Shown here: piece after piece, positions 1 to 64,000 of the stretch
Layout: every line of letters begins with the position of its first letter
How positions within the stretch are numbered: the stretch's first letter is position 1
Assembly (NCBI RefSeq): GCF_000325665.1
Contig: NC_019908.1
Span: 2,232,001-2,296,000 of the forward strand
Direction of reading: 5' to 3'
DNA length: 64,000 bases
From: Brachyspira pilosicoli P43/6/78
GTDB taxonomy: Bacteria > Spirochaetota > Brachyspiria > Brachyspirales > Brachyspiraceae
Notes under the pieces: generated by a model
What the model saw: only the letters and a program-made list of their open reading frames with translations
Database searches by the model: none
Told to the model about the DNA's origin: nothing
Position numbers and translations under genes: made by a program

Positions 1-2
1 GT

Positions 3-536
3 GTTATAATTGGCGGTTCTATTAAAGCATTGAATGGTGTTTGGGCTAGAAGTATTGGTGCTATAAGTGAATCAAAAACTACTATAATGGTTGGAAGAGA
101 CCCTGAAGCAGATGCTTTATTTAAAGAAATTACAAATACCCTAAAAACTAATAAAGAAGAAATTAGCAAGATTAAATCATTACTTGGCTCTGAATATTTT
201 AGAGACCCAAGAGCATTCATAGCAAGAATAGCTCCAGATAAAAGAGAAGCTATAAAAGGAATATTAAAAAGAATTACTAATTTGATAAAAGAAACTAATG
301 ATTTAGAGCAAAAAAGAAATGAAATGTCTGAAGAGTTTGAAAGATTATCTGGAAGCAGTATTACTTCTATGGAAGGTTTTTTCCCAGGTGTTACTATATA
401 TATCTCTAATATAAGAAAATATATTTCAAATAAGATATCTGGTACAGAATATTTTTACTCTAAAGAAAAAAGAGATATTTCTGAAAAAGCTCCTAAACAT
501 TTAGATGAATCAGAGTATACAAGACCAAATAGTTAA
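3..536 (+). CDS. FapA/DUF342 family protein, 3' part
   Basis: The reading frame is open from the window edge, so the N-terminus is missing. The visible part starts with the end of a repetitive beta-helix (VIIGGSIKALNGVWARSIGA), followed by a long charged helical stretch and a short beta end (GFFPGVTIYI). This is the usual layout of the polymerising/coiled-coil C-terminal half of FapA (DUF342) proteins, which are common in spirochaetes and Firmicutes and often linked to motility or envelope functions. The exact role is unknown. A 73-bp gap separates it from the downstream kinase gene. Confidence 0.75.
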   Translation, partial: VIIGGSIKALNGVWARSIGAISESKTTIMVGRDPEADALFKEITNTLKTNKEEISKIKSLLGSEYFRDPRAFIARIAPDKREAIKGILKRITNLIKETNDLEQKRNEMSEEFERLSGSSITSMEGFFPGVTIYISNIRKYISNKISGTEYFYSKEKRDISEKAPKHLDESEYTRPNS

Positions 537-609
537 TCTTTTTTCATCATTTACAAATTTCTTTATTTTGTTTATAATATTTAATTATAATGATTAGGAA
601 TAGTATTAT

Positions 610-1602
610 ATGAAAATAAAAGATATTATAAAAGCTAGAGTATTAGTAATTGGTGATTTAATGTTAGATAGATTCACTTATGGGGACGTTATTAGAATAT
701 CTCCAGAAGCTCCTGTTCCTGTTTTGCATGTTAATCATGAAGAAAATTATTTAGGCGGTGCTGGAAATGTGGCAAGAAATATTGCTTCATTGTTAAACAT
801 GGAAGGAAGAGGCGATATAGGCATTATTGGTGTTATAGGAAATGATAAGTCATCAGAAACTATTATAGAAAGCATGCATAATTGGAATATATCTAATGCT
901 GGTATTATAGTAGATGAAACTAGACCTACTATAACAAAAACTAGAATAGTTGCTGGCACTCAGCAAATAGTGAGAATAGATGAAGAGAATGTTGAGCCGT
1001 ATTCAAAGGATATTTATAAAAAAATAGAGAAGGTTTTTGTAGATAAATTAAAAGAATATAATGTTGTTATTATAAGTGATTATGCTAAAGGAGTTATTAC
1101 TAAAGAGTTAGCAAAAAAGATTATAGACACTTGCAACAAAAACAATGTACAAGTATTGGTTGATCCTGCTATAAAACATTTTTCTTATTATAAAAAGGCT
1201 ACTTTAATGACTCCAAATTTAAAAGAAGCTGTAGAAGGCTCTGACAGCAAAATACCTTTTTATAATTTCAATACGGATTCTATAAATAAATTAGGAAATG
1301 ATATAGTAAAAAAATTAAGTTTATCAAAGCTTATGATTACACTTGGTGCTAATGGTATGGCATTATTTGATAAGGATATACAAACATTTAAAGATGAAGT
1401 TTATATAATACCTACTAAGGCTAAAAGTGTATTTGATGTTTCTGGTGCGGGGGATACTGTTATATCGGTGCTTGGAATGTGTCTTTCTGTTGGTTTTTCT
1501 TTTAAAGAGGCATCTGAAATTGCTAATACGGCTGCTGGTGTTGTTGTTGGTAAAAGGGGTACTTCTACTTTAACTTTAGATGAGCTTATAAAAGCTTTAT
1601 AA
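610..1602 (+). CDS. rfaE1: D-glycero-beta-D-manno-heptose-7-phosphate kinase (PfkB family)
   Basis: This 330-residue ribokinase/PfkB-type sugar kinase corresponds to domain I of bifunctional HldE. It phosphorylates heptose 7-phosphate at C1 for ADP-heptose synthesis. The sequence shows VIGDLMLDRFTYGDV near the N-terminus, the sugar-binding YLGGAGNVARN at about residues 48-57, and the PfkB anion-hole/catalytic motif SGAGDT at about 278-283, with D282 the likely base. There is no nucleotidyltransferase domain, so HldE activity is split and the adenylyltransferase must be encoded elsewhere. AGGA lies upstream of the ATG. The next gene starts 9 bp after the stop, so the two are probably cotranscribed. 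Some Brachyspira make lipooligosaccharide, which fits a heptose pathway. Confidence 0.85.
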   Translation: MKIKDIIKARVLVIGDLMLDRFTYGDVIRISPEAPVPVLHVNHEENYLGGAGNVARNIASLLNMEGRGDIGIIGVIGNDKSSETIIESMHNWNISNAGIIVDETRPTITKTRIVAGTQQIVRIDEENVEPYSKDIYKKIEKVFVDKLKEYNVVIISDYAKGVITKELAKKIIDTCNKNNVQVLVDPAIKHFSYYKKATLMTPNLKEAVEGSDSKIPFYNFNTDSINKLGNDIVKKLSLSKLMITLGANGMALFDKDIQTFKDEVYIIPTKAKSVFDVSGAGDTVISVLGMCLSVGFSFKEASEIANTAAGVVVGKRGTSTLTLDELIKAL

Positions 1603-1611
1603 GGACTATGT

Positions 1612-2742
1612 ATGAAAAAATTATTATTTTTAGTTATTATCTTATCTATATGGGTATTTGCATGTTTGCCAAAGCCTCCTATTGCTCCTGCAAAAACTGT
1701 TACAGAACTTGTGCTTGGCAAAGATATTTATGTGTATAAAGATGAGATAGTTGATTTAAATAGTCCAAAAATATATGAAGTTAATGGAGAATATTATTTT
1801 GGAGATTTTTATTATATTAAAAATAATACCGTTTATGCTATAGATGTTTCTAATTCTAGAATGGTTATAGCTAATGGAAGTAATATTAGTTCTTTTGATT
1901 TGGAATATAATAGTCTTGAAACTTCTAAAATATCTTTTATAGATAATAGCAGCAATGTATATATAACAGGATATAATTTGGCATATATTGGAGATATTAC
2001 AATTACTAATGTATTAATGTCTCTTCCTTCAGAGGGACCATTAGTTGAAGGAAATGATGTGCCGGATTTAAAAACTTATATTATACAGGTAACTAATACT
2101 AATTATACTAAAGTAGGTCTTGTATCTTTAAACAAAATATCTCCAGAGGGTAAAACATTATATAGCATATCTTCTATAATAGATAATGAATACGAAAAGG
2201 TTATAAAGCTAATTTATTTAACTAATGATAAGTTTGCTGTATTAAAAAGAGATGATAAGAGAGTACCTATATTAGATGTATATAATATTAATACTGGAGC
2301 AAAAGAAAACAGATATATTTTAGATAATGTAGAGACTACAGATGAAGCTACTATGTCTTATAGGGAAATAGTAGATTGTAAATATATAACAGATAAAAAT
2401 GTTTTAGCTATACTTACAATGAGTATAGAAAACGGCAAGCATAAAGAGGATATAATATTTACTACTTCTTTTGATAATTTTAATTTAAAAGAGGCATATA
2501 AGCTTGCATCGAGAGACAATGCTCTTGCGGTTGGAATGTCTGATAATGGCAGAGTGATATATACTGGTATGGATAATGGACTTTATTTTATTATAAAAAC
2601 TAATCCATTTGTATCGCAGAACTTCAGTAAAGAATATTTGGGTACTGATGATTTTAATAAATTAAGAGGAATTAATATGTTTAATGACTCTATTTATGGA
2701 TTTTTATTTGAAGATGGAAAAATAAAGTTTAATAATTTTTAA
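1612..2742 (+). CDS. predicted lipoprotein, unknown function
   Basis: The 376-residue protein has a classical lipoprotein signal: MKK, a hydrophobic stretch and a lipobox-like VFAC with Cys at about residue 17, followed by LPKPP. The mature part is rich in Asn, Tyr and Ile and has many short beta-type segments (for example NNTVYAIDVSNSRMVI and ALAVGMSDNGRVIYTGMDNG). These could form a beta-propeller-like fold, but no known motif was recognised. It lies 9 bp after the heptose kinase gene. Its stop is 3 bp from the convergent end of the damaged lipoprotein gene on the other strand. Confidence 0.7.
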   Translation: MKKLLFLVIILSIWVFACLPKPPIAPAKTVTELVLGKDIYVYKDEIVDLNSPKIYEVNGEYYFGDFYYIKNNTVYAIDVSNSRMVIANGSNISSFDLEYNSLETSKISFIDNSSNVYITGYNLAYIGDITITNVLMSLPSEGPLVEGNDVPDLKTYIIQVTNTNYTKVGLVSLNKISPEGKTLYSISSIIDNEYEKVIKLIYLTNDKFAVLKRDDKRVPILDVYNINTGAKENRYILDNVETTDEATMSYREIVDCKYITDKNVLAILTMSIENGKHKEDIIFTTSFDNFNLKEAYKLASRDNALAVGMSDNGRVIYTGMDNGLYFIIKTNPFVSQNFSKEYLGTDDFNKLRGINMFNDSIYGFLFEDGKIKFNNF

Positions 2743-2745
2743 AAC

Positions 2746-3139
2746 TTATTGAGCTTTTGAAAGTTTTCCTTCTGTTATAGAGTTATCAGTATTAGTAATA
2801 GTTAATGATAAATAATCTTTGTAAAAATCAAATGTGTAACTATTTCCATTTTTTTGTGCATTATATGTATCATCATTTACTTTAGTTAATTCTTCTTTTG
2901 CTATATCTACATTTTTATCATAAATGTTTCCGCCTTCCATCATTACATTAATAGAGTCATTGGCATTTATTGTTACTGTAGCAGTGTTAACAATTAATTG
3001 TCTTTCTGAACCTAGTGTTGTATTAACACTTCCTCTATATGTACCTTGATATTTACTTACGCCTGTATTATTTGTACATGAATATATAAAAATAGTGATA
3101 GATGAAATTATTAAAATTTTTTTTATTATTTTTTTCTAT
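2746..3139 (-). pseudogene. small lipoprotein paralogue with damaged start codon
   Basis: Reading the minus strand from 3135 gives a lipoprotein signal (KKILIISSITIFIYSC) then TNNTGVSKYQGTYRG and an end ITEGKLSKAQ. This matches the paralogues at 4464 and 4906, which have a C-TNN/KNN start, a YKGTY motif and a NL(T/I)KQ end. No ATG, GTG or TTG precedes the signal peptide. A GAGG Shine-Dalgarno sequence is followed at the expected place by ATAG (3139-3136) and then an AAA-rich stretch. One inserted A in an original ATG explains this and puts a TAG stop in frame. A start at an internal ATG near 2943 would remove the signal peptide. Pseudogene or base-call error; the homology is clear. Confidence 0.65.
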
Positions 3140-3266
3140 AAATAGATTACCTCATTTAATAAATACTTTTTGATAATTTAATATTTTTTTATAATTTCAC
3201 AAAAACTAAATTGTTTTTTTGATATTTATCATATACTATAATAACAAATTTTAAAAGAGTGAAAAT

Positions 3267-4439
3267 ATGAATGATAATAATAAAAATAATATATTGGCTA
3301 TTGTATCTTTAGTATTATTAAGTTTTGCTTTGGGTACTTGCGAGTTTATAGTAATAGGTGTTTTAACTGATATTGCAGAAAGCTTTAATGTGAGTGAGGT
3401 TATTGCTGGCGGATTAGTTTCTATGTTTGCTTTATCTTATTCTATATTTACTCCTTTTTCTGCTGCTATTGCGGGTAAGTTTAATAGATTTAATTTTATA
3501 ATATTTGCAAGCATACTTTTTATTATTGGTAATTTTTTATGTTCTTTGGCCTTTGATTATAATTTTTTAATGATAATAAGAATATTTTTAGCAATTATTT
3601 CTGGGGCATTAATTTCTGTATCAATATCTTTTACTCCATATGTTGCTTCTAAAGAAAAAAGACCTATGGTTGTAGCTTGGATTTATTCTGGTTTTAGTAT
3701 TGCTTCTATTTTTGGTGTTCCTATAGGCACTACTATAAGTTATAAATTTGGCTGGAGGGCTTCTTTTATTTTTATATCTGTTTTTAGTATTTTTATGCTT
3801 ATAATGATGTTTATTTCTCTGCCAAAAAATACTGCTCAATATAAAATAAAGCTGCTTCATCAATTTGTTCTTTTTAAAGATATTCGATTTATATTAAGCA
3901 CATTGACAATTCTTTTCGGAGCGGCTTCTTCTTATGTGCTTTATACTTATTTAAAACCTATATTTTTAAATTATGTTCATATAGATAATAAATATATTAG
4001 TGCTGCATTACTTATTTTTGGTATAACAGTTCTTTTTAGTAATTTACTTTCTGGAAAATTAGCAGAGCATAATGGAGTTTATAATTTAAGATTTATATTT
4101 ATACTTCAGTTTATATGTATGATTGTTTTGCCGTTTGCTCTTAATAATTATATAACTTCTGCTGTAGTGATATTATGTATAGGTTTTTTAATGTATTTGA
4201 TGAACTCTCCTGTACAATTAAATATTTTAGATTTTACTGAGAGAGATTATCCTTCTTGCATTACTTTAGCTTCTTCTAATAATTCTTTTTCATTTAATTT
4301 TGGTATAGCTTTAGGTTCATTTGTTGGAAGCAGCATATTTAATAGTTTTGGTCTTAAATGGGTTGGTTTTGGTGGAGCTGTATTATCTGTATTAGCTTTT
4401 ATTAGTGTTGTGATGTTAAATAATTTTAATAAACAATGA
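3267..4439 (+). CDS. MFS transporter (AraJ/PbuE-like, 12 TM)
   Basis: The 390-residue membrane protein has about twelve hydrophobic segments. Its N-terminus (LLSFALGTCEFIVIGVL, then DIAESFNVSE and AGGLVSMFALSYS) is typical of the AraJ/YdhP/PbuE branch of proton-driven drug, sugar or nucleoside efflux carriers in the inner membrane. The substrate cannot be predicted. GAGTG sits just upstream of the ATG. A small lipoprotein gene starts 24 bp downstream in the same direction, which suggests cotranscription. Confidence 0.8.
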   Translation: MNDNNKNNILAIVSLVLLSFALGTCEFIVIGVLTDIAESFNVSEVIAGGLVSMFALSYSIFTPFSAAIAGKFNRFNFIIFASILFIIGNFLCSLAFDYNFLMIIRIFLAIISGALISVSISFTPYVASKEKRPMVVAWIYSGFSIASIFGVPIGTTISYKFGWRASFIFISVFSIFMLIMMFISLPKNTAQYKIKLLHQFVLFKDIRFILSTLTILFGAASSYVLYTYLKPIFLNYVHIDNKYISAALLIFGITVLFSNLLSGKLAEHNGVYNLRFIFILQFICMIVLPFALNNYITSAVVILCIGFLMYLMNSPVQLNILDFTERDYPSCITLASSNNSFSFNFGIALGSFVGSSIFNSFGLKWVGFGGAVLSVLAFISVVMLNNFNKQ

Positions 4440-4463
4440 TTTTTATTATATGGAGTTCAAATT

Positions 4464-4793
4464 ATGAGTAATTTATTTAAAATAATTTTTGTAGTTTTTG
4501 TTTTTATAGGCTGTACAAATAATAATACTTCAGTAAATAATATTATTAAATATAAAGGCACATATACTGCAAATGATATTACATATAATGGAAGTGCTAT
4601 AGATGCTGTTGCTGCAATTACAGTTGAAGAGAGCGGAAAAGTTACTCTTGAAATAAAATGGTCTAATCAAACAATTAATTTTTATGCAGATGCTGATTTA
4701 GTAAAAGAACTATCAAGCACTAAGTTTGAAGTTAATAGTGCAGGTCAATATTTATCATTAGATTTTTCAAGTGGGCTTTTTTTTATTATATAA
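4464..4793 (+). CDS. small lipoprotein, C-terminally frameshifted paralogue
   Basis: The 109-residue protein has a signal peptide and a Cys in FIGCTNNN, a YKGTY motif and a DFSSG segment. It is a paralogue of the genes at 4906 and 2746 (minus strand). The frame stops just after a run of eight T (4777-4784). In the neighbouring frame the sequence continues as YNQGSYNYSGNLTKQ to a stop at 4834-4836, matching the VSGNLIKQ end of the intact paralogue. One extra base in or next to the T run has therefore cut off about 16 residues. The function of the family is unknown; the mature part looks like a small beta-rich domain. Confidence 0.7.
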   Translation: MSNLFKIIFVVFVFIGCTNNNTSVNNIIKYKGTYTANDITYNGSAIDAVAAITVEESGKVTLEIKWSNQTINFYADADLVKELSSTKFEVNSAGQYLSLDFSSGLFFII

Positions 4794-4905
4794 TCAAGGT
4801 TCATACAATTATTCTGGTAATTTAACTAAGCAATAATTTTTTATAATAAAAAATAAAAATATTGATAATTAATTTTATTATAAATTATTATCAAGGGAAT
4901 TATTT

Positions 4906-5280
4906 ATGGGAAAATTATTAAAAATATTTTTTGTAGTTTTTCTTTTGATAGCATGCAGAAAAAATAATACTTCTTATTTAAGCGAGCTTGTTAATTATAA
5001 AGGCACATATTTAGGAGATGAAGTTATATTTAATAGCTTTTATGTAGATGCTGTTGTTAGTATAGATATTAATGATAATGGAGATGTTACAGTTGATATA
5101 ACATTAAATAATGAAAATATTTATTTTTATACAGATTCTAATTATATGACAAAATTATCAGATAAAAAATATGAGATTCAAAGGGCTGATTATTATATTT
5201 TTTTGGATTTTTCAAATGGCTTTTATTTTGTATATAAAGAGATAGGTAAAGAAGTTTCTGGAAATTTAATTAAACAATAA
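4906..5280 (+). CDS. small lipoprotein, intact member of local paralogue family
   Basis: The 124-residue lipoprotein has the signal MGKLLKIFFVVFLLIAC with Cys at about residue 17. The mature domain contains the family marks: YKGTY near residue 34, DINDNGDVTVDI, ENIYFYTD and the end GNLIKQ. It is the only one of the three local copies with both ends intact. AAGGGAA lies upstream of the ATG. No known domain was recognised. The tandem placement suggests local duplication. Confidence 0.7.
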   Translation: MGKLLKIFFVVFLLIACRKNNTSYLSELVNYKGTYLGDEVIFNSFYVDAVVSIDINDNGDVTVDITLNNENIYFYTDSNYMTKLSDKKYEIQRADYYIFLDFSNGFYFVYKEIGKEVSGNLIKQ

Positions 5281-5361
5281 TTTGATTATAAAATAAAAAA
5301 ATATTGACAATTTAATATTTATAATTTAATGTTAACATAATTAAAAAAATAGGATTAACAA

Positions 5362-6951
5362 ATGAAAAGAATATTTGCAGTATTATCTTGTATTTTTATT
5401 TTAGCTTGTTCTAATAATATAAACAATAATGAAGTGATAAAGGTTACTGTTGGGGCGGAGCCTCAGAGTATAGACCCTTCATATTTATCTGCAATTGACA
5501 GTATGATTTATGCTGTGCATGTATTTGAGGGATTAGTAACAAAAGATAAAGAAGGCAATATTGTAGGAGGAGTTGCAGAGAGTTGGGAAGTTTCTCCTGA
5601 TGGTTTAAATATTATATTTCATTTGAGAGATAATGCTAAATGGTCTGACGGTAAAAAAATTACTGCAGATGAGTTTGTATATTCTTTTAGAAGATTGGTT
5701 GATCCTAATACAGCTTCTTCTTATGGTTTTTTAGCTTCGCCAATTAAAAACGCTGATAAAATAATGGCCGGCAAACTTAGAAAGGAAGAGTTAGGAATTG
5801 AGGCAATAGATGAAAAAACTTTATTAATAAAATTCGAAACTCCAACAGCATATTTTTTGGAATTATTTTGCATACCTATATTTTCGCCATTAAGAGCTGA
5901 CTATATTGAAGACAATGAGAAATGGACTTTTTATCCAAACACATATATAGGTAATGGTCCTTATAAGATGATAGAGAGAAAAGTAGATGAATCAATATCA
6001 TTAGAGTTAAATACAAATTATTGGAATAAAGACAATATAGTTGCTAATAGAATAGATTTTATAATGCTTTCAGATGTATCAACAGCATACCCAGCATTAA
6101 AGGAAGGTTCATTACATTACTCATCAAGAATACAAAATAATGATATAGAACTTTTAAGAAAAGAAGGATATTTAGTTATAACTCCATCTTTAGGTACTGC
6201 TTATTATGCTGTAAATAATACAAATGAAGTTTTAAAAGATAAAAGAGTGCGTAAGGCATTGGCATTAGCAATAGACAGAAACTATATAGTAGAAAATATC
6301 ACTAAAGGCGGAGAAGTACCTGCTGGAGCATTTATTCCATTTGGACTTAAAGATGTAAGTGGAGATTTTAGAGAAAACGGCGGAAATTATTTTAGCGTAT
6401 CAAAAGAAGATTATGAGTCAAATATTAAAGAGGCAAAAAGACTTCTCGCTGAAGCGGGATACAGCAACGGAGTTAATTTTCCTGTTTTAGAGTTTAAAAC
6501 AAATCCTGGAGCTGGAGTTACTATAGCTGAAGCGGTGCAGCAGATGTGGAAAGAAAATTTAAATGTAGATATGTCTATCACTCAAGAAGAATGGTCAGTT
6601 TTTCAAAAGAATAGACAAACAAGAAATTATACAGTATGTCGTGCAGATTGGATTGGTGATTATTTGGACCCTATGACTTTTGCTCAATTATTCACTTCAA
6701 CAAGTGCAGGCAACAGAGTAGGATACAGCAACATTAATTATGACAGCCTTATAAAAGATGCACAGTCTACAATAGATAATAATAGAAGAATGAATAATAT
6801 GCATATAGCAGAAGATATGCTTATAGGTGATGATATGGCTTTAATACCTTTATATTATTATACAGCACCTTCAATGAAAAGCCCTAAATTAAAAGATGTT
6901 GTAGTTGATACTTTGGAAATAAGAAGATTTTTTTATTCTTATTTACAATAA
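5362..6951 (+). CDS. oppA: peptide ABC transporter substrate-binding lipoprotein (OppA family)
   Basis: The 529-residue lipoprotein (lipobox LAC, Cys at about residue 16) belongs to solute-binding family 5. Family marks include VGAEPQSIDPSYLSA, FEGLVTKDKEGNIVGGVAESW, LRDNAKWSDGKKITADEFVYSF and, near the end, DWIGDYLDPMTF. It should capture oligopeptides at the periplasmic face for an Opp/Dpp permease. No permease or ATPase genes are adjacent. Brachyspira often carry several such orphan binding proteins. A TTGACA at about 5305 may be its -35 box, but the -10 match is poor. Confidence 0.88.
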   Translation: MKRIFAVLSCIFILACSNNINNNEVIKVTVGAEPQSIDPSYLSAIDSMIYAVHVFEGLVTKDKEGNIVGGVAESWEVSPDGLNIIFHLRDNAKWSDGKKITADEFVYSFRRLVDPNTASSYGFLASPIKNADKIMAGKLRKEELGIEAIDEKTLLIKFETPTAYFLELFCIPIFSPLRADYIEDNEKWTFYPNTYIGNGPYKMIERKVDESISLELNTNYWNKDNIVANRIDFIMLSDVSTAYPALKEGSLHYSSRIQNNDIELLRKEGYLVITPSLGTAYYAVNNTNEVLKDKRVRKALALAIDRNYIVENITKGGEVPAGAFIPFGLKDVSGDFRENGGNYFSVSKEDYESNIKEAKRLLAEAGYSNGVNFPVLEFKTNPGAGVTIAEAVQQMWKENLNVDMSITQEEWSVFQKNRQTRNYTVCRADWIGDYLDPMTFAQLFTSTSAGNRVGYSNINYDSLIKDAQSTIDNNRRMNNMHIAEDMLIGDDMALIPLYYYTAPSMKSPKLKDVVVDTLEIRRFFYSYLQ

Positions 6952-6979
6952 ATAATAATATTTTTATAAAGCTATTATT

Positions 6980-7810
6980 TTAATATTCATCTATTAAATT
7001 GCTGTTTAATATGGTGCCTAATTCATATCTGTTATTATTGCTGATGTAATTATAAATATAAAATGTGAGATGATTATTTTTATAACTAGCCATTTTCTTT
7101 CCCAAATATAAAAGCCCATTCGCTGGTATAGAACTTAATATATGAACTTCTTTAATATTTTTATATGACACTATATCATTAAAAATAGAGTTTATTTCGC
7201 TTACAAATATGTCATAACATTTTTTATTTACTAAGCTTTTATCTGAGTTTTCTTGCAGCCTTATTTCATGTGTGATAGTTATAATGTTTGTGTATGAGTA
7301 ATCAAAGCCTTTATTTATAATTAGATTTTCATTGTCTTTATAAACTTCTTCTATATTATCAACGTTAGACCTACCTGATAATATTATGCCTATTGGCTGA
7401 TTTATATTTGATATTCTCAATTGTGTTGATTTGCTTTCTATAAAATTTGTTAATTCCGGGTCAGCAATATCAATATCTCTATATCCCCATACAAGTGAAT
7501 CTTTTGGTTTTGGTAGAAAATCAAAATTATATTTATATTTTTCTAATATATATGCTATAGACACTAGTATGCTGTTTGGTGCTATTGCATAAAGTATAAT
7601 TTTATCTTGCTTTGTGATATTTGCTTCTTCCAATTTTGATATTATTATATTTTTAAGTTTTTTTATAATATTATCATCTTTATATTTGTATATATTATAT
7701 TCATTATTTAAGTCAATTTCTAAATCAACTTTTGGTATTTCTCCGAAGTTTTGAGAGACACCTCTTATAGAATGAAATATTTTAACATTTTTATTTTCAG
7801 CCATAAACAT
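6980..7810 (-). CDS. stand-alone SAVED-domain protein (putative cyclic-nucleotide sensor)
   Basis: The protein has 276 residues, or 274 from the second ATG at 7804. Two Rossmann-like halves resemble each other: DKIILYAIAPNSILVSIAYI (about 93-112) and KEVHILSSIPANGLLYLGKK (about 225-244). The second is followed by FYIYNY and RYELGTIL. The phrase 'hydrophobic strand - P - small - LG - strand - Y' with this ending is the mark of SAVED domains, which arose from two fused CARF-like units and bind cyclic oligonucleotides in CBASS effectors. No effector domain is fused; only about 45 residues precede the first half. No CD-NTase is nearby. The assignment rests on motif reading, without a database search. 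Confidence 0.6.
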   Translation of the reverse strand: MFMAENKNVKIFHSIRGVSQNFGEIPKVDLEIDLNNEYNIYKYKDDNIIKKLKNIIISKLEEANITKQDKIILYAIAPNSILVSIAYILEKYKYNFDFLPKPKDSLVWGYRDIDIADPELTNFIESKSTQLRISNINQPIGIILSGRSNVDNIEEVYKDNENLIINKGFDYSYTNIITITHEIRLQENSDKSLVNKKCYDIFVSEINSIFNDIVSYKNIKEVHILSSIPANGLLYLGKKMASYKNNHLTFYIYNYISNNNRYELGTILNSNLIDEY

Positions 7811-8001
7811 TACTCTTTTTTATATTAATTATATATTAGTATAATAAAAAATTATTTAAATTTATTATTATATTTTTCATAATCATAGATTAATATGATT
7901 TTTTGTATATACTTATATATTATATCGGAGTTATTCTACAATAAAAAAATATTTTCATATATATTTTTGTATTTTAAACAATATTTTGGAGATTTTTTAT
8001 T

Positions 8002-9945
8002 ATGAAAGATAAGGATTATTTAGAGTTATTATCTCAAAAGTACCCCACTATAGACGATGCTTCTGTTGAAATTATTAATTTAAAAGCTATATGCAAATTA
8101 CCAAAGGGTACTGAGTATTTTTTAAGCGATATACATGGAGAATCTGAAGGCTTTGAATATTTAATAGGCACTTCATCTGGTGTTATAAAAGAGAAAATAG
8201 AAATATTATTTAGAAATACTTTAACAGAAAATGAGAGAATAGAACTTCAAATACTTATAGTAGATACAAAGAATATGATTAATAAAAAAGCATCTAAAGA
8301 AGATTTTAATGATTGGTGCAGAATAACTATATACAGACTTATTAGAATATGCAAGCTTGTTACTAGCAAATATACAAGGTCAAAGATTAGAAAGAAGATG
8401 CCTCAGAACTTTGCTTATATACTTGATGAACTTTTACAAACATCTGTTGAAGACAATAAAGAGAATTATTATTTTTCTATAATAGATTCTATAATAGATG
8501 TGTCGGCATCAGAAAAGTTTATTATGGCATTATGTGCTTTGATAAGAAAATGCAGTATAGACAGGCTTCATATTGTAGGTGATATTTATGACAGAGGACC
8601 TCACCCAGATAAGGTAATTGAGAGTATAATGAACTTTAATGAAGTTGACATGGCTTGGGGCAATCATGATATACATTGGCTTGGGGCTGCTAAGGGTAGT
8701 TTAATTTGTGTTGCTAATGCTGTTCGTTTGGCTGTGAGATATAATAATTTTGATTTGCTTGAATATAGTTATGGCATAAATTTAAGGGCTTTATCATCAT
8801 TTGCTAATGAGGTTTATAAAGATGACCCTTGCGAAGTGTTTAAACCTAATACTCTAGATAAAAATATATATGATGAGGTTGATAAAGATTTAGCTTCAAA
8901 GATGCATAAGGCTATATCAATAATACAGTTTAAGTTGGAATGTCAGCTTATAAAAAGACACCCAAATTATGCTATGGACGAACGTATACTTCTTGATAAG
9001 ATTGATTATAAAAAAGGTACTATTAATATTGACGGTAAAACCTATGAGCTTAAAGATAAAAACTTCCCAACAATAAATCCTAAAAACCCTTTTGAGCTTA
9101 CAGAAGGAGAAAATACTTTAATACAGAGTTTAGCTTTTTCTTTTATCAATAGCCCAACACTTCAAAAGCATACTAATTATATTTATGCTAAAGGCGGAAT
9201 ATATAAAATATTTAATGGAAATCTTCTTTATCATGGATGCATACCTACAAAAGAAGACGGCAGTTTTGATGATGTATATATAGACGGACAATATTTATCT
9301 GGAAAGAGATATTTAAAGCAAGTTGAAGACAAGGTGCGTAAAGCATTTTACTGCGAAGTTGGAAGCGAAGAACAGCTTAATGCTTTGGATTATTGCTGGT
9401 ATTTATGGTGCGGTCCAAAATCTCCATTATTCGGTAAAAATAAAATGACAACCTTTGAAAGATATTTTATAGAAGATAAAGAAACTCATAAAGAAAGTTA
9501 TAATTCATATTATTATCATATAGACAAAAAAGATTATTGCGAGAGCATATTAAAAGAGTTTGATTTGGATATACATAAATCACATATAGTTAATGGGCAT
9601 GTACCTGTAAAGACTCATAAAGGTGAAAGCCCAATTAAAGGCGGTGGAATACTTTTAGTAATAGACGGAGGACTTTCTAAGGCTTATCATAAAAGCACAG
9701 GCATAGGAGGCTACACTTTAATATCAAACTCCAATGCCATGATTATAGCAGAGCATAGACCTTTTGCTGAAGTAGTAGAATCTGGTTTTAGAATATCTCC
9801 AAAAACAACTATAGTAGATAGGTTTGTAACTAGAATTACAGTAGGTGAAACTGATATTGGTATTGGCTTAAACAAAAGAATAAGTGATTTGGAAGAATTA
9901 CTCAATGCATATAGAAACGGTATAGTAAAAGAGAAGGTGAATTGA
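8002..9945 (+). CDS. fbp: class III fructose-1,6-bisphosphatase
   Basis: The 647-residue enzyme has the calcineurin-type metal-site motifs of the Firmicutes-type FBPase: YFLSDIHGESEGFEYL near residue 40, HIVGDIYDRGPHPD at about 191, and AWGNHDIHWLGAA. Later family marks are CGPKSPLFGKNKMTTFERYF and HIVNGHVPVKTHKGE. It removes the 1-phosphate of fructose 1,6-bisphosphate in gluconeogenesis. The length is normal for class III. GGAG precedes the ATG. Its neighbours are unrelated to carbon metabolism: a SAVED gene on the left and a Septu-like pair on the right. Confidence 0.93.
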   Translation: MKDKDYLELLSQKYPTIDDASVEIINLKAICKLPKGTEYFLSDIHGESEGFEYLIGTSSGVIKEKIEILFRNTLTENERIELQILIVDTKNMINKKASKEDFNDWCRITIYRLIRICKLVTSKYTRSKIRKKMPQNFAYILDELLQTSVEDNKENYYFSIIDSIIDVSASEKFIMALCALIRKCSIDRLHIVGDIYDRGPHPDKVIESIMNFNEVDMAWGNHDIHWLGAAKGSLICVANAVRLAVRYNNFDLLEYSYGINLRALSSFANEVYKDDPCEVFKPNTLDKNIYDEVDKDLASKMHKAISIIQFKLECQLIKRHPNYAMDERILLDKIDYKKGTINIDGKTYELKDKNFPTINPKNPFELTEGENTLIQSLAFSFINSPTLQKHTNYIYAKGGIYKIFNGNLLYHGCIPTKEDGSFDDVYIDGQYLSGKRYLKQVEDKVRKAFYCEVGSEEQLNALDYCWYLWCGPKSPLFGKNKMTTFERYFIEDKETHKESYNSYYYHIDKKDYCESILKEFDLDIHKSHIVNGHVPVKTHKGESPIKGGGILLVIDGGLSKAYHKSTGIGGYTLISNSNAMIIAEHRPFAEVVESGFRISPKTTIVDRFVTRITVGETDIGIGLNKRISDLEELLNAYRNGIVKEKVN

Positions 9946-9982
9946 TTTTAATATTAAAACAAATAATTTATATATATTGAGC

Positions 9983-10008
9983 GTTTAAATAATAAATATT
10001 ATTTGAAC
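9983..10008. promoter_or_regulatory. 26-bp palindrome upstream of the Septu-like operon
   Basis: Two 12-bp arms, GTTTAAATAATA and TATTATTTGAAC, are separated by AA. They pair fully if one G-T is allowed. The palindrome lies 37 bp after the fbp stop and ends 23 bp before the start of the ATPase gene. It lacks a T tract, so a terminator role is weak. An operator for a dyadic repressor is possible; no regulator gene is adjacent. Confidence 0.4.
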
Positions 10009-10031
10009 AATAAATTTAATAAAGGATTATC

Positions 10032-11513
10032 ATGGATATTAAAATTGTATATAAACAATGGAGACATAATCAAAGTCATGTAGACTATAAAACTAAAAAT
10101 CAAATTATATTGGCACATGAACATTGGGATGATTTTGGATATCAAAATTTATATGAAGTACATTATGTTGATAATAATATGGAGTATTATTATCTTGGTG
10201 AAACTAAAATTATGTCAGTAAAATCTAATACTACTATAGAAAAAATATTAATAGAAAATGATTATAAATATTTAGATGATAGCTGTGCTTCAATAGGTCT
10301 ATTTAATTTTTATGAAAATTTAATGTCTTTGGATGATGATATAAAGAAATATCTATTAGAAGTTATAAAAGATTGTATTTATAACCCTTCAATATTTAAT
10401 AAATTTGAAGATTCTATTGTTATGAAAACATCCTTATTAAGAGATACAAATTATGAAGATATAAAAGAAGAATATTCTCAAATGATTTTTCAAAATCAAT
10501 ATATTAACACTCGTTTTTCTTTAGGTATAAAACTAGATAGAGATATAGATGATAAAATAATAATAGATGTGCATCCTGATTCAACTCCTCCTACTAATAT
10601 ACATGCATTTATAGGTAGAAATTCTTCTGGAAAGACACAACTATTAGAAGCAATTTTTAAATATTATTATAATTATATTAATGATTTATCTTATTATGAT
10701 GATAATATTGAGAATAATTTTTATACAAAATTACAATTGTTTAATATTAGGTTCAAGCAAATTATATATATACCAATAAATATAAATAATGATTTAAAAG
10801 ATATTATGAATACAAAAAATAGAGATATTAAAATTATAGATAGATATGATAATAATATAGATGATTTAGAAAAAAGCTTGAAAATATGTTTAAATAATAA
10901 AATCACGGAGAAATTATGGAAAAATACAATAAAAAAATTAGAAACGGATCCTTTATTTAAAGAATTAGAATTAGCAAATATAGATAAAGACGATATAGAA
11001 CAATCTATAAAAGATATTATAAATAAATATAAAAAATCAAGTTCTGGTCATAAATTTATTTTATTAACTATAACTAAAATAGTTGAAATGATTACTCCAA
11101 AATCGTTAGTAATTATTGATGAACCAGAAAATCATTTACATCCACCTTTATTAGCATCTTTAATAAGAGCTATGTCATATTTTTTGATACAAAGAAATGG
11201 TTTTGCTATTTTAGCTACACATTCTCCAGTTGTATTACAAGAAATACCAAAGTCTTGTGTATATGTTTTGAATAGATTTGGTAATGAAATATCTATTAGA
11301 AAACCAAGTATAGAAACTTTTGCTGAAAATATTGGAACATTAACTAGAGAAGTTTTTAGATTAGAAGTAGAAAATAGTGGGTTTTATGAAGCATTAAAGG
11401 AAGAAGTAAATAATGGTGAAAGTTATGAAGGTATATTGAAGAAATATGATAACCAAATAGGGTTAGAAGGAAGAAGTATTATTGCTACATTATTAGCAAA
11501 TAAGGATTATTAA
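10032..11513 (+). CDS. ptuA: AAA/ABC-type ATPase of a Septu-like pair (PtuA-like)
   Basis: The 493-residue cytoplasmic ATPase has Walker A at about residues 195-202 (GRNSSGKT), an SSSGH signature-like segment at about 334, Walker B LVIIDEPENHLHP at about 359-371, and a switch histidine in LATHSPVV at about 395. This order, with a charged helical insert between Walker A and the signature, is that of OLD/RecF-like defence ATPases such as PtuA. The first ~190 residues (with HEHWDDFGYQNLYEV) are an extra N-terminal domain of unknown function. The stop TAA abuts the ATG of the HNH gene, so the two are probably translationally coupled. By eye it is more AT-rich than fbp, which suggests transfer. 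Confidence 0.7.
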   Translation: MDIKIVYKQWRHNQSHVDYKTKNQIILAHEHWDDFGYQNLYEVHYVDNNMEYYYLGETKIMSVKSNTTIEKILIENDYKYLDDSCASIGLFNFYENLMSLDDDIKKYLLEVIKDCIYNPSIFNKFEDSIVMKTSLLRDTNYEDIKEEYSQMIFQNQYINTRFSLGIKLDRDIDDKIIIDVHPDSTPPTNIHAFIGRNSSGKTQLLEAIFKYYYNYINDLSYYDDNIENNFYTKLQLFNIRFKQIIYIPININNDLKDIMNTKNRDIKIIDRYDNNIDDLEKSLKICLNNKITEKLWKNTIKKLETDPLFKELELANIDKDDIEQSIKDIINKYKKSSSGHKFILLTITKIVEMITPKSLVIIDEPENHLHPPLLASLIRAMSYFLIQRNGFAILATHSPVVLQEIPKSCVYVLNRFGNEISIRKPSIETFAENIGTLTREVFRLEVENSGFYEALKEEVNNGESYEGILKKYDNQIGLEGRSIIATLLANKDY

Positions 11514-12254
11514 ATGTACTTTATAGATGATGAGAATATATATAAGTTTGATAATATACCATTATTAAAAACTAAAATAAATGATTCAATTTTAAATATG
11601 ATTAAATCACAAGAAAATTTATATTTAAAAGATATAAGTATCATATCTCCATGTTTTGATGAAAATGATAAAGAAGTTAGTATACTTAAAGATTTATATA
11701 AAAATGAGTTTGTATCTAAGAAATGGGAGGGACATTATGATAAAATTAAAAAGTCCGTTAGTGAATGTCCATATTGTGGTTTTGGAGAAATCACAGAAAT
11801 AGATCATTTTTTACCAAAATATTTATATCCAGAATTTATATTATTTTATTATAATCTAGTACCTTCTTGTCATAATTGTAATAAAAGTAAACTAACAAAA
11901 ATTATAAATATACATCCATATATACATAAAATTGATATTCTTAATGTAGATTTGTTTAAACTAGAAATAATTATTGAAAAAACAAATTTAGTTTTTAGAT
12001 ATAATATTAATGATAATATAGACAAGAATATAAAACAGTTTATTGAAATATTAAAACTTTCAGAAAGATATTCAATGGCTGCTAATTCTTTATTTAATAA
12101 TGATAGAGCGTATTATAAAAGAATTGATTATAATGGTTTATATAATGAAATAAGAAATAGATATGAAACTTCAACAAAAATACATTTGAGATATTTTTAT
12201 AAATCTATTTTAGATGATTTTCAAAAAGTTTATAATTATATAATGAATAATTAA
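11514..12254 (+). CDS. ptuB: HNH endonuclease of a Septu-like pair (PtuB-like)
   Basis: The 246-residue protein has an HNH fold with zinc-type cysteine pairs: CPYCG at about residue 85, EIDHFLPK at about 96-103 carrying the catalytic His, and NLVPSCHNCNKSK at about 114-126. This is the PtuB arrangement, in which the ATPase partner controls a DNA- or RNA-cleaving HNH subunit. The ATG follows the stop of the ATPase gene with no gap. The C-terminal half is helical and Asn/Tyr-rich without a recognised motif. Septu is the best match; a retron-associated PtuAB is less likely because no reverse transcriptase or msr-like RNA is seen. Confidence 0.7.
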   Translation: MYFIDDENIYKFDNIPLLKTKINDSILNMIKSQENLYLKDISIISPCFDENDKEVSILKDLYKNEFVSKKWEGHYDKIKKSVSECPYCGFGEITEIDHFLPKYLYPEFILFYYNLVPSCHNCNKSKLTKIINIHPYIHKIDILNVDLFKLEIIIEKTNLVFRYNINDNIDKNIKQFIEILKLSERYSMAANSLFNNDRAYYKRIDYNGLYNEIRNRYETSTKIHLRYFYKSILDDFQKVYNYIMNN

Positions 12255-12385
12255 TGTTCTTATAATATTATTAATCCTATCTAATTTTATTTTTTAATCA
12301 TTATGTTAAAAGAATTAAATATAAATTTATAATAAAAACATATATTTTTATATAATAAATCATGCTATTATTTAATAAATTCTTT

Positions 12386-12414
12386 TTGACAAATTTTAAT
12401 TAATTGTGTATTAT
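12386..12414 (+). promoter_or_regulatory. sigma-70 promoter of dapH
   Basis: TTGACA at 12386-12391 and TATTAT at 12409-12414 are 17 bp apart, 34 bp before the dapH ATG. GGAG follows close to the start codon. The unit is thus transcribed separately from the defence-type pair. Confidence 0.65.
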
Positions 12415-12447
12415 GTTAATCTACAAATTTAAACATTGGAGTGAAAA

Positions 12448-13152
12448 ATGGATATGTTAGAAAAATCTGAAGATATAATTGCTTATATAAAAAACTCTAC
12501 TAAAAAAACACCTGTTAAAGCGTATATAAAAGGAACTTTATCAAATATAAAAACTAATGCTAAAATTTTTTCTTATGGAGATTTTAATTTTATAGTTGGT
12601 GATTATGATGAAGTAAAAAGAATATTGGAAGAGTATAAAGAGTTTATAATGGATTATTATTTAGAAAATGACAGAAGAAACTCTGGAGTACCTACATTAA
12701 GTTATTTTGATGTTAATGCGAGAATTGAGCCTGGCGCTATAATAAGAGACAAAGTAAAAATAGGCAACAATGCTGTTATAATGATGGGAGCTATTATCAA
12801 TATTGGTGCTGAAGTAGGAGATGGCACTATGATAGATATGGGTGCTGTATTAGGCGGACGTGCTATTGTTGGTAAGAATTGTCATATTGGTGCGGGTGCA
12901 GTATTGGCTGGGGTGATAGAGCCTCCTTCTGCTAAGCCTGTTATAGTAGAAGATAATGTTGTAATAGGAGCTAATGCTGTTGTATTAGAGGGTGTTCATA
13001 TTGGTAAGAATGCTGTTATTGGTGCGGGTGCTGTTGTTATAGAAGATGTGCCTGATAATCAAGTTGTTGCTGGTAATCCTGCTAAAGTTATTAAAGAAAA
13101 AGACAGTAAAACTATTGATAAGACAAAATTAGTTGATGATTTAAGAAAATAA
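12448..13152 (+). CDS. dapH: tetrahydrodipicolinate N-acetyltransferase
   Basis: The 234-residue enzyme transfers acetyl from acetyl-CoA to tetrahydrodipicolinate in the acetylase branch of lysine/diaminopimelate synthesis. An N-terminal helical domain (about 1-85) is followed by a left-handed beta-helix of hexapeptide repeats: [45 protein letters not shown]. The sequence [17 protein letters not shown] is typical of DapH, and the length matches the family. It supplies the cell wall and lysine. Confidence 0.92.
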
Positions 13153-13176
13153 TTTTAAATATTTTATACTATTTTC

Positions 13177-13275
13177 AAATGATTGCATTTTTTAATTTTT
13201 GATTTTTTATAAATATAATTTATTAATAAATATTATTTTGTAAAAAATTAAAATTTTAATGAAGTGCAATCATTT
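13177..13275. repeat. ~100-bp imperfect inverted repeat before the alcohol dehydrogenase gene
   Basis: AAATGATTGCATTT at 13177-13190 is the near-perfect reverse complement of AAGTGCAATCATTT at 13262-13275. The flanking interior (TTTAATTTTT and AAAAATTAAAA) also pairs partly, so the whole can form a long AT-rich cruciform. It fills most of the gap between dapH and the next gene. A structured leader, a regulator site or a small MITE-like element are all possible. Confidence 0.4.
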
Positions 13276-13305
13276 TAATTTATTGTTTTTATGAAGGTTT
13301 GAAAT

Positions 13306-14478
13306 ATGCAAAGTTTTAATTTACAGCTTCCTACTAAAGTAATATTTGGAAAAAATGCTCAAGATAGTACTGTTTCAGAAATAAAAAAATTAAATGCTAA
13401 AAAAGTATTTATAGTTTATGGTTCTAATAGAATAAAAGAAAATGGGTTATTAGAAAATATAGAAAACATGTTAAAAAAAGAGAATATTGATTATACTTTT
13501 TTTAATAATGTAAAAGCTAATCCTCTACTTTCTCATGCTAGAGTTGGAGTAAAAAAAGCTATAGAGTTTAATGCTGATTTAATTTTAGGGATAGGCGGAG
13601 GAAGCGTAATAGACACTGCAAAAGCAATAGCAATAGGAGCAGCTAATCCTCATGTTGATATTTGGGATTTTTGGACATACAAAAAAACTCTAGAAAAAAC
13701 TATTAATGTAGGATGCATAGTTACAATTTCTGCTGCAGGAAGTGAAACTAGTACATCAGCAGTGCTTACTAATGATGAAACTTTAGAGAAGAGAGGGCTT
13801 AATACAGAGTTTAATCGTCCTAAATTTGCTATAATGAATCCTTGTTTTACTTTTACTTTGCCTTATTATCAAGTGGCATGCGGAATAGTGGATATTATGA
13901 TGCATACTTTAGATAGATATTTTGCTGATAATTGCTTCAATGAAACTACAGATGCTATTGCTGAGGCATTACTTAGAGTTGTTATAAAAAATGGTATTAT
14001 AGCTATGAAAGATAAAAATAACTATGATGCTATGAGCGAGCTTATGTGGTGCGGAAGTTTGTCTCATAATACTTTAACAGGTTTAGGTAATGAGTTTGAT
14101 TTTATAGCACATAAATTTGGTCATGAACTTAGTGCCCAGTTTGATGTAGCACATGGAGCTAGTCTTGCTACAGTTTGGGGGCATTGGGCTAAATATTGTT
14201 ATGACTATTCTGATTATACAAGAGAGAGATTTAGAAAATATGCAAAAAATGTGTGGAATGTTGATGATGCTCTAGAAGGAATAAATAAAACTATAGAATA
14301 TTTCAAACAAATTAATATGCCTACCAATTTTACAGAATTAGGAATAGGCATTCAAGACGATGATATGCTCAATTTACTTACCAATAGAACCACAAAAAAT
14401 GGCAGTTTAACTTTTAATCATTTTAGAGCTTTAAATAAAGACGATGTGTTTAATATATTTAGAAGCTGTAATGTTTGA
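13306..14478 (+). CDS. iron-containing alcohol (butanol-type) dehydrogenase
   Basis: The 390-residue group III alcohol dehydrogenase has the NAD(P)-binding GIGGGSVIDTAKAIA at about 92-106. Iron-site residues lie in CGIVDIMMHTLDRYF (Asp and His) and in FIAHKFGHELSAQFDVAHGASLA (two His), and VTISAAGSETS lies at the substrate site. It resembles BdhA/YqhD enzymes that reduce aldehydes to alcohols at the expense of NAD(P)H, a fermentative redox sink. The length is normal. AAGG precedes the ATG. It stands alone and is followed by an intergenic repeat. Confidence 0.88.
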   Translation: MQSFNLQLPTKVIFGKNAQDSTVSEIKKLNAKKVFIVYGSNRIKENGLLENIENMLKKENIDYTFFNNVKANPLLSHARVGVKKAIEFNADLILGIGGGSVIDTAKAIAIGAANPHVDIWDFWTYKKTLEKTINVGCIVTISAAGSETSTSAVLTNDETLEKRGLNTEFNRPKFAIMNPCFTFTLPYYQVACGIVDIMMHTLDRYFADNCFNETTDAIAEALLRVVIKNGIIAMKDKNNYDAMSELMWCGSLSHNTLTGLGNEFDFIAHKFGHELSAQFDVAHGASLATVWGHWAKYCYDYSDYTRERFRKYAKNVWNVDDALEGINKTIEYFKQINMPTNFTELGIGIQDDDMLNLLTNRTTKNGSLTFNHFRALNKDDVFNIFRSCNV

Positions 14479-14735
14479 TATGCATTAAGAATTTTTAACT
14501 TTTTTATTTTAGTTATTTACAGGGTTTTGAATCGCACCATATATCTTTTATTGGTATAAAAAAACTTTATATGCTTCGTATACGCTTCGCAAAGAACTGC
14601 ATTATTTAGCTTAAAATGTTGGTATTATCTTAATTATATATTCCAAACATATAAAGCTAAAATTTGTACTTTTTGCAACTTTGACGAAGTCCACACAGTG
14701 TGCTACGGGAAAAAGTTGATAGAAAAACAAAAACT
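14479..14735 (-). repeat. intergenic mosaic repeat, copy A
   Basis: Read on the minus strand this stretch aligns in order with the copy at about 40180-40446. Shared blocks include TTTTTCCCG, a 20-base exact match at 14672-14691 (40246-40265 in the other copy), TATGTTTGGAATATA, AGATAATACC, ATGCAGT and an AT-rich end close to TGCATAT. It also shares GAAGCGTAT and TATACCAATA with the partial copy at 39984. It is GC-richer than its surroundings and contains no credible gene. It separates the convergent adh and mltG genes. Confidence 0.7.
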
Positions 14736-14760
14736 TATAATAACAAAATATACTTGTTTG

Positions 14761-15768
14761 TTATCTTTTAAAAATATATTTATCAATGTTTTTTAAATGC
14801 TCTTCATAGGTTACAGAGAAAGCATGTTTTCCTGTGCCGTCCGCTACAAAAAATATATAATCTGTTTTGGCAGGGTTTAATGATGCCTCTATAGCTTTAG
14901 CACTGCTTGAACATATTGGTCCTGGAGGAAGTCCTGTATTTTTATAAGTGTTATAAGGGTGAACCATACGCAAGTCATCATATTTTAGATTTGGCTTTTC
15001 TATATAATCACCTTTTACCAAAGTCATAGCATAAATTGTTGTAGGGTCTGCTTCTAGTCTTTTATCTATATTTAATCTATTATAATATACAGAAGCTATT
15101 AATTTAGGGTCATCATTAGGTCCCATTTCTTTCTCTACAATAGAAGCCATAGTTAATACTTCATGTACAGTTCTTCCAATTTTTTTGGCTCTCTCTTCCA
15201 AATCTGGAAACTGTTTAAAAAGTGAATCTATCATATGAGTAACTAATACTTCTGCAGGATTACCTTTTACTATATAATATGTAGAAGGAAATATATATCC
15301 TTCTACACTATCAGAAGGAATACTATATTTTTCCAATATTTTTTTATCATGACATGCTTTTAAAAACTCTTCTTTTGTAGTAAAACCTTGAGTTTCTAAG
15401 TAGTTAGCTATTTCGTATATATTTTTACCTTCTGCAATGGTGAGCCTTACCATAGCCTGTTTACCGCTATTTAAATGCTTCATTATATCTATCATGCTCA
15501 TATTTTTATTAAGCTCATAATAACCGCTTAAAAGCTTTCTGTCATATTTTAAATGTTTAGCTAATACAACGAATAATCTTGAGTTTCTTATAAGTCCTTG
15601 TTCTTGTAGTTTTTTTGATATATTATAAGCACCTTCTCCTTGCTTAATTTCAAAGTATACTTTTTGAGAATCTTTTGCTACTGGTGAAACTGTATATACT
15701 ATTAAACTAGCTATTGATATAGCAAATATTACAGCTATAGAAACTATTATAATTAAAGCTCTTTTCAT
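14761..15768 (-). CDS. mltG: endolytic murein transglycosylase MltG
   Basis: The 335-residue YceG-like protein has one N-terminal membrane anchor (about residues 5-26) and a periplasmic LysM-like and catalytic region. The catalytic motif LTMASIVEKE carries the key Glu. ASVYYNRL, LEADPTTIYA and YNTYKNTGLPPGPI are strongly conserved family phrases. MltG cuts nascent glycan strands and sets their length. The length fits. A consensus promoter at 15810-15838 drives it, divergent from hppA. Confidence 0.93.
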   Translation of the reverse strand: MKRALIIIVSIAVIFAISIASLIVYTVSPVAKDSQKVYFEIKQGEGAYNISKKLQEQGLIRNSRLFVVLAKHLKYDRKLLSGYYELNKNMSMIDIMKHLNSGKQAMVRLTIAEGKNIYEIANYLETQGFTTKEEFLKACHDKKILEKYSIPSDSVEGYIFPSTYYIVKGNPAEVLVTHMIDSLFKQFPDLEERAKKIGRTVHEVLTMASIVEKEMGPNDDPKLIASVYYNRLNIDKRLEADPTTIYAMTLVKGDYIEKPNLKYDDLRMVHPYNTYKNTGLPPGPICSSSAKAIEASLNPAKTDYIFFVADGTGKHAFSVTYEEHLKNIDKYIFKR

Positions 15769-15809
15769 AATTTTGCATAAACCTTTATATGATTGATTAT
15801 TGATTAATA

Positions 15810-15838
15810 ATTATAACCAAATAAATAGAAATTGTCAA
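15810..15838 (-). promoter_or_regulatory. sigma-70 promoter of mltG
   Basis: On the minus strand TTGACA (15838-15833) and TATAAT (15815-15810) are separated by 17 bp, both full consensus. The -10 box ends 42 bp before the mltG ATG. Confidence 0.7.
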
Positions 15839-15879
15839 AATAGTAGATAATACTATATATAATAATTGTACAAAAATCA

Positions 15880-15908
15880 TTGACAATTTATGTGTTTTAT
15901 GATATACT
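15880..15908 (+). promoter_or_regulatory. sigma-70 promoter of hppA
   Basis: TTGACA at 15880-15885 and TATACT at 15903-15908 are separated by 17 bp. The hppA ATG is 47 bp further on, preceded by AGGG. Confidence 0.7.
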
Positions 15909-15955
15909 ACATAACTGTATAATTTCTAACAAAATTCAAAAAATAGGGTAAGTAT

Positions 15956-18343
15956 ATGAAATACGAAATTTTAGCTCAAAATGCCCGCTTTTTTACAATA
16001 TCAGCGGCAATTCTAACCTTAGCTTTTGCATTCTATTTCTACAAATGGATGCGTAAGCAAGATGAAGGTACAGACAAAATGAAAGAAATTGCTTCACATG
16101 TTCGCTCTGGTGCTATAGCTTATCTTAAACAACAATATAGAGTTATAGCTTTCTTCTTTGCTGGAGCTTTCATTATTTTTGCTATTCTTTCTTATGCTTT
16201 AAAAGTACAAAATCCTTTCATTCCTATAGGTTTCTTAACAGGAGGTTTCTTCTCAACACTTTCTGGATTCTTAGGTATGAAAACTGCTACTTATGCATCA
16301 GCAAGAACTGCTAATGCAGCTAGCAAATCACTAAACCAAGGTTTAACTATAGCTTTCCGTTCTGGTGCTGTTATGGGTCTTACCGTTGTTGGTTTAGCTT
16401 TATTTGATATATCTATGTGGTTTATAATACTTAATGCTTGGCTTGATAATAGTTGGTTTAATACTGACTTCTTAGCTTTAGGTAATATTGCTCGTGATTC
16501 TTCAGAGTTTATTTCTGCTAAGATGCACTTTGTTACTACTACAATGCTTAGCTTTGGTGTAGGTGCTTCTTTCCAAGCTTTATTTGCTCGTGTTGGTGGC
16601 GGTATATTTACAAAAGCTGCTGACGTTGGTGCTGACTTGGTAGGTAAAGTTGAAGCTGGAATACCAGAAGATGACCCTAGAAACCCTGCTGTTATAGCTG
16701 ATAACGTTGGTGATAACGTTGGTGACGTTGCTGGTATGGGTGCTGACCTATATGAATCTTATGCAGGTTCTATACTTGCTGCTATGAGTTTAGGTTCTGC
16801 TGCTTTTGGTTATATTAATCCTGATATTAGCCCTATATATGCTGTATCTCTTCCTATGATACTTGCTGCAATTGGTACTCTTTCTTCTATAATAGGTGTA
16901 TTCTTCGTTAAAACTAAAGAAGGTGCTACTATGGGAGAATTGTTAAAATCTTTAAGAGTTGGTGTTTATGTAAGCAGTGCTATAATAATAGTTGTTGCTT
17001 TTATATTAGTAAAAATGCTTCTTCCAAACAATTTGGGATTATTTGTTTCTATAATTGTAGGACTTATAGCTGGTAACGTAGTTGGTTTCTTTACAGAATA
17101 CTATACTGCTGCTGAATATAAACCTACTCAATGGGTTGCTGAACAATCTAAAACTGGTCCTGCTACTGTTATCATCGGCGGACTTGCTGTTGGTATGCAA
17201 TCTACTTTAATACCTGTTGTTACAGTAGTTGTTTCTATTATATTAGCATTTGGTTTTGCAGGCGGTTTTGGTGCTGGTGCTTCTGCATTCTCTCAAGGTT
17301 TATATGGTATTGCTTTAGCTTCTGTTGGTATGTTATCTACTTTAGGTATTACATTAGCTACAGATGCTTATGGTCCTATAGCTGACAATGCTGGCGGTAA
17401 TGCTGAGATGTCTGGTCTTCCTGAGAGTGTTAGAGAGAGAACTGATGCTTTAGACTCTTTAGGTAATACTACTGCTGCTACTGGTAAAGGTTTTGCTATT
17501 TGTTCTGCTGCTTTAACTGCTATGGCTTTAATTGCTGCTTATATAGAAGAGATTAAAGTTTCTTTAGGCAGAATGATTAATTCTGGTAATTTGACTTCTA
17601 TTAATATAGGTACTATAGAATATACTGCTAATACACCTGCAGAATTATATCAGAAAATAGTTTACAGCTTACATATGAATGAGTTTATGAATGCTTTCAA
17701 TATTCACTTGATGAACCCTAAAGTATTAGTTGGTATATTTATCGGTGCTATGTTAGTATTCTTCTTCTGTGCTTTAACTATGAAAGCTGTTGGACGTGCT
17801 GCTGCTGGAGTTGTTGAGGAAGTTAGAAGACAATTTAGAGAGATTAAAGGTTTATTAGCTGGAGAGGCTGGAGTAAAAGCTGATTACGAAAAAGCTGTTG
17901 AAATCTGTACTAAATCTGCTCAAAAAGAGATGATTGTTCCTTCTGTACTTGCTATAGTTGTTCCTGTTGTTGTTGGCTTTATATTTGGTGTACCTGCTGT
18001 TATAGGTATGTTAGTTGGCGGTTTAACTTCTGGTTTTGCTATGGCTGTTATGATGTCTAATGCAGGTGGTGCTTGGGACAATGCTAAAAAATATATTGAA
18101 GCTGGTAATTTAGGCGGTAAAAAGATACTTGATGAAAATGGCAACAAAATCACTAACCCTAATCATGCTGCTGCTGTTATAGGTGATACTGTTGGTGACC
18201 CATTCAAAGATACTTCTGGACCAAGCTTAAACATTCTTATTAAACTTATGAGCTTAATAAGTGTTGTATTTGCTGGTGCTGTTGTTGCTTTCTCACCAAA
18301 AATTCAAGCTTTACTTGGAATAGCTGACCAAATTATTAAGTAA
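15956..18343 (+). CDS. hppA: membrane-bound, K+-dependent-type ion-translocating pyrophosphatase
   Basis: The 795-residue protein has about 16 membrane helices. It couples PPi hydrolysis to H+ and/or Na+ export. The pyrophosphate-binding loops are clear: [20 protein letters not shown] around residues 240-260, a [16 protein letters not shown] segment, and near the end [17 protein letters not shown]. The segment [13 protein letters not shown] has Ala rather than Lys at the diagnostic position, the mark of K+-dependent family members. Ion choice (H+ or Na+) cannot be read with confidence. A rho-independent terminator follows. In an anaerobe this enzyme recycles biosynthetic PPi energy. Confidence 0.94.
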
Positions 18344-18365
18344 TAAATTTTATTAAATATATTAT

Positions 18366-18402
18366 AAGCTGTCTGACTTTAATTAGTTAGGCAGCTTTTT
18401 TT
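18366..18402 (+). terminator. rho-independent terminator of hppA
   Basis: The stem GCTGTCTGAC (18368-18377) pairs with GTTAGGCAGC (18386-18395) using two G-U pairs. The loop is TTTAATTA, and a run of Ts follows. Confidence 0.8.
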
Positions 18403-18565
18403 ATTTAACTATGAACTATAATTCTTTTTATTATAGAATAATTGTAAAATAATGGTAATTTTATATTTATTTATAATACTAATCATACTTAATATTATTA
18501 ATTTTAGGTATTTACGATATCATTTTGGTTTTGTTATTTTTAATATAAAGTTTTTTGGATTTATT

Positions 18566-19330
18566 ATGAAGTTTGTAAAATATTTTTTATTGATAAACAT
18601 TTTTATTATAACTATTACATACAGTGCATTTGCCAGTTTAGAGATAAATTTTCAAGGACATTATGGAATTGCTTTTCCATTTAATTCTATAAAAGTAAAT
18701 GATAATTATAAAAACACTATTTATGACAGCGTTGATGGTACTTTAGGTTTTGAAGGAACTTTGTTTTTCCAAATAGGAAATTACTTTAAATTATTTGAAG
18801 ATGATTATACAAGAATTATTAAAGGTGTGAGTTTATTTGGAGATATTGGTTTTAGTATTAATGCTTTGATGTCTGATTATAAAGAGAATAATAATAAATA
18901 TACAGAGGTACTTGGATTTTATTCTATGCTGGTTGGGGCAACTGTTAAATTAAATTTCAGTAAAATGTCTATAGGATTAGGTACAGGAATAATAGCTCCT
19001 TTATATGCTATGGTTGCTTCAAGTAAATATGGCGGGGTTATGTCAGCACCTGATGATTTAGATAATTGGAATGTTAATGATATGAGAAATCTATTTAAAG
19101 CTCCAATAATGCCTTATATAAAACTCACTATTGAAGGATTTTTGTATTTAGTTTCTAATTTTGCTGTTACTCTTGGAGGCTATATGATGTATAATTTTGG
19201 TATGCAGTACAAAACAGATGTTGTTAATAATAATTTAGGCGGCAATATATATAATCAATATAATTTCTCTGATTTTTCTATTGGTTTAATTTTAGGTATA
19301 TCTTTTGGAAGAAGCGACGGATATAATTAA
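18566..19330 (+). CDS. predicted outer-membrane beta-barrel protein, unknown function
   Basis: The frame is open from 18452, but the ATG at 18566 gives a clean signal peptide (MKFVKYFLLINIFIITITYS, likely cut near SAFA) and is preferred. The mature ~230 residues alternate short amphipathic strands with glycines: FQGHYGIAFPF, GFEGTLFFQIG, GVSLFGDIGFSI, MLVGATVKLNF, GLGTGI. The end FSIGLILGISFGRSDGY resembles the closing strand of small barrels. It is similar in style to Brachyspira outer-membrane/adhesin-like proteins, but no family was recognised. It has an isolated position between hppA and a SorC regulator. Confidence 0.6.
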   Translation: MKFVKYFLLINIFIITITYSAFASLEINFQGHYGIAFPFNSIKVNDNYKNTIYDSVDGTLGFEGTLFFQIGNYFKLFEDDYTRIIKGVSLFGDIGFSINALMSDYKENNNKYTEVLGFYSMLVGATVKLNFSKMSIGLGTGIIAPLYAMVASSKYGGVMSAPDDLDNWNVNDMRNLFKAPIMPYIKLTIEGFLYLVSNFAVTLGGYMMYNFGMQYKTDVVNNNLGGNIYNQYNFSDFSIGLILGISFGRSDGYN

Positions 19331-19342
19331 AAAGCTATAATT

Positions 19343-19370
19343 TTGACAAATTAATTTTTTTCTGTATAAT
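19343..19370 (+). promoter_or_regulatory. sigma-70 promoter of the SorC-type regulator
   Basis: TTGACA at 19343-19348 and TATAAT at 19365-19370 are separated by 16 bp, with TG before the -10 box. The start codon is 29 bp downstream. Confidence 0.65.
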
Positions 19371-19399
19371 AAATTTAAAAATTAATTTGGATAAAATAA

Positions 19400-20332
19400 A
19401 TGAATATTTTTGATGATCTAAGTCTTTTATATAAAGTTGCTAAATATTATTATATAGAAGATTATTCTCAAGGTGATATTGCTAAATTACTTAATATATC
19501 AAGACCTCAAATATCAAGGATTTTAAAAAGAGCTAGAGAGCTAGAGATAGTAAAAATAGAAATATCAATGCCTAACAATTTAAAAGATGATGAGACAGAA
19601 GAAAAAATAAAACAACATTTAGGTCTTAAAGATGTATTAATAGTAGATGATTCTAATGATAATAAACTTTTATATGTAAAATCATCAGAATATTTATCAA
19701 GTATAATAGGAAAAAATAAAAAAATAGGTATAGGTTGGAATGAAACTTTATATAATATTTCAATAGAATTAAAATATAATGATTCTGATAAAGAAAAAAT
19801 ATTCTATCCTCTTGTTGGAAATTTAGGTAATAATAACAACCCTTATTTGCAAATAAATAATATAGTTGATAGATTTGCAGAGAAGTTTAATTCAAGAGCT
19901 TATTTTAATAATTATCCAGCAATAACAGAAAAAAAATATCTTAATAATAATGATATGGAAAAATTAGAAGAGTTTAAAAAATTTTGGACTGATTTAGATG
20001 TTGCTGTAATAGGTTTAAGCAGCAAACATGAATCTTATAACTCGTATATAAAAGATATCCCAAAAGTAGATAAGCTTAATATTGATAATATTGAAGGAAT
20101 GGTACTTGGAAGTTTTTTTATGAATGATGGTAAAACTTTTAAGTATCCTGATAAGTATTATATTAATTGTATAATGCTTTCTGAACTTAAAAAAATAAAA
20201 AATATAGTTTGCGTAGTAACTGGAAATCAGAAAATAGATATAATAAAATTTGCAGCTATTAATAAATATTTTAATATTTTAATTACAGATAAAACAACTG
20301 CTGATTATATAGTATCTTCTTTTAAGATTTAA
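19400..20332 (+). CDS. SorC/DeoR-type sugar-binding transcriptional regulator
   Basis: The 310-residue regulator has an N-terminal helix-turn-helix at about residues 22-53 (YSQGDIAKLLNISRPQISRI, then LKRARELEIVKI). A SorC-type effector domain follows, homologous to sugar-phosphate isomerases, with KIGIGWNETLYNIS at about 110. Such proteins respond to phosphorylated sugars. It lies 370 bp upstream of the sulfatase genes in the same direction, so control of sulfated-glycan use is plausible but unproven. Confidence 0.8.
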   Translation: MNIFDDLSLLYKVAKYYYIEDYSQGDIAKLLNISRPQISRILKRARELEIVKIEISMPNNLKDDETEEKIKQHLGLKDVLIVDDSNDNKLLYVKSSEYLSSIIGKNKKIGIGWNETLYNISIELKYNDSDKEKIFYPLVGNLGNNNNPYLQINNIVDRFAEKFNSRAYFNNYPAITEKKYLNNNDMEKLEEFKKFWTDLDVAVIGLSSKHESYNSYIKDIPKVDKLNIDNIEGMVLGSFFMNDGKTFKYPDKYYINCIMLSELKKIKNIVCVVTGNQKIDIIKFAAINKYFNILITDKTTADYIVSSFKI

Positions 20333-20702
20333 TTTTTATCAATATTTCTTTTTTACTTTATTTTTAAATCCTACTCTAGATATTTATTGATTTATTTAAA
20401 ATTATTTTATTTTTTGTATATTTTTTAAATTTTATCAACGCCTAGCATAATTTTTATAAGATTTACTATATTATTACCGCACGCAGAGTATAACTATTTT
20501 TTATAGGTTAATTACTAATAGTATTATTGTTTATATAATAGAATTTTGTTTTTCGTGCGTATATAATTTTTATCTTTTTTGAGAATTTTTTCTGAAAAAT
20601 ATTTCAAAAATTTGTTGACAATAAATTATCATATTATATAATTATAGAAAATTTGTTCAGAACATTAGTTCTTAATATTTACAATGGAGTTTATTAATAT
20701 TT
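20333..20702 (+). promoter_or_regulatory. long leader of the sulfatase locus with consensus promoter
   Basis: No gene was found in these 370 bp. A full-consensus promoter lies at 20615-20642 (TTGACA, 16 bp, TATAAT). Further upstream are AT-rich stretches and a GC-richer pair, CCGCACGCA near 20480 and CGTGCG near 20555. Their CGCACG/CGTGCG cores are complementary and could form a long-range hairpin or an operator for the adjacent SorC-type regulator. The start codon of the first sulfatase is 60 bp after the -10 box. Confidence 0.55.
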
Positions 20703-22982
20703 ATGAATAAAGAGAATATTGTTTCTAAATCATTATTATTTACAGGTGCATTAAGTTCATCAATGATAAGTGTAAGCTGTAATAATAATGCGGTAGCTGA
20801 TAACAGTGTAGTTTTAGCTAATAATAATATAGAAAAGCCCAATATTGTTTATATAGTTATAGATGATATGGGATTTTCAGACTTAGGCTGTTATGGTTCA
20901 GAGATAAGTACACCTAATATAGATAGGCTAGCAGAAAATGGACTTCGCTATAATAATTTTTGTGTTACTCCTTTAAGTTCACCAACAAGAGCAGCACTTT
21001 TAAGCGGAAGAAATTCTCATTCAGTAGGTATGGGAAGACTTGCTAATTATACTTTAGATGCTCCTCATTCTACAGCACAAATAACAAATACAGCAGCTTT
21101 AACACCAAGACTACTTAAAGATAATAATTATAATACTTATGCAGTAGGTAAATGGCATGTGGCTCCTTTATGGGAAACCAGCAGTATAGGACCTTATAAT
21201 AATTGGCCTTTAGGAAGAGGATTCGATAAGTTTTATGGATTTATGGACGGAGAAACTGATCAATTTAATCCTGAACTTGTTGATGGAAATACTCATGTTG
21301 ATACTGTATATGATGATAATTATCATTTAACAGAAGATATTACAGACAGAGCTATTTATTATATTAAAAGCCATAAATCAATATCAAAAGAAAAACCTTT
21401 CATGCTTTACTATGCAACAGGAGCAGCACATTCACCTCATCAGGTACCGGAAGAATATGTGAAGAAGTATGAGAATGTTTATAATGTTGGCTGGGATAAA
21501 ATAAGAGAGGAAAGATTAAAAAAACAAAAAGAATTAGGCATAGTACCAATGGATGCAGAACTCTCTCCATTAAATGAAAATGTTAAGCCTTGGAATGAAC
21601 TTGATGAAGATACAAAAAGATTATTTATAGAATACGAAAAACATTATGCAGCTTTCATAGAGCATACTGATGCACAAATAGGAAGACTAATAAAAGCATT
21701 AGAAGATATGGGAGAGCTTGATAATACTGTAATATTCTTAATAGCTGATAATGGTCCTTCTCCTTCTGGAAAAGCTACAGGAACTTTAAATACTGTTAAT
21801 ATAAAAAATGGTATTATGTCAGATATAGAAAAAGATGTTAAGAGAATAAATGAATTTTCTAAATTAGCACCTAATTATCCTCAAGGCTGGGCACAGGTTT
21901 CTGCTACTCCTTTTAGATATTATAAAGAAAGTGCAAATTATTTAGGAGGAATAAGAGTGCCTTTAATAATACATTATCCTAAAGGCATTGATAAATCACA
22001 GAATGGAAGCATAAGAACACAATTTAGTTTTGTTACAGATATAGCAAAAACTGTATTGGATATTACAGGCATAAAAGAACCTAAAACAGTTGATGGTATA
22101 GAACAAATGCCTTTACATGGATATAGTTTAGTTCCTACTTTCAATGATGCAAATGCTGATACTAAAAGAACCACTCAGTATTTTGAGCTTTACGGTAATA
22201 GAGGTTTATATGATAATGGATACTTCTTATCAGTTTCTCATAAAAAGGGTGATAGTTTTGATAATGATAATTTTGCTCTTTATGATTTAAATACTGATTT
22301 CTCTCAGCTTAAAGATATTTCAAAAGAGAATGAAAGCAAATTAAAAGAGATGAAAAACTTATGGGATAAAGAGGCAGAAAAATATGGAGTTAATCCTCTT
22401 GATGACAGAGTGCATGTTGAACTAATAGCTAAGCAATTAAGTGCGAATATAGAAAAGAAAAACTCTTTAACATTATACCCAAATACATCAAGTATAAATG
22501 TTAATATATCGGCTATACCTACAGCATTGAACCGTTCTTATGATATAACAGCATATTTAAATAGAAAATCTACCGCAGAGGAAGGCGTATTATTGGCATT
22601 CGGTAATCATTATGGCGGATATTCATTATATATAATAAATAATAAATTAAATTATGAATATATATACGATGACACAAAATATCATATAGAAGTAAATGAG
22701 CCTTTGCCTTTAGGTGAGTTAGTTATAAAAGTGAAATACAGTAAAACAGGTAAAGATTCAGGAGAAGCCTCATTATTAGTAAATGATAAAGAAGTCGGAA
22801 AACTTGCATTACCTAAAGTATATCCAATGACAGCAAATACAACAGACGGAATGTCAGCAGGAAGAGATTTACAAGGCAATGTAAGCGAAAGATATGAAGG
22901 CAGAGGACATTTTGAATACAGCGGAGATTTAGAGAAAGTAACAGTTGAAGGACATAATGATTATAACAAAATAGCTATGTGA
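20703..22982 (+). CDS. Ser-type sulfatase, lipoprotein, with C-terminal lectin-like domain
   Basis: The 759-residue sulfatase has a signal peptide ending in a relaxed lipobox SVSC (Cys at about 26). The alkaline-phosphatase fold begins with metal-site Asp residues in YIVIDDMGFSDLGCYG (about 50-65). The formylglycine site is SSPTR (S92), followed by LLSGR, so it needs an anaerobic Ser-type maturase. Later marks are GKWHVAPLW and IADNGPSPSG. The last ~180 residues (from about 585) form a beta-rich, probably LamG-like module. Likely role: export-coupled removal of sulfate from host glycans such as mucin. It heads the sulfatase series and differs clearly from the next two copies. Confidence 0.85.
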   Translation: MNKENIVSKSLLFTGALSSSMISVSCNNNAVADNSVVLANNNIEKPNIVYIVIDDMGFSDLGCYGSEISTPNIDRLAENGLRYNNFCVTPLSSPTRAALLSGRNSHSVGMGRLANYTLDAPHSTAQITNTAALTPRLLKDNNYNTYAVGKWHVAPLWETSSIGPYNNWPLGRGFDKFYGFMDGETDQFNPELVDGNTHVDTVYDDNYHLTEDITDRAIYYIKSHKSISKEKPFMLYYATGAAHSPHQVPEEYVKKYENVYNVGWDKIREERLKKQKELGIVPMDAELSPLNENVKPWNELDEDTKRLFIEYEKHYAAFIEHTDAQIGRLIKALEDMGELDNTVIFLIADNGPSPSGKATGTLNTVNIKNGIMSDIEKDVKRINEFSKLAPNYPQGWAQVSATPFRYYKESANYLGGIRVPLIIHYPKGIDKSQNGSIRTQFSFVTDIAKTVLDITGIKEPKTVDGIEQMPLHGYSLVPTFNDANADTKRTTQYFELYGNRGLYDNGYFLSVSHKKGDSFDNDNFALYDLNTDFSQLKDISKENESKLKEMKNLWDKEAEKYGVNPLDDRVHVELIAKQLSANIEKKNSLTLYPNTSSINVNISAIPTALNRSYDITAYLNRKSTAEEGVLLAFGNHYGGYSLYIINNKLNYEYIYDDTKYHIEVNEPLPLGELVIKVKYSKTGKDSGEASLLVNDKEVGKLALPKVYPMTANTTDGMSAGRDLQGNVSERYEGRGHFEYSGDLEKVTVEGHNDYNKIAM

Positions 22983-23029
22983 TAAATTAAGAATTTAGAG
23001 GAGATTTTATATTTATATTGAAATGATTT

Positions 23030-23310
23030 TAGTTTGCCCAAACACCATTTTAAATTTAGGTATTTGTGTGGACTAGACCCACAGCTCTGCGTGCTTAGGC
23101 AAGATCCATTTTTTTGCGACCGTAGGGAGTGCCTGTGGTATTAACACATATGAAGCCAGCTTTTCGGCGAATGGCTATATTTTATCTTAAATTTAATAAA
23201 GTATCTTACATATAAGATAATTTTAGTATTATTTCGTACTAATTTTATATTTGCACTTTTTGCGGCGGGAAAAAGTTGACTAAAAAATGACAAACTTAAA
23301 AATTTTCAGT
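23030..23310 (-). repeat. intergenic mosaic repeat, diverged copy B
   Basis: The 369-bp gap between the first and second sulfatase holds a GC-richer stretch without a gene. CGGGAAAAAGTTGA at 23276-23289 equals 14706-14719 of copy A, and TTTGCACTTTTTGC just before it corresponds to the adjacent block of copies A and C. The remainder (GCGACCGTAGGGAGTGCC and AAGCCAGCTTTTCGGCGAATGG regions) has the style of the family but was not seen elsewhere in the window. GGAGA and an ATG for the next gene follow. Confidence 0.5.
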
Positions 23311-23351
23311 ATATATAAAAAATACGAATTGCAAGGAGAATAAAATAGTAT

Positions 23352-25721
23352 ATGAGAAAAAATAATAATTTAACTAAAGGTTTTTGTATAGGTTCATCTG
23401 TACTCATGGCTGCATCTGCAGTGTCATGCTCAAGTGAAACTAAATCAGAAAAGCCTAATATTGTTTATATAGTATTAGATGATATGGGATTCGGTGATTT
23501 GGGTTGTTATGGTTCAAGCATATCCACACCAAATATTGATGCTTTAGCTAATAATGGTATAAGGTATGTTAATTATTTTACTTCTCCTTTAAGTTCTCCA
23601 AGCAGAGCATCACTTCTTACAGGGTGCGAAGCTAATAAGGTTGGAATGGGAGCGGTAAGTCAGGTTGATTTCGGAGATTTAGCACCTAATATGTCAGGAA
23701 GAATAAAGCCCGAACATGCTCCTATAACTCATACTTTAAAAGCAAATGGATATAATACTTATGCTATAGGTAAATGGCATTTAGGTCCTTATGATGAGTT
23801 TACACCAGACGGAGATAAATATCATTGGCCTTCAGGAAAGGGGTTCGATAAGAATTATAATTTTATAGCAGGACAGGCTAATCAATTTCAGCCGGGCGGT
23901 ATTATAGAAGGTGATGAGTTTATAGTTCCTGATACTTCAGACCCTAATTATCATTTGAGTAGAGATATAGTTGATAGAACATTAAAATATATTGATGAAT
24001 CTAAAAATAAACCTTTCTTTGCTTATGTGGCATTCGGAGCTATGCATGGACCTTTCAATGTTGCTAAAAAATATATAGATAAATATAAAGGCAAATTTGA
24101 TCATGGTTGGGACGTTGAAAGAGAAAAAATATTTGAAAGACAAAAAGAATTGGGAATAATGCCAGCTGATGCAGTATTATCAGAAAGAAATGATGAAGTA
24201 CCTGCTTGGGATAGTTTAACAGAAAAAGAAAAAGCGGTTGCTGCAAGACATATGGAAACTTATGCTGGATTCTTAGAGCATACTGATGAACAGATAGGAC
24301 GCTTAATTTCAGAAATGAAAAAACGCGGAGTTTATGATAATACTATATTTATAATTGTTTCAGATAATGGAGCTAATTATAATGGTGGAAGAAATGGAAG
24401 TATAATGAATCATGCCAATGAAAATTTATATGTTCATGATTTAGATACGCAATATAGTTTATTAGATGAATTCGGAAGTGCTTTATATGGAACAGAATAT
24501 AATAAAGGCTGGGCTAATGTTTCAAATACACCATTAAGATATTTTAAAACAAAAACACATTACGGCGGAGTTAAAACTTTCTGTATAGCTTCTTGGGCTA
24601 ATGGCATAGCTGATAAAGGCAGGATTTCAAAAGATATGATAGCTGTATTTGATATAACTCCTACTATGCTTGATATTATAGGAGCAGAACCTTTAAGTCA
24701 AGTTAACGGAGTGAAGCAGGAAAATATGCAGGGTATATCATTCAAAGAAAGTTTTGAAAGTTCTAATCCTATGACTAATCCTAGAAAAGAAATAGCTTTG
24801 CTTATGATGCTTGATAGAACTTATGCAGATGGAAGCGGATACATTATAGTAACTAATCCTAAAACTCAGGAATGGGAATTATATGATATAAATAATGACC
24901 CTACTCAAATGAAAAATTTAGCTTCTTCTATGCCAGATAAAGTAAAAGAAATGGCTTTGAAATATGAAACAGTAAGAAGAGAATTCCATGACTCAGAAAA
25001 TTTACTTATGGATATAGTACATAAAACTAGTCCTGAAACATTAACAAAACGCTACGGACAATTAGCTTCAGATGTACTTACTTCTCTAAAAACTGGTAAG
25101 GCTGTATCAAAAGATGCAGAAGAATATTTAAGACTTTATAAATTCTTTAGTTATACTCCAGAAGGTGCAGGATATACAGGAGTAGGCTCTGTTTGGTATT
25201 ATCCTTCAACATCTAAATTTAGAGCAACAAACTATACATACAAAAAAGAAGACGGGTATTTCTTCTCATTATCAGCAGCAAGAACAGGCCCAGTTTCTCA
25301 TAAGATTAATGTTGATATAGAAGTGCCTAATAATGCTAAAGGTGTTATATATGCCAACGGCGGTTTAGATGGAGGATATGCACTTTATATAAATGATAAT
25401 GGAAACCTTGTATACGAATATAATTATTTAGGTGAAAGACAAAAAGTTATATCACCTGAAATAATGAAAGAGGGTAAATACAATATAGTTATGGATTATA
25501 AGAAAGACAAAGTAAATAGCGGAGTCATTGATATGATTATAGATGGAAATATAGTTGCAAGTTCTCCTGTAAAAATGCTTCCTATAATGATTTCTTATGA
25601 TTATTTCAGTATAGGTGAAGATGTAGGCTCTAAAGTGAGTTTAGATTATAAAGATGATTATGTATTTAATGGCAAGGTAGATGAAGTAAATATAGTACTT
25701 GGAGATGATTTATTAAAATAG
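23352..25721 (+). CDS. Ser-type sulfatase, lipoprotein (paralogue 2)
   Basis: The 789-residue protein has a lipobox-like AVSC with Cys at about 26. Metal-site Asp residues lie in YIVLDDMGFGDLGCYG (about 39-54). The formylglycine site is SSPSR (S81) followed by LLTG. Further marks are IGKWHLGPYDEF and IVSDNGANYNGG. A C-terminal beta-rich module from about 615 contains YANGGLDGGYALYIND, like a LamG/concanavalin fold. It is very similar along its whole length to the next gene, 28 bp downstream, which shows tandem duplication. The substrate is unknown, probably sulfated sugar on mucin. AAGGAG precedes the start. Confidence 0.86.
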   Translation: MRKNNNLTKGFCIGSSVLMAASAVSCSSETKSEKPNIVYIVLDDMGFGDLGCYGSSISTPNIDALANNGIRYVNYFTSPLSSPSRASLLTGCEANKVGMGAVSQVDFGDLAPNMSGRIKPEHAPITHTLKANGYNTYAIGKWHLGPYDEFTPDGDKYHWPSGKGFDKNYNFIAGQANQFQPGGIIEGDEFIVPDTSDPNYHLSRDIVDRTLKYIDESKNKPFFAYVAFGAMHGPFNVAKKYIDKYKGKFDHGWDVEREKIFERQKELGIMPADAVLSERNDEVPAWDSLTEKEKAVAARHMETYAGFLEHTDEQIGRLISEMKKRGVYDNTIFIIVSDNGANYNGGRNGSIMNHANENLYVHDLDTQYSLLDEFGSALYGTEYNKGWANVSNTPLRYFKTKTHYGGVKTFCIASWANGIADKGRISKDMIAVFDITPTMLDIIGAEPLSQVNGVKQENMQGISFKESFESSNPMTNPRKEIALLMMLDRTYADGSGYIIVTNPKTQEWELYDINNDPTQMKNLASSMPDKVKEMALKYETVRREFHDSENLLMDIVHKTSPETLTKRYGQLASDVLTSLKTGKAVSKDAEEYLRLYKFFSYTPEGAGYTGVGSVWYYPSTSKFRATNYTYKKEDGYFFSLSAARTGPVSHKINVDIEVPNNAKGVIYANGGLDGGYALYINDNGNLVYEYNYLGERQKVISPEIMKEGKYNIVMDYKKDKVNSGVIDMIIDGNIVASSPVKMLPIMISYDYFSIGEDVGSKVSLDYKDDYVFNGKVDEVNIVLGDDLLK

Positions 25722-25749
25722 AAATATTTTATAAAAGGAGTATTGATAT

Positions 25750-28116
25750 ATGACAAATAAATTCAAAAAAGGATTTTGTTTCAGTACATCTTTAATGGTG
25801 GCTGCATCTGCAGTATCATGTTCAACTGAAACTCAATCAGAGAAACCTAATATAGTTTATATAGTATTAGATGATATGGGATTCGGTGATTTGGGCTGTT
25901 ATGGTTCAAGCATATCTACACCGAATATTGATGCTTTGGCTCAAAATGGTATAAGGTATGTTAATTATTTTACTTCTCCTTTAAGTTCGCCAAGCAGAGC
26001 ATCACTTCTTACAGGGTGCGAAGCCAATAAAGTTGGAATGGGAGTTGTAAGCGATGTTGATTTCGGAGAATTAGCTCCAAATATTACAGGAAGAATAAAA
26101 AAAGAACATGCCCCTTTTACTCATACATTGCAGGCTAATGGATATAATACTTATGCTATAGGTAAATGGCATTTAGGCCCTTATGATGAGTTTACACCAG
26201 ATGGAGATAAATATCATTGGCCATCAGGAAAAGGTTTTGATAAAAATTACAACTTTGTAGCTAGTCAGGCTAATCAGAATCAGCCAGGTGGTATGATAGA
26301 GGGAGATGAGTTTATAGTTCCAGATACATCAGATCCTAATTATCATTTAAGCCAAGATATAGTTGATAAAACTTTAGAATATATTGATGAATCTAAGAAT
26401 GAGCCATTCTTTGCTTATGTAGCATTTGGAGCTATGCATGGACCTTTCAATGTTGCTAAAAAATATATAGACAAATACAAAGGTAAATTTGATCATGGTT
26501 GGGACGTTGAGAGAGAAAAGATATTTGAAAGACAAAAAGAATTAGGTATAATTCCTGCTGATGCAGTATTTTCTCCAAGAAATGAAGATGTACCTGCTTG
26601 GGATAGTTTAACAGATAAAGAAAAAGCAGTTGCTGCAAGGCATATGGAAACTTATGCAGGATTTTTAGAGCATACTGATGAACAGATAGGACGCTTAATT
26701 TCAGAAATGAAAAAACGCGGAGTTTATGATAATACTATATTTATAATTGTTTCAGATAATGGAGCAAATTATAATGGCGGAAGAAATGGAAGTTTAATGG
26801 CACATGCTAATGAAAACTTATATGTTCATGATATAGATACTCAATATAATTTAATGGATGAGTTTGGAAGTGCTGTATATGGAACAGAATATAATATGGG
26901 TTGGGCTAATGTTTCAAATACACCATTAAGATATTTCAAAACTAAAGCACATTACGGCGGAGTTAAAACTTTCTGCATAGCTTCTTGGGCTAATGGTATA
27001 GCTGATAAAGGCAGAATATCAAAAGAGATGATAGCTGTATTTGATATTTCACCTACAATGCTTGATGTATTAGGTTTTGAACCTCTTACAGAAGTTAATG
27101 GTGTTAAACAGGAAAAAATGCAGGGTATATCTTTTAAAGAGAGTTTTGAAAGTTCAGCACCTATGACTAATCCTAGAAAAGAAATAGCTTTAATGATGAT
27201 GCTTGACAGAACTTATGCAGATGGAAGCGGATACATCATAGTAACTAATCCTAAAACTCAAGAATGGGAGCTTTATGATATAAATAATGACCCTACTCAA
27301 ATGAAAAATTTAGCTTCTTCTATGCCAGATAAAGTAAAAGAGATGGCTGCAAAATATGAGGAAAGCGTTAAGAGAGATTTTAATGGAGCACAAAATTTAT
27401 TAATTGATTTTGCTCATAGAGTAGACAGTAAAATATTAATAGAGCGTTATGGACAATTAGCAAAAGATGTACTTACTTCTATGCAGACAGGTAAGGCTGT
27501 TTCAAAAGAGGCAGAAGAATATATGAGATTATATAGATTCTTTAGTTTTGTTCCTGAAGGTATAGGATATGCTGGTGTAGGTTCAGTTTGGTATAGACCT
27601 CCTTCATCAAAATTAAGAGCAACTAATTATACATACAAAAAAGATGATGGATATTTCTTCTCATTATCAGCAGCACATACAGGAGCAGTCTCTCATAATA
27701 TTAATGTTGATATAGAAATAGATGATAATTCTAAAGGTGTTATATATGCAAACGGAGGTTTAGACGGCGGATATGCACTATATGTAAATGATGATGGTAA
27801 TTTAGTATATGAATATAATTATTTAGGTGAAAGACAAAAAGTAATATCACCTGCAGCTTTATCTAAAGGAAATCATAATATAATGATGAGCTATAAAAAA
27901 GATAATGTAAACAGCGGAGTTATTGATATGATTATAGATGGAAATGCCGTTGCAAGCTCTACTATAAAAATGCTTCCTATAATGATTTCTTATGACTATT
28001 TTAGCATAGGTGAAGATGTAGGCTCTAAAGTAAGTTTAGATTATAAAGATAATTATGCTTTTAATGGAAAAGTGGGAGATGTTAATATTAATTTAGGAGA
28101 TGATTTACTTAAATAA
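25750..28116 (+). CDS. Ser-type sulfatase, lipoprotein (paralogue 3)
   Basis: The 788-residue tandem paralogue of the preceding gene has the same lipobox AVSC (Cys at about 24), metal motif DDMGFGDLGCYG and formylglycine site SSPSR (S79). The lectin-like C-terminal module is also the same. Most residues are identical, with differences clustered in surface-type segments and between about 555 and 590. Duplicate sulfatases often differ in position specificity on the same glycan; that is an inference. AAAGGAG lies upstream of the ATG. Two hairpins follow the gene. Confidence 0.86.
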   Translation: MTNKFKKGFCFSTSLMVAASAVSCSTETQSEKPNIVYIVLDDMGFGDLGCYGSSISTPNIDALAQNGIRYVNYFTSPLSSPSRASLLTGCEANKVGMGVVSDVDFGELAPNITGRIKKEHAPFTHTLQANGYNTYAIGKWHLGPYDEFTPDGDKYHWPSGKGFDKNYNFVASQANQNQPGGMIEGDEFIVPDTSDPNYHLSQDIVDKTLEYIDESKNEPFFAYVAFGAMHGPFNVAKKYIDKYKGKFDHGWDVEREKIFERQKELGIIPADAVFSPRNEDVPAWDSLTDKEKAVAARHMETYAGFLEHTDEQIGRLISEMKKRGVYDNTIFIIVSDNGANYNGGRNGSLMAHANENLYVHDIDTQYNLMDEFGSAVYGTEYNMGWANVSNTPLRYFKTKAHYGGVKTFCIASWANGIADKGRISKEMIAVFDISPTMLDVLGFEPLTEVNGVKQEKMQGISFKESFESSAPMTNPRKEIALMMMLDRTYADGSGYIIVTNPKTQEWELYDINNDPTQMKNLASSMPDKVKEMAAKYEESVKRDFNGAQNLLIDFAHRVDSKILIERYGQLAKDVLTSMQTGKAVSKEAEEYMRLYRFFSFVPEGIGYAGVGSVWYRPPSSKLRATNYTYKKDDGYFFSLSAAHTGAVSHNINVDIEIDDNSKGVIYANGGLDGGYALYVNDDGNLVYEYNYLGERQKVISPAALSKGNHNIMMSYKKDNVNSGVIDMIIDGNAVASSTIKMLPIMISYDYFSIGEDVGSKVSLDYKDNYAFNGKVGDVNINLGDDLLK

Positions 28117-28135
28117 TTAATATTCTAGTTTTTAT

Positions 28136-28165
28136 TTTAAGAGGGTGAAATTACACCCTCTTAAA
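28136..28165 (+). terminator. hairpin after the sulfatase genes
   Basis: TTTAAGAGGGTG and CACCCTCTTAAA form a perfect 12-bp stem with loop AAATTA. The region downstream is T-rich but lacks a clean T run. It may terminate or stabilise the sulfatase mRNA. Confidence 0.65.
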
Positions 28166-28207
28166 TTTAATATTTTTAAATTTTTTTTATTTTTATTTTC
28201 TCTTATA

Positions 28208-28243
28208 CCGCATACTATTAAATTGTGTGCGGATTTTATTTTT
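28208..28243 (+). terminator. second hairpin before the maturase gene
   Basis: CCGCATAC (28208-28215) pairs with GTGTGCGG (28225-28232) with one G-U pair. ATTTTATTTTTTT follows, as in a rho-independent terminator or attenuator. It lies 42 bp before the maturase start. Confidence 0.65.
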
Positions 28244-28273
28244 TTATATATTATTAACTATAAGGAGGATTAT

Positions 28274-29509
28274 ATGAATAGAGGTTATCATTTAATGGCT
28301 AAGCCTTTCGGACCTATATGTAATATAAAATGTGAATATTGTTTTTATTTAGAGAAAAAATCATTATTTCAAGAAAATGAAAAATACAAAATGTCTTATG
28401 AGGTATTAGAAAATTATATAAAAAAATATATAGAAACTCAGGATATACCGGAAATAAGTTTCGTGTGGCAGGGAGGTGAGCCTATGCTTGCTTCTTTGGA
28501 TTTTTATAAAGATGTTGTAAAACTTCAAAAAAAATATTCTGGTAATAAAAAAATTACTAATTCATTACAAACTAATGGACTTTTAATAGATGATGATTGG
28601 TGTAAATTTTTAAAAGAAAATAATTTTCTTGTTGGTTTGAGTTTAGATGGAAATAAAGATATACATGATAAATATAGAAAAGATATTTTAGGAAATGGAA
28701 CTTTTGATAGAGTTTTTAATTCTTTGAAACTGCTTCAGGATTATAATATAGATTTTAATGTTTTGTCTTCTGTAAGTAAATATTCTTCTAAATATCCATT
28801 GGAAATATATAATTTCTTCAAAGAAAATAAAATTAAATATATACAATTTTCTCCTATAGTAGAAAGGCTTCCAGATGAAGAAGCTAAAAAACTTTCTCTA
28901 ACTCATTCTATACCAAACAGCAGTTCAAATGAAAAAGTTACTGATTATTCTGTAGAGCCTGAATCTTACGGAGACTTTTTAATATCTATTTTTGATGAGT
29001 GGGTTAAAAAAGATGTTGGAGAAATATTTGTTATGAACTTTGAATGGGCTTTGACTTCTTGGCTTGGATTAGAAAATACAATATGTTTATTTACAAAAGA
29101 ATGCAGCGGCTGTACTGTAGTTGAGCATAATGGAGATATTTATAGCTGTGACCATTATGTTTATCCTGATTATAAAATAGGTAATATAATAACTGATAAT
29201 CCTAGAAGTATAATTGATTCAGATAAGCAAAAAACTTTCGGACTTAAAAAAAACAATTTACCTAAAAATTGTTTAAGATGCGATTGCTTATTTGCATGCC
29301 AGGGAGAATGCCCTAAAAATAGATTCGATAAATTTTATGACGGAGAGGAAGGAAAAAATTATTTATGTGAAGGATACAAAAAATATTTTTATCATATTCA
29401 CCCTTATATGAAAGCTATGAGGGAGCTTTTAGAAAATAATATAGATATTAGAGAGATTATGAGAATAAAGGAAAGCCCTATTGTAATAGTGAAAAATAAT
29501 AAACTATAA
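28274..29509 (+). CDS. anaerobic sulfatase-maturating radical SAM enzyme (AtsB/anSME family)
   Basis: The ATG at 28274 directly follows an ideal AAGGAGG, so upstream frame is excluded; this gives 411 residues. The radical-SAM cluster motif CNIKCEYC (CxxxCxxC) lies near residue 15, and GGEP at about 72. The SPASM region with extra Cys for two auxiliary 4Fe-4S clusters includes CSGC, SCDHYV, CLRCDCLFACQGECPKNRF. anSMEs oxidise the active-site Ser or Cys of sulfatases to formylglycine in the cytoplasm before export. Its place right after three Ser-type sulfatases supports this role strongly. Confidence 0.9.
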   Translation: MNRGYHLMAKPFGPICNIKCEYCFYLEKKSLFQENEKYKMSYEVLENYIKKYIETQDIPEISFVWQGGEPMLASLDFYKDVVKLQKKYSGNKKITNSLQTNGLLIDDDWCKFLKENNFLVGLSLDGNKDIHDKYRKDILGNGTFDRVFNSLKLLQDYNIDFNVLSSVSKYSSKYPLEIYNFFKENKIKYIQFSPIVERLPDEEAKKLSLTHSIPNSSSNEKVTDYSVEPESYGDFLISIFDEWVKKDVGEIFVMNFEWALTSWLGLENTICLFTKECSGCTVVEHNGDIYSCDHYVYPDYKIGNIITDNPRSIIDSDKQKTFGLKKNNLPKNCLRCDCLFACQGECPKNRFDKFYDGEEGKNYLCEGYKKYFYHIHPYMKAMRELLENNIDIREIMRIKESPIVIVKNNKL

Positions 29510-29571
29510 TATTGCAAAAATATACTTTATATTTTAGTATATATAAAATGTTTTTTAGGAGATTAAAGTTT

Positions 29572-30363
29572 ATGAGAATTATTAATATTAATACTAACAA
29601 ATTACATTCTATACTTTTTATACTGCTTCCTATTGTTTTAATAGTAGGTTTTTTAATTTTTTCTAGCGTTACAATAGTATCAACAGGTGAGGTTGGTATA
29701 AGAAGCAGATTAGGTAAGGCTATATCAGAAGAAGAACCTGGACTTCATTTTAGAATACCTTTTATAGATAGTATTAGAACTATGGAAGTGAGAGAGCAAA
29801 CTGTTGAAAAAACTTATGCAGTATCATCAAAAGATATGCAAACTATATCAATGACTTTGAATGTTCAATATTCTATAACTGGCGATGCTTTAGAATTATA
29901 TAAAAAATTTGGTACAGATTATAAAAATAAATTAGTTAATCCAAGAATATCAGAGAGTCTTAATGCTGTTTCTGCAAGATACACAATAGAAGAGTTTATT
30001 ACAAAAAGAAACGAAATGGCCGGAGAACTTTTAAAAGAGGTTATGGCAGATTTTCAGAATTACGGCATTACAGTTGCAGCTTGTTCTATTATAGAGCATG
30101 ATTTTTCAGATGAGTTTGACCAGGCAATAGAGAGAAAATTAATAGCTTCTCAAAATGCTCTTACTGCTCAAAATGATTTGGAAAAAGTTAAATATGAGGC
30201 AGAAGCTGAAATTACTAAAGCTAAGGGTATAGCTGAAGCTAATAGAATAATGCAGGAATCTTTAACACCTCTTTTAATACAGAGAATGTATATAGAGAAA
30301 TGGGACGGTAAAATGCCTCAAGTTTCTGGTTCTGGTGTTACTCCTATGATACAAGTAAAATAA
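29572..30363 (+). CDS. SPFH/prohibitin family membrane protein
   Basis: The start at 29572 is chosen because AGGAGA lies 9 bp upstream; 263 residues result. An N-terminal membrane segment (about 10-33) is followed by an SPFH/band-7 domain: VSTGEVGIRSRLGKA, EEPGLHFRIPF, then AQNDLEKVKYEAEAEITKAK and AEANRIMQES. These phrases fit the prohibitin/HflC-like group that forms membrane rings around FtsH-type proteases or organises lipid domains. No FtsH or HflK is adjacent. It lies 62 bp after the maturase and could share its transcript. Confidence 0.82.
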   Translation: MRIININTNKLHSILFILLPIVLIVGFLIFSSVTIVSTGEVGIRSRLGKAISEEEPGLHFRIPFIDSIRTMEVREQTVEKTYAVSSKDMQTISMTLNVQYSITGDALELYKKFGTDYKNKLVNPRISESLNAVSARYTIEEFITKRNEMAGELLKEVMADFQNYGITVAACSIIEHDFSDEFDQAIERKLIASQNALTAQNDLEKVKYEAEAEITKAKGIAEANRIMQESLTPLLIQRMYIEKWDGKMPQVSGSGVTPMIQVK

Positions 30364-30468
30364 TTTTTACAATTTAATATAAAAAAATCTTACTTTTTTT
30401 GTAAAGTTTATGTATTTTTCTAAAAAATTATTATATAATAATTTTATAATAATTTTTTGGAGTTTTAT

Positions 30469-31902
30469 ATGGGACAAGCTATTGTTATAGTAATAGTAAT
30501 AGTATACCTAATAGCTATGCTTTTTATAGGTGTATATTCTAGTAAAAAGATTAGTAATAGTAATGATTTTGCCTTGGCGGGTAGGAATTTAGGACCAATA
30601 CTTTTGGCAGGAACTTTGGCTGCTACAAATATTGGAGGTGGTACTTCGCTTGGTTTGGCAGAACAGGCTTTTGGTAAATGGGGTTTTTCTGCTGTTTGGT
30701 ATGTAATTACGGCATCTTTGGCATATTTAGTACTTGCTTTTTTGGCTCAGAGGTTTAGAAATGCTATGGTTACTACTGTATCTGAATATTTTTATAATAG
30801 ATACGGTAAAGCAAATGCATTAGTTACTTCTATTATTATGGGGCTTCCTATGATAGGTATTACTGCTGCTCAGATTATAGCTTCTGCAAGTATTTTAACT
30901 GTTATGACAGGTTGGAATTATAAAGTATCTGTTGTAATAGTTACAGTTGTAGTTACAGCATATTCTTCTATGGGCGGACTTTGGGGTGTTGCTTTTACTG
31001 ATTTAATACAAGGTTCTTTAGTATTTATTGGAAGTTTGGTTGCTATACCTTTTGCTTTGAATTATGCCGGAGGTTTTGAACATGTAATTTCTAATCTCAC
31101 ACCTGCACAAAAATCACTTACTGCTGGTATGGGTTGGCCTACTATAATATCACTTACTATAATGTATATAGCATCATATTCTGTTGGACCTGAAATTAGT
31201 CAGAGATTCTTTTCTGCAAGAGATTCTAAATCACTTATGATAGGTTCTTTAATGGGTGGGTTAGTTTGTATATTATATTCTTTATTTCCTGCTTTTTTGG
31301 GGTTGATTGCTTCTAGCGTTGTAAAAGATGGCCTTCTCACTTCAGAATTATTAACCTCTGAGGGAAGCAGATATATTTTACCAGTGCTTGCAATTCATAC
31401 TATGCCTCCTGTTATAGTTGGATTATTATTTTCTGCTTTAATATCTGCTACTATGTCTTCGGCTGACTCTGATATGCTTGCAGTTTCTGTAATAGCAACA
31501 AACGATATATATAAAAAATACATAAATAAAGATGCTACAGATAAACAATTACTTTTCTTGGGAAGAGCTTGTATGGTTGTAGTGGGACTTATATCTATGT
31601 TTATAGCTTTTAGAGCTGCTAATTTAATAACTATACTTATGTTTTCATTTAGTTTGCGTGCTGCTGGAGTATTTATACCATATTTATTTGGAAACTATAC
31701 TAAGAAAAAATTATCAGCAGTAGCTAGTATGGGTTCATTGATAGCTGGAAGTGTTGTTACAATATTTTTCCAATACAATAAAAATATCAATCTATTTGGA
31801 GTAGACCCTATAATACCTGGTATTGTTGCTAGTTTAATAGTATTTTTAATTCTATCCACATTAATACAGCCAAAACCTAATGCTTCAAATATGAATAATT
31901 AA
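30469..31902 (+). CDS. sodium:solute symporter (SSS family)
   Basis: The ATG at 30469 follows TTGGAG by 6 bp; 477 residues with about 13 membrane helices. Family marks are VYSSKKISNSNDFALAGRNL, AATNIGGGTSLGLAEQAF, SMGGLWGVAFTDLIQG (TM5 region) and ISATMSSADSDMLAVS, the TM8 Na+-site segment. It takes up an organic solute with Na+. The substrate cannot be assigned; sequence style suggests the proline/pantothenate/sugar branch. The gene stands alone and ends at a strong bidirectional terminator. Confidence 0.88.
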   Translation: MGQAIVIVIVIVYLIAMLFIGVYSSKKISNSNDFALAGRNLGPILLAGTLAATNIGGGTSLGLAEQAFGKWGFSAVWYVITASLAYLVLAFLAQRFRNAMVTTVSEYFYNRYGKANALVTSIIMGLPMIGITAAQIIASASILTVMTGWNYKVSVVIVTVVVTAYSSMGGLWGVAFTDLIQGSLVFIGSLVAIPFALNYAGGFEHVISNLTPAQKSLTAGMGWPTIISLTIMYIASYSVGPEISQRFFSARDSKSLMIGSLMGGLVCILYSLFPAFLGLIASSVVKDGLLTSELLTSEGSRYILPVLAIHTMPPVIVGLLFSALISATMSSADSDMLAVSVIATNDIYKKYINKDATDKQLLFLGRACMVVVGLISMFIAFRAANLITILMFSFSLRAAGVFIPYLFGNYTKKKLSAVASMGSLIAGSVVTIFFQYNKNINLFGVDPIIPGIVASLIVFLILSTLIQPKPNASNMNN

Positions 31903-31916
31903 TTAAACAATAAAAA

Positions 31917-31955
31917 AAGAGGAGTATATTAAAAAAATATATTCCTCTTAGTTTT
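31917..31955. terminator. bidirectional terminator between convergent genes
   Basis: AAGAGGAGTATATT (31917-31930) pairs with AATATATTCCTCTT (31936-31949). The hairpin has an A-rich left flank and a TTTTT right flank, so it can serve both the symporter and the M23 peptidase gene. Confidence 0.75.
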
Positions 31956-31972
31956 TAACAATTTTTTATTAT

Positions 31973-33088
31973 TTAAAATCTAGCATTCAAATAAGGCATA
32001 GGGTTTTTATGGTCGCCTGCTATTCTCACTTCAAAGTGACAGTGTATACCAGTTGTTCTTCCAGTATTTCCAATCATAGCAATTTTTTGTCCTCTTTTTA
32101 CTTGCTGACCTCCATGTACCAAAAGCTCTGAATTATGACCATAACCTGTTTGATATCCGTTAGCATGCTCTATAAGTACAAACCAACCATAACCATTTTT
32201 CCAACCTGCAAAAACAACTTTACCATCAGCAGCTGCTAATATTGGTGTACCATAAGGACCTGCAATATCAACACCATAGTGATAACTTTTTTCCTGAGTA
32301 AAAGGAGAAAGTCTAGCACCAAATCCGCTTGATATTCTTCCGCCGCCTGCAACCGGCCAGCCTACTGGTATTTCTTTATGTATTATAGAAGATACGTCCA
32401 TAAATGTTAAAATATTTTTTTGATATCTATCTATTTCATTTAAAGTTTTATTTATATCATTATCATTGTTGCTATTATTATTAAAAGAAGAGTTGTTATT
32501 ATAATCTATCAAATAAGAAATATTTTTTATAGTATCATTATAGTCTTTTAAAGATTTTGAATATCTGTTAAGTGAATCTTTATATTCTGTAATTAAACTA
32601 TAAGTTTTAGCCTCTGTAGCTGATAATGTATTATAAAAATCTCTTGCTTCTTTTTGTTTATAATATGCATCAAAACCTGTATAGATTAAAGATGCAAAAA
32701 TTAATACAAAAAATAGTATCATAAAATTATTAATAGGTAAGCTTAAGCCTTTTTCTTCATTATTGTAAAATATTAATATGCTTCTTTCATGATTACCTTT
32801 TTTCATGATAGCTGATATTATTTTATTGAAGAAATTTCTTATAGGCAAAGTTGAATCATATATTTTAGAAATAGATATTTTCAAATGATAAAGCTTATTA
32901 TGATTTTTTTTGTATGTTGTTTTTTTATTATAATATTTTGGATATTTCGCAGCTTGTTTTTTATTATTAGATTTAAAATTATTTACAAATTTATTAGCTA
33001 CTTTACTTTTATCTTTAGATGTTTCCTGTATATAATATTCGTCTAATTTGATATTAGATTTTGTCTCAAAAGTATCTCGCGTTTGAAT
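31973..33088 (-). CDS. M23-family peptidoglycan endopeptidase, possible AUU start
   Basis: The C-terminal LytM/M23 domain shows the zinc residues in YHYGVDIAGPYGTPI, the GHNSEL loop and HCHFEV. A membrane helix (NFMILFFVLIFASLIY) and a ~60-residue helical spacer precede it. Canonical starts are a TTG at 32884 (303 residues) and an internal ATG; neither has a Shine-Dalgarno. The same frame is open upstream for 68 more codons of basic, protein-like sequence. It begins at ATT-ATT just after a perfect GGAGG that sits at the end of ruvB. I prefer 33088 (ATT, 6 bp spacing, 371 residues). The peptidase certainly exists; the start is uncertain. Confidence 0.75.
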   Translation of the reverse strand: MQTRDTFETKSNIKLDEYYIQETSKDKSKVANKFVNNFKSNNKKQAAKYPKYYNKKTTYKKNHNKLYHLKISISKIYDSTLPIRNFFNKIISAIMKKGNHERSILIFYNNEEKGLSLPINNFMILFFVLIFASLIYTGFDAYYKQKEARDFYNTLSATEAKTYSLITEYKDSLNRYSKSLKDYNDTIKNISYLIDYNNNSSFNNNSNNDNDINKTLNEIDRYQKNILTFMDVSSIIHKEIPVGWPVAGGGRISSGFGARLSPFTQEKSYHYGVDIAGPYGTPILAAADGKVVFAGWKNGYGWFVLIEHANGYQTGYGHNSELLVHGGQQVKRGQKIAMIGNTGRTTGIHCHFEVRIAGDHKNPMPYLNARF

Positions 33089-33102
33089 AATAGACCTCCA
33101 GC

Positions 33103-34137
33103 TTATAAATCAAATAAAGTATTCTCTTTATAATTATCGTTATTTTTTACATTAATATTTAAATAGCTATACGCTTTTATTGTAGCAACTCTTCCTTTTG
33201 GTGTTCTTTTAATAAAACCAGATTGTATTAAATATGGTTCTATTACATCTTCTATAGTTTCTATCTGCTCAGATAATGAAACAGATATAGTATCTACACC
33301 AACAGGTCCTCCATTATAATTTTTTATTATAGTATCTAAGTACTGTTTGTCAAGGGCTTCAAAGCCATTTTTGTCAACACCCAACTTCTCTAAAGATTCG
33401 GATGCAAACTTTTCATCTATTTTTAAAACATCAGAAACCGTAGCAAAGTCAAACACTCTTCTAAGTAATCTATTAACTATTCTAGGTGTTCCTCTAGACC
33501 TTGATGCTATAGAAATTGCAGCCGAGTCTGTTATATCGATATTAAGAAACTTTGAGCTTCTTTTTACTATATCTGCTAAATCTTCGTTTGTATAAAACTC
33601 AAGTCTCTCCACTATTCCAAATCTATCATATAAAGGAGTGCTTAATAGTCCGCTTCTTGTTGTAGCTCCTATTAAAGTAAATTTTGGAAGTTTTACTCTA
33701 AAGCTTTTAGCACTTGTACCTTCTCCTACCTTTATATCAACAAAAAAATCTTCCATTGCCGAATAAAGTACTTCTTCAACAACCGTTCTAAGTCTATGTA
33801 TTTCATCTATAAATAATATATCTTTTTCCCCTAATGTTGTTAGTATAGATGCTAAATCACCAGGGCGTTCTATTACTGGGGCAGAAGTTGCTTTGATATT
33901 GCTTCCTAACTCTTCTGCTATTATTTGAGCTAGAGTAGTTTTGCCTAAACCAGGAGGTCCGTAAAATAATATATGATCCAAAGAAACATCTCTTTTTTTA
34001 GCACTATCTATAAAAACTTTTAATTTAGATTTTATATTTTCTTGCCCTATAAAATCATTGAATCCTTTTGGTCTTATAGAAGAATTATTAACATCATAAG
34101 AGTTTTCATTGGAGTTAGTTATACTTTCTTTATCCAA
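33103..34137 (-). CDS. ruvB: Holliday junction branch migration helicase RuvB
   Basis: The 344-residue AAA+ motor has the family signature [18 protein letters not shown], Walker [18 protein letters not shown], Walker [11 protein letters not shown], sensor [17 protein letters not shown] and the winged-helix end [19 protein letters not shown]. RuvB drives branch migration with RuvA during recombination. ruvA and ruvC are not in this window. Start appears to be TTG at 34137. GGAGG of the downstream peptidase gene overlaps the end region. Confidence 0.95.
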
Positions 34138-34294
34138 TATTTAAAATCCATATTATTTAATTGTGCATATATTATATTATAAAAAATGATTAATAACAAA
34201 TTTATTTTTTATATAAATATTATTATTTTTTATGTAAATAAATATAGTTTTATTAAATTATATATTAGTTTTTTAAGTACTCTATTATAAAAAT

Positions 34295-36652
34295 TTACTT
34301 TCCATTTCTTTGAGCTTTTTTTAGAATATCTGCAATTTCTCTAAGTTCAAGATTCTCTGCCATATCTAAAGCAGTATCTCCATCGTCATCTTCTATATTT
34401 ACATCGGCTCCTTTTTCTACTAGAAATTTAACAAATGATTCATTAGATTTTCTTGTACAAGCCCACATTAAAGAAGTGTATCCATTATAATCTTTTGCAT
34501 TAATATCTGCACCTTTTTCTAATAAAACTTCAGCTAATTTTATACGATTTTCCTGAAAACTTATATTATAAAAACTACCTTCAAGCATACCAAGATATAT
34601 CAAAGGAGTATATTGGTTTTTATTCTTTATGTTTACATCAGCACCTTGCTCTATTAAAAAATGAGCTATTTCAAAGTCTGGCATAGTAGTAAGAGTTTTG
34701 TTTAAAGCTGTGTATCCTTCATTATCTTGGGCATTTATATCAGCATTTTTTGAAACTAAATATTTTATTACGTCTATATTTATTTCCAAACTAGGTTTAC
34801 ATGCTAATATTAAAGCAGTACTTCCTCCTTTCTGAGAGTTTACATCAGCACCGTTTTCAACTAATAATTTTACTGTTTCTAAATTATTTACACCATACAT
34901 TAAGGCTGTATTTCCATAATTATCGAAAGCATTTATATCAGCACCTTTTTGTATTAGAAGTTCTACCACTTTTATGTTATGAAGTTTGGAAGCATACATT
35001 AAAGGTGTCTCTCCATCCTCATTTGTTACATTTATATCAGCACCTTTTTGTATTAGAAGTTCTACCACTTTTATATTATGAAGTTTGGAAGCATACATTA
35101 AAGGTGTTTCTCCATCCTCATTTGTTACATTTATATCTGCACCATTATTTATTAAAAATTCTGCAGCAGATGAATTTTCATTTTTATAATAATAATATCT
35201 ATAGTCAGGATGTTCATTATCTAATGAGAGTAATAGGGGAGTTTCTACTGAGCTATGTTCAGAATGTGTTTTAGCATTTACATCAGCACCTTTTTCAACT
35301 AAAAATTTAACCATATCATAGTCATTTCTTAAAGCTGCTATCATTAAAGGAGTATAATCATAATCAGCAGGAGAATAATACTCCCTACCCTTTATTCTTG
35401 ATTCTAAGTTAAAACCATTTTCTACTAATACTTTAAACATTTCTCTATTTAGTGCCAATTCTGTTGTATAAGCTGTATCAAGAAGTGATGCTCCATAATT
35501 GTCTTTAGTATTTACATCAGCACCATATTTTATTAATAAATTAAATATTTTTTTAGCATTTTCTAGCATTTCTTCTTTTTCGTAATGATCATAGCGAATA
35601 TTGTAATATAATACAGTGTTTCCATCATTGTCTTTAGTATTTATATTGGCACCATTTTCTAATAAAAATTTAACCATTTCATAGTCTCCTATCATAGCAG
35701 CGTTCATTAATGCTGTAAGACCGTGTTCATCTTGTGTGTTTATATTTGCACCTTGTTGTATAAGTAATTTTGAAATATCAAATTTTCCATAATCATTAGC
35801 AATCGTTAAAGCAGTTTTCTTTTCATTATTTGCTGTATTAGGATTGGCACCTTTATCAAGCAAATATTTAACCATATCATAATCATTTCTTAAAGCTGCT
35901 ATCATTAAAGGAGTATAATCATAATCAGATCTACCCGTCTTTATTCTTGACTCTAAATCAAAACCATTTTCAACTAATATTTTAAACATTTCTTTATTTT
36001 TATCAAAAGATTCTGAAATTCTATAGGATACATCAAGGAGAGATGTTCCTTCATAGTTTTTAGTATTTACATCAGCACCGTATTTTATTAATAAATTAAG
36101 TATTTTTATAGCATTTTCTTGCCCGAAACTATCATGCTTAATACTATAATATAATGCAGTTTCTCCTGCTGTATCTCTAATGTTTACATCAGCACCATTT
36201 TTTAATAAAAATTCAACCATTTCATAATTTGTATCTCTAGCAGCATACATTAATGCTGTAGCACCTGCATTATCTTTAATATTGACATCAGTACCTTCTT
36301 CTATAAGTAATTTTGCTATATCATCATATCCCATTAAAGCAGCGTACATTAATGCTGTAAAACCGTATTCATCTTGAGCATTTGGATTTGCTCCTTTAGC
36401 TAAATATGATTTAACTCCTTCTATGTTATTATATTGTACAGCTAAAAAGAAAGTCTGAGAATACATAGGATACATTTTTGTAACTTGAACATATTCATTA
36501 GTATTTGTAGTTGTTGGATTAATATATACTTGTTCATTTGTTTGAGTTTGATTAGTTTGAGTATTTTCTGTTTGTTTAGTATTGCCGCTGTTACCGCCGC
36601 TGCAGGAAATTATCGAAAGTATTAAAACAAAAATAGAAATAATATTTTTCAT
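34295..36652 (-). CDS. large ankyrin-repeat lipoprotein
   Basis: ATG at 36652 (GGGG upstream, then a signal peptide with lipobox IISC) gives 785 residues; longer frame upstream is rejected. After a Thr/Asn/Gln-rich linker come about twenty ankyrin units (pattern DxxGxTALMYAA...AKLLIExGADVN). A block of about seven units occurs twice, both copies carrying LLIKYGADVNTK, LVENGF(D/N)LESRIK and DYDYTPLMIAALRNDYDMVK. One 33-residue unit is tandemly duplicated almost without change. The protein is probably anchored in a membrane with a protein-binding solenoid. Brachyspira genomes are rich in such proteins, possibly used in host interaction; the function is unknown. Confidence 0.85.
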   Translation of the reverse strand: MKNIISIFVLILSIISCSGGNSGNTKQTENTQTNQTQTNEQVYINPTTTNTNEYVQVTKMYPMYSQTFFLAVQYNNIEGVKSYLAKGANPNAQDEYGFTALMYAALMGYDDIAKLLIEEGTDVNIKDNAGATALMYAARDTNYEMVEFLLKNGADVNIRDTAGETALYYSIKHDSFGQENAIKILNLLIKYGADVNTKNYEGTSLLDVSYRISESFDKNKEMFKILVENGFDLESRIKTGRSDYDYTPLMIAALRNDYDMVKYLLDKGANPNTANNEKKTALTIANDYGKFDISKLLIQQGANINTQDEHGLTALMNAAMIGDYEMVKFLLENGANINTKDNDGNTVLYYNIRYDHYEKEEMLENAKKIFNLLIKYGADVNTKDNYGASLLDTAYTTELALNREMFKVLVENGFNLESRIKGREYYSPADYDYTPLMIAALRNDYDMVKFLVEKGADVNAKTHSEHSSVETPLLLSLDNEHPDYRYYYYKNENSSAAEFLINNGADINVTNEDGETPLMYASKLHNIKVVELLIQKGADINVTNEDGETPLMYASKLHNIKVVELLIQKGADINAFDNYGNTALMYGVNNLETVKLLVENGADVNSQKGGSTALILACKPSLEINIDVIKYLVSKNADINAQDNEGYTALNKTLTTMPDFEIAHFLIEQGADVNIKNKNQYTPLIYLGMLEGSFYNISFQENRIKLAEVLLEKGADINAKDYNGYTSLMWACTRKSNESFVKFLVEKGADVNIEDDDGDTALDMAENLELREIADILKKAQRNGK
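34931..35128 (-). repeat. 99-bp tandem duplication inside the ankyrin gene
   Basis: 34931-35029 and 35030-35128 are near-identical 99-bp units differing at only a few bases. Each encodes one 33-residue ankyrin repeat (INVTNEDGETPLMYASKL followed by HNIKVVELLIQKGAD). Confidence 0.9.
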
Positions 36653-36684
36653 ATATACCCCATATATCTTAAAACCAATTTGAT

Positions 36685-36711
36685 TGTATATTGAAAAGTA
36701 TTCATTGTCAA
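36685..36711 (-). promoter_or_regulatory. probable promoter of the ankyrin lipoprotein gene
   Basis: On the minus strand TTGACA (36711-36706) and TATACA (36690-36685) are 15 bp apart. The spacing is slightly short. The start at 36652 is 32 bp further. Confidence 0.45.
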
Positions 36712-36734
36712 TAATTATAAATATCAATCAAGTG

Positions 36735-38714
36735 TTATCTTTTCTTTTTAGATTTCTTTTTTTCTTTTCTGCTTTTGTTTTTAAAAGGTTTAGATTTTCT
36801 TGAGTATATTTCTTTTTTATTCTTACTGCCTTTCTTCTTCTTTAAAAAATCTCTGCTGTCTATTATATCTCTGTCATCTAATGCATTATCAAATTCGCTT
36901 GCAGGCAAAAAGTCTATAAATAGCTCTTCTATATTTACTCTATGAACAACTATTCTTATTTTATCTCCAAGCGTATACCATTTAGCTTCTTCATTGCTGT
37001 ATGCTGCCTGCTCATTTTCATCATAATGATAATGATGTCTCAAATCTGCATATCTTATTAAGCCCTCTATTCCTCTATCTTCTATTTCAACAAATATACC
37101 AAATTTAGTAATGCCGCTTATGATGCCGTTGTATTCTTTGCCTACTTTTTCTTTCATAAACCTCGCAGCTTTTACTTTATATAAACTTCTCTCGCATTCC
37201 ACAGCAACTCTCTCTGTTCTAGAGCACCATTTAGCACAATTATCAAACATCTTTTGCATAGAAGGTTTCATATTTTGAGCACCTTCTAATGATAGTTTTA
37301 AAAGTCTATGTGTAAGTAAGTCAGTATATCTTCTTATAGGCGAAGTGAAGTGAGTATAATATTCAAAACCAAGACCGAAATGCCCTATATTATTAATATC
37401 ATATATAGCCTGCTTCATAGAGCGTAAGAGTAGGGTAAGCAGAAGTTTTTCATCAGGCTTTCCAATAATAGATTCTATAAACGAATGAAAATCCAAATTG
37501 CCTTCATTGTCAGTTGTAAGTCTGTAGCCTCTGTTGAATGCTATTCTTCTAAATGTGTCTAGCTTTTCAGAATCTGGACTGTCATGCACTCTATAAATGG
37601 CACCCTTTATATTTTTTAATCTCTTAGCAACCTCGCAGTTTGCAAGAAGCATAAATTCTTCTATTATCTTATGAGTCTCTTTTCTCTCACCTATAAAAAA
37701 GTCTTTTGGGTTTCCGCCTTTATCTAATATTATTTGTGTTTCATTAAGGTTAAACTCTATACTTCCATTATCTATTCTTTTTTGAAGAAGTATTTTTTTT
37801 ATGTCATCAGCATTTTTTAAAAGTTCTAATAGCCAATCTTCATCTTGTTCTATGCCGTCCAAAACATCTTGAGCATAATCGTAAGTTAATCTTCTGCTTG
37901 ACTTTATAACGCTTTTATGAAAAGTGCTTTCTTTTATATTTCCTTTATTATCTATAGTGATAAACACTGTCATTGTGAATCTGCTTACACCTTCATTAAG
38001 TGAACATATTCCATTTGAAAGCTCATGCGGAAACATTGGATATACTGTATCAATTAAATAAACACTATTTCCTCTCTTTCTTGCTTCCCTGTCTAATGCA
38101 GAACCCTCAGCTACAAAAAAACTTACATCAGCAATATGCACGCCTATTTTGTATCCGTCATTTAATTTCTCTACACTTATAGCATCATCAAAATCTTTAG
38201 AATCAGCGCCGTCTATTGTTACAGTTCTTATATTCCTTAAATCTATTCTGTCAAACTCAAGCCCAACATTTTCCATGCTATCTGGAAGTATTTTAGCTTC
38301 TTCAAGACATTTCTTTGGAAAATCAGTAGGTATATTATATGCATTAGCTACTATCTCAGCATCTTTTTTGGCATTGTTTATTTCTACTTTTATATCTGGC
38401 TTTTCTATAACATTAGTTTTAGTGCTGTTTTCTTTTTTAGATGTTTTTTTGGAAGAGGATTTTTTTAACTCTTGTTTTTTTGAACTTTGTCTTTCATCTC
38501 TTTCATTACTGCTTGAATCTAAATAGTATTTTCCTTCTTTTGTGAGTTTTAATACATCACCTTTTTTTATGATAAGCCCCATAGAACTAGCCTTATGAAG
38601 CATTTTATCGAATCTTAATTTATCTTTTTTATTTTCAACATATTCAGCTTTATAGTCTTTTATACTTACTTGACCTTTTTTATCTATTCTTCTTAACAAT
38701 TTAATCACTTTCAT
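36735..38714 (-). CDS. rnr: ribonuclease R (VacB/RNase II family)
   Basis: The 659-residue 3'-5' exoribonuclease starts with a winged-helix-type N-domain (to about 65), then a Lys-rich linker. The catalytic RNB domain has IDGADSKDFDDAISVEKL with the metal-binding Asp cluster near residue 180, and HFTSPIRRYTDL near 435. An S1 domain (GIISGITKFGIFVEIEDRGI) and a Lys/Arg-rich tail follow, normal for RNase R. The consensus promoter at 38724-38751 places the transcription start only 2-4 nt before the ATG and no Shine-Dalgarno is present, so the mRNA may be leaderless. Confidence 0.92.
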   Translation of the reverse strand: MKVIKLLRRIDKKGQVSIKDYKAEYVENKKDKLRFDKMLHKASSMGLIIKKGDVLKLTKEGKYYLDSSSNERDERQSSKKQELKKSSSKKTSKKENSTKTNVIEKPDIKVEINNAKKDAEIVANAYNIPTDFPKKCLEEAKILPDSMENVGLEFDRIDLRNIRTVTIDGADSKDFDDAISVEKLNDGYKIGVHIADVSFFVAEGSALDREARKRGNSVYLIDTVYPMFPHELSNGICSLNEGVSRFTMTVFITIDNKGNIKESTFHKSVIKSSRRLTYDYAQDVLDGIEQDEDWLLELLKNADDIKKILLQKRIDNGSIEFNLNETQIILDKGGNPKDFFIGERKETHKIIEEFMLLANCEVAKRLKNIKGAIYRVHDSPDSEKLDTFRRIAFNRGYRLTTDNEGNLDFHSFIESIIGKPDEKLLLTLLLRSMKQAIYDINNIGHFGLGFEYYTHFTSPIRRYTDLLTHRLLKLSLEGAQNMKPSMQKMFDNCAKWCSRTERVAVECERSLYKVKAARFMKEKVGKEYNGIISGITKFGIFVEIEDRGIEGLIRYADLRHHYHYDENEQAAYSNEEAKWYTLGDKIRIVVHRVNIEELFIDFLPASEFDNALDDRDIIDSRDFLKKKKGSKNKKEIYSRKSKPFKNKSRKEKKKSKKKR

Positions 38715-38723
38715 AATATTTTT

Positions 38724-38751
38724 ATTATAGCAGTAAAAGAGATAATGTCAA
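38724..38751 (-). promoter_or_regulatory. full-consensus promoter of rnr
   Basis: On the minus strand TTGACA (38751-38746), 16 bp and TATAAT (38729-38724), with an extended TGC before the -10 box. Nine bases separate the -10 box from the rnr ATG. Confidence 0.75.
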
Positions 38752-38776
38752 ATAAATGTTTTTGTTTGATGTTAAT

Positions 38777-38910
38777 AAAAAATTAGCACCCCTACTATTT
38801 GTAAAGGTGCCAAAACAGTTTAATTAAATGAAGGTTATAAAATATATTGTATCAATTTAAGGATACAAAAAGAATTTGCTTAAAACAACTATAGTCTCTA
38901 ACTATTTGTT
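38777..38910 (-). ncRNA. candidate ~130-nt small RNA with own promoter and terminator
   Basis: A consensus promoter (38916-38943) and a strong terminator enclose this stretch on the minus strand, and no ORF explains it. The 5' end can form CTAAC-AAATA-GTTAG. A middle hairpin pairs TTGTATC with GATACAA. The 3' end is a 10-bp stem, GCACCTTTAC with GTAGGGGTGC (38810-38786), followed by TAATTTTTT. The RNA lies between a DUF4261-like gene and rnr, each with its own promoter. I do not recognise it as tmRNA, RNase P, SRP or 6S RNA. Confidence 0.6.
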
Positions 38911-38915
38911 AGTTT

Positions 38916-38943
38916 ATTCTAACATATTTTTAGAACATGTCAA
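38916..38943 (-). promoter_or_regulatory. promoter of the small RNA candidate
   Basis: On the minus strand TTGACA (38943-38938) and TAGAAT (38921-38916) are separated by 16 bp. Transcription should begin near 38910. Confidence 0.65.
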
Positions 38944-38989
38944 TACTTTATTTTGAATTTATTTTAAAAATTCTTATTTTTTTATATAT

Positions 38990-39844
38990 TTAATTTCTTT
39001 TTCCAGAAGCATATTCAAGAGTATTAATATCTAATACCTCTCTATACGGTTTAGTTAAAGATTTTTCGTATCTGCATAACCATTTTACGCCATTAAATAT
39101 ACTCTCTATTTCATCATTACTTTTTATAATGTTGCCATTTTCAAATATATAAGCAGCAATATTCATAGCATGCTGTATTATATTGTTTGGGTTCAAATCA
39201 TGGAAATGGTACTGAATATCAGAAAGCCCTATAGAATAAAGCCCAAAGGTATCAACTATCATATCATTAGTATTTTGCACTTTAAAAAATCTAATATTTA
39301 ATCCTGAATATAAGAATCTTAAATTTTTTGGGTATTGATTTTTTAATAATTGTTCTCTAAGTAAAATTTTACCGCTTTGTTCGTTATATACGGCAATAGC
39401 ATCAGGAAATATATTCAATGCTATATTAAGCCAATTGTTTAGTAGGGTAGTTCTGTCTTTATAATCTAATCCGCCAGCCAAAAAGTCGCTTAACATTACT
39501 TGATATTTGCACTCTTTTAATAATTCTTTAGTATCTTTTATATCCCAAGCCTGATTATAAACTTCATCGCTTATGCCATTATAATCAAACTCTATAGGCT
39601 CATACATAAAAACTTGAACACCCAATTCTTTATCATCTTGAAATTTTACTTTAAGGTCATTAATCATTATGCTGTATAGGTTTTTATCTTCAGAGATTGT
39701 TTCTATATTATTATATAGAGCTCTTAATTTTTGTTTTATCAATTCTATATTTGGCAGCTGTGGTTTCTCTTTAAATAAAATTTTATAAAAATATACATGA
39801 GAAAAAAGAGCCTCTTCAGTGCTTTCTAATTTTTTGTTATCCAT
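38990..39844 (-). CDS. uncharacterised protein, DUF4261-like
   Basis: The 284-residue cytoplasmic protein has no signal peptide or membrane segment. Two halves are visible. The first is acidic and mixed (ELGVQVFMYEPIEFDYN). The second contains VDTFGLYSIGLSDIQYHFHDLNP and NIAAYIFENGNIIKSNDEI, which resemble the end of DUF4261 proteins. The function is unknown in that family; members are often linked to toxin/immunity or SMI-like contexts. Here it stands alone behind a consensus promoter. Confidence 0.55.
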   Translation of the reverse strand: MDNKKLESTEEALFSHVYFYKILFKEKPQLPNIELIKQKLRALYNNIETISEDKNLYSIMINDLKVKFQDDKELGVQVFMYEPIEFDYNGISDEVYNQAWDIKDTKELLKECKYQVMLSDFLAGGLDYKDRTTLLNNWLNIALNIFPDAIAVYNEQSGKILLREQLLKNQYPKNLRFLYSGLNIRFFKVQNTNDMIVDTFGLYSIGLSDIQYHFHDLNPNNIIQHAMNIAAYIFENGNIIKSNDEIESIFNGVKWLCRYEKSLTKPYREVLDINTLEYASGKRN

Positions 39845-39884
39845 TTTTATTCCTATTTTTTATATAAAATCTAATACAAAAATC

Positions 39885-39913
39885 ATTATATTGAAACATA
39901 TTGGTTTTGTCAA
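39885..39913 (-). promoter_or_regulatory. sigma-70 promoter of the DUF4261-like gene
   Basis: On the minus strand TTGACA (39913-39908), 17 bp and TATAAT (39890-39885), both full consensus, 40 bp before the ATG. Confidence 0.7.
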
Positions 39914-39983
39914 TTTATATATTTTTATAAAGGTATTATTAATTTTTTACAATAATTTTATAAAAAAGCTATATCAATTTGGA

Positions 39984-40164
39984 GCATAAATGCAGTTCTT
40001 CGCGAAGCGTATCCGAAGGATATAAGGTTCTTTTATACCAATACCGAAAGGTACCTACTTGGTAAAAGAACTGAGGGTGTGTACCATACGGGCACGCTTT
40101 GCAGGGGGGCTAGTCCTCACAAATAATTAAAATAACTAAAGTAAAAAATTTTTAGTGCATATTG
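39984..40164 (+). repeat. intergenic mosaic repeat, partial copy C1
   Basis: This covers the 3' half of the repeat found as copy A. It starts near ATGCAGTTCTTCGCGAAGCG and runs through TATACCAATA to the AT-rich end. The last block GTAAAAAATTTTTAGTGCAT at 40145-40164 region recurs exactly at 40423-40442 in copy C2. The middle contains GC-rich inserts (AGGTACCT, GGGCACGC) not present in copy A. No gene is present in the 697-bp region 39845-40541; it holds a promoter for the left gene, C1, C2 and the cls promoter. Confidence 0.7.
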
Positions 40165-40179
40165 AAACAATTATTTTTT

Positions 40180-40446
40180 ATCAGGTTTTTTCTTGTTCTT
40201 TTTCCCGCCTTCGCACCTAAAGGTACTCTCTTCGGTCGCGGTGCGGACTTCGTCAAAGTTGCAAAAAGTGCAAGTATTTTAGCTTTGTATGTTTGGAATA
40301 TAAATAAAATGTAAGATAATACCTGTATTTTAAGTTAAAAAATGCAGTCTTTTTGCTTCTTTGGGTCACCAAAAGAAGTGGGGTGCGGGGCAAAGCCCTG
40401 CAAATAAATTAAAATAACCAAAGTAAAAAATTTTTAGTGCATATTA
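40180..40446 (+). repeat. intergenic mosaic repeat, full copy C2
   Basis: This aligns end to end with copy A (minus strand, 14479-14735): TTTTTCCCG, then GACTTCGTCAAAGTTGCAAA (40246-40265), TATGTTTGGAATATA, AGATAATACC, ATGCAGT, GGTGCGGGGC and the end AAAGTAAAAAATTTTTAGTG. It is a direct repeat of C1. The end block is identical over 20 bases. Confidence 0.75.
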
Positions 40447-40464
40447 AAATATATTAAGCATTCA

Positions 40465-40492
40465 TTGACTTTTTGTATTTGTCTTATATACT
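40465..40492 (+). promoter_or_regulatory. sigma-70 promoter of cls
   Basis: TTGACT at 40465-40470 and TATACT at 40487-40492 are 16 bp apart, 49 bp before the cls start and just after the end of repeat C2. Confidence 0.6.
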
Positions 40493-40541
40493 ATAAATAA
40501 TAATATGTAAGCTTATATTTTAAATTAGAGATTTTAATTAA

Positions 40542-42005
40542 ATGTTTATTTATATATTGACTATTATATTTTTTCTATATGTCATATTAATAGCAATAAA
40601 AATGCTTCTTGAAAATAGACCGCCTTATTCTTTTATAGCTTGGCTTACTGTGTTGGTGTTTTTACCATATGTTGGGGCTATTTTTTATTTATTCTTGGGT
40701 GTAAATTGGAAAAAATCTAGAAAAAAACTTTCTGCAAGACTTCCTGAAGATATGATAAGAAAACATTTCTCTTCTTTGCTCGAAGAACAAATGAATATCA
40801 TAGATAACATGGGCGGTAATTATGCAAAACATACTAATTTAGTAAAGCTTGCAATAAAAAGCGGATACTCTCCAATTACTGTTCAAAATCAAGTTTATGT
40901 TTTTGATGAAGGCAAAGATTTATTTGATGATTTAATTAATAATTTAAAACTCGCTGAAAAAACAATACATATGGAATATTTTATATGGAGAAGCGATAAA
41001 TTAGGAAATAAAATAAAAGATATACTAATAAAAAAATCTAAAGAGGGTGTTAAAGTTAGGATTATATTTGACGGACTTGGCTCTATGCTTAGGATAAGCA
41101 GAAAATACAAAAGAGAGCTTAAAAAAAATGGTATAGAGTTTTTATATTATCATGACCCATTTTCTATATTCTGGACTAGATATGTTAATTACCGCAATCA
41201 CAGAAAGATAGTAGTTATAGACGGAATAGTTGCTTATATGGGGGGAATGAATTTAGGGCAGGAATATATTGACGGCGGAAAGAGATTTGCTTCTTGGCGA
41301 GATACTCATATGCGTATAGTAGGCGATGCATGTAATCTTATACAGAATGTTTTTGTATGTGATTGGCATAATGCAGGAGGAAGAGATTTAGATAATTTAA
41401 TGGATAATGGCTCTTCACTTATGCAGGAATTATTTCCTTCTTCTACTACAGATAAATATCTCCCTATGCAAATAATATCTTCTGGTCCTGATTCTAAATG
41501 GGATTCTATACAAAAGATTTATTCAAAAATGATAGCCGATGCTAGAGAAAGTATTTATATAGAAAGTCCTTATTTTGTGCCTGATGATGGATTTTTGCAT
41601 GATTTGGAAAATGCTGCTTTATCTGGAATAAATGTTAATTTAATGATTACGGGTAAGCCTGATAAATTAGTAGCTTGGTGGGTTGCTCAAACTTATTTTG
41701 AAACTTTACTTAAAGCGGGGGTTAATATTTATTTATATGAGAGCGGTTTTTTGCATAGTAAGTTTTGTGCTATAGACGGAAGGATTGTGTCTTGTGGTAC
41801 TTGTAATATGGATATAAGAAGTTTTTATTTGCATTATGAGATGAATGCGGTTATATATGATATAGATACAGCTTTGAAATTTGAAAGAATTTTTAAAGAT
41901 GATGTTTCAAGGTCTCATAAAATAACTATGGAAGAATATAAAAAGCAATCTATTCTTATTAGACTTAGAAATTCAGCTTGTAGAATTATTGCCCCTGTGC
42001 TTTAA
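40542..42005 (+). CDS. cls: cardiolipin synthase (phospholipase D family)
   Basis: The 487-residue enzyme has two N-terminal membrane helices (about 1-22 and 30-52) and two HKD phosphodiesterase motifs. The first is NHRKIVVIDG near residue 225 within VNYRNHRKIVVID. The second is FLHSKFCAIDGR near residue 406, followed by SCGTCNMDIRSF. Such enzymes join two phosphatidylglycerols into cardiolipin in the inner membrane. Length and order are those of bacterial ClsA. A leucine-rich-type gene follows after 21 bp. Confidence 0.93.
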   Translation: MFIYILTIIFFLYVILIAIKMLLENRPPYSFIAWLTVLVFLPYVGAIFYLFLGVNWKKSRKKLSARLPEDMIRKHFSSLLEEQMNIIDNMGGNYAKHTNLVKLAIKSGYSPITVQNQVYVFDEGKDLFDDLINNLKLAEKTIHMEYFIWRSDKLGNKIKDILIKKSKEGVKVRIIFDGLGSMLRISRKYKRELKKNGIEFLYYHDPFSIFWTRYVNYRNHRKIVVIDGIVAYMGGMNLGQEYIDGGKRFASWRDTHMRIVGDACNLIQNVFVCDWHNAGGRDLDNLMDNGSSLMQELFPSSTTDKYLPMQIISSGPDSKWDSIQKIYSKMIADARESIYIESPYFVPDDGFLHDLENAALSGINVNLMITGKPDKLVAWWVAQTYFETLLKAGVNIYLYESGFLHSKFCAIDGRIVSCGTCNMDIRSFYLHYEMNAVIYDIDTALKFERIFKDDVSRSHKITMEEYKKQSILIRLRNSACRIIAPVL

Positions 42006-42026
42006 TTTTTATTAAATGGAGGAATT

Positions 42027-42956
42027 ATGAAAAACGTAAAAATCTCATCATTAAATGAAAATGATTTATTAGAATTAAAAACTTCCAAAGAGAGAATATC
42101 TTTATTTATAGATAATAGCGGCATATCAAAAGACATGATACCCTTTTTAAATGATGTATTAAAAGAGAGACCTGATTTCTTTTTAAATATTTCTTCAGAA
42201 AAAGACAGCGGTTCTAATTTATCTGGAGAAGACATTATTAAATTTATACCAGAAGTAAGAAATTTAATATTTTATGCTTCTCTAAAAAATCCTATAAGTA
42301 ATTTAAATCTTTTTTCAAGACTTGGCAATTTGATAAGTTTGCATATCAACGGAAATATTGATAAAGATGTTGCTTTAAGTCCGCTTGACAGTATTGAAAC
42401 GCTTAGCAGTTTTTATTTGGAAAATGGTTTTAGTCTTAAACATTCTGTTTATATAGAAAGTAGAAAAAGTTTTTGCGATATAGGGGCTTCAAATATTAGA
42501 GTGGAGCATTTTACTAAGATGAGTCAGCTAAAAAAATTATCAATACTCTCATCTGCTACTCATATTGATGAGATTCCAAAGAGAATGCCTAATTTAGAAG
42601 AAATATATATTGAAAAAGGGAAGGGTATAAATACTTTAGATTTTTTAAATGAGCTAAAGAATTTAAGAGTAATAGAATTAAACTCTATATCAGAATTAAA
42701 ATATATTCCAGATTTATCAAAATTAGAGAACTTAGAAAAAGTAATACTAAGAAATTTGAGAAGTTTAGAAGATTTAGAGCCAATATTTAATAATAAAAAA
42801 ATTAAAATACTTATACTAGAAAATGTTAGAGGTTTTAATATAGAAAAATTATCTAGTATGGATAGTTTAAAATATATCACAGTTACAACTGATGATAAAT
42901 TAGAAACGAATAAAATAAAAAAATCTCTATTAGATAAAGGCTATTTAGAAGCTTAA
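42027..42956 (+). CDS. leucine-rich-repeat-like cytoplasmic protein
   Basis: The 309-residue protein has no signal. Several diverged LRR-type units run from about residue 80 to the end, for example LNLFSRLGNLISLHINGNI, LNELKNLRVIELNSISELKY, LSKLENLEKVILRNLRSLEDL and KKIKILILENVRGF. Such solenoids bind proteins. The role is unknown. TGGAGG lies upstream of the ATG. The end overlaps the convergent kdsD gene by 4 bp. It is probably transcribed with cls. Confidence 0.65.
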   Translation: MKNVKISSLNENDLLELKTSKERISLFIDNSGISKDMIPFLNDVLKERPDFFLNISSEKDSGSNLSGEDIIKFIPEVRNLIFYASLKNPISNLNLFSRLGNLISLHINGNIDKDVALSPLDSIETLSSFYLENGFSLKHSVYIESRKSFCDIGASNIRVEHFTKMSQLKKLSILSSATHIDEIPKRMPNLEEIYIEKGKGINTLDFLNELKNLRVIELNSISELKYIPDLSKLENLEKVILRNLRSLEDLEPIFNNKKIKILILENVRGFNIEKLSSMDSLKYITVTTDDKLETNKIKKSLLDKGYLEA

Positions 42957-43924
42957 AAAGCCTTTATTTTTAGAATATCATGTATATGAACTATACCTAT
43001 AGGTTTTTTGCCGTCTTTAGTATCTTCAACCACTACAAGATTAGTGATTTTTCCTTCCATTAAATGCAAGGCTTCACCTATAAGTGTATCTTGATATATT
43101 ACTTTAGGGTTGTTATTCATTATATCTTTTACTTTGATTTTTAGAATGTTTTCTATTTGTTTGTCTTTTACCAATAATCTTTTTAAATCACCATCTACAA
43201 TAATGCCTTTAAGAATACCATTATCATCTGTAATAATTGCAATGCCTAATTTACATTCTATGATTTTAAATAAAGCATCATATAGAGATGTTTCCAAATT
43301 TATAATTGGCAAGTTATCGGTATGCATAATAGTTTTTACTTTAGCTAATTGCCTTCCTAAACTTCCGCCTGGGTGAAATATAGCAAAGTCTTCAGCTTTA
43401 AATCCTCTAAGCTCCATTAAAGCAGTAGCCAAAGCATCAGATAAAGCTAAAGAAGCTGTTGTACTAACAGTTGGTGCCAATTTTAAAGGACAAGCTTCTT
43501 CTTTTACATGTGTGAGTAATGTTATTTTTGCATTTTTTGATAGAGTAGAAGACTCATCATTGGTAATTGCTATATATGGTATATTCTGCCTGCAAGACCA
43601 ATTTACCAATTCTATTATCTCTCTTGACTCTCCGCCTTTAGAATATAATACTAAATAATCATTTTTAGTTATCATACCAAAGTCGCCATGCAAACATTCA
43701 TTAGGGTCAACGAAAAAACTAGGTGTTCCGGTTGAAGCGAAAGTTGAAGCTGCTTTTCTTGCAATATGTCCGCTCTTACCAACTCCAGAGGTTATTACTC
43801 TGCCTTTAATATTAAATAACTCATTAACTGCTTTTTCAAAATTATCATCTAATTTTTCTGATAATAATTTTAAGCTTTCACTTTCTAATAATAAAGTTAA
43901 TTTACCTCTGTCTATTATATTCAT
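42953..43924 (-). CDS. kdsD: arabinose-5-phosphate isomerase (KdsD/KpsF/GutQ)
   Basis: The 323-residue protein has an SIS isomerase domain (VITSGVGKSGHIARKAASTF near 37, then ECLHGDFGM and FHPGGSLGR) and two C-terminal CBS domains (KTIMHTDNLPI and IMNNNPKVIY). It converts ribulose 5-phosphate to arabinose 5-phosphate, the first step to Kdo. It is the last gene of the minus-strand operon that starts with the coiled-coil gene. Together with the heptose kinase in this window it indicates an LOS core pathway. Confidence 0.9.
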   Translation of the reverse strand: MNIIDRGKLTLLLESESLKLLSEKLDDNFEKAVNELFNIKGRVITSGVGKSGHIARKAASTFASTGTPSFFVDPNECLHGDFGMITKNDYLVLYSKGGESREIIELVNWSCRQNIPYIAITNDESSTLSKNAKITLLTHVKEEACPLKLAPTVSTTASLALSDALATALMELRGFKAEDFAIFHPGGSLGRQLAKVKTIMHTDNLPIINLETSLYDALFKIIECKLGIAIITDDNGILKGIIVDGDLKRLLVKDKQIENILKIKVKDIMNNNPKVIYQDTLIGEALHLMEGKITNLVVVEDTKDGKKPIGIVHIHDILKIKAF

Positions 43925-43942
43925 TTTATACCCTTAATTATA

Positions 43943-44071
43943 TTAATCTATAACAGCACTAATTAAGTGTCCAGCAAGCCTTTCTATAGCTTTATCTACA
44001 TACTTTTTATCTTTTAATTTCTTTTTATAAATTTCTATTTTTTCATAATTTATTTTAACAGCCGTTTTCAT
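43943..44071 (-). CDS. 42-residue small protein
   Basis: This short ORF lies between yraN and kdsD on the same strand: ATG at 44071, stop at 43943-43945, with AGGGG 7-8 bp upstream of the ATG. The product is basic and helical (start MKTAVKINYEKIEIYKKK, end ERLAGHLISAVID). Gaps to the neighbours are 9 and 18 bp, which fits an operon gene. No homologue is recognised. It may be a real small protein or a translated spacer. Confidence 0.5.
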   Translation of the reverse strand: MKTAVKINYEKIEIYKKKLKDKKYVDKAIERLAGHLISAVID

Positions 44072-44080
44072 ACAATACCC

Positions 44081-44446
44081 CTATATAAAAATGTCTTCTA
44101 CAAAAGAAATTTCTCTACTATAGTTGGTATCGTCTATTAAAACTGCCCCAAAGGAACATTTTTGACTTAAACTTAATCCTTTTTTAATTAAGTATTCCTC
44201 AGCTGTCTCATAGAGCTTTTGTTTCTTACGCTCTGTGATAGCATCAGCTGCATATCCAAAACTTCCCTGTCTTCGATATTTTACTTCTACAAACACAATA
44301 ACAACTCCTTTTGTCATTATTAAATCTATCTCTCCTCTTGTTATGCTGCTTTTATAATTTCTTTCTAATAATTCATACCCAAGATTTTCGAGATAATTTA
44401 AGGCAATATCTTCTCCAAGATTGCCTATTTCTTTTTTACTTTTCAT
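44081..44446 (-). CDS. yraN: YraN/UPF0102 family nuclease-like protein
   Basis: The 121-residue protein shows the family order GNLGEDIALNYLENLGYELLE, then RGEIDLIMTKG and VFVEVKYRRQGSFGYAADAI, then the CSFGAVLID region. The E...GEIDLI...FVEVK arrangement is that of a restriction-endonuclease-like fold. The function of the family is not established. Its ATG touches the stop of the HD-GYP gene (TAAATG). yraN next to rnhB is a common bacterial arrangement. Confidence 0.88.
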   Translation of the reverse strand: MKSKKEIGNLGEDIALNYLENLGYELLERNYKSSITRGEIDLIMTKGVVIVFVEVKYRRQGSFGYAADAITERKKQKLYETAEEYLIKKGLSLSQKCSFGAVLIDDTNYSREISFVEDIFI

Positions 44447-45676
44447 TTAATTGCCATCATTATTTTCTTTTTTATCCAATAGTCTTGACTTTACCTCCTC
44501 TAAAATATTACTATCTTTATCTACCCCGCTTATTAATAATTTATTAGTTTCTATCAAATTAATTACTTCTCCGTCTTCAATAAAATTATCATTTTCATCG
44601 GATACTATTTTTATTATTGGCCTAATAGGATAACTAATATTAGTAGCAAATACTAAGCCCTTCCTATTGTCATTCAAAACCACAACTGTTCCTACAGGAT
44701 AAACACTAAAAGTTCCTACAACAAGCTTTGCTATTATAGGGTCAAATTTAATATTAGCTCCTTTTATTATTTCTCTTACAGCATCAGATAATGTTTTATT
44801 TTCAACCGTTTTAACACCATTAACAATTTTTGCATATGTAGGTGTTCTTTTACTGTCTTTTGATATTCTTATAGGTTTTAATATTTTTTCTAAAGAATGT
44901 GCAACAGCAACGATTTTTGGATATAAATGTATTTGATTGCCGCTAATTCCTCTTGGATATCCTTTGCCGTTATAATGTTCATGATGTTCTAGAGGAATAA
45001 CTGCTATCTCTTCTTCTAATCTAAAATTTGTTTTTATTATTTTATAACCAAATACTGTATGTTTTTTTATTTCAATATATTCTTCTGGAGTAAATTGTTC
45101 ATGTTTATTTAAAACTTTATCTTGTATTCTAATAAGTCCTATATCATAAAGTATAGCACCTAGTCCTAATTTTTGTAATTTATCTTCAGGAAATTTCATT
45201 ACTTTGCCAAGCATTAAAGATATCATAGATACATTTAATGACCTTATATAATAATAGTCATCTCTGCTTAAGTTTTCAATATTTAATAATGCTATGGCTG
45301 CATTCATATTTTTATTAATAAGGTCTAATATACTGTCTATGATTGATTTTAAATTGGATATATTAACTATATTATTATATCTAAAATCTCCTAGGCTTGT
45401 TTTTACTTTTTCTAATATACCCATGTATATATTTTTGTATACTATACATTCTCTAGCAAACTTTTCAAAATCTTCAGGAGTTTGATATCCATCAGCATTA
45501 GCATCAGAGTCTTTTATAAATACTTCTTCTATATCCCATTTTTTTAATCTTTTTATATCTTCATCTATAGATTTTATATATTTACTAATAGCCATAAAAC
45601 CATTATAGATATAAATATCCTGCTTATCAATTTTGGTCTTGATATCATCTACTTTAATGCTAGTAATCTTGTCCAT
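44447..45676 (-). CDS. degenerate HD-GYP domain protein
   Basis: The 409-residue protein has an N-terminal ~130-residue region, an HD-GYP domain (about 150-315) and a C-terminal beta-rich tail (SVYPVGTVVVLNDNRKGLV) usual in spirochaetal members. The domain keeps GAILYDIGLI, IKKHTVFGYKII, EHHEHYNGKGYPRG and PKIVAVAH, but compared with active enzymes HD is YD, the first His of H..(S)xxV is Arg/Ser (IRSLNVS), and the Asp of VAxADxxDA is His. Three of the metal-site positions are therefore altered, so c-di-GMP hydrolysis is unlikely; a receptor or scaffold role is possible. It sits between the FlhB-tail pseudogene and yraN. Confidence 0.75.
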   Translation of the reverse strand: MDKITSIKVDDIKTKIDKQDIYIYNGFMAISKYIKSIDEDIKRLKKWDIEEVFIKDSDANADGYQTPEDFEKFARECIVYKNIYMGILEKVKTSLGDFRYNNIVNISNLKSIIDSILDLINKNMNAAIALLNIENLSRDDYYYIRSLNVSMISLMLGKVMKFPEDKLQKLGLGAILYDIGLIRIQDKVLNKHEQFTPEEYIEIKKHTVFGYKIIKTNFRLEEEIAVIPLEHHEHYNGKGYPRGISGNQIHLYPKIVAVAHSLEKILKPIRISKDSKRTPTYAKIVNGVKTVENKTLSDAVREIIKGANIKFDPIIAKLVVGTFSVYPVGTVVVLNDNRKGLVFATNISYPIRPIIKIVSDENDNFIEDGEVINLIETNKLLISGVDKDSNILEEVKSRLLDKKENNDGN

Positions 45677-45686
45677 AATTATTTTT

Positions 45687-45948
45687 TTACTCTGCCTTTA
45701 ATTTATATACATATTTTAATATTATACTAACTGCTTCATAAACTGAATATGGTATCTCTTCTCCTATTTCTAAATGCATAAGTTCTTTTACAGTATCTTC
45801 ATCTGATACTATAGGCACTTTATTTTTTTTAGTCTATTTCTATCATTCTTTTAGCTAAAAGTTTTTCACCTTTTGATATCACTATTGGAGCATTATGTAT
45901 CTCTCTCTCATAAAGCAAAGCAACAGCATTTTCAATCTCTTTTTTCAT
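45687..45948 (-). pseudogene. FlhB C-terminal-like protein (YlqH/FhlB type), frameshifted
   Basis: ATG at 45948 starts MKKEIENAVALLYEREIHNA and continues through SKGEKLLAKRMIEID to a stop. In the next frame the gene resumes with KKNKVPIVSDEDTVKELMHL and LEIGEEIPYSVYEAVSIIL to a stop at 45687. The joined ~86-residue product is the cytoplasmic FlhB-tail homologue found beside rnhB in many bacteria. The shift is caused by one extra base around 45831-45834 (GACT in place of GCT). The start overlaps the upstream gene by 17 bp. Either recent decay or a base error. Confidence 0.7.
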
Positions 45949-46993
45949 AATTTATCTCCAATTCTATATTATCAAACTTTTCTAATTCTTTATCTATATT
46001 TGTTTTTATATTTTGGCATTTTAAAAATAATTTTTTATCAAATAAAAACAAATTAATAATATATTTATTATCTTTTACAATTTCTATTTTGCATAGTTCT
46101 TTATTATTATCATAAGCTATAAACTCTAAATTTTTAGCTTTATTATCTTTTCTATTTATATAAAGAAGTACCTCTTTTAATTCATTATTAACCATAAAAG
46201 GTATTGGTATTAAAAAAGAACCTTCTCTAAAAGTTTTATTTCTCCTATTGGAGGATAATATCTTTAAAAGAAGATTAAGCATATTAGAACTATCAGAAGA
46301 TAATTCATCTTGAAGCATATCAAAGAGCATAAACCATACACTCAAATTTCCATTTGAAGATATATAGTTTTTTAGGCTTTTGTCAGTATCATTAATTTCT
46401 TTTAAAAGCGTTAGTAATATTTCGGTTTTTTCAATATTTTTGTTAGAGTTTTTTATAATAGAATGCAAATTATTAAATTTTGAAAAAATATTCTCAAACA
46501 TTTCTAATTCATCTATACTAAAATATATTCCATTAGACATAGAATGCAGTATAAACTTCATTTTTTTATCATCTAATTGAGGTATATATTTAATAATTCT
46601 CTCTAAATATGTGATATTTTCAGGGCTTTGTTTAATAGAATTTTTTAATAGTATAGAAGAGATTTCAGTATTATTTTCTTTATTGCTATTTAAAACTAAA
46701 GTATCTTTCACGGCATTGTTATTTATAGCCTCTCTTGCTTCTTTAATGCTGTTTACATCTTTAAGAAGCTTTAATACTATTTTGCCATTTTCTTTGTTAA
46801 TGACTGCAAATCCTTTATCTTGCATTCCATCTTTGAATAATGCCACAACCTTATTGCCCATTATATTAATAATAGCTTTATTGTTATCCAGTTTACGCAT
46901 GAGAGAATATCTTACAATATCTCCATCTTTAATGTTTTGAGAGTTTTTGCTATTTATTATTATGTTTGAGTATTTATTATTAATGTTTAGCAT
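45932..46993 (-). CDS. YlqG/FliK-like uncharacterised protein
   Basis: The 353-residue protein has no signal. The N-terminal part (DGDIVRYSLMRKLDNNKAIINI, then GNKVVALFKDG) resembles the small beta domain of FliK-related proteins. The middle is helical with SNGIYFSIDELEMF, and the end has the FliK-like beta segment (FREGSFLIPIPFMVN, LEFIAYDNNKELCKIEI). In Bacillus subtilis a similar gene, ylqG, lies between rnhB and the FlhB-tail gene ylqH, exactly this order. The function is unknown. It starts 1 bp after the rnhB stop. Confidence 0.6.
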   Translation of the reverse strand: MLNINNKYSNIIINSKNSQNIKDGDIVRYSLMRKLDNNKAIINIMGNKVVALFKDGMQDKGFAVINKENGKIVLKLLKDVNSIKEAREAINNNAVKDTLVLNSNKENNTEISSILLKNSIKQSPENITYLERIIKYIPQLDDKKMKFILHSMSNGIYFSIDELEMFENIFSKFNNLHSIIKNSNKNIEKTEILLTLLKEINDTDKSLKNYISSNGNLSVWFMLFDMLQDELSSDSSNMLNLLLKILSSNRRNKTFREGSFLIPIPFMVNNELKEVLLYINRKDNKAKNLEFIAYDNNKELCKIEIVKDNKYIINLFLFDKKLFLKCQNIKTNIDKELEKFDNIELEINYEKRD

Positions 46994-46994
46994 T

Positions 46995-47659
46995 TTATAT
47001 AAAAAAACTATTTTCTTCTTTTATAGATTTTATAGGTTCAAATGATAATCTATGTAAATCGCTTGCACCATATTTTTTTATAGCTTCAATATGCTCTTTT
47101 GTACCGTAGCCTTTGTTTTTTGATATTTTGTATTTATCATATTCTTTATTTTTCTCTGATAATCTATCCATAGCTTTATCTCTGCTTACTTTTGCAACTA
47201 TACTTGCACATGCTATAGAATATGATTTTAAATCGCCTTTTATTATAGATTCTTGTTTTATTTCAGTATCGATTTTCATGGCATCTATTAATAATATATC
47301 AGGTTTTATGCTTAAACCTTCAACTGCTTTAAGCATAGCTAGTTTTGTAGCATTATATATATTAATTTTGTCTATAGTATTTGCAGCTACAGAATATACT
47401 GAATATGATAATGCTTTTTGTATGATAATTTTATATAGCTCTTCTCTTTTTTTGCGGTAAGTTTTTTGGAATCGTTTGCCTCTTTTATTATATCATCATC
47501 TAAAGGCATTATAACAGCACAGGCAGTAACCTCTCCAAAAAGCGAACCGCGTCCAACTTCATCTATACCGCAAATATATTTATAGCCCAAGTCTAAATAA
47601 TATTTCTCATAATGCAGTTTATCTATTTCTTCATTTTCTTCATTATCAAAAAAGTACAT
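46995..47659 (-). pseudogene. rnhB: ribonuclease HII, frameshifted
   Basis: The first frame from 47659 gives KYICGIDEVGRGSLFGEVTA and NDSKKLTAKK, the N-terminal active-site part. It then runs out of frame at a seven-A run (47447-47453, T on the plus strand). With eight A the frame continues as REELYKIIIQKALSYSVYSV through ATKLAMLKAVEGL, LLIDAM, SIACASIVAKVSRDKAMD and KNKGYGTKEH to the stop at 46995. All RNase HII motifs are thus present in two frames. RNase HII removes ribonucleotides from DNA. Loss of one A is either a real mutation or a homopolymer error. Confidence 0.85.
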
Positions 47660-47662
47660 AAT

Positions 47663-49804
47663 TTATAGTATCTGTAAAGCTATAACAACTACTATAACTA
47701 CCGCAGCTAAAGAACCCATAATTATAGCAAAGTTGTTTGCTTTGTTTTTTGATGATAATTCTGCTTCTTTTTGTCTTATGAGCATTGCATCAGTTGTCTT
47801 AAACATATTATCATATTGTCTAGCCATATCATCTCTAAACTCTTTATTTTTTTGCTCTTGTTTTTCTATTTGTCTGTCTGTATATTCTTTTAATTTTTCT
47901 TTGTCGCTATTAAACTCATTTATAATATTTTTAGCATTGTTTAGAGTTGTTATGTAATTACTATTTTTTATGCTGTTTTCTTCTATTTTTTTATTTGTAT
48001 AATCTATCAATGTTTCATAATTTCTATCATATTTTTTGAGCATATCATTCATTCTTGTTTCCATACTGTTGCTGAAATCTCTATTTTTTCTATCCTGCTC
48101 TTCCATCTTTAAGTTAACAGCATTATTAATATTTTTTACAAGCTCATTATTTTTATTATTTTGCTCTTCTATTTTTTTATTTGTATATTCTATTAATGTG
48201 TCATAGTTTTTATCATATTTCTCAAGCATATTATTTGTTTTTGATAATATTTCGCTATGATTTTTATTCATTAAGTCATTAAACTCTTTATTTTTTTTAT
48301 CTTGTTCTTCAAGTTTTTCATTTATTGACTTATTCATTGTATTAAAGAATTCTTTATTTTTAATATCTTGTTCTTCTATTTTTTTATTAGTATAATCAAT
48401 CAATACTTCATGGCTTTTGTCATATTTCTCAAGCATATTATTTGCTTTAGAAAGTATTTCATCATAATTTTTATTGATTAACTGATTGAACTCATTATTT
48501 TTCTTCTCTTGCTCTTGCAATTTATCATTCATTGCATTATTTAGAGTTTTTAAGAACTCTTTATTTTTTATATCATTTTCTTCAATTTTTCTATTTGTAT
48601 AATCTATAATAGCCTCATGACTTTTGTCGTATTTTTCAAGCATGCTATTTGTTCTTGCTAATATTTCATTATGATTTTTATTTATTAAGTCATTGAACTC
48701 TTTATTTTTTTTGTCATGTTCTTCAAGTTTTGTATTTACAGAATTATTAATAGTTTTAATTAATTCATTATTTTTAATATTCTGCTCTTCTAACTTTTTA
48801 TTAGTATAATCAATTAATACCTCATGACTTTTATCATATTTCTCAAGCATCTCATTTGTTGTTTTTATTATTTCATTATGATTTTTGTTTATTAAATCAT
48901 TAAACTCTTTATTTTTTTTGTCCTGCTCTTCAAATCTTATATTTATAGAGTTATTAATAGTTTTGAGAAACTCATCATTCTTTTTAACTTGTTCTTCTAG
49001 CTTTTTATTAGTATAGTCAATTAATACCTCATGGCTTTTGTCATATTTCTCAAGCATTTCATTTGTTGTTTTTATGATATTTTCATTTATGTCTTTAGCT
49101 TTTTTGCTGTTTTCTTCTAACTTAATATCATTTCTTTTATCTTGTTCTTCTAATTTTGTATTCATAATCTCATTAAGAGTTTTTATGAATTGTTCATTTT
49201 TAATATTTTGCTCTTTTAATTTTTCTTTTATTTCATCATTGATATTATTTATAAGTTCGCTGCCTTGTTCTTCTAGCTTTTTATTTGCATTTTGTATTAA
49301 TATTTCATTTTTCTTAGTATTTTCTTCTAATAGTTCTGCTGTTTTCTTTAATAGCTCTTCATTTAATTTAGTATTTTTTATGTTATTATCTTCTAATTTT
49401 AGATTTATTACTTCATTAATATTTTTTATAATATCATGATTTTTAATATTTTGTTCTTCTAGTTTTTCTTTAAACTTTTCATTTATAGATTTTTCAAATT
49501 CACTATTTTGTTCTTCGAGCTTTTTATTTGCATTTTGTATTAGTATTTCATTTTTTTGAATATTTTCTTCTATTAGCTCATTTGCCTTTTCTAATAGAAT
49601 TTCTATTTTTAAGTCTATGTCATTTATAGAATCTAGGTTTCTATTTAAGGCTTCTATATGATATTGTAAATTATTTATTCCTTCTTCGGCATTATCTAAT
49701 CTTTCAGAGTTTAATAATATTTTTTTGAATAATCTCTTATTCTTTTTTTCCATTTCTTCTAAATCTTCTCTTGATATATTATTATTGTTATTTTCTAATG
49801 ACAT
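47663..49804 (-). CDS. giant coiled-coil protein with C-terminal membrane anchor
   Basis: The 713-residue protein is almost entirely charged coiled coil, rich in Glu, Lys and Asn. A ~69-residue unit (with MLEKYDKSHEVLIDYTNKK and LEEQDKKNKEFNDLINKNH) repeats five to six times between about 235 and 605, and a related shorter unit fills the N-terminal third. The end is a single hydrophobic helix (FAIIMGSLAAVVIVVVIALQ), so it is probably tail-anchored with the coil in the cytoplasm. The function is unknown; a structural or spacer role is likely. It heads the rnhB operon with a 3-bp gap. AAGGA precedes the ATG. Confidence 0.75.
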   Translation of the reverse strand: MSLENNNNNISREDLEEMEKKNKRLFKKILLNSERLDNAEEGINNLQYHIEALNRNLDSINDIDLKIEILLEKANELIEENIQKNEILIQNANKKLEEQNSEFEKSINEKFKEKLEEQNIKNHDIIKNINEVINLKLEDNNIKNTKLNEELLKKTAELLEENTKKNEILIQNANKKLEEQGSELINNINDEIKEKLKEQNIKNEQFIKTLNEIMNTKLEEQDKRNDIKLEENSKKAKDINENIIKTTNEMLEKYDKSHEVLIDYTNKKLEEQVKKNDEFLKTINNSINIRFEEQDKKNKEFNDLINKNHNEIIKTTNEMLEKYDKSHEVLIDYTNKKLEEQNIKNNELIKTINNSVNTKLEEHDKKNKEFNDLINKNHNEILARTNSMLEKYDKSHEAIIDYTNRKIEENDIKNKEFLKTLNNAMNDKLQEQEKKNNEFNQLINKNYDEILSKANNMLEKYDKSHEVLIDYTNKKIEEQDIKNKEFFNTMNKSINEKLEEQDKKNKEFNDLMNKNHSEILSKTNNMLEKYDKNYDTLIEYTNKKIEEQNNKNNELVKNINNAVNLKMEEQDRKNRDFSNSMETRMNDMLKKYDRNYETLIDYTNKKIEENSIKNSNYITTLNNAKNIINEFNSDKEKLKEYTDRQIEKQEQKNKEFRDDMARQYDNMFKTTDAMLIRQKEAELSSKNKANNFAIIMGSLAAVVIVVVIALQIL

Positions 49805-49932
49805 AATAAAATCCTTAAAAATTTATTTCTTTATATATATAATATATAACATATATGTAAAATATCAAATTTATATTGCTATAAATTTTGTTATAATTTA
49901 TAAATTAAATATAAAAAAATGGAGAGAGATAA

Positions 49933-51315
49933 TTGGCTAAAGTATTAGGGCAAACAACCCCTTTAAAAATAATGGCTGGTATATATAAAAGCGGCAGACT
50001 TCATCATGCCTATTTGTTTTATGGAGAAGAGGGAGTTGGGAAATATGAAAGTGCTTTAAATTATGCTAAAGTTCTTTTATGCGAGAGAAATAACGGCACT
50101 TACTGTGATGAATGTGAATCTTGCAAGATGGTAGATAATTATAAGCACCCTGATGTAGTAGTTGCCGGCACTGATGAGAGGTTTAGAAATGCTGAAATAT
50201 ATTTTAATCAGTATTTAGAATATAAACTTCCTCATTTATTTAATAATTTTTATACAGAATGCCGTTCTATACTTTATAAAGTAGAATCTATGCTTTTTGA
50301 TAGCTATGATAATTATCCATCAAGCGAGCCTAAAGAGTATATGCTTGGAAACAAAAAAGAAAGTTCTAGATATGCTTTAATAGAGCCTTACTATTTGGCT
50401 GTTAATTATACTTTAAATGAGCTTAATGAGGATAATGTTGAGTTTATAGATTCTATTTTTAGGACTAAATCTAAAGATGCACTTAATATAGTAAAAGCAA
50501 AAGGCGGCAAAAAGAAATATTCTATAGATGGTGATTTTTTTACAGCATTGAAGAAGATACATTATAATATAATTCATACAGTTATACCATTAGATACTAT
50601 TAGAAATATAATAGAAATGACATACAGAAAACCAAGATTAGGCAGAAAGAGGGTAATAATAATTGAAGGTATAGAATTAATGGATAAAAGAGCCCCTAAT
50701 ATATTTTTGCGTACATTAGAAGAGCCGTCTGATAACAATATATTTATTTTGATAACTTCAGATACAAACAAATTAGTTCAAGACGGAATGAAGCCTTTAA
50801 TATCACGTATGATGGAGCTTAGGTTTTCATCTCTTTCAGAAAACACTTTAAGGTCTATACTAATGAAAAGATTAAGGCTAAGCGAAGAGAAAACAGCCCT
50901 AGCACTTCAATATTCTTCAGGAAGTATGTCTAAAGCTATAAAATATTTGCTTGACAAAAAATCAAATACAAGCGATAATATTAGGGAAGTATTATTGTCT
51001 TTCATAGATGCAAGTTTAAAGAATAATGCCTCAAAAGTGTCTTCTATCATTACACTCCTCTCAGAAGGCGAGTATGATATTATAGATACCATAAGAGAAT
51101 TAATTAATATTCTTAAAAAATCTCTGGAAGATAAATATTTGGAAATAGAAGAAAGAAGCTATATACTTCCTAATTCCGTTTCCGATATAAGTATTATATG
51201 GGCTATAGATGAATTAGATTCTTTAATTAATACTTTATTAAATACTAATAGTCAGCCAAAAATGATACTTTATAAGGCTTTAAGCAACATTTATATATGG
51301 CTAAATAATTATTAA
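49933..51315 (+). CDS. holB: DNA polymerase III delta' subunit
   Basis: The 460-residue clamp-loader subunit begins at a TTG after GGAGAGA. Family marks are HHAYLFYGEEGVGKYESAL (Walker A-type loop), a four-Cys zinc module (CERNNGTYCDECESC), KRVIIIEGIELMDKRAPNIF, LRTLEEPSDNNIFILITS and LISRMMELRF. A ~110-residue insert lies between the zinc module (about residue 75) and the PLDTIRNIIEMTYRKP segment (about 220), making it longer than usual. It loads the sliding clamp with HolA and DnaX. It is divergent from the coiled-coil gene. Confidence 0.88.
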   Translation: MAKVLGQTTPLKIMAGIYKSGRLHHAYLFYGEEGVGKYESALNYAKVLLCERNNGTYCDECESCKMVDNYKHPDVVVAGTDERFRNAEIYFNQYLEYKLPHLFNNFYTECRSILYKVESMLFDSYDNYPSSEPKEYMLGNKKESSRYALIEPYYLAVNYTLNELNEDNVEFIDSIFRTKSKDALNIVKAKGGKKKYSIDGDFFTALKKIHYNIIHTVIPLDTIRNIIEMTYRKPRLGRKRVIIIEGIELMDKRAPNIFLRTLEEPSDNNIFILITSDTNKLVQDGMKPLISRMMELRFSSLSENTLRSILMKRLRLSEEKTALALQYSSGSMSKAIKYLLDKKSNTSDNIREVLLSFIDASLKNNASKVSSIITLLSEGEYDIIDTIRELINILKKSLEDKYLEIEERSYILPNSVSDISIIWAIDELDSLINTLLNTNSQPKMILYKALSNIYIWLNNY

Positions 51316-51334
51316 AAACCTATAGGAGTTATAC

Positions 51335-52351
51335 ATGAAAAAGTTATTTCTTGTATTAAGTGTAATGATTTTATCATTAAATCTTGTTTATGCTCAGGAT
51401 GAAGCACAACAAACTACTGAACAGCAGACAACAACTCAAGAGCAAAATACTGATACTGCAGAAAATACTAATACTGTAGAAGGTATAGTGCCTTTCTCAC
51501 CTAATTTTGCTGATTTGAGAAATGTAGATGATGCTAATTTAGATAAAGAGTATAATATTCTTCAAACTAATTTAAATATTATAAGAGATGATTATCTTTT
51601 TAGAGTATTATATAAAGCTAATAAAATATTACAAAATTATACTAATGTTAATTTTACAGACACTAATGAAATGTTCTACAATGCTATTAACTATTATGAT
51701 TTAGTAGCTAGACCTATTTCTACTGATAACAATGTTGATTTGGGTCTTAGAGAAATTTATAAAGCTATAGATTTATATAATAGCATACGTCCTACTTATG
51801 AAATATTAGGAAAAACTAATGAACTTGCTAAAACTGATTATGAATTAAATCTTTATGCTGGTATACTTAATTTATTTAAAGGTTCTCCTAGCTATTATTC
51901 AATGAGCAGATATCACTTTAATAAAGCTTTAGAAAATGAAGTAAATAATCAGAACTCTGCTAGCAATTTAATAATGCTTAATACTTATTTAGCTGGAGTT
52001 AATTATTTATTAGCTAATAATGGAAATACTGGAGATATTAGAAAAGTTTATTATCTTAATGAAATGTTCAATAACTTATGGGATTTAACTACTTTGAAAA
52101 ATGAAGATGAAAATATTAAATCTGCTAAGTATAAACTTCTTATCACTAAATATCATAAAGTGTTATATACAACTTCTGATAGATTTAAAGCTATATATTC
52201 TAAATATTATGATGAGTTAGGTTTTGTATATGCTAATACAGAAGATGAGGTATTATCTAGAGATGTAGCTCCTGTTTATAAAGAGGGAGAAGCAAACGAA
52301 GCTAATACAGCAAATAACACTACTACAGAAAATACAGAAACAGCACAATAA
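51335..52351 (+). CDS. secreted protein with Gln/Thr-rich linker, unknown
   Basis: The 338-residue protein has a signal peptide (MKKLFLVLSVMILSLNLVYA, cut before QDEAQ). A Gln/Thr/Glu-rich linker (about 21-50) follows, then an all-helical domain of ~250 residues with TPR-like style (NYYDLVARPIS, YELNLYAGILNLFKGSPSYY). A short Asn/Thr-rich tail ends it. No family was recognised. AGGAG precedes the ATG, 19 bp after holB. A hairpin follows. Confidence 0.65.
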   Translation: MKKLFLVLSVMILSLNLVYAQDEAQQTTEQQTTTQEQNTDTAENTNTVEGIVPFSPNFADLRNVDDANLDKEYNILQTNLNIIRDDYLFRVLYKANKILQNYTNVNFTDTNEMFYNAINYYDLVARPISTDNNVDLGLREIYKAIDLYNSIRPTYEILGKTNELAKTDYELNLYAGILNLFKGSPSYYSMSRYHFNKALENEVNNQNSASNLIMLNTYLAGVNYLLANNGNTGDIRKVYYLNEMFNNLWDLTTLKNEDENIKSAKYKLLITKYHKVLYTTSDRFKAIYSKYYDELGFVYANTEDEVLSRDVAPVYKEGEANEANTANNTTTENTETAQ

Positions 52352-52371
52352 TAAAATAAAAAAAATAACTT

Positions 52372-52401
52372 AAGGCATGTCAGTTTTAATTGGCATGCCT
52401 T
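52372..52401 (+). terminator. hairpin after the secreted protein gene
   Basis: AAGGCATGTCA pairs with TGGCATGCCTT around loop GTTTTAAT, with one G-T pair. The T tract downstream is weak. It separates this gene from the sod promoter. Confidence 0.6.
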
Positions 52402-52449
52402 ATTAATATATATTACTAATAAGTTAATTGTATTATTTAATAAATACAC

Positions 52450-52477
52450 TTGACATAAATAAAAAATAGTTTAATAT
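52450..52477 (+). promoter_or_regulatory. sigma-70 promoter of the sod-rubrerythrin unit
   Basis: TTGACA at 52450-52455 and TAATAT at 52472-52477 are 16 bp apart. The sod ATG is 32 bp downstream after AAAGGAGA. Confidence 0.6.
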
Positions 52478-52509
52478 TTTTAATGTTTAATAAATAAAGG
52501 AGATAAAAT

Positions 52510-53106
52510 ATGTTTGAGTTAATGAAATTGCCTTATGGCAAAGAGGACTTAGCACCATATATGTCTTCAAATACTTTAGACTTCCATCATGGTAAGCACT
52601 TAAATGCTTATGTAACAACAGTTAATGATTTAGTATCTAAAGACAAATCATTGGAAGGAAAAAGTATAGAGGAATTGATACTTCTTTCTCATAACAATAG
52701 TGAAAAACAAGCACTATTTAATAATGCTGGTCAGGTTTATAACCATGAAGAGTTTTTCAAGATGTTAAAAAAAGATGTTGCTATACCTGCTGAAGTAAAA
52801 AGTAAAATAGAGGCAGACTTTGGTAGTTTTGATGCTTTTAAAGAAGCATTCACTACAGGCGGTAAAACACAATTTGGTTCTGGCTGGGTATGGTTGGTAT
52901 TAAATAATGGTAAATTAGAAGTTAGAAAATATGCTAATGCTATGAACCCTATTGCTGATAAAGTACATGGTGTTTTAACTTGCGATGTTTGGGAACATGC
53001 TTATTATTTAGATTATCAAAACAGAAGACCTGATTTCCTTACTACTTTTGTAGAGCATTTAGTAAATTGGGATTATGTTGCAGAAAGATTAAATAAAGCA
53101 AAATAA
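52510..53106 (+). CDS. sodB: superoxide dismutase, Fe type
   Basis: The 198-residue enzyme has the metal ligands in LDFHHGKHLNAYV (H26), NAGQVYNHEEFF (H79) and TCDVWEHAYY (Asp and His). The Gln in AGQVYNH is the marker of Fe-type rather than Mn-type SODs. GSGWVWLVLN and the C-terminal YQNRRPDF match the family. It removes superoxide in the cytoplasm. It lies 36 bp before rubrerythrin, giving an oxygen-defence pair. The N-terminus is complete and lacks a signal. Confidence 0.92.
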   Translation: MFELMKLPYGKEDLAPYMSSNTLDFHHGKHLNAYVTTVNDLVSKDKSLEGKSIEELILLSHNNSEKQALFNNAGQVYNHEEFFKMLKKDVAIPAEVKSKIEADFGSFDAFKEAFTTGGKTQFGSGWVWLVLNNGKLEVRKYANAMNPIADKVHGVLTCDVWEHAYYLDYQNRRPDFLTTFVEHLVNWDYVAERLNKAK

Positions 53107-53142
53107 CTTAATTTTTAATTATACAATTTAAGGAGAAATAAA

Positions 53143-53679
53143 ATGAAAGATTTAAAAGGAACAAAAACAGAAAAGAACTTACATGATGCTTTTGCTGGCG
53201 AATCTATGGCTAGGAACAAGTATACATATTTTGCAAGCGTTGCTAGAAATGAAGGTTATGAGCAAATAGCTGCAATATTCCTTGAAACTGCAGAAAATGA
53301 AAGAGAACACGCTAAAGTTCATTTTAAATATCTTAATGGTATAGGTGATACTCTTCAAAACTTACAATCTGCTTGGGAAGGCGAGAACTATGAGTATGAA
53401 GAAATGTATCCTACTATGTCTAAAGAAGCTGCTGCTGAAGGTTTCGATGAGATTGCTCATTCTATGAAATTAATCGGTGACGTTGAAAGAGAACATAGAG
53501 AGCGTTATGCTAAATTAAGAGAAGCTGTAAAAAATGGTACAGTTTTCAAAAGAAATACTAAAGTTCAATGGAAATGCAGAAACTGCGGATATATATATGA
53601 AGGCGAAGCTGCTCCTGAAATTTGTCCTGCTTGTAAACATGCTAAAAAATTCTTTGAAGTTAGAGTTGAAAGCTATTAA
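53143..53679 (+). CDS. rbr: rubrerythrin
   Basis: The 178-residue peroxide reductase has a ferritin-like diiron domain (two EREH motifs, in ENEREHAKVHF and VEREHRERY). A C-terminal rubredoxin domain carries CRNCGYIYEGEAAPEICPAC. It reduces hydrogen peroxide at the expense of NADH via electron carriers in anaerobes. AAGGAGA lies before the ATG. It is probably cotranscribed with sodB so that peroxide made by SOD is removed. Confidence 0.95.
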   Translation: MKDLKGTKTEKNLHDAFAGESMARNKYTYFASVARNEGYEQIAAIFLETAENEREHAKVHFKYLNGIGDTLQNLQSAWEGENYEYEEMYPTMSKEAAAEGFDEIAHSMKLIGDVEREHRERYAKLREAVKNGTVFKRNTKVQWKCRNCGYIYEGEAAPEICPACKHAKKFFEVRVESY

Positions 53680-53703
53680 TTTATAATAATTAATTAAAAA
53701 TAA

Positions 53704-53735
53704 TAGGGGGCTTGAATAAGGCCTCCTTTTTTTAT
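53704..53735 (+). terminator. rho-independent terminator of the sod-rbr unit
   Basis: AGGGGGCTT and AAGGCCTCCT form a stem with one bulge and a GAAT loop, followed by a TTTTTTT run. Confidence 0.75.
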
Positions 53736-53818
53736 TTTTATTTTAAAATATTATATTGAAAATATTTAAATTGAGTTTATTATATTTCAAAAATTTAAAA
53801 TGGAATATTAATTAACTT

Positions 53819-54679
53819 ATGTCAAACAATAACAATAAATCTATTTTTCTTGCGGCTAGTGCTTATATAATGTGGGGACTTCTTCCTATATATTGGAAGG
53901 CTGTTCAGAACTTTGATTCCGCTTTTGTGCTTGGAGTGAGAGTTATCACTACTTTTATATTTACTCTTATTATAATAATATTTAAAAAAGCTAATTTATA
54001 CAGAGGAATAAAACCTCTTGTTTTAATTTTTATAGCAGGTATTTTTCTTGGTCTTAATTGGTATTTATATATTTATACTGTAAACTCTGGTAATGTATTA
54101 GAGGCAGGGCTTGCTTATTATATAGCTCCTATTTTAAGCATATTAATAGGCATAATATTTTTTAGAGAGAAAAAGACTGTATTAGAATATTTAGCTATTG
54201 TTTTAATGTTTATTGGTATGATATATCAAACTATTACATTGGGCAAGCCTCCTATAATGGCATTTTTTATAGGTTTAACTTTTTCTGTATATGGAATATT
54301 AAAAAAGATGACTATATATTCTGGTTGGGAGAGTTTATTTTTAGAGACTTTATCTATATTAATACCTTCAATTATTATATCTAAACTTTATTTTCCAGCT
54401 ACGCCTCAGCCTACTAATACTTGGATAACTTTAATGTTTGCAGGAGTGGCAACAGGTATACCATTATACTTATATGCAAAAGCTGCTAAATCTTTAGAGG
54501 TTTCTACTTTAGGTTTTTTGCAATTTTTTGTTCCTTTGCTTGCAACGTTGCTTGCTATATTTGTATATAAAGAAGAGTTGAATTTTAATAGAGCTATTAC
54601 ATTAGCAATTATTATATTAGCAGCTATTCTTTACGCTGTATCAATATTTAGAAAATCTAAAGCTAATAAAAAATTATAA
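53819..54679 (+). CDS. rarD: RarD-type EamA permease
   Basis: The 286-residue membrane protein has ten hydrophobic helices in two EamA halves. The RarD marks are AYIMWGLLPIYWKAV near the start, FLGLNWYLYIYTVNSGNVLEA (split by the line of TM3-TM4) and SLEVSTLGFLQFFVPLLA near 230. RarD proteins are drug/metabolite transporters of unsure substrate. No clear Shine-Dalgarno is seen. The start lies after an AT-rich gap with no strong promoter. Confidence 0.85.
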   Translation: MSNNNNKSIFLAASAYIMWGLLPIYWKAVQNFDSAFVLGVRVITTFIFTLIIIIFKKANLYRGIKPLVLIFIAGIFLGLNWYLYIYTVNSGNVLEAGLAYYIAPILSILIGIIFFREKKTVLEYLAIVLMFIGMIYQTITLGKPPIMAFFIGLTFSVYGILKKMTIYSGWESLFLETLSILIPSIIISKLYFPATPQPTNTWITLMFAGVATGIPLYLYAKAAKSLEVSTLGFLQFFVPLLATLLAIFVYKEELNFNRAITLAIIILAAILYAVSIFRKSKANKKL

Positions 54680-54703
54680 CTTTATAAATAATTTAAAAAA
54701 GAA

Positions 54704-54732
54704 AAAGGGCTATACAAAAAGTAAAGCCCTTA
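54704..54732. terminator. terminator between rarD and fabV (convergent)
   Basis: AAGGGCT (54705-54711) pairs with AGCCCTT (54725-54731). A-rich on the left and T-containing on the right, so it can act in both directions. Confidence 0.65.
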
Positions 54733-54758
54733 ATTAATAATTTGTTTATTATAAAAAA

Positions 54759-55934
54759 TTATATTTCTACATCTTTAGAATAATCTATTCCCTCAACTTC
54801 AAATCCATGCATATTCATATAATCTTTTCTAAACATAGACATATCAGCCAACTCTTTTAAATTATCCTGATTAAGTATTTTCCAAGCATTCAATACTTCT
54901 TCTTGAACATCTTTTTTAAGCTCCCAATCATCAAGTCTAATTCTATTAACAGAGTCTAAAGGTATATCGCCTCCATTATATAATTTATCACTTAATAACC
55001 TATACATCTGTTCAATACAGCCTTCATGTAAGCCTTTAGCCTTCATTATTTTAAATAATATTCCAATATAAAGAGGAACAGTAGGTATAACAGAAGAAGC
55101 TCTTGTTACAACAGCCTTGTTAACAGATATATAAGCATGTCCGTTTATCTTTTTTTGCATATTTTTATCAAGTCTATGAGCTGTGCTTTCTATATCATCT
55201 TTAGCTCTTCCAATAGTTCCTTCTCTATAAACTGCTTTAGTTATTTCTGGTCCTATATAAGAATAAGCTATATTAATAGCATTTTCTGCAAGCATATCTG
55301 CTTCAAGTAAAGCATTAGTCCAAAGCTCCCAGTCTTCACCGCCCATAACTTTTACAGTATTTTTTATATCATCATCATTTGCAGGTTCTATAGAAACATT
55401 TAATAACTCTTCAGTCATAAAATCTATTCCCATACCCTCATATTTTTTACCTATAGGCTTTAATGCAGAACGATATAAAGTACCTGTTTTTTCATCTGTT
55501 CTCACAGGAGCAGCCAAACTATATATAAATAAATCTATCTTTCCGTCAAAAAACTTTTTAGCCTCTTTTATTACCTCTTCTTTTGAAGCATTTAAAAAAG
55601 CGTCCAAATTAAGACTTAACTCTTCTATACCATCTCTTTTAGCAAACTCACTGAAAGCCATATTATTATACCAGCCAGGTGTAGCTGTTCTTCTTTCTGT
55701 AGCTGCTTTCTCTAATGAAACTCCCATAGTTTTAGCTCCAAGTCCATAAGCTATAGCAATTCTGCTTGCAAGACCATATCCTCCAGAGCTTCCTAATATA
55801 AGAGCATTTTTTACATTTGATTTTATTTTTCCTTTAGATTTTACATAGTTTATTTGATTTTCTACCTCTTTCCTGCATCCTAATGGGTGAGCTGTAGTAC
55901 ATATATTATTCAATATTTTAGGTGCTACTATCAT
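54759..55934 (-). CDS. fabV: trans-2-enoyl-ACP/CoA reductase FabV
   Basis: The 391-residue NADH-dependent reductase performs the last step of the fatty-acid elongation cycle or crotonyl-CoA reduction. It begins with the family phrase PKILNNICTTAHPLGCRKEV, has the nucleotide loop ALILGSSGGYGLASR, then ERRTATPGWYNN and the active-site pattern Tyr-8 residues-Lys (YREGTIGRAK). The length is normal. AAAGGAGA lies before the ATG. No other enoyl reductase is seen here, so this may be the main one. Confidence 0.94.
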   Translation of the reverse strand: MIVAPKILNNICTTAHPLGCRKEVENQINYVKSKGKIKSNVKNALILGSSGGYGLASRIAIAYGLGAKTMGVSLEKAATERRTATPGWYNNMAFSEFAKRDGIEELSLNLDAFLNASKEEVIKEAKKFFDGKIDLFIYSLAAPVRTDEKTGTLYRSALKPIGKKYEGMGIDFMTEELLNVSIEPANDDDIKNTVKVMGGEDWELWTNALLEADMLAENAINIAYSYIGPEITKAVYREGTIGRAKDDIESTAHRLDKNMQKKINGHAYISVNKAVVTRASSVIPTVPLYIGILFKIMKAKGLHEGCIEQMYRLLSDKLYNGGDIPLDSVNRIRLDDWELKKDVQEEVLNAWKILNQDNLKELADMSMFRKDYMNMHGFEVEGIDYSKDVEI

Positions 55935-56049
55935 TTATGCATCTCCTTTAATAGTATTATTATCTTAAATATACATATACTTTATAATAGAATTGTATTT
56001 TTTTCAATAAAATAAAATTTATAATAATAGTTAGATAAATATTTTTTAT

Positions 56050-57042
56050 ATGTTATACTATAAGAAAAACTTTTATGGCATTTTTATGAGTGTATCTAAT
56101 GAATTATTAACTGATTGCAGAAAAAAGCTTGGAAACAAATTTACAAAAGAGTTTATAGAAGAAAAAGAAAATAGCGACAGTTTTATAAAGGCATTGATTA
56201 ATACAGATAATTTTGATATTTTTTATAGTATGCTTGAAGAAGATTATTCAAAAAATATTTTTAAGAAAATTGTATTATATAGATATATGCTTGCCTTTTA
56301 TAGCGATGCGTATACTAATATAAATAAAAAAATAAAGTTAAGCATGAAATATGGAATTATAAACATATTTTTTTGGGGAATAAAGAGGGTATTATTTTAT
56401 TTAAAAAAGCATAAATATCCTAATGAAATAGAGAATTTTTTGTTGTTTTATATATTTGGTTTAGAGCAGTATAATGTAAAAGATGTATTTGAAGTGAAAG
56501 GAGATAATGTATTATTTGATGTTGGTGCTTGGAAGGGGGACAGCACTTACTTTTTTTCTAAGAGAAGCTCTAATAATGCTAAAATATATGCTTTTGAACC
56601 TGATAATAATGCTTACAATGTTCTTAAAAATATTAAAGATAAATATAATCTTAATAATGTAATATTAGAAAATGAGATTTTTTTAGATTATGAGAGAGAT
56701 ATAGATTTTGTTTCTATGACTCCTAACACTCCTACAATAAAAAAGCATGCTATTACTTTGGATATGTTTGTAGATAGAAATAACATAAAAAAAATTGATT
56801 ATATAAAGATGGATGTTGAAGGAGCCGAACAGAAAATTTTAGAGGGTGCTGTAAACACAATAAAAAAATATAGACCAAGTTTAGCAGTTGCAATTTATCA
56901 TGGAGGGGAGCTTTTTATGGAAGATTTTTTTAAGATTCCAGTATTTATAAAAACTATTGCTGATGATTATGAGTATTATATAAGAAGCTATTCACCTTGG
57001 GGAGGGGAGACAATTCTTTTTTGCAAGCCTAAAGAAAAATAA
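56050..57042 (+). CDS. FkbM-family SAM-dependent methyltransferase
   Basis: The protein has 330 residues from the first ATG, or 318 from the next at 56086; neither has a good Shine-Dalgarno. The C-terminal two thirds contain the FkbM marks: NVLFDVGAWKGDSTYFFSK near 155-173 (SAM loop), IYAFEPDNNAYNVL, ITLDMFVDRNNIKKIDYIKM and DVEGAEQKILEGA. Such enzymes methylate sugars or other small groups on surface glycans. The N-terminal ~130 residues are helical and without match. It stands alone. Confidence 0.8.
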   Translation: MLYYKKNFYGIFMSVSNELLTDCRKKLGNKFTKEFIEEKENSDSFIKALINTDNFDIFYSMLEEDYSKNIFKKIVLYRYMLAFYSDAYTNINKKIKLSMKYGIINIFFWGIKRVLFYLKKHKYPNEIENFLLFYIFGLEQYNVKDVFEVKGDNVLFDVGAWKGDSTYFFSKRSSNNAKIYAFEPDNNAYNVLKNIKDKYNLNNVILENEIFLDYERDIDFVSMTPNTPTIKKHAITLDMFVDRNNIKKIDYIKMDVEGAEQKILEGAVNTIKKYRPSLAVAIYHGGELFMEDFFKIPVFIKTIADDYEYYIRSYSPWGGETILFCKPKEK

Positions 57043-57078
57043 ATAAAAAAATATATATATATTAATACAATATTTTTA

Positions 57079-57288
57079 TTAGAATTTAGAGATTATCCAC
57101 ATTATAAAAGATAATACTATACTCGCTATTATAGAAGTTACTATTGGGAAGACAAAGGTGAAATTTTCTTTTTTTATTACAATATCACCAGGAAGTTTTC
57201 CAATTGGAATTTTTAATAATATTAATATGCCTATTATTATAGCAATGATTCCTACAACAATAAGCATTTTTGCAAAGTAGTTATTCAT
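57079..57288 (-). CDS. DUF2905 family small membrane protein
   Basis: The 69-residue protein has two membrane helices (about 8-25 and 47-66) around the family phrase IPIGKLPGDIVIKKENFTFV followed by FPIVTSIIASI. The function of DUF2905 is unknown. It lies 30 bp after the ktrA stop on the same strand. Confidence 0.85.
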   Translation of the reverse strand: MNNYFAKMLIVVGIIAIIIGILILLKIPIGKLPGDIVIKKENFTFVFPIVTSIIASIVLSFIMWIISKF

Positions 57289-57318
57289 TATATTGCTCTT
57301 TAAATTATATATAAAAAA

Positions 57319-58005
57319 TTATTCAGAAAGTTTTCTATTTAATTTTTCTATATCTTTATCATGTCCGGCTATTACAAGTATATCTCCCTCAACCATAGAT
57401 TCATCAGGGTCTGGAGTACAATCAACTATAATCTTTTTCTCTCCTAATATACTAGTTGTTTCTTTTTTTATAGCTACAACATTGATTTTATATTTTTTTC
57501 TCAAATCAAGTTCTTTTAAGTTTTTACCTGCAAGCCCAGCATGCACAGGAAACTCTACTATAGAGTGATATTCAGTTAAGTCATATAAAAGCAGAGAATC
57601 TCCAACTTCAAGCTGTTCTGCTATATGTATACCCATAGATTCTTCTGGGCTTACAAGGTGTGTGATTCCTATTTTACTTAATATTGCTTTATGTCTTTCA
57701 TCAGAATATCTTGCTATTATATTTTTTACATTTAATTCTTTTAATATTAGTGAAGTTAATATGCTTGTCATAATATCTTCACCTATAGTAACTATAACAG
57801 CATCGAATTTATTAATTTCTATAGCCTCTAATGCTTCTCTTTGAGTAGAATCTAATTTCATAGCCTGAGTAACACTATTTTTTATAGCTTCTATTTCATT
57901 GATGTCATTATCTATTGCCAATACTTCTATTGAAGGTTTATTCATTAATCTATTTATTAGAGCCTTACCTAAAGTACCAACTCCTATAACAGCATATTGT
58001 AGCAT
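57319..58005 (-). CDS. ktrA: K+ uptake regulatory subunit KtrA/TrkA
   Basis: The 228-residue cytoplasmic protein has an RCK_N Rossmann domain (AVIGVGTLGKALINRL near residue 5, IDNDINEIEAI, VIVTIGEDIMTSILTSLI) and an RCK_C domain from about 140 (EYHSIVEFPVHAGLAGKNL). It gates a KtrB-type potassium channel in response to nucleotides. No ktrB is in this window; the partner must be elsewhere. Confidence 0.88.
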   Translation of the reverse strand: MLQYAVIGVGTLGKALINRLMNKPSIEVLAIDNDINEIEAIKNSVTQAMKLDSTQREALEAIEINKFDAVIVTIGEDIMTSILTSLILKELNVKNIIARYSDERHKAILSKIGITHLVSPEESMGIHIAEQLEVGDSLLLYDLTEYHSIVEFPVHAGLAGKNLKELDLRKKYKINVVAIKKETTSILGEKKIIVDCTPDPDESMVEGDILVIAGHDKDIEKLNRKLSE

Positions 58006-58226
58006 TTGAATACCTCTATAAAAATAATTTTTTTAATTTTAAAATTTAGTTTAAATATGTTTTTATTATAGTTTAATATAAAAAATTGTCAAAAACAAAA
58101 TTAAAATATAAGTGTCATATGTGTAATTATACAATATTAAATTTTGATTTACACTATTGCAATCATATTATTAATATATATAATATTAGATATAGTTATA
58201 TTATGAAAGAATTGGAGGTACACTAT

Positions 58227-58733
58227 ATGAAAAATAAACAATTATACTTGATTATAACTATTATGATGATGATAGTATTATCTTCTTGCGGAACTGGAGT
58301 TAGCAGAAACAATCCTGAAGGTTGGATAAATGATGATACTTTTAGGGTAATGGGAATGGGTTCTCCTAGTGAAGATATAGATACTGATGATAAGTTTAGA
58401 AGAGAAGTTGCATCAAGACAGGCTGCAGAGCTAGATGCTAAAAATAAAATAGTAGCTAAAATAGTTGGTTCTTATGTAGAATCTTTAAGCTCTACAGAAA
58501 AAGGTATGATAGATGAGTATGTAATACAAGAGAGAGTTGCAGGAAGAGTGAGAGGGGTATCTATAGTTGAGAGCAAATGGGATTCTAAACAAAACTGTAC
58601 TGTTGTTGCTGAATTATATTCAAAAGGGTTAAAAAAACAAATGGATACTTTAATTTCAAAATATCTTCAAGAGGTTGGTATGCAATATACTGCTGAAGAT
58701 GTTGCTGGCAGAATAAGAACTTATGAGCAATAA
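58227..58733 (+). CDS. LPP20-like lipoprotein
   Basis: The ATG at 58227 is preferred over earlier frame because GGAGG lies 8 bp before it and a lipoprotein signal follows (IVLSSC, Cys at about residue 21); 168 residues result. The mature part has the LPP20-style phrase ASRQAAELDAKNKIVAKIVG and a beta-helical end (SIVESKWDSKQNCTVVAELY). Family members are outer-membrane-associated lipoproteins of unknown role. It lies 20 bp before an SDR gene. Confidence 0.7.
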   Translation: MKNKQLYLIITIMMMIVLSSCGTGVSRNNPEGWINDDTFRVMGMGSPSEDIDTDDKFRREVASRQAAELDAKNKIVAKIVGSYVESLSSTEKGMIDEYVIQERVAGRVRGVSIVESKWDSKQNCTVVAELYSKGLKKQMDTLISKYLQEVGMQYTAEDVAGRIRTYEQ

Positions 58734-58753
58734 ATAATTATAAAGGCGCTTTT

Positions 58754-59533
58754 ATGTATAAAGAGGATATTAAAGGAAGATTAGCTTTTATATCTGGAGC
58801 TAGTGCTGGTATTGGTGAAGCGGTTGCTAAGATGCTTGCTTCTAATGGCGTTAATCTTATTTTAACAGCTAGGAGAATTGAGAAATTAGAGTCTCTAAAA
58901 AGTATGTTGGAAAAAGATTATAATGTAAAAGTAAAGGTTATAAAAGTAGATTATGCTGATACCAATAGTATAAAAAATGCTGTATCTTCATTAGAAAATG
59001 AATGGAAGAATATAGATATACTTATTAATAATGCAGGACTTGCTTTAGGTAAGGATTATTTTTACAACAATGATATAGAAGACAGCTTACAGATGATAAG
59101 AGTAAACTGCGAAGGCTTAATAGTATTAACTAGAATGATAATACCTTTAATGCTTAACAGTAAAAATGCTGATATCATTAATTTAGCTTCCACTGCTGCA
59201 GATGAAGCATATTTTGGCGGAGCTATTTATTGTTCTAGTAAATCTTTTGTAGAGATGTTTGGAGATGTTTTAAGAGTTGAATTAATAGACAAACCTATAA
59301 GGGTAACAAATATAAAGCCAGGTGCGGTAAACACAGAGTTTTCTACAGTTAGATTTAAAGGAGATAAAGAGAAGGCTGATAATGTTTACAAGGGTTTTGA
59401 CCCTTTATATGCAGAAGATATAGCCGATAATATAGAATACGTTATTACTAGAAAAAGACATGTTCAAATATCTAGTATGACTATTTTAGCAGGTAATCAG
59501 GCTACAGCCACTATGATACATAGGGGTAAATAA
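58754..59533 (+). CDS. short-chain dehydrogenase/reductase (YdfG-like)
   Basis: The 259-residue oxidoreductase has the cofactor loop SGASAGIGEAVAKML at about residue 14, the NNAG motif in DILINNAGLALG near 90, and catalytic Ser-Tyr-Lys (NLASTAA, then YCSSK near 160). It resembles the YdfG/serine 3-dehydrogenase-type NADP enzymes. The substrate is unknown. Preceded by AAAGG. Confidence 0.85.
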   Translation: MYKEDIKGRLAFISGASAGIGEAVAKMLASNGVNLILTARRIEKLESLKSMLEKDYNVKVKVIKVDYADTNSIKNAVSSLENEWKNIDILINNAGLALGKDYFYNNDIEDSLQMIRVNCEGLIVLTRMIIPLMLNSKNADIINLASTAADEAYFGGAIYCSSKSFVEMFGDVLRVELIDKPIRVTNIKPGAVNTEFSTVRFKGDKEKADNVYKGFDPLYAEDIADNIEYVITRKRHVQISSMTILAGNQATATMIHRGK

Positions 59534-59563
59534 AATATATTATATTTTTAGGAGTTATTTTCT

Positions 59564-61141
59564 ATGGGTGATATAGATAATACTAGAAATAGATTAAAGC
59601 TGGATAATCTTAAAGAAGATGACAGAAGAAATTTATTTAATAAATTTGTAGATGCAGGCGGTGAGGTAGTAACTAATAGAAAAAAACAAACCGCTTCAGA
59701 TTCTTCATCTAGCAGAAAAACTACTCCTAATAATTATAATAAGCCTAAAAATAATTATCCTAATAATAATACGCCAAGAGGAAATTACGTTTATACTAAT
59801 ACACCTCAATCTACTAAAAAAGAAAAGCCAAACAATACATTAATTGTAAAAAAACAAAAAAGTATGTTTTTAGGTTTAAAATTATGGTTAGATGCTTTAT
59901 CTAGTAAAACCATAACAACATTTGGCGGAAATGTACATAATAAGTTTTTGGGATTTATAGATAAGAGTGTTATTTCAGCATTTTTAGAAATGGATACTCT
60001 TATATTCAATGCTTTAAATCCAATAGATGATAATTCTTTAGAGCCTAAAAGTAAAAAAGAAAAAATATTAGCTCAATTTTCTAATGATTTAGAAGATATT
60101 GAACTTTTGGAACGTATAAGAGACCAGTATGATGAAAATATTTATAAAACTTTTTTAAGACAATATAAAGATTTACATTCTCCTACAAAAGCAAGCAGTT
60201 ATGTTAATGAACTTAAAGCTATGTTTAAGCCTCTATATATTTTGCATGCTTATTCTTCAAAATTAAAACTAGCTGGTGAAAAGGCTTTAATTGCATATTC
60301 TATAGTTGACAATATTAGCAAAGGTGTTATTAATCCTAGAATATCTAATTTTAAAAAAGATGTTGATTTAATATATTCAAAATATTATCCAAAATTATTT
60401 TCTTTACTTCAGTATGCCTGCAAAGAAAAGTTAGAAACATTATCTGATATTAATAATTTTCTAGGAATTACAGAAACAGATATAGTTGGATATTATACTA
60501 AATTAAAAAAAGAAAGAGATTTAAAGCTTAAAGAAGAAACTACAAAACAGCAGAAAGAAGAAACAAAAGATACTAAAACTTCTGAAGATAATGAAGAAGA
60601 GAAATTAATGAAAATAGAATCTATTGGTGTAAAACTTATAGAGAAAGTAGTTTCATTTAGAAAGGCAGATAATAATATAGAGATAGAAGGCGACCCTTTT
60701 TTCAATGTATCAGATGATGATAAAATATACAGAATAAAAGTGTTATTAGATTTTTTAGATAGAGAGTATTCTGTATTATTTGTTTCTAATAAAGTAAAAT
60801 ATAATTTGCTTTATGATAATTTGGTTAGAACAGATTATAAGAGTGATTTTAATAATATCTTTTTATCATTATCAGATTCTAATTCTAGATTTTTAGAGTA
60901 TAGCGATATGTGTAAGAATGCTTTAAAAGTAGAACGAGATACATCTCTTAGATTTGAGCAGAGGGTATCAATGCTAGCTGAAAAAAATGGACAAATATCT
61001 TATACTGCTAAAAACTTAAAATCGCATATAGTTTCTATTATATCATCTTTAAAAAAGAAATTAGATAAATTATTATTAGATAAAGTAGAGAGAGAGAGAA
61101 TAATAGCAAACCCTAATGACATATTAACTTTCTTTTCTTGA
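59564..61141 (+). CDS. spirochaete-type uncharacterised protein, probably frameshifted at 3' end
   Basis: The 525-residue frame has no signal. A low-complexity Asn/Thr/Pro/Lys segment (about 40-95) precedes a ~400-residue helical domain (LGLKLWLDALSSKTITTFGG, then NELKAMFKPLYILHAY) with an acidic linker near 335. It may belong to the spirochaete DUF5312 group, but this is a weak recognition. The frame ends at a TGA in TTCTTTTCTTGA. The neighbouring frame is open for 107 more codons to 61460, so the real product is likely longer. TAGGAG precedes the ATG. Confidence 0.6.
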   Translation: MGDIDNTRNRLKLDNLKEDDRRNLFNKFVDAGGEVVTNRKKQTASDSSSSRKTTPNNYNKPKNNYPNNNTPRGNYVYTNTPQSTKKEKPNNTLIVKKQKSMFLGLKLWLDALSSKTITTFGGNVHNKFLGFIDKSVISAFLEMDTLIFNALNPIDDNSLEPKSKKEKILAQFSNDLEDIELLERIRDQYDENIYKTFLRQYKDLHSPTKASSYVNELKAMFKPLYILHAYSSKLKLAGEKALIAYSIVDNISKGVINPRISNFKKDVDLIYSKYYPKLFSLLQYACKEKLETLSDINNFLGITETDIVGYYTKLKKERDLKLKEETTKQQKEETKDTKTSEDNEEEKLMKIESIGVKLIEKVVSFRKADNNIEIEGDPFFNVSDDDKIYRIKVLLDFLDREYSVLFVSNKVKYNLLYDNLVRTDYKSDFNNIFLSLSDSNSRFLEYSDMCKNALKVERDTSLRFEQRVSMLAEKNGQISYTAKNLKSHIVSIISSLKKKLDKLLLDKVERERIIANPNDILTFFS

Positions 61142-61460
61142 TGTCAGCGGCAGTAAAAAAAGGATACAAGGATATAATGTATTAAAAGCTTTAACAGAGG
61201 CTTATTATTTTGTATCTGGTTTTTATTATTTAATTACATCAGGGGAATTATCTGGTGCTGGAATATTAATAGAAGGCTCTAAAAAAGCAGAAGAATATAA
61301 TAATAAAAAAGATGAAGATAATAATGTTAATAATGATGAAAAAAAAGATGATTTAGACGATAATTTAAAAAGGTTAGAAAAAGAATATACAAATGATGAG
61401 GTATCTGAGTCAAAAGAAGAAAATAGTGATGATGATGCTAGCGGAAATAGTCAGGAGTAG
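61137..61460 (+). pseudogene. out-of-frame C-terminal tail of the preceding gene
   Basis: From 61137 the frame reads LDVSGSKK and RIQGYNVLKALTEAYYFVSG, then ITSGELSGAGILIEGSKKAEEYNN and an acidic tail ending SGNSQE with stop at 61458-61460. There is no start codon with a Shine-Dalgarno, but the composition (helix then Asp/Glu/Asn tail) matches the upstream protein. One extra T in the TTTT at 61133-61136 would explain it. The stop is directly followed by the start of the acyltransferase gene, as expected for an operon gene. Confidence 0.65.
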
Positions 61461-61463
61461 GAA

Positions 61464-62393
61464 TTGGCTTACAAATCGAAAAAAATTATTATGCTTGAAT
61501 ATATTCCATTAAGAGTTTTAATGGAGTTTATATCATTTTTTCCTTATATTTTTGTGATATTTTTTGCAAAGATTATAGGGATTTTAATGTTTTATGTAGC
61601 TCCAGGAAGTAGAAAGGTTGCTTTAATTAATTTGAAGCAGGCTTTTCCAGAAAAATCTTATTTGGAGAGAAGGCTTATTGCTAGGCGTTCTATGAAATCT
61701 ATGATGATGACTTTTGCTGAGTTTATAAAGGCTTCAAGAATGTCTGATGAAGAGATATTAAAACGTATAAAGATAGAAGGCAAAGATATATTTGATAAGG
61801 CTCTTGAGGAAAATAAGGGTATAGTAGCAATTACTGGACATATTGGCAATTGGGAATATATAGCTTCATATTTTGGTATTAAGGGGTATAATCCTAGTGT
61901 TATAGTGAGACCTTTAGATAACCCTAAATTAGATGTTTATATGAAGTCGTGGAGAGAGAAGAGGGGAGTTAAATGTATTGCTAGAAAAGGGAATTTAAAA
62001 GATATATTTTATACATTGAGAGAGAATAAGCCTGTTGCTTTTTTGTGCGATCAGAATTATATAGATGGAATTTATGTTGATTTTTTTGGAGAGAAATGTG
62101 CTACTGCAGTTGGACCTATTGCAATGGCTATGAAGACTAAGGCTCCTATAGCTATACTTTATGATGTTCCAGATAGGTATGGTCATCATAAGATAATTGT
62201 ATCTGAGATAATGTATATAGAAGAGAAAGCAACTAAAGAGGAGACTTTATATCATAATACTCAAAGATATACTAAGAAGTTAGAGGATATTATAAGGAAA
62301 TATCCTGAGAATTGGCTTTGGGTGCATCCTAGATGGAATACTCGTCCTAATGGAGAGCCTGAAATTTTTTACAAGCATAATAATTATAGATAA
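61464..62393 (+). CDS. LpxL/HtrB-like lipid acyltransferase
   Basis: The 309-residue membrane-associated enzyme starts at TTG 3 bp after the preceding stop, with AGGAG upstream. A hydrophobic N-terminal segment (FISFFPYIFVIFFAKIIGIL) is followed by the catalytic motif GHIGNWEYIA (HxxxxE near residue 123) and later the phrases FLCDQNYIDGIYVDFFGE and NWLWVHPRWNTRP. It should transfer a fatty acyl chain to lipid A or a related lipid at the inner membrane, in line with the LOS genes in this window. Confidence 0.88.
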   Translation: MAYKSKKIIMLEYIPLRVLMEFISFFPYIFVIFFAKIIGILMFYVAPGSRKVALINLKQAFPEKSYLERRLIARRSMKSMMMTFAEFIKASRMSDEEILKRIKIEGKDIFDKALEENKGIVAITGHIGNWEYIASYFGIKGYNPSVIVRPLDNPKLDVYMKSWREKRGVKCIARKGNLKDIFYTLRENKPVAFLCDQNYIDGIYVDFFGEKCATAVGPIAMAMKTKAPIAILYDVPDRYGHHKIIVSEIMYIEEKATKEETLYHNTQRYTKKLEDIIRKYPENWLWVHPRWNTRPNGEPEIFYKHNNYR

Positions 62394-62423
62394 GTTTTTA
62401 CTTTACTTTTTTATAATAGGTTT

Positions 62424-62460
62424 ATATAGTGAAATCATCATTCAATCAATATAGTGAAAT
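62424..62460 (+). promoter_or_regulatory. direct repeat before htrA
   Basis: ATATAGTGAAAT occurs at 62424-62435 and again at 62449-62460, 25 bp apart, in the 109-bp gap before htrA. The spacing of about 2.4 helical turns would fit two sites for one activator. No known operator matches. Confidence 0.35.
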
Positions 62461-62502
62461 TAATTATATAGAAAACCACAATTATAGGAGGTAGTTATAT
62501 AT

Positions 62503-64000
62503 ATGAATCAAAATAAAAAATCATTTATGTTTTTTCTCAATCTTGGTCTTACATTTACTTTATTAGGAATAATAATATCATTTTTTATATTTTCTTATGA
62601 AAAGAATTCTAAAGACGGCGATTTTGTTGTACATGCTCAAGCTGCACCAGAGAAGGCTGCTTTTAATGGTTCTTTAGACGGGGCTTTAGAGGTTGAGAGT
62701 GCTATTAGGGAAGTTGTTGATAAGAATATGCCTGCAGTTGTTAATATATCTACAGAAATTGAATCTGGACAAACTTATGAAGATAGATATGCTGATGAGT
62801 TTTTTAGATTTTTCTTTGGAGACCAAGTGCCTAGACAAAGAAGAAGTCAAAAATCTTTAGGAAGCGGTTTCATAGTTAATGATGAAGGATATGTTCTTTC
62901 TAATTACCATGTTGTTAAGGGTGCTACTAAGATTATGGTGCTTTTATATGGTGAAGATGAGGAGTTGCCTGCTAAATTAATAGGCTATGATGAGGCTTAT
63001 GATTTAGCTTTATTAAAAATTGAATCTGACAGAGTATTTCCTTATGTAGCTTTGGGTGACAGTGATGCTATTGAGCCTGGTGAGTTTGCTATTGCTATTG
63101 GTAACCCTTATGGTTTAAACAATACTGTTACTTTTGGTATAGTTAGTGCTAAAGGTAGAAGCGATGTTGGTGCTAATAGATATCAGAGATATATTCAAAC
63201 AGATGTTGCTATAAACCCAGGTAACTCTGGAGGTCCATTATTTAATATACATGGTCAAGTTATAGGTATTAATACTTTGATATATTCTACTTCTGGCGGA
63301 AGCATAGGTATAGGATTTGCTACTCCTATTAATATTGCTACTTCTGTTATGAAGGATTTAAAAGAGAATGGAAAAGTTACTAGAGGATATTTAGGAATAT
63401 ATTTACAAGATATTGATGAAAATCTTTCTAGAGGTTTAAATGTTAAACAAAACTCTGGTGTTTATGTAAGTGAGGTTATACCTAATTCTCCTGCTTCTAA
63501 GGGCGGTTTACAAGATGGTGATATTATTGTAGAGTTTGACGGCGAGAGAATGACTAAGAGTGTTGATTTATTTAATAAAGTTGCTACTACTAAAGTTGGA
63601 AGCAAAGTTGAAGTTAAATATTTAAGAAACGGAAAAGAGAAAATCACAAGAATTACAATAGAGGCTAGAGAAGAAGATGAAGATGTTGTACCTAGTTCTA
63701 ATTCATCACAAAGCTCAAGAGATGCTAATGCTTGGATGGGCTTAGATGTTTCTGATGTTACTCCAGAGATATCTCAAAGACTTCAGATTAGAAGCAATGA
63801 GAGAGGTGTTGTTGTAGTAAATATGACTCAAAACTCTAAAGCTTATTCTGCAGGACTTAGACCTGGCGATGTAATTAAAGCTATTAATGGAATAACAATA
63901 TCTAATATTGATGATTATAATAAGTTTGTTAAATCTTATGGTGAAGATAAGTCATTTACAATTACAATAAAACGTTCTAGAATGACTTATGTTATAATTA
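62503..64000 (+). CDS. htrA: HtrA/DegP-type periplasmic serine protease, 3' end outside window
   Basis: The ATG at 62503 follows TAGGAGG; ~499 residues are visible. An N-terminal membrane/signal segment (about 8-31) precedes a trypsin-like domain with H136 (SNYHVV), D167 (YDLALL) and S242 (GNSGGP). PDZ1 begins near 285 (GYLGIYLQDIDENLSRG). PDZ2 begins near 405 (WMGLDVSDVTPEIS) and is cut by the window edge. Such proteases degrade misfolded envelope proteins. The frame is uninterrupted although no long-frame call listed it. Confidence 0.93.
   Translation, partial: MNQNKKSFMFFLNLGLTFTLLGIIISFFIFSYEKNSKDGDFVVHAQAAPEKAAFNGSLDGALEVESAIREVVDKNMPAVVNISTEIESGQTYEDRYADEFFRFFFGDQVPRQRRSQKSLGSGFIVNDEGYVLSNYHVVKGATKIMVLLYGEDEELPAKLIGYDEAYDLALLKIESDRVFPYVALGDSDAIEPGEFAIAIGNPYGLNNTVTFGIVSAKGRSDVGANRYQRYIQTDVAINPGNSGGPLFNIHGQVIGINTLIYSTSGGSIGIGFATPINIATSVMKDLKENGKVTRGYLGIYLQDIDENLSRGLNVKQNSGVYVSEVIPNSPASKGGLQDGDIIVEFDGERMTKSVDLFNKVATTKVGSKVEVKYLRNGKEKITRITIEAREEDEDVVPSSNSSQSSRDANAWMGLDVSDVTPEISQRLQIRSNERGVVVVNMTQNSKAYSAGLRPGDVIKAINGITISNIDDYNKFVKSYGEDKSFTITIKRSRMTYVII

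Follow-up and report, generated by a model that had tools for sequence, protein, structure and literature searches.

A conserved small RNA gene upstream of rnr in Brachyspira is predicted to encode an iron-sparing RNA

We analyzed the region between rnr, which encodes RNase R, and the gene of a DUF4261 protein in Brachyspira pilosicoli P43/6/78. Coordinates are those of the window, the whole stretch of 64,000 nucleotides from which the region was taken. An earlier note on this DNA had proposed that a separate, undescribed RNA gene lies here, between a consensus promoter and a terminator. The features of the region, in the direction of transcription, are as follows.

38990 to 39844, minus strand: gene of the DUF4261 protein, the upstream neighbor.
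38916 to 38943, minus strand: sigma-70-type promoter TTGACA-16-TAGAAT, matching 11 of 12 consensus positions and present in all copies of the RNA gene.
38908 to 38923, minus strand: operator palindrome GTTAGAATAAACTAAC, overlapping the -10 box and common to feoAB, flavodoxin, and other iron genes.
38777 to 38910, minus strand: small RNA gene, with a predicted transcript of about 133 nt whose 5' end is placed from the promoter.
38847 to 38868, minus strand: 5' hairpin UUGUAUC-loop-GAUACAA, from the fold and the alignment.
38816 to 38842, minus strand: core UUUUAUAACCUUCAUUUAAUUAAACUG (27 nt), nearly invariant and mostly unpaired, the proposed base-pairing seed.
38777 to 38813, minus strand: intrinsic terminator, with a stem of 12 pairs (38813-38783) and a T run.
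38724 to 38751, minus strand: separate rnr promoter TTGACA-16-TATAAT, matching 12 of 12 consensus positions.
36735 to 38714, minus strand: rnr, the downstream neighbor, which is not a significant target of the core.

The enclosed stretch is noncoding and structured, as had been claimed: no open reading frame of at least 60 amino acids lies between the DUF4261 gene and rnr, and the 133-nt RNA has a predicted folding energy of -28.1 kcal/mol, lower than that of 199 of 200 shuffles (z = -3.1). The terminator is a hairpin followed by TTTTTT, a site of a kind seen once where shuffles predict 0.3; its stem has 12 pairs rather than the 10 first counted. Promoter-like motifs are common in this AT-rich DNA, and as a class they were not above chance (7 found, 10.5 expected), so the main reason to trust the RNA promoter is its conservation in relatives. 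As far as sequence can tell, this is a stand-alone noncoding transcript with its own promoter and terminator. The presence of a separate promoter for rnr also agrees with the earlier note. The -10 box of that promoter ends about 10 nt before the ATG (38751-38714, minus strand); therefore, the rnr mRNA of B. pilosicoli P43/6/78 is probably nearly leaderless.

A covariance scan against the whole of Rfam 15 found no family at gathering score, only chance-level matches at E values of 0.7 and worse, which agrees with the statement that no universal bacterial RNA fits. The best match below threshold was sau-41, with 19.9 bits against a cut-off of 80. Within Brachyspira, a DNA search of 61 genomes recovered the stretch at 76 to 98% identity, the closest being B. 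pilosicoli, and a covariance model matched 24 of 26 Brachyspira genomes at E ≤ 0.05 and none of 172 other genomes of the phylum. In a 25th, divergent genome (G009), the RNA was recognized by its core, with three differences. Judged by these searches, essentially all Brachyspira genomes that are complete enough have the RNA gene, many of them in two copies. Scanning 84,980 species genomes for the core returned 24 Brachyspira stretches, among which we counted G009 although it is filed as 'uncultured Spirochaetes bacterium', and six others. Core matches outside Brachyspira (Methanobrevibacter, Muricauda, Loigolactobacillus, Bacteroidales, and an uncultured bacterium) are not accompanied by the operator, and we treated them as chance.

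In the alignment, the conserved parts follow in a constant order: promoter, 16-bp palindrome over the -10 box, short hairpin, 27-nt core, and terminator hairpin. The core is identical in copies L001-L024, with single-base changes in some of the rnr-linked (type-B) copies and three differences in L026. It is nearly identical between species and paralogues, whereas the terminator sequence drifts with its pairing kept. Within the genus, the 5' hairpin shows only weak covariation, and different hairpins occupy the same place in L026, L041, and L024. Conservation of promoter and terminator in relatives, on which the earlier note let its proposal stand or fall, extends across Brachyspira for both. 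The anatomy, the lack of an Rfam family match, and the conservation of promoter, operator, core, and terminator all support a separate, previously undescribed RNA gene.

The 16-bp palindrome that overlaps the -10 box, GTTAGAATAWACTAAC, connects the RNA gene to other genes. Its exact sequence occurs at four places in the B. pilosicoli P43/6/78 genome, compared to 0.011 expected under a first-order Markov model.

Exact operator site 1: before feoAB.
Exact operator site 2: before an operon of a TPR protein, a YgbA_NO protein, and a DUF454-like protein.
Exact operator site 3: before a 48-amino-acid Cys-rich open reading frame.
Exact operator site 4: before the small RNA gene.

Tandem sites with one mismatch precede DUF3793 and flavodoxin, further sites with a single mismatch are found close to an Fe-S assembly cluster and to an ArsR gene, and in relatives the operator again stands before the same genes. 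Feo uptake and flavodoxin are standard low-iron genes, hallmarks of low-iron responses. Because the RNA gene has its operator in common with them, it would most simply belong to the iron-starvation regulon; its promoter carries that regulon's operator, as expected of an iron-sparing RNA. The Cys-rich open reading frame behind site 3 (L083, 1501 down to about 1300, minus strand) encodes a putative membrane protein that directly follows the operator and resembles FeoB-associated proteins (E 0.017, below the cut-off). Weaker sites resembling the operator (L084, L085, L094, and L097) occur close to genes for ArsR, Fe-S assembly, P-type ATPase, and peroxiredoxin, and some of these may belong to the regulon.

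A single Fur-family protein and a single DtxR-family protein are encoded in the genome, and either is a candidate repressor. No clear operator was seen at the gene of either one, and the palindrome differs from the textbook boxes of Fur and DtxR. The Fur-family protein has its best scores against PerR models, below every NCBIfam cut-off. That the only Fur-family protein is most PerR-like, that a DtxR-family protein is present, and that weaker operator-like sites occur near ArsR, peroxiredoxin, and P-type ATPase genes would fit a trans-acting RNA of the same anatomy that answers to zinc, manganese, or peroxide through a PerR-like or DtxR-like protein and acts on Fe-S targets for stress reasons. 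However, the exact operators precede feoAB and further genes of iron starvation, flavodoxin has near-exact ones, and we consider such a signal improbable.

We ranked possible targets of the core among 1183 gene starts, drawn from 60 evenly spaced 20-kb stretches plus the window and covering about half of the genome. Control seeds kept ACCUUC, and mean pairing energies were compared with those of 500 shuffled seeds. Gene starts overall showed no pairing excess (1.4% at the 1% level), which means a small regulon or one that is partly invisible. The best-ranked target in the genome, against control seeds that keep ACCUUC, was hydG, whose product is the FeFe-hydrogenase radical-SAM maturase (TIGR03955). 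Because hydG was picked as the top of this ranking, only its conservation is independent evidence: 18 of 23 genomes have the exact complement CAGTTTAATTA before the Shine-Dalgarno sequence of hydG, with variable flanks, while the orthologues L205 and L206 are without a good site. Ranking by the 17-base complement alone was uninformative (205 matches, 195 for the reversed control).

An unbiased scan of 26 genomes for AGTTTAATTA, then AGG, then ATG gave 68 matches, three of which lie in the RNA gene's own copies, whereas the reversed control gave 33. The genes that came up repeatedly encode HydG, a Cys-rich FMN dehydrogenase, and an FdxA-family ferredoxin of the 2x[4Fe-4S] type; the gene of a HoxE/NuoE-like [2Fe-2S] subunit was matched a single time. 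In 20 of 22 genomes, G009 included, AGTTTAATT follows a TATAAT box of the ferredoxin gene after only a few variable bases, which would place it at the 5' end of the mRNA, and the core also pairs with the Shine-Dalgarno sequence there (about -18 to -22 kcal/mol). At the FMN dehydrogenase, AGTTTAATTA occurs in 11 of 24, with a variant in the pilosicoli group, and several orthologues have no good site. The conservation at hydG, and the ferredoxin site, which was found separately, carry more independent weight.

Mean pairing energies were -16.9 for hydG (shuffled seeds, -7.7), -20.3 for ferredoxin (-11.4), and -14.2 for the FMN dehydrogenase (-8.5), and the number of shuffled seeds that did as well was 0, 0, and 2 of 500, respectively. 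In this genome, the predicted pairing at each of the three targets falls into two blocks that stay in register, one between the 3' arm and the upstream element and the other between the CCUUC block and the Shine-Dalgarno region. Pairing of both blocks at every target would explain why the whole core is nearly invariant. The RNA has conserved complementarity to the ribosome-binding regions of Fe and Fe-S protein mRNAs, again as expected of an iron-sparing RNA.

Two other candidates were set aside. The superoxide dismutase gene was third by z-score, but its predicted pairing is false, lying in the gene's own promoter, and a lipoprotein gene at 887054 with an 18-nt match has no iron link. Candidate targets in this genome only are leuC-like, iron-type alcohol dehydrogenase, and 2-oxoacid oxidoreductase subunit genes. 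Of these, the iron-type alcohol dehydrogenase at about 13306 of the window (plus strand) has AUGAAGGUU at its ribosome-binding site (-16.8 kcal/mol) and is a possible further target.

The ferredoxin element, situated at the inferred transcription start, is also where one might look for a protein-binding site. CAGTTTAATT in the target leaders would then be the DNA operator of a separate transcription factor, and its match to the core a coincidence or a decoy. The hydG element, however, lies within an operon, next to the Shine-Dalgarno sequence and directly behind the stop codon of the gene before it, rather than at a promoter, and the second RNA block, around CCUUC, pairs in register with the Shine-Dalgarno region at all three targets, which makes a DNA operator very improbable.

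Many genomes carry the RNA gene twice: one copy precedes rnr, and the other in most cases precedes a DUF486 gene. Genomes of the pilosicoli group have only one, usually between a DUF4261 gene and rnr. It is scarcely credible that the RNA is not free but a 5' leader or attenuator of rnr, as the rnr-linked copies in many species, which have no U run after the hairpin, might suggest, because rnr's own conserved promoter sits downstream of the RNA, other copies precede unrelated genes, and the terminator in the window has a T run. With regard to a free RNA, the placement beside rnr that the earlier note had called suggestive, but perhaps chance, is kept for one copy in many species and so is not pure chance; nothing indicates involvement of RNase R. 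As a target, rnr was rejected: its mean pairing energy, taken as a control, was -9.9 against -7.7 for shuffled seeds, of which 16 of 500 did as well.

The type-B copies (L031-L047) have a strong hairpin without a U run, followed by a conserved AAATGCTTTCT-like stretch; therefore, they may be processed or end differently. Two further weak covariance matches, G008:C1:1725521-1725614 (54.7 bits) and G007:C52:5831-5917 (38.4 bits), are possible third paralogues. In L032, L034, and L036-L038, the rnr start codon lies in AAAUGAAAGUUAUAAAAU, to which the core is complementary but for one mismatch (-13 to -14.7 kcal/mol). A more specific picture, which we hold to be rather doubtful, is of an Hfq-free spirochaete RNA with a 27-nt two-block clamp and two paralogues, one tied to rnr, that in the hyodysenteriae group may also bind the start region of rnr over about 18 nt with one mismatch and so couple RNase R to iron.

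Gene anatomy, conservation, the common operator, and conserved complementarity at target ribosome-binding sites can all be read from the DNA itself, and they make it likely that the gene encodes a repressor-controlled, trans-acting small RNA that is induced by iron starvation and spares iron by blocking translation of ferredoxin, HydG, and the Cys-rich FMN dehydrogenase. This goes beyond the earlier note, which had offered no such role: an iron-starvation operator in the promoter, together with conserved complementarity to Fe-S protein mRNAs, points to a likely function. Transcription, its 5' end, the iron response, the choice of repressor, and repression of the targets are predicted as follows. 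With plentiful iron, a metal-dependent repressor would occupy the palindrome over the -10 box and keep the RNA gene off; when iron is short, the repressor would leave and the RNA would be made. Its open core would pair in two blocks, AAUUAAACUG(U) with the upstream element CAGUUUAAUU and ACCUUC with the Shine-Dalgarno sequence, blocking translation of the FdxA-type ferredoxin, HydG, and the FMN dehydrogenase, and iron would be spared. The same repressor would release Feo iron uptake and flavodoxin, which is an iron-free substitute for ferredoxin.

In its predicted behavior the RNA is like RyhB of enterobacteria and PrrF of Pseudomonas, repressor-controlled RNAs of iron starvation that block Fe-S mRNAs near the ribosome-binding site. 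Unlike them, its targets suit an anaerobe (ferredoxin and hydrogenase maturation), and it has neither sequence nor Rfam similarity to them; by covariance-model match, it is not a member of RyhB, PrrF, FsrA, or the other curated Rfam 15 families. A search for Hfq gave no match in the B. pilosicoli P43/6/78 genome, while five control genomes gave matches, so the Hfq-dependent action of the RyhB family would not apply here. FsrA of Bacillus subtilis pairs with the Shine-Dalgarno sequence through a C-containing motif in an Hfq-independent setting and works with Fbp chaperones (PMC9410917). The Brachyspira RNA is alike in this motif and setting, but no homology between the two was found, and it has two pairing blocks in one near-invariant stretch. 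IsrR of staphylococci is iron-repressed from a Fur-box promoter and pairs with the Shine-Dalgarno regions of iron-enzyme mRNAs independently of Hfq (PMC9410917). The Brachyspira RNA is like it in predicted iron repression, in Shine-Dalgarno pairing with iron-enzyme mRNAs, and in the lack of Hfq, but it has one 27-nt core where IsrR has three separate C-rich regions, and it belongs to a different phylum, with no relation in sequence or synteny. Iron-sparing RNAs compared with IsrR share neither its sequence nor its synteny (PMC9410917), and the Brachyspira RNA, for which no homology to known ones was found, therefore looks like another that evolved independently. The best explanation is a functional analogue of RyhB, FsrA, and IsrR that is unrelated in sequence. 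In the open-access literature that we searched, we found no report of a small RNA or iron regulon in Brachyspira and none describing an iron-sparing RNA in a spirochaete.

Brachyspira includes the agents of swine dysentery and intestinal spirochaetosis, and for this genus the finding offers a defined operator and regulon, together with a predicted layer of post-transcriptional control, all of them testable. If true, the proposal would mean that an independent iron-sparing RNA with the same kind of targets operates in an anaerobe without recognizable Hfq, and it predicts a clear switch from ferredoxin to flavodoxin.
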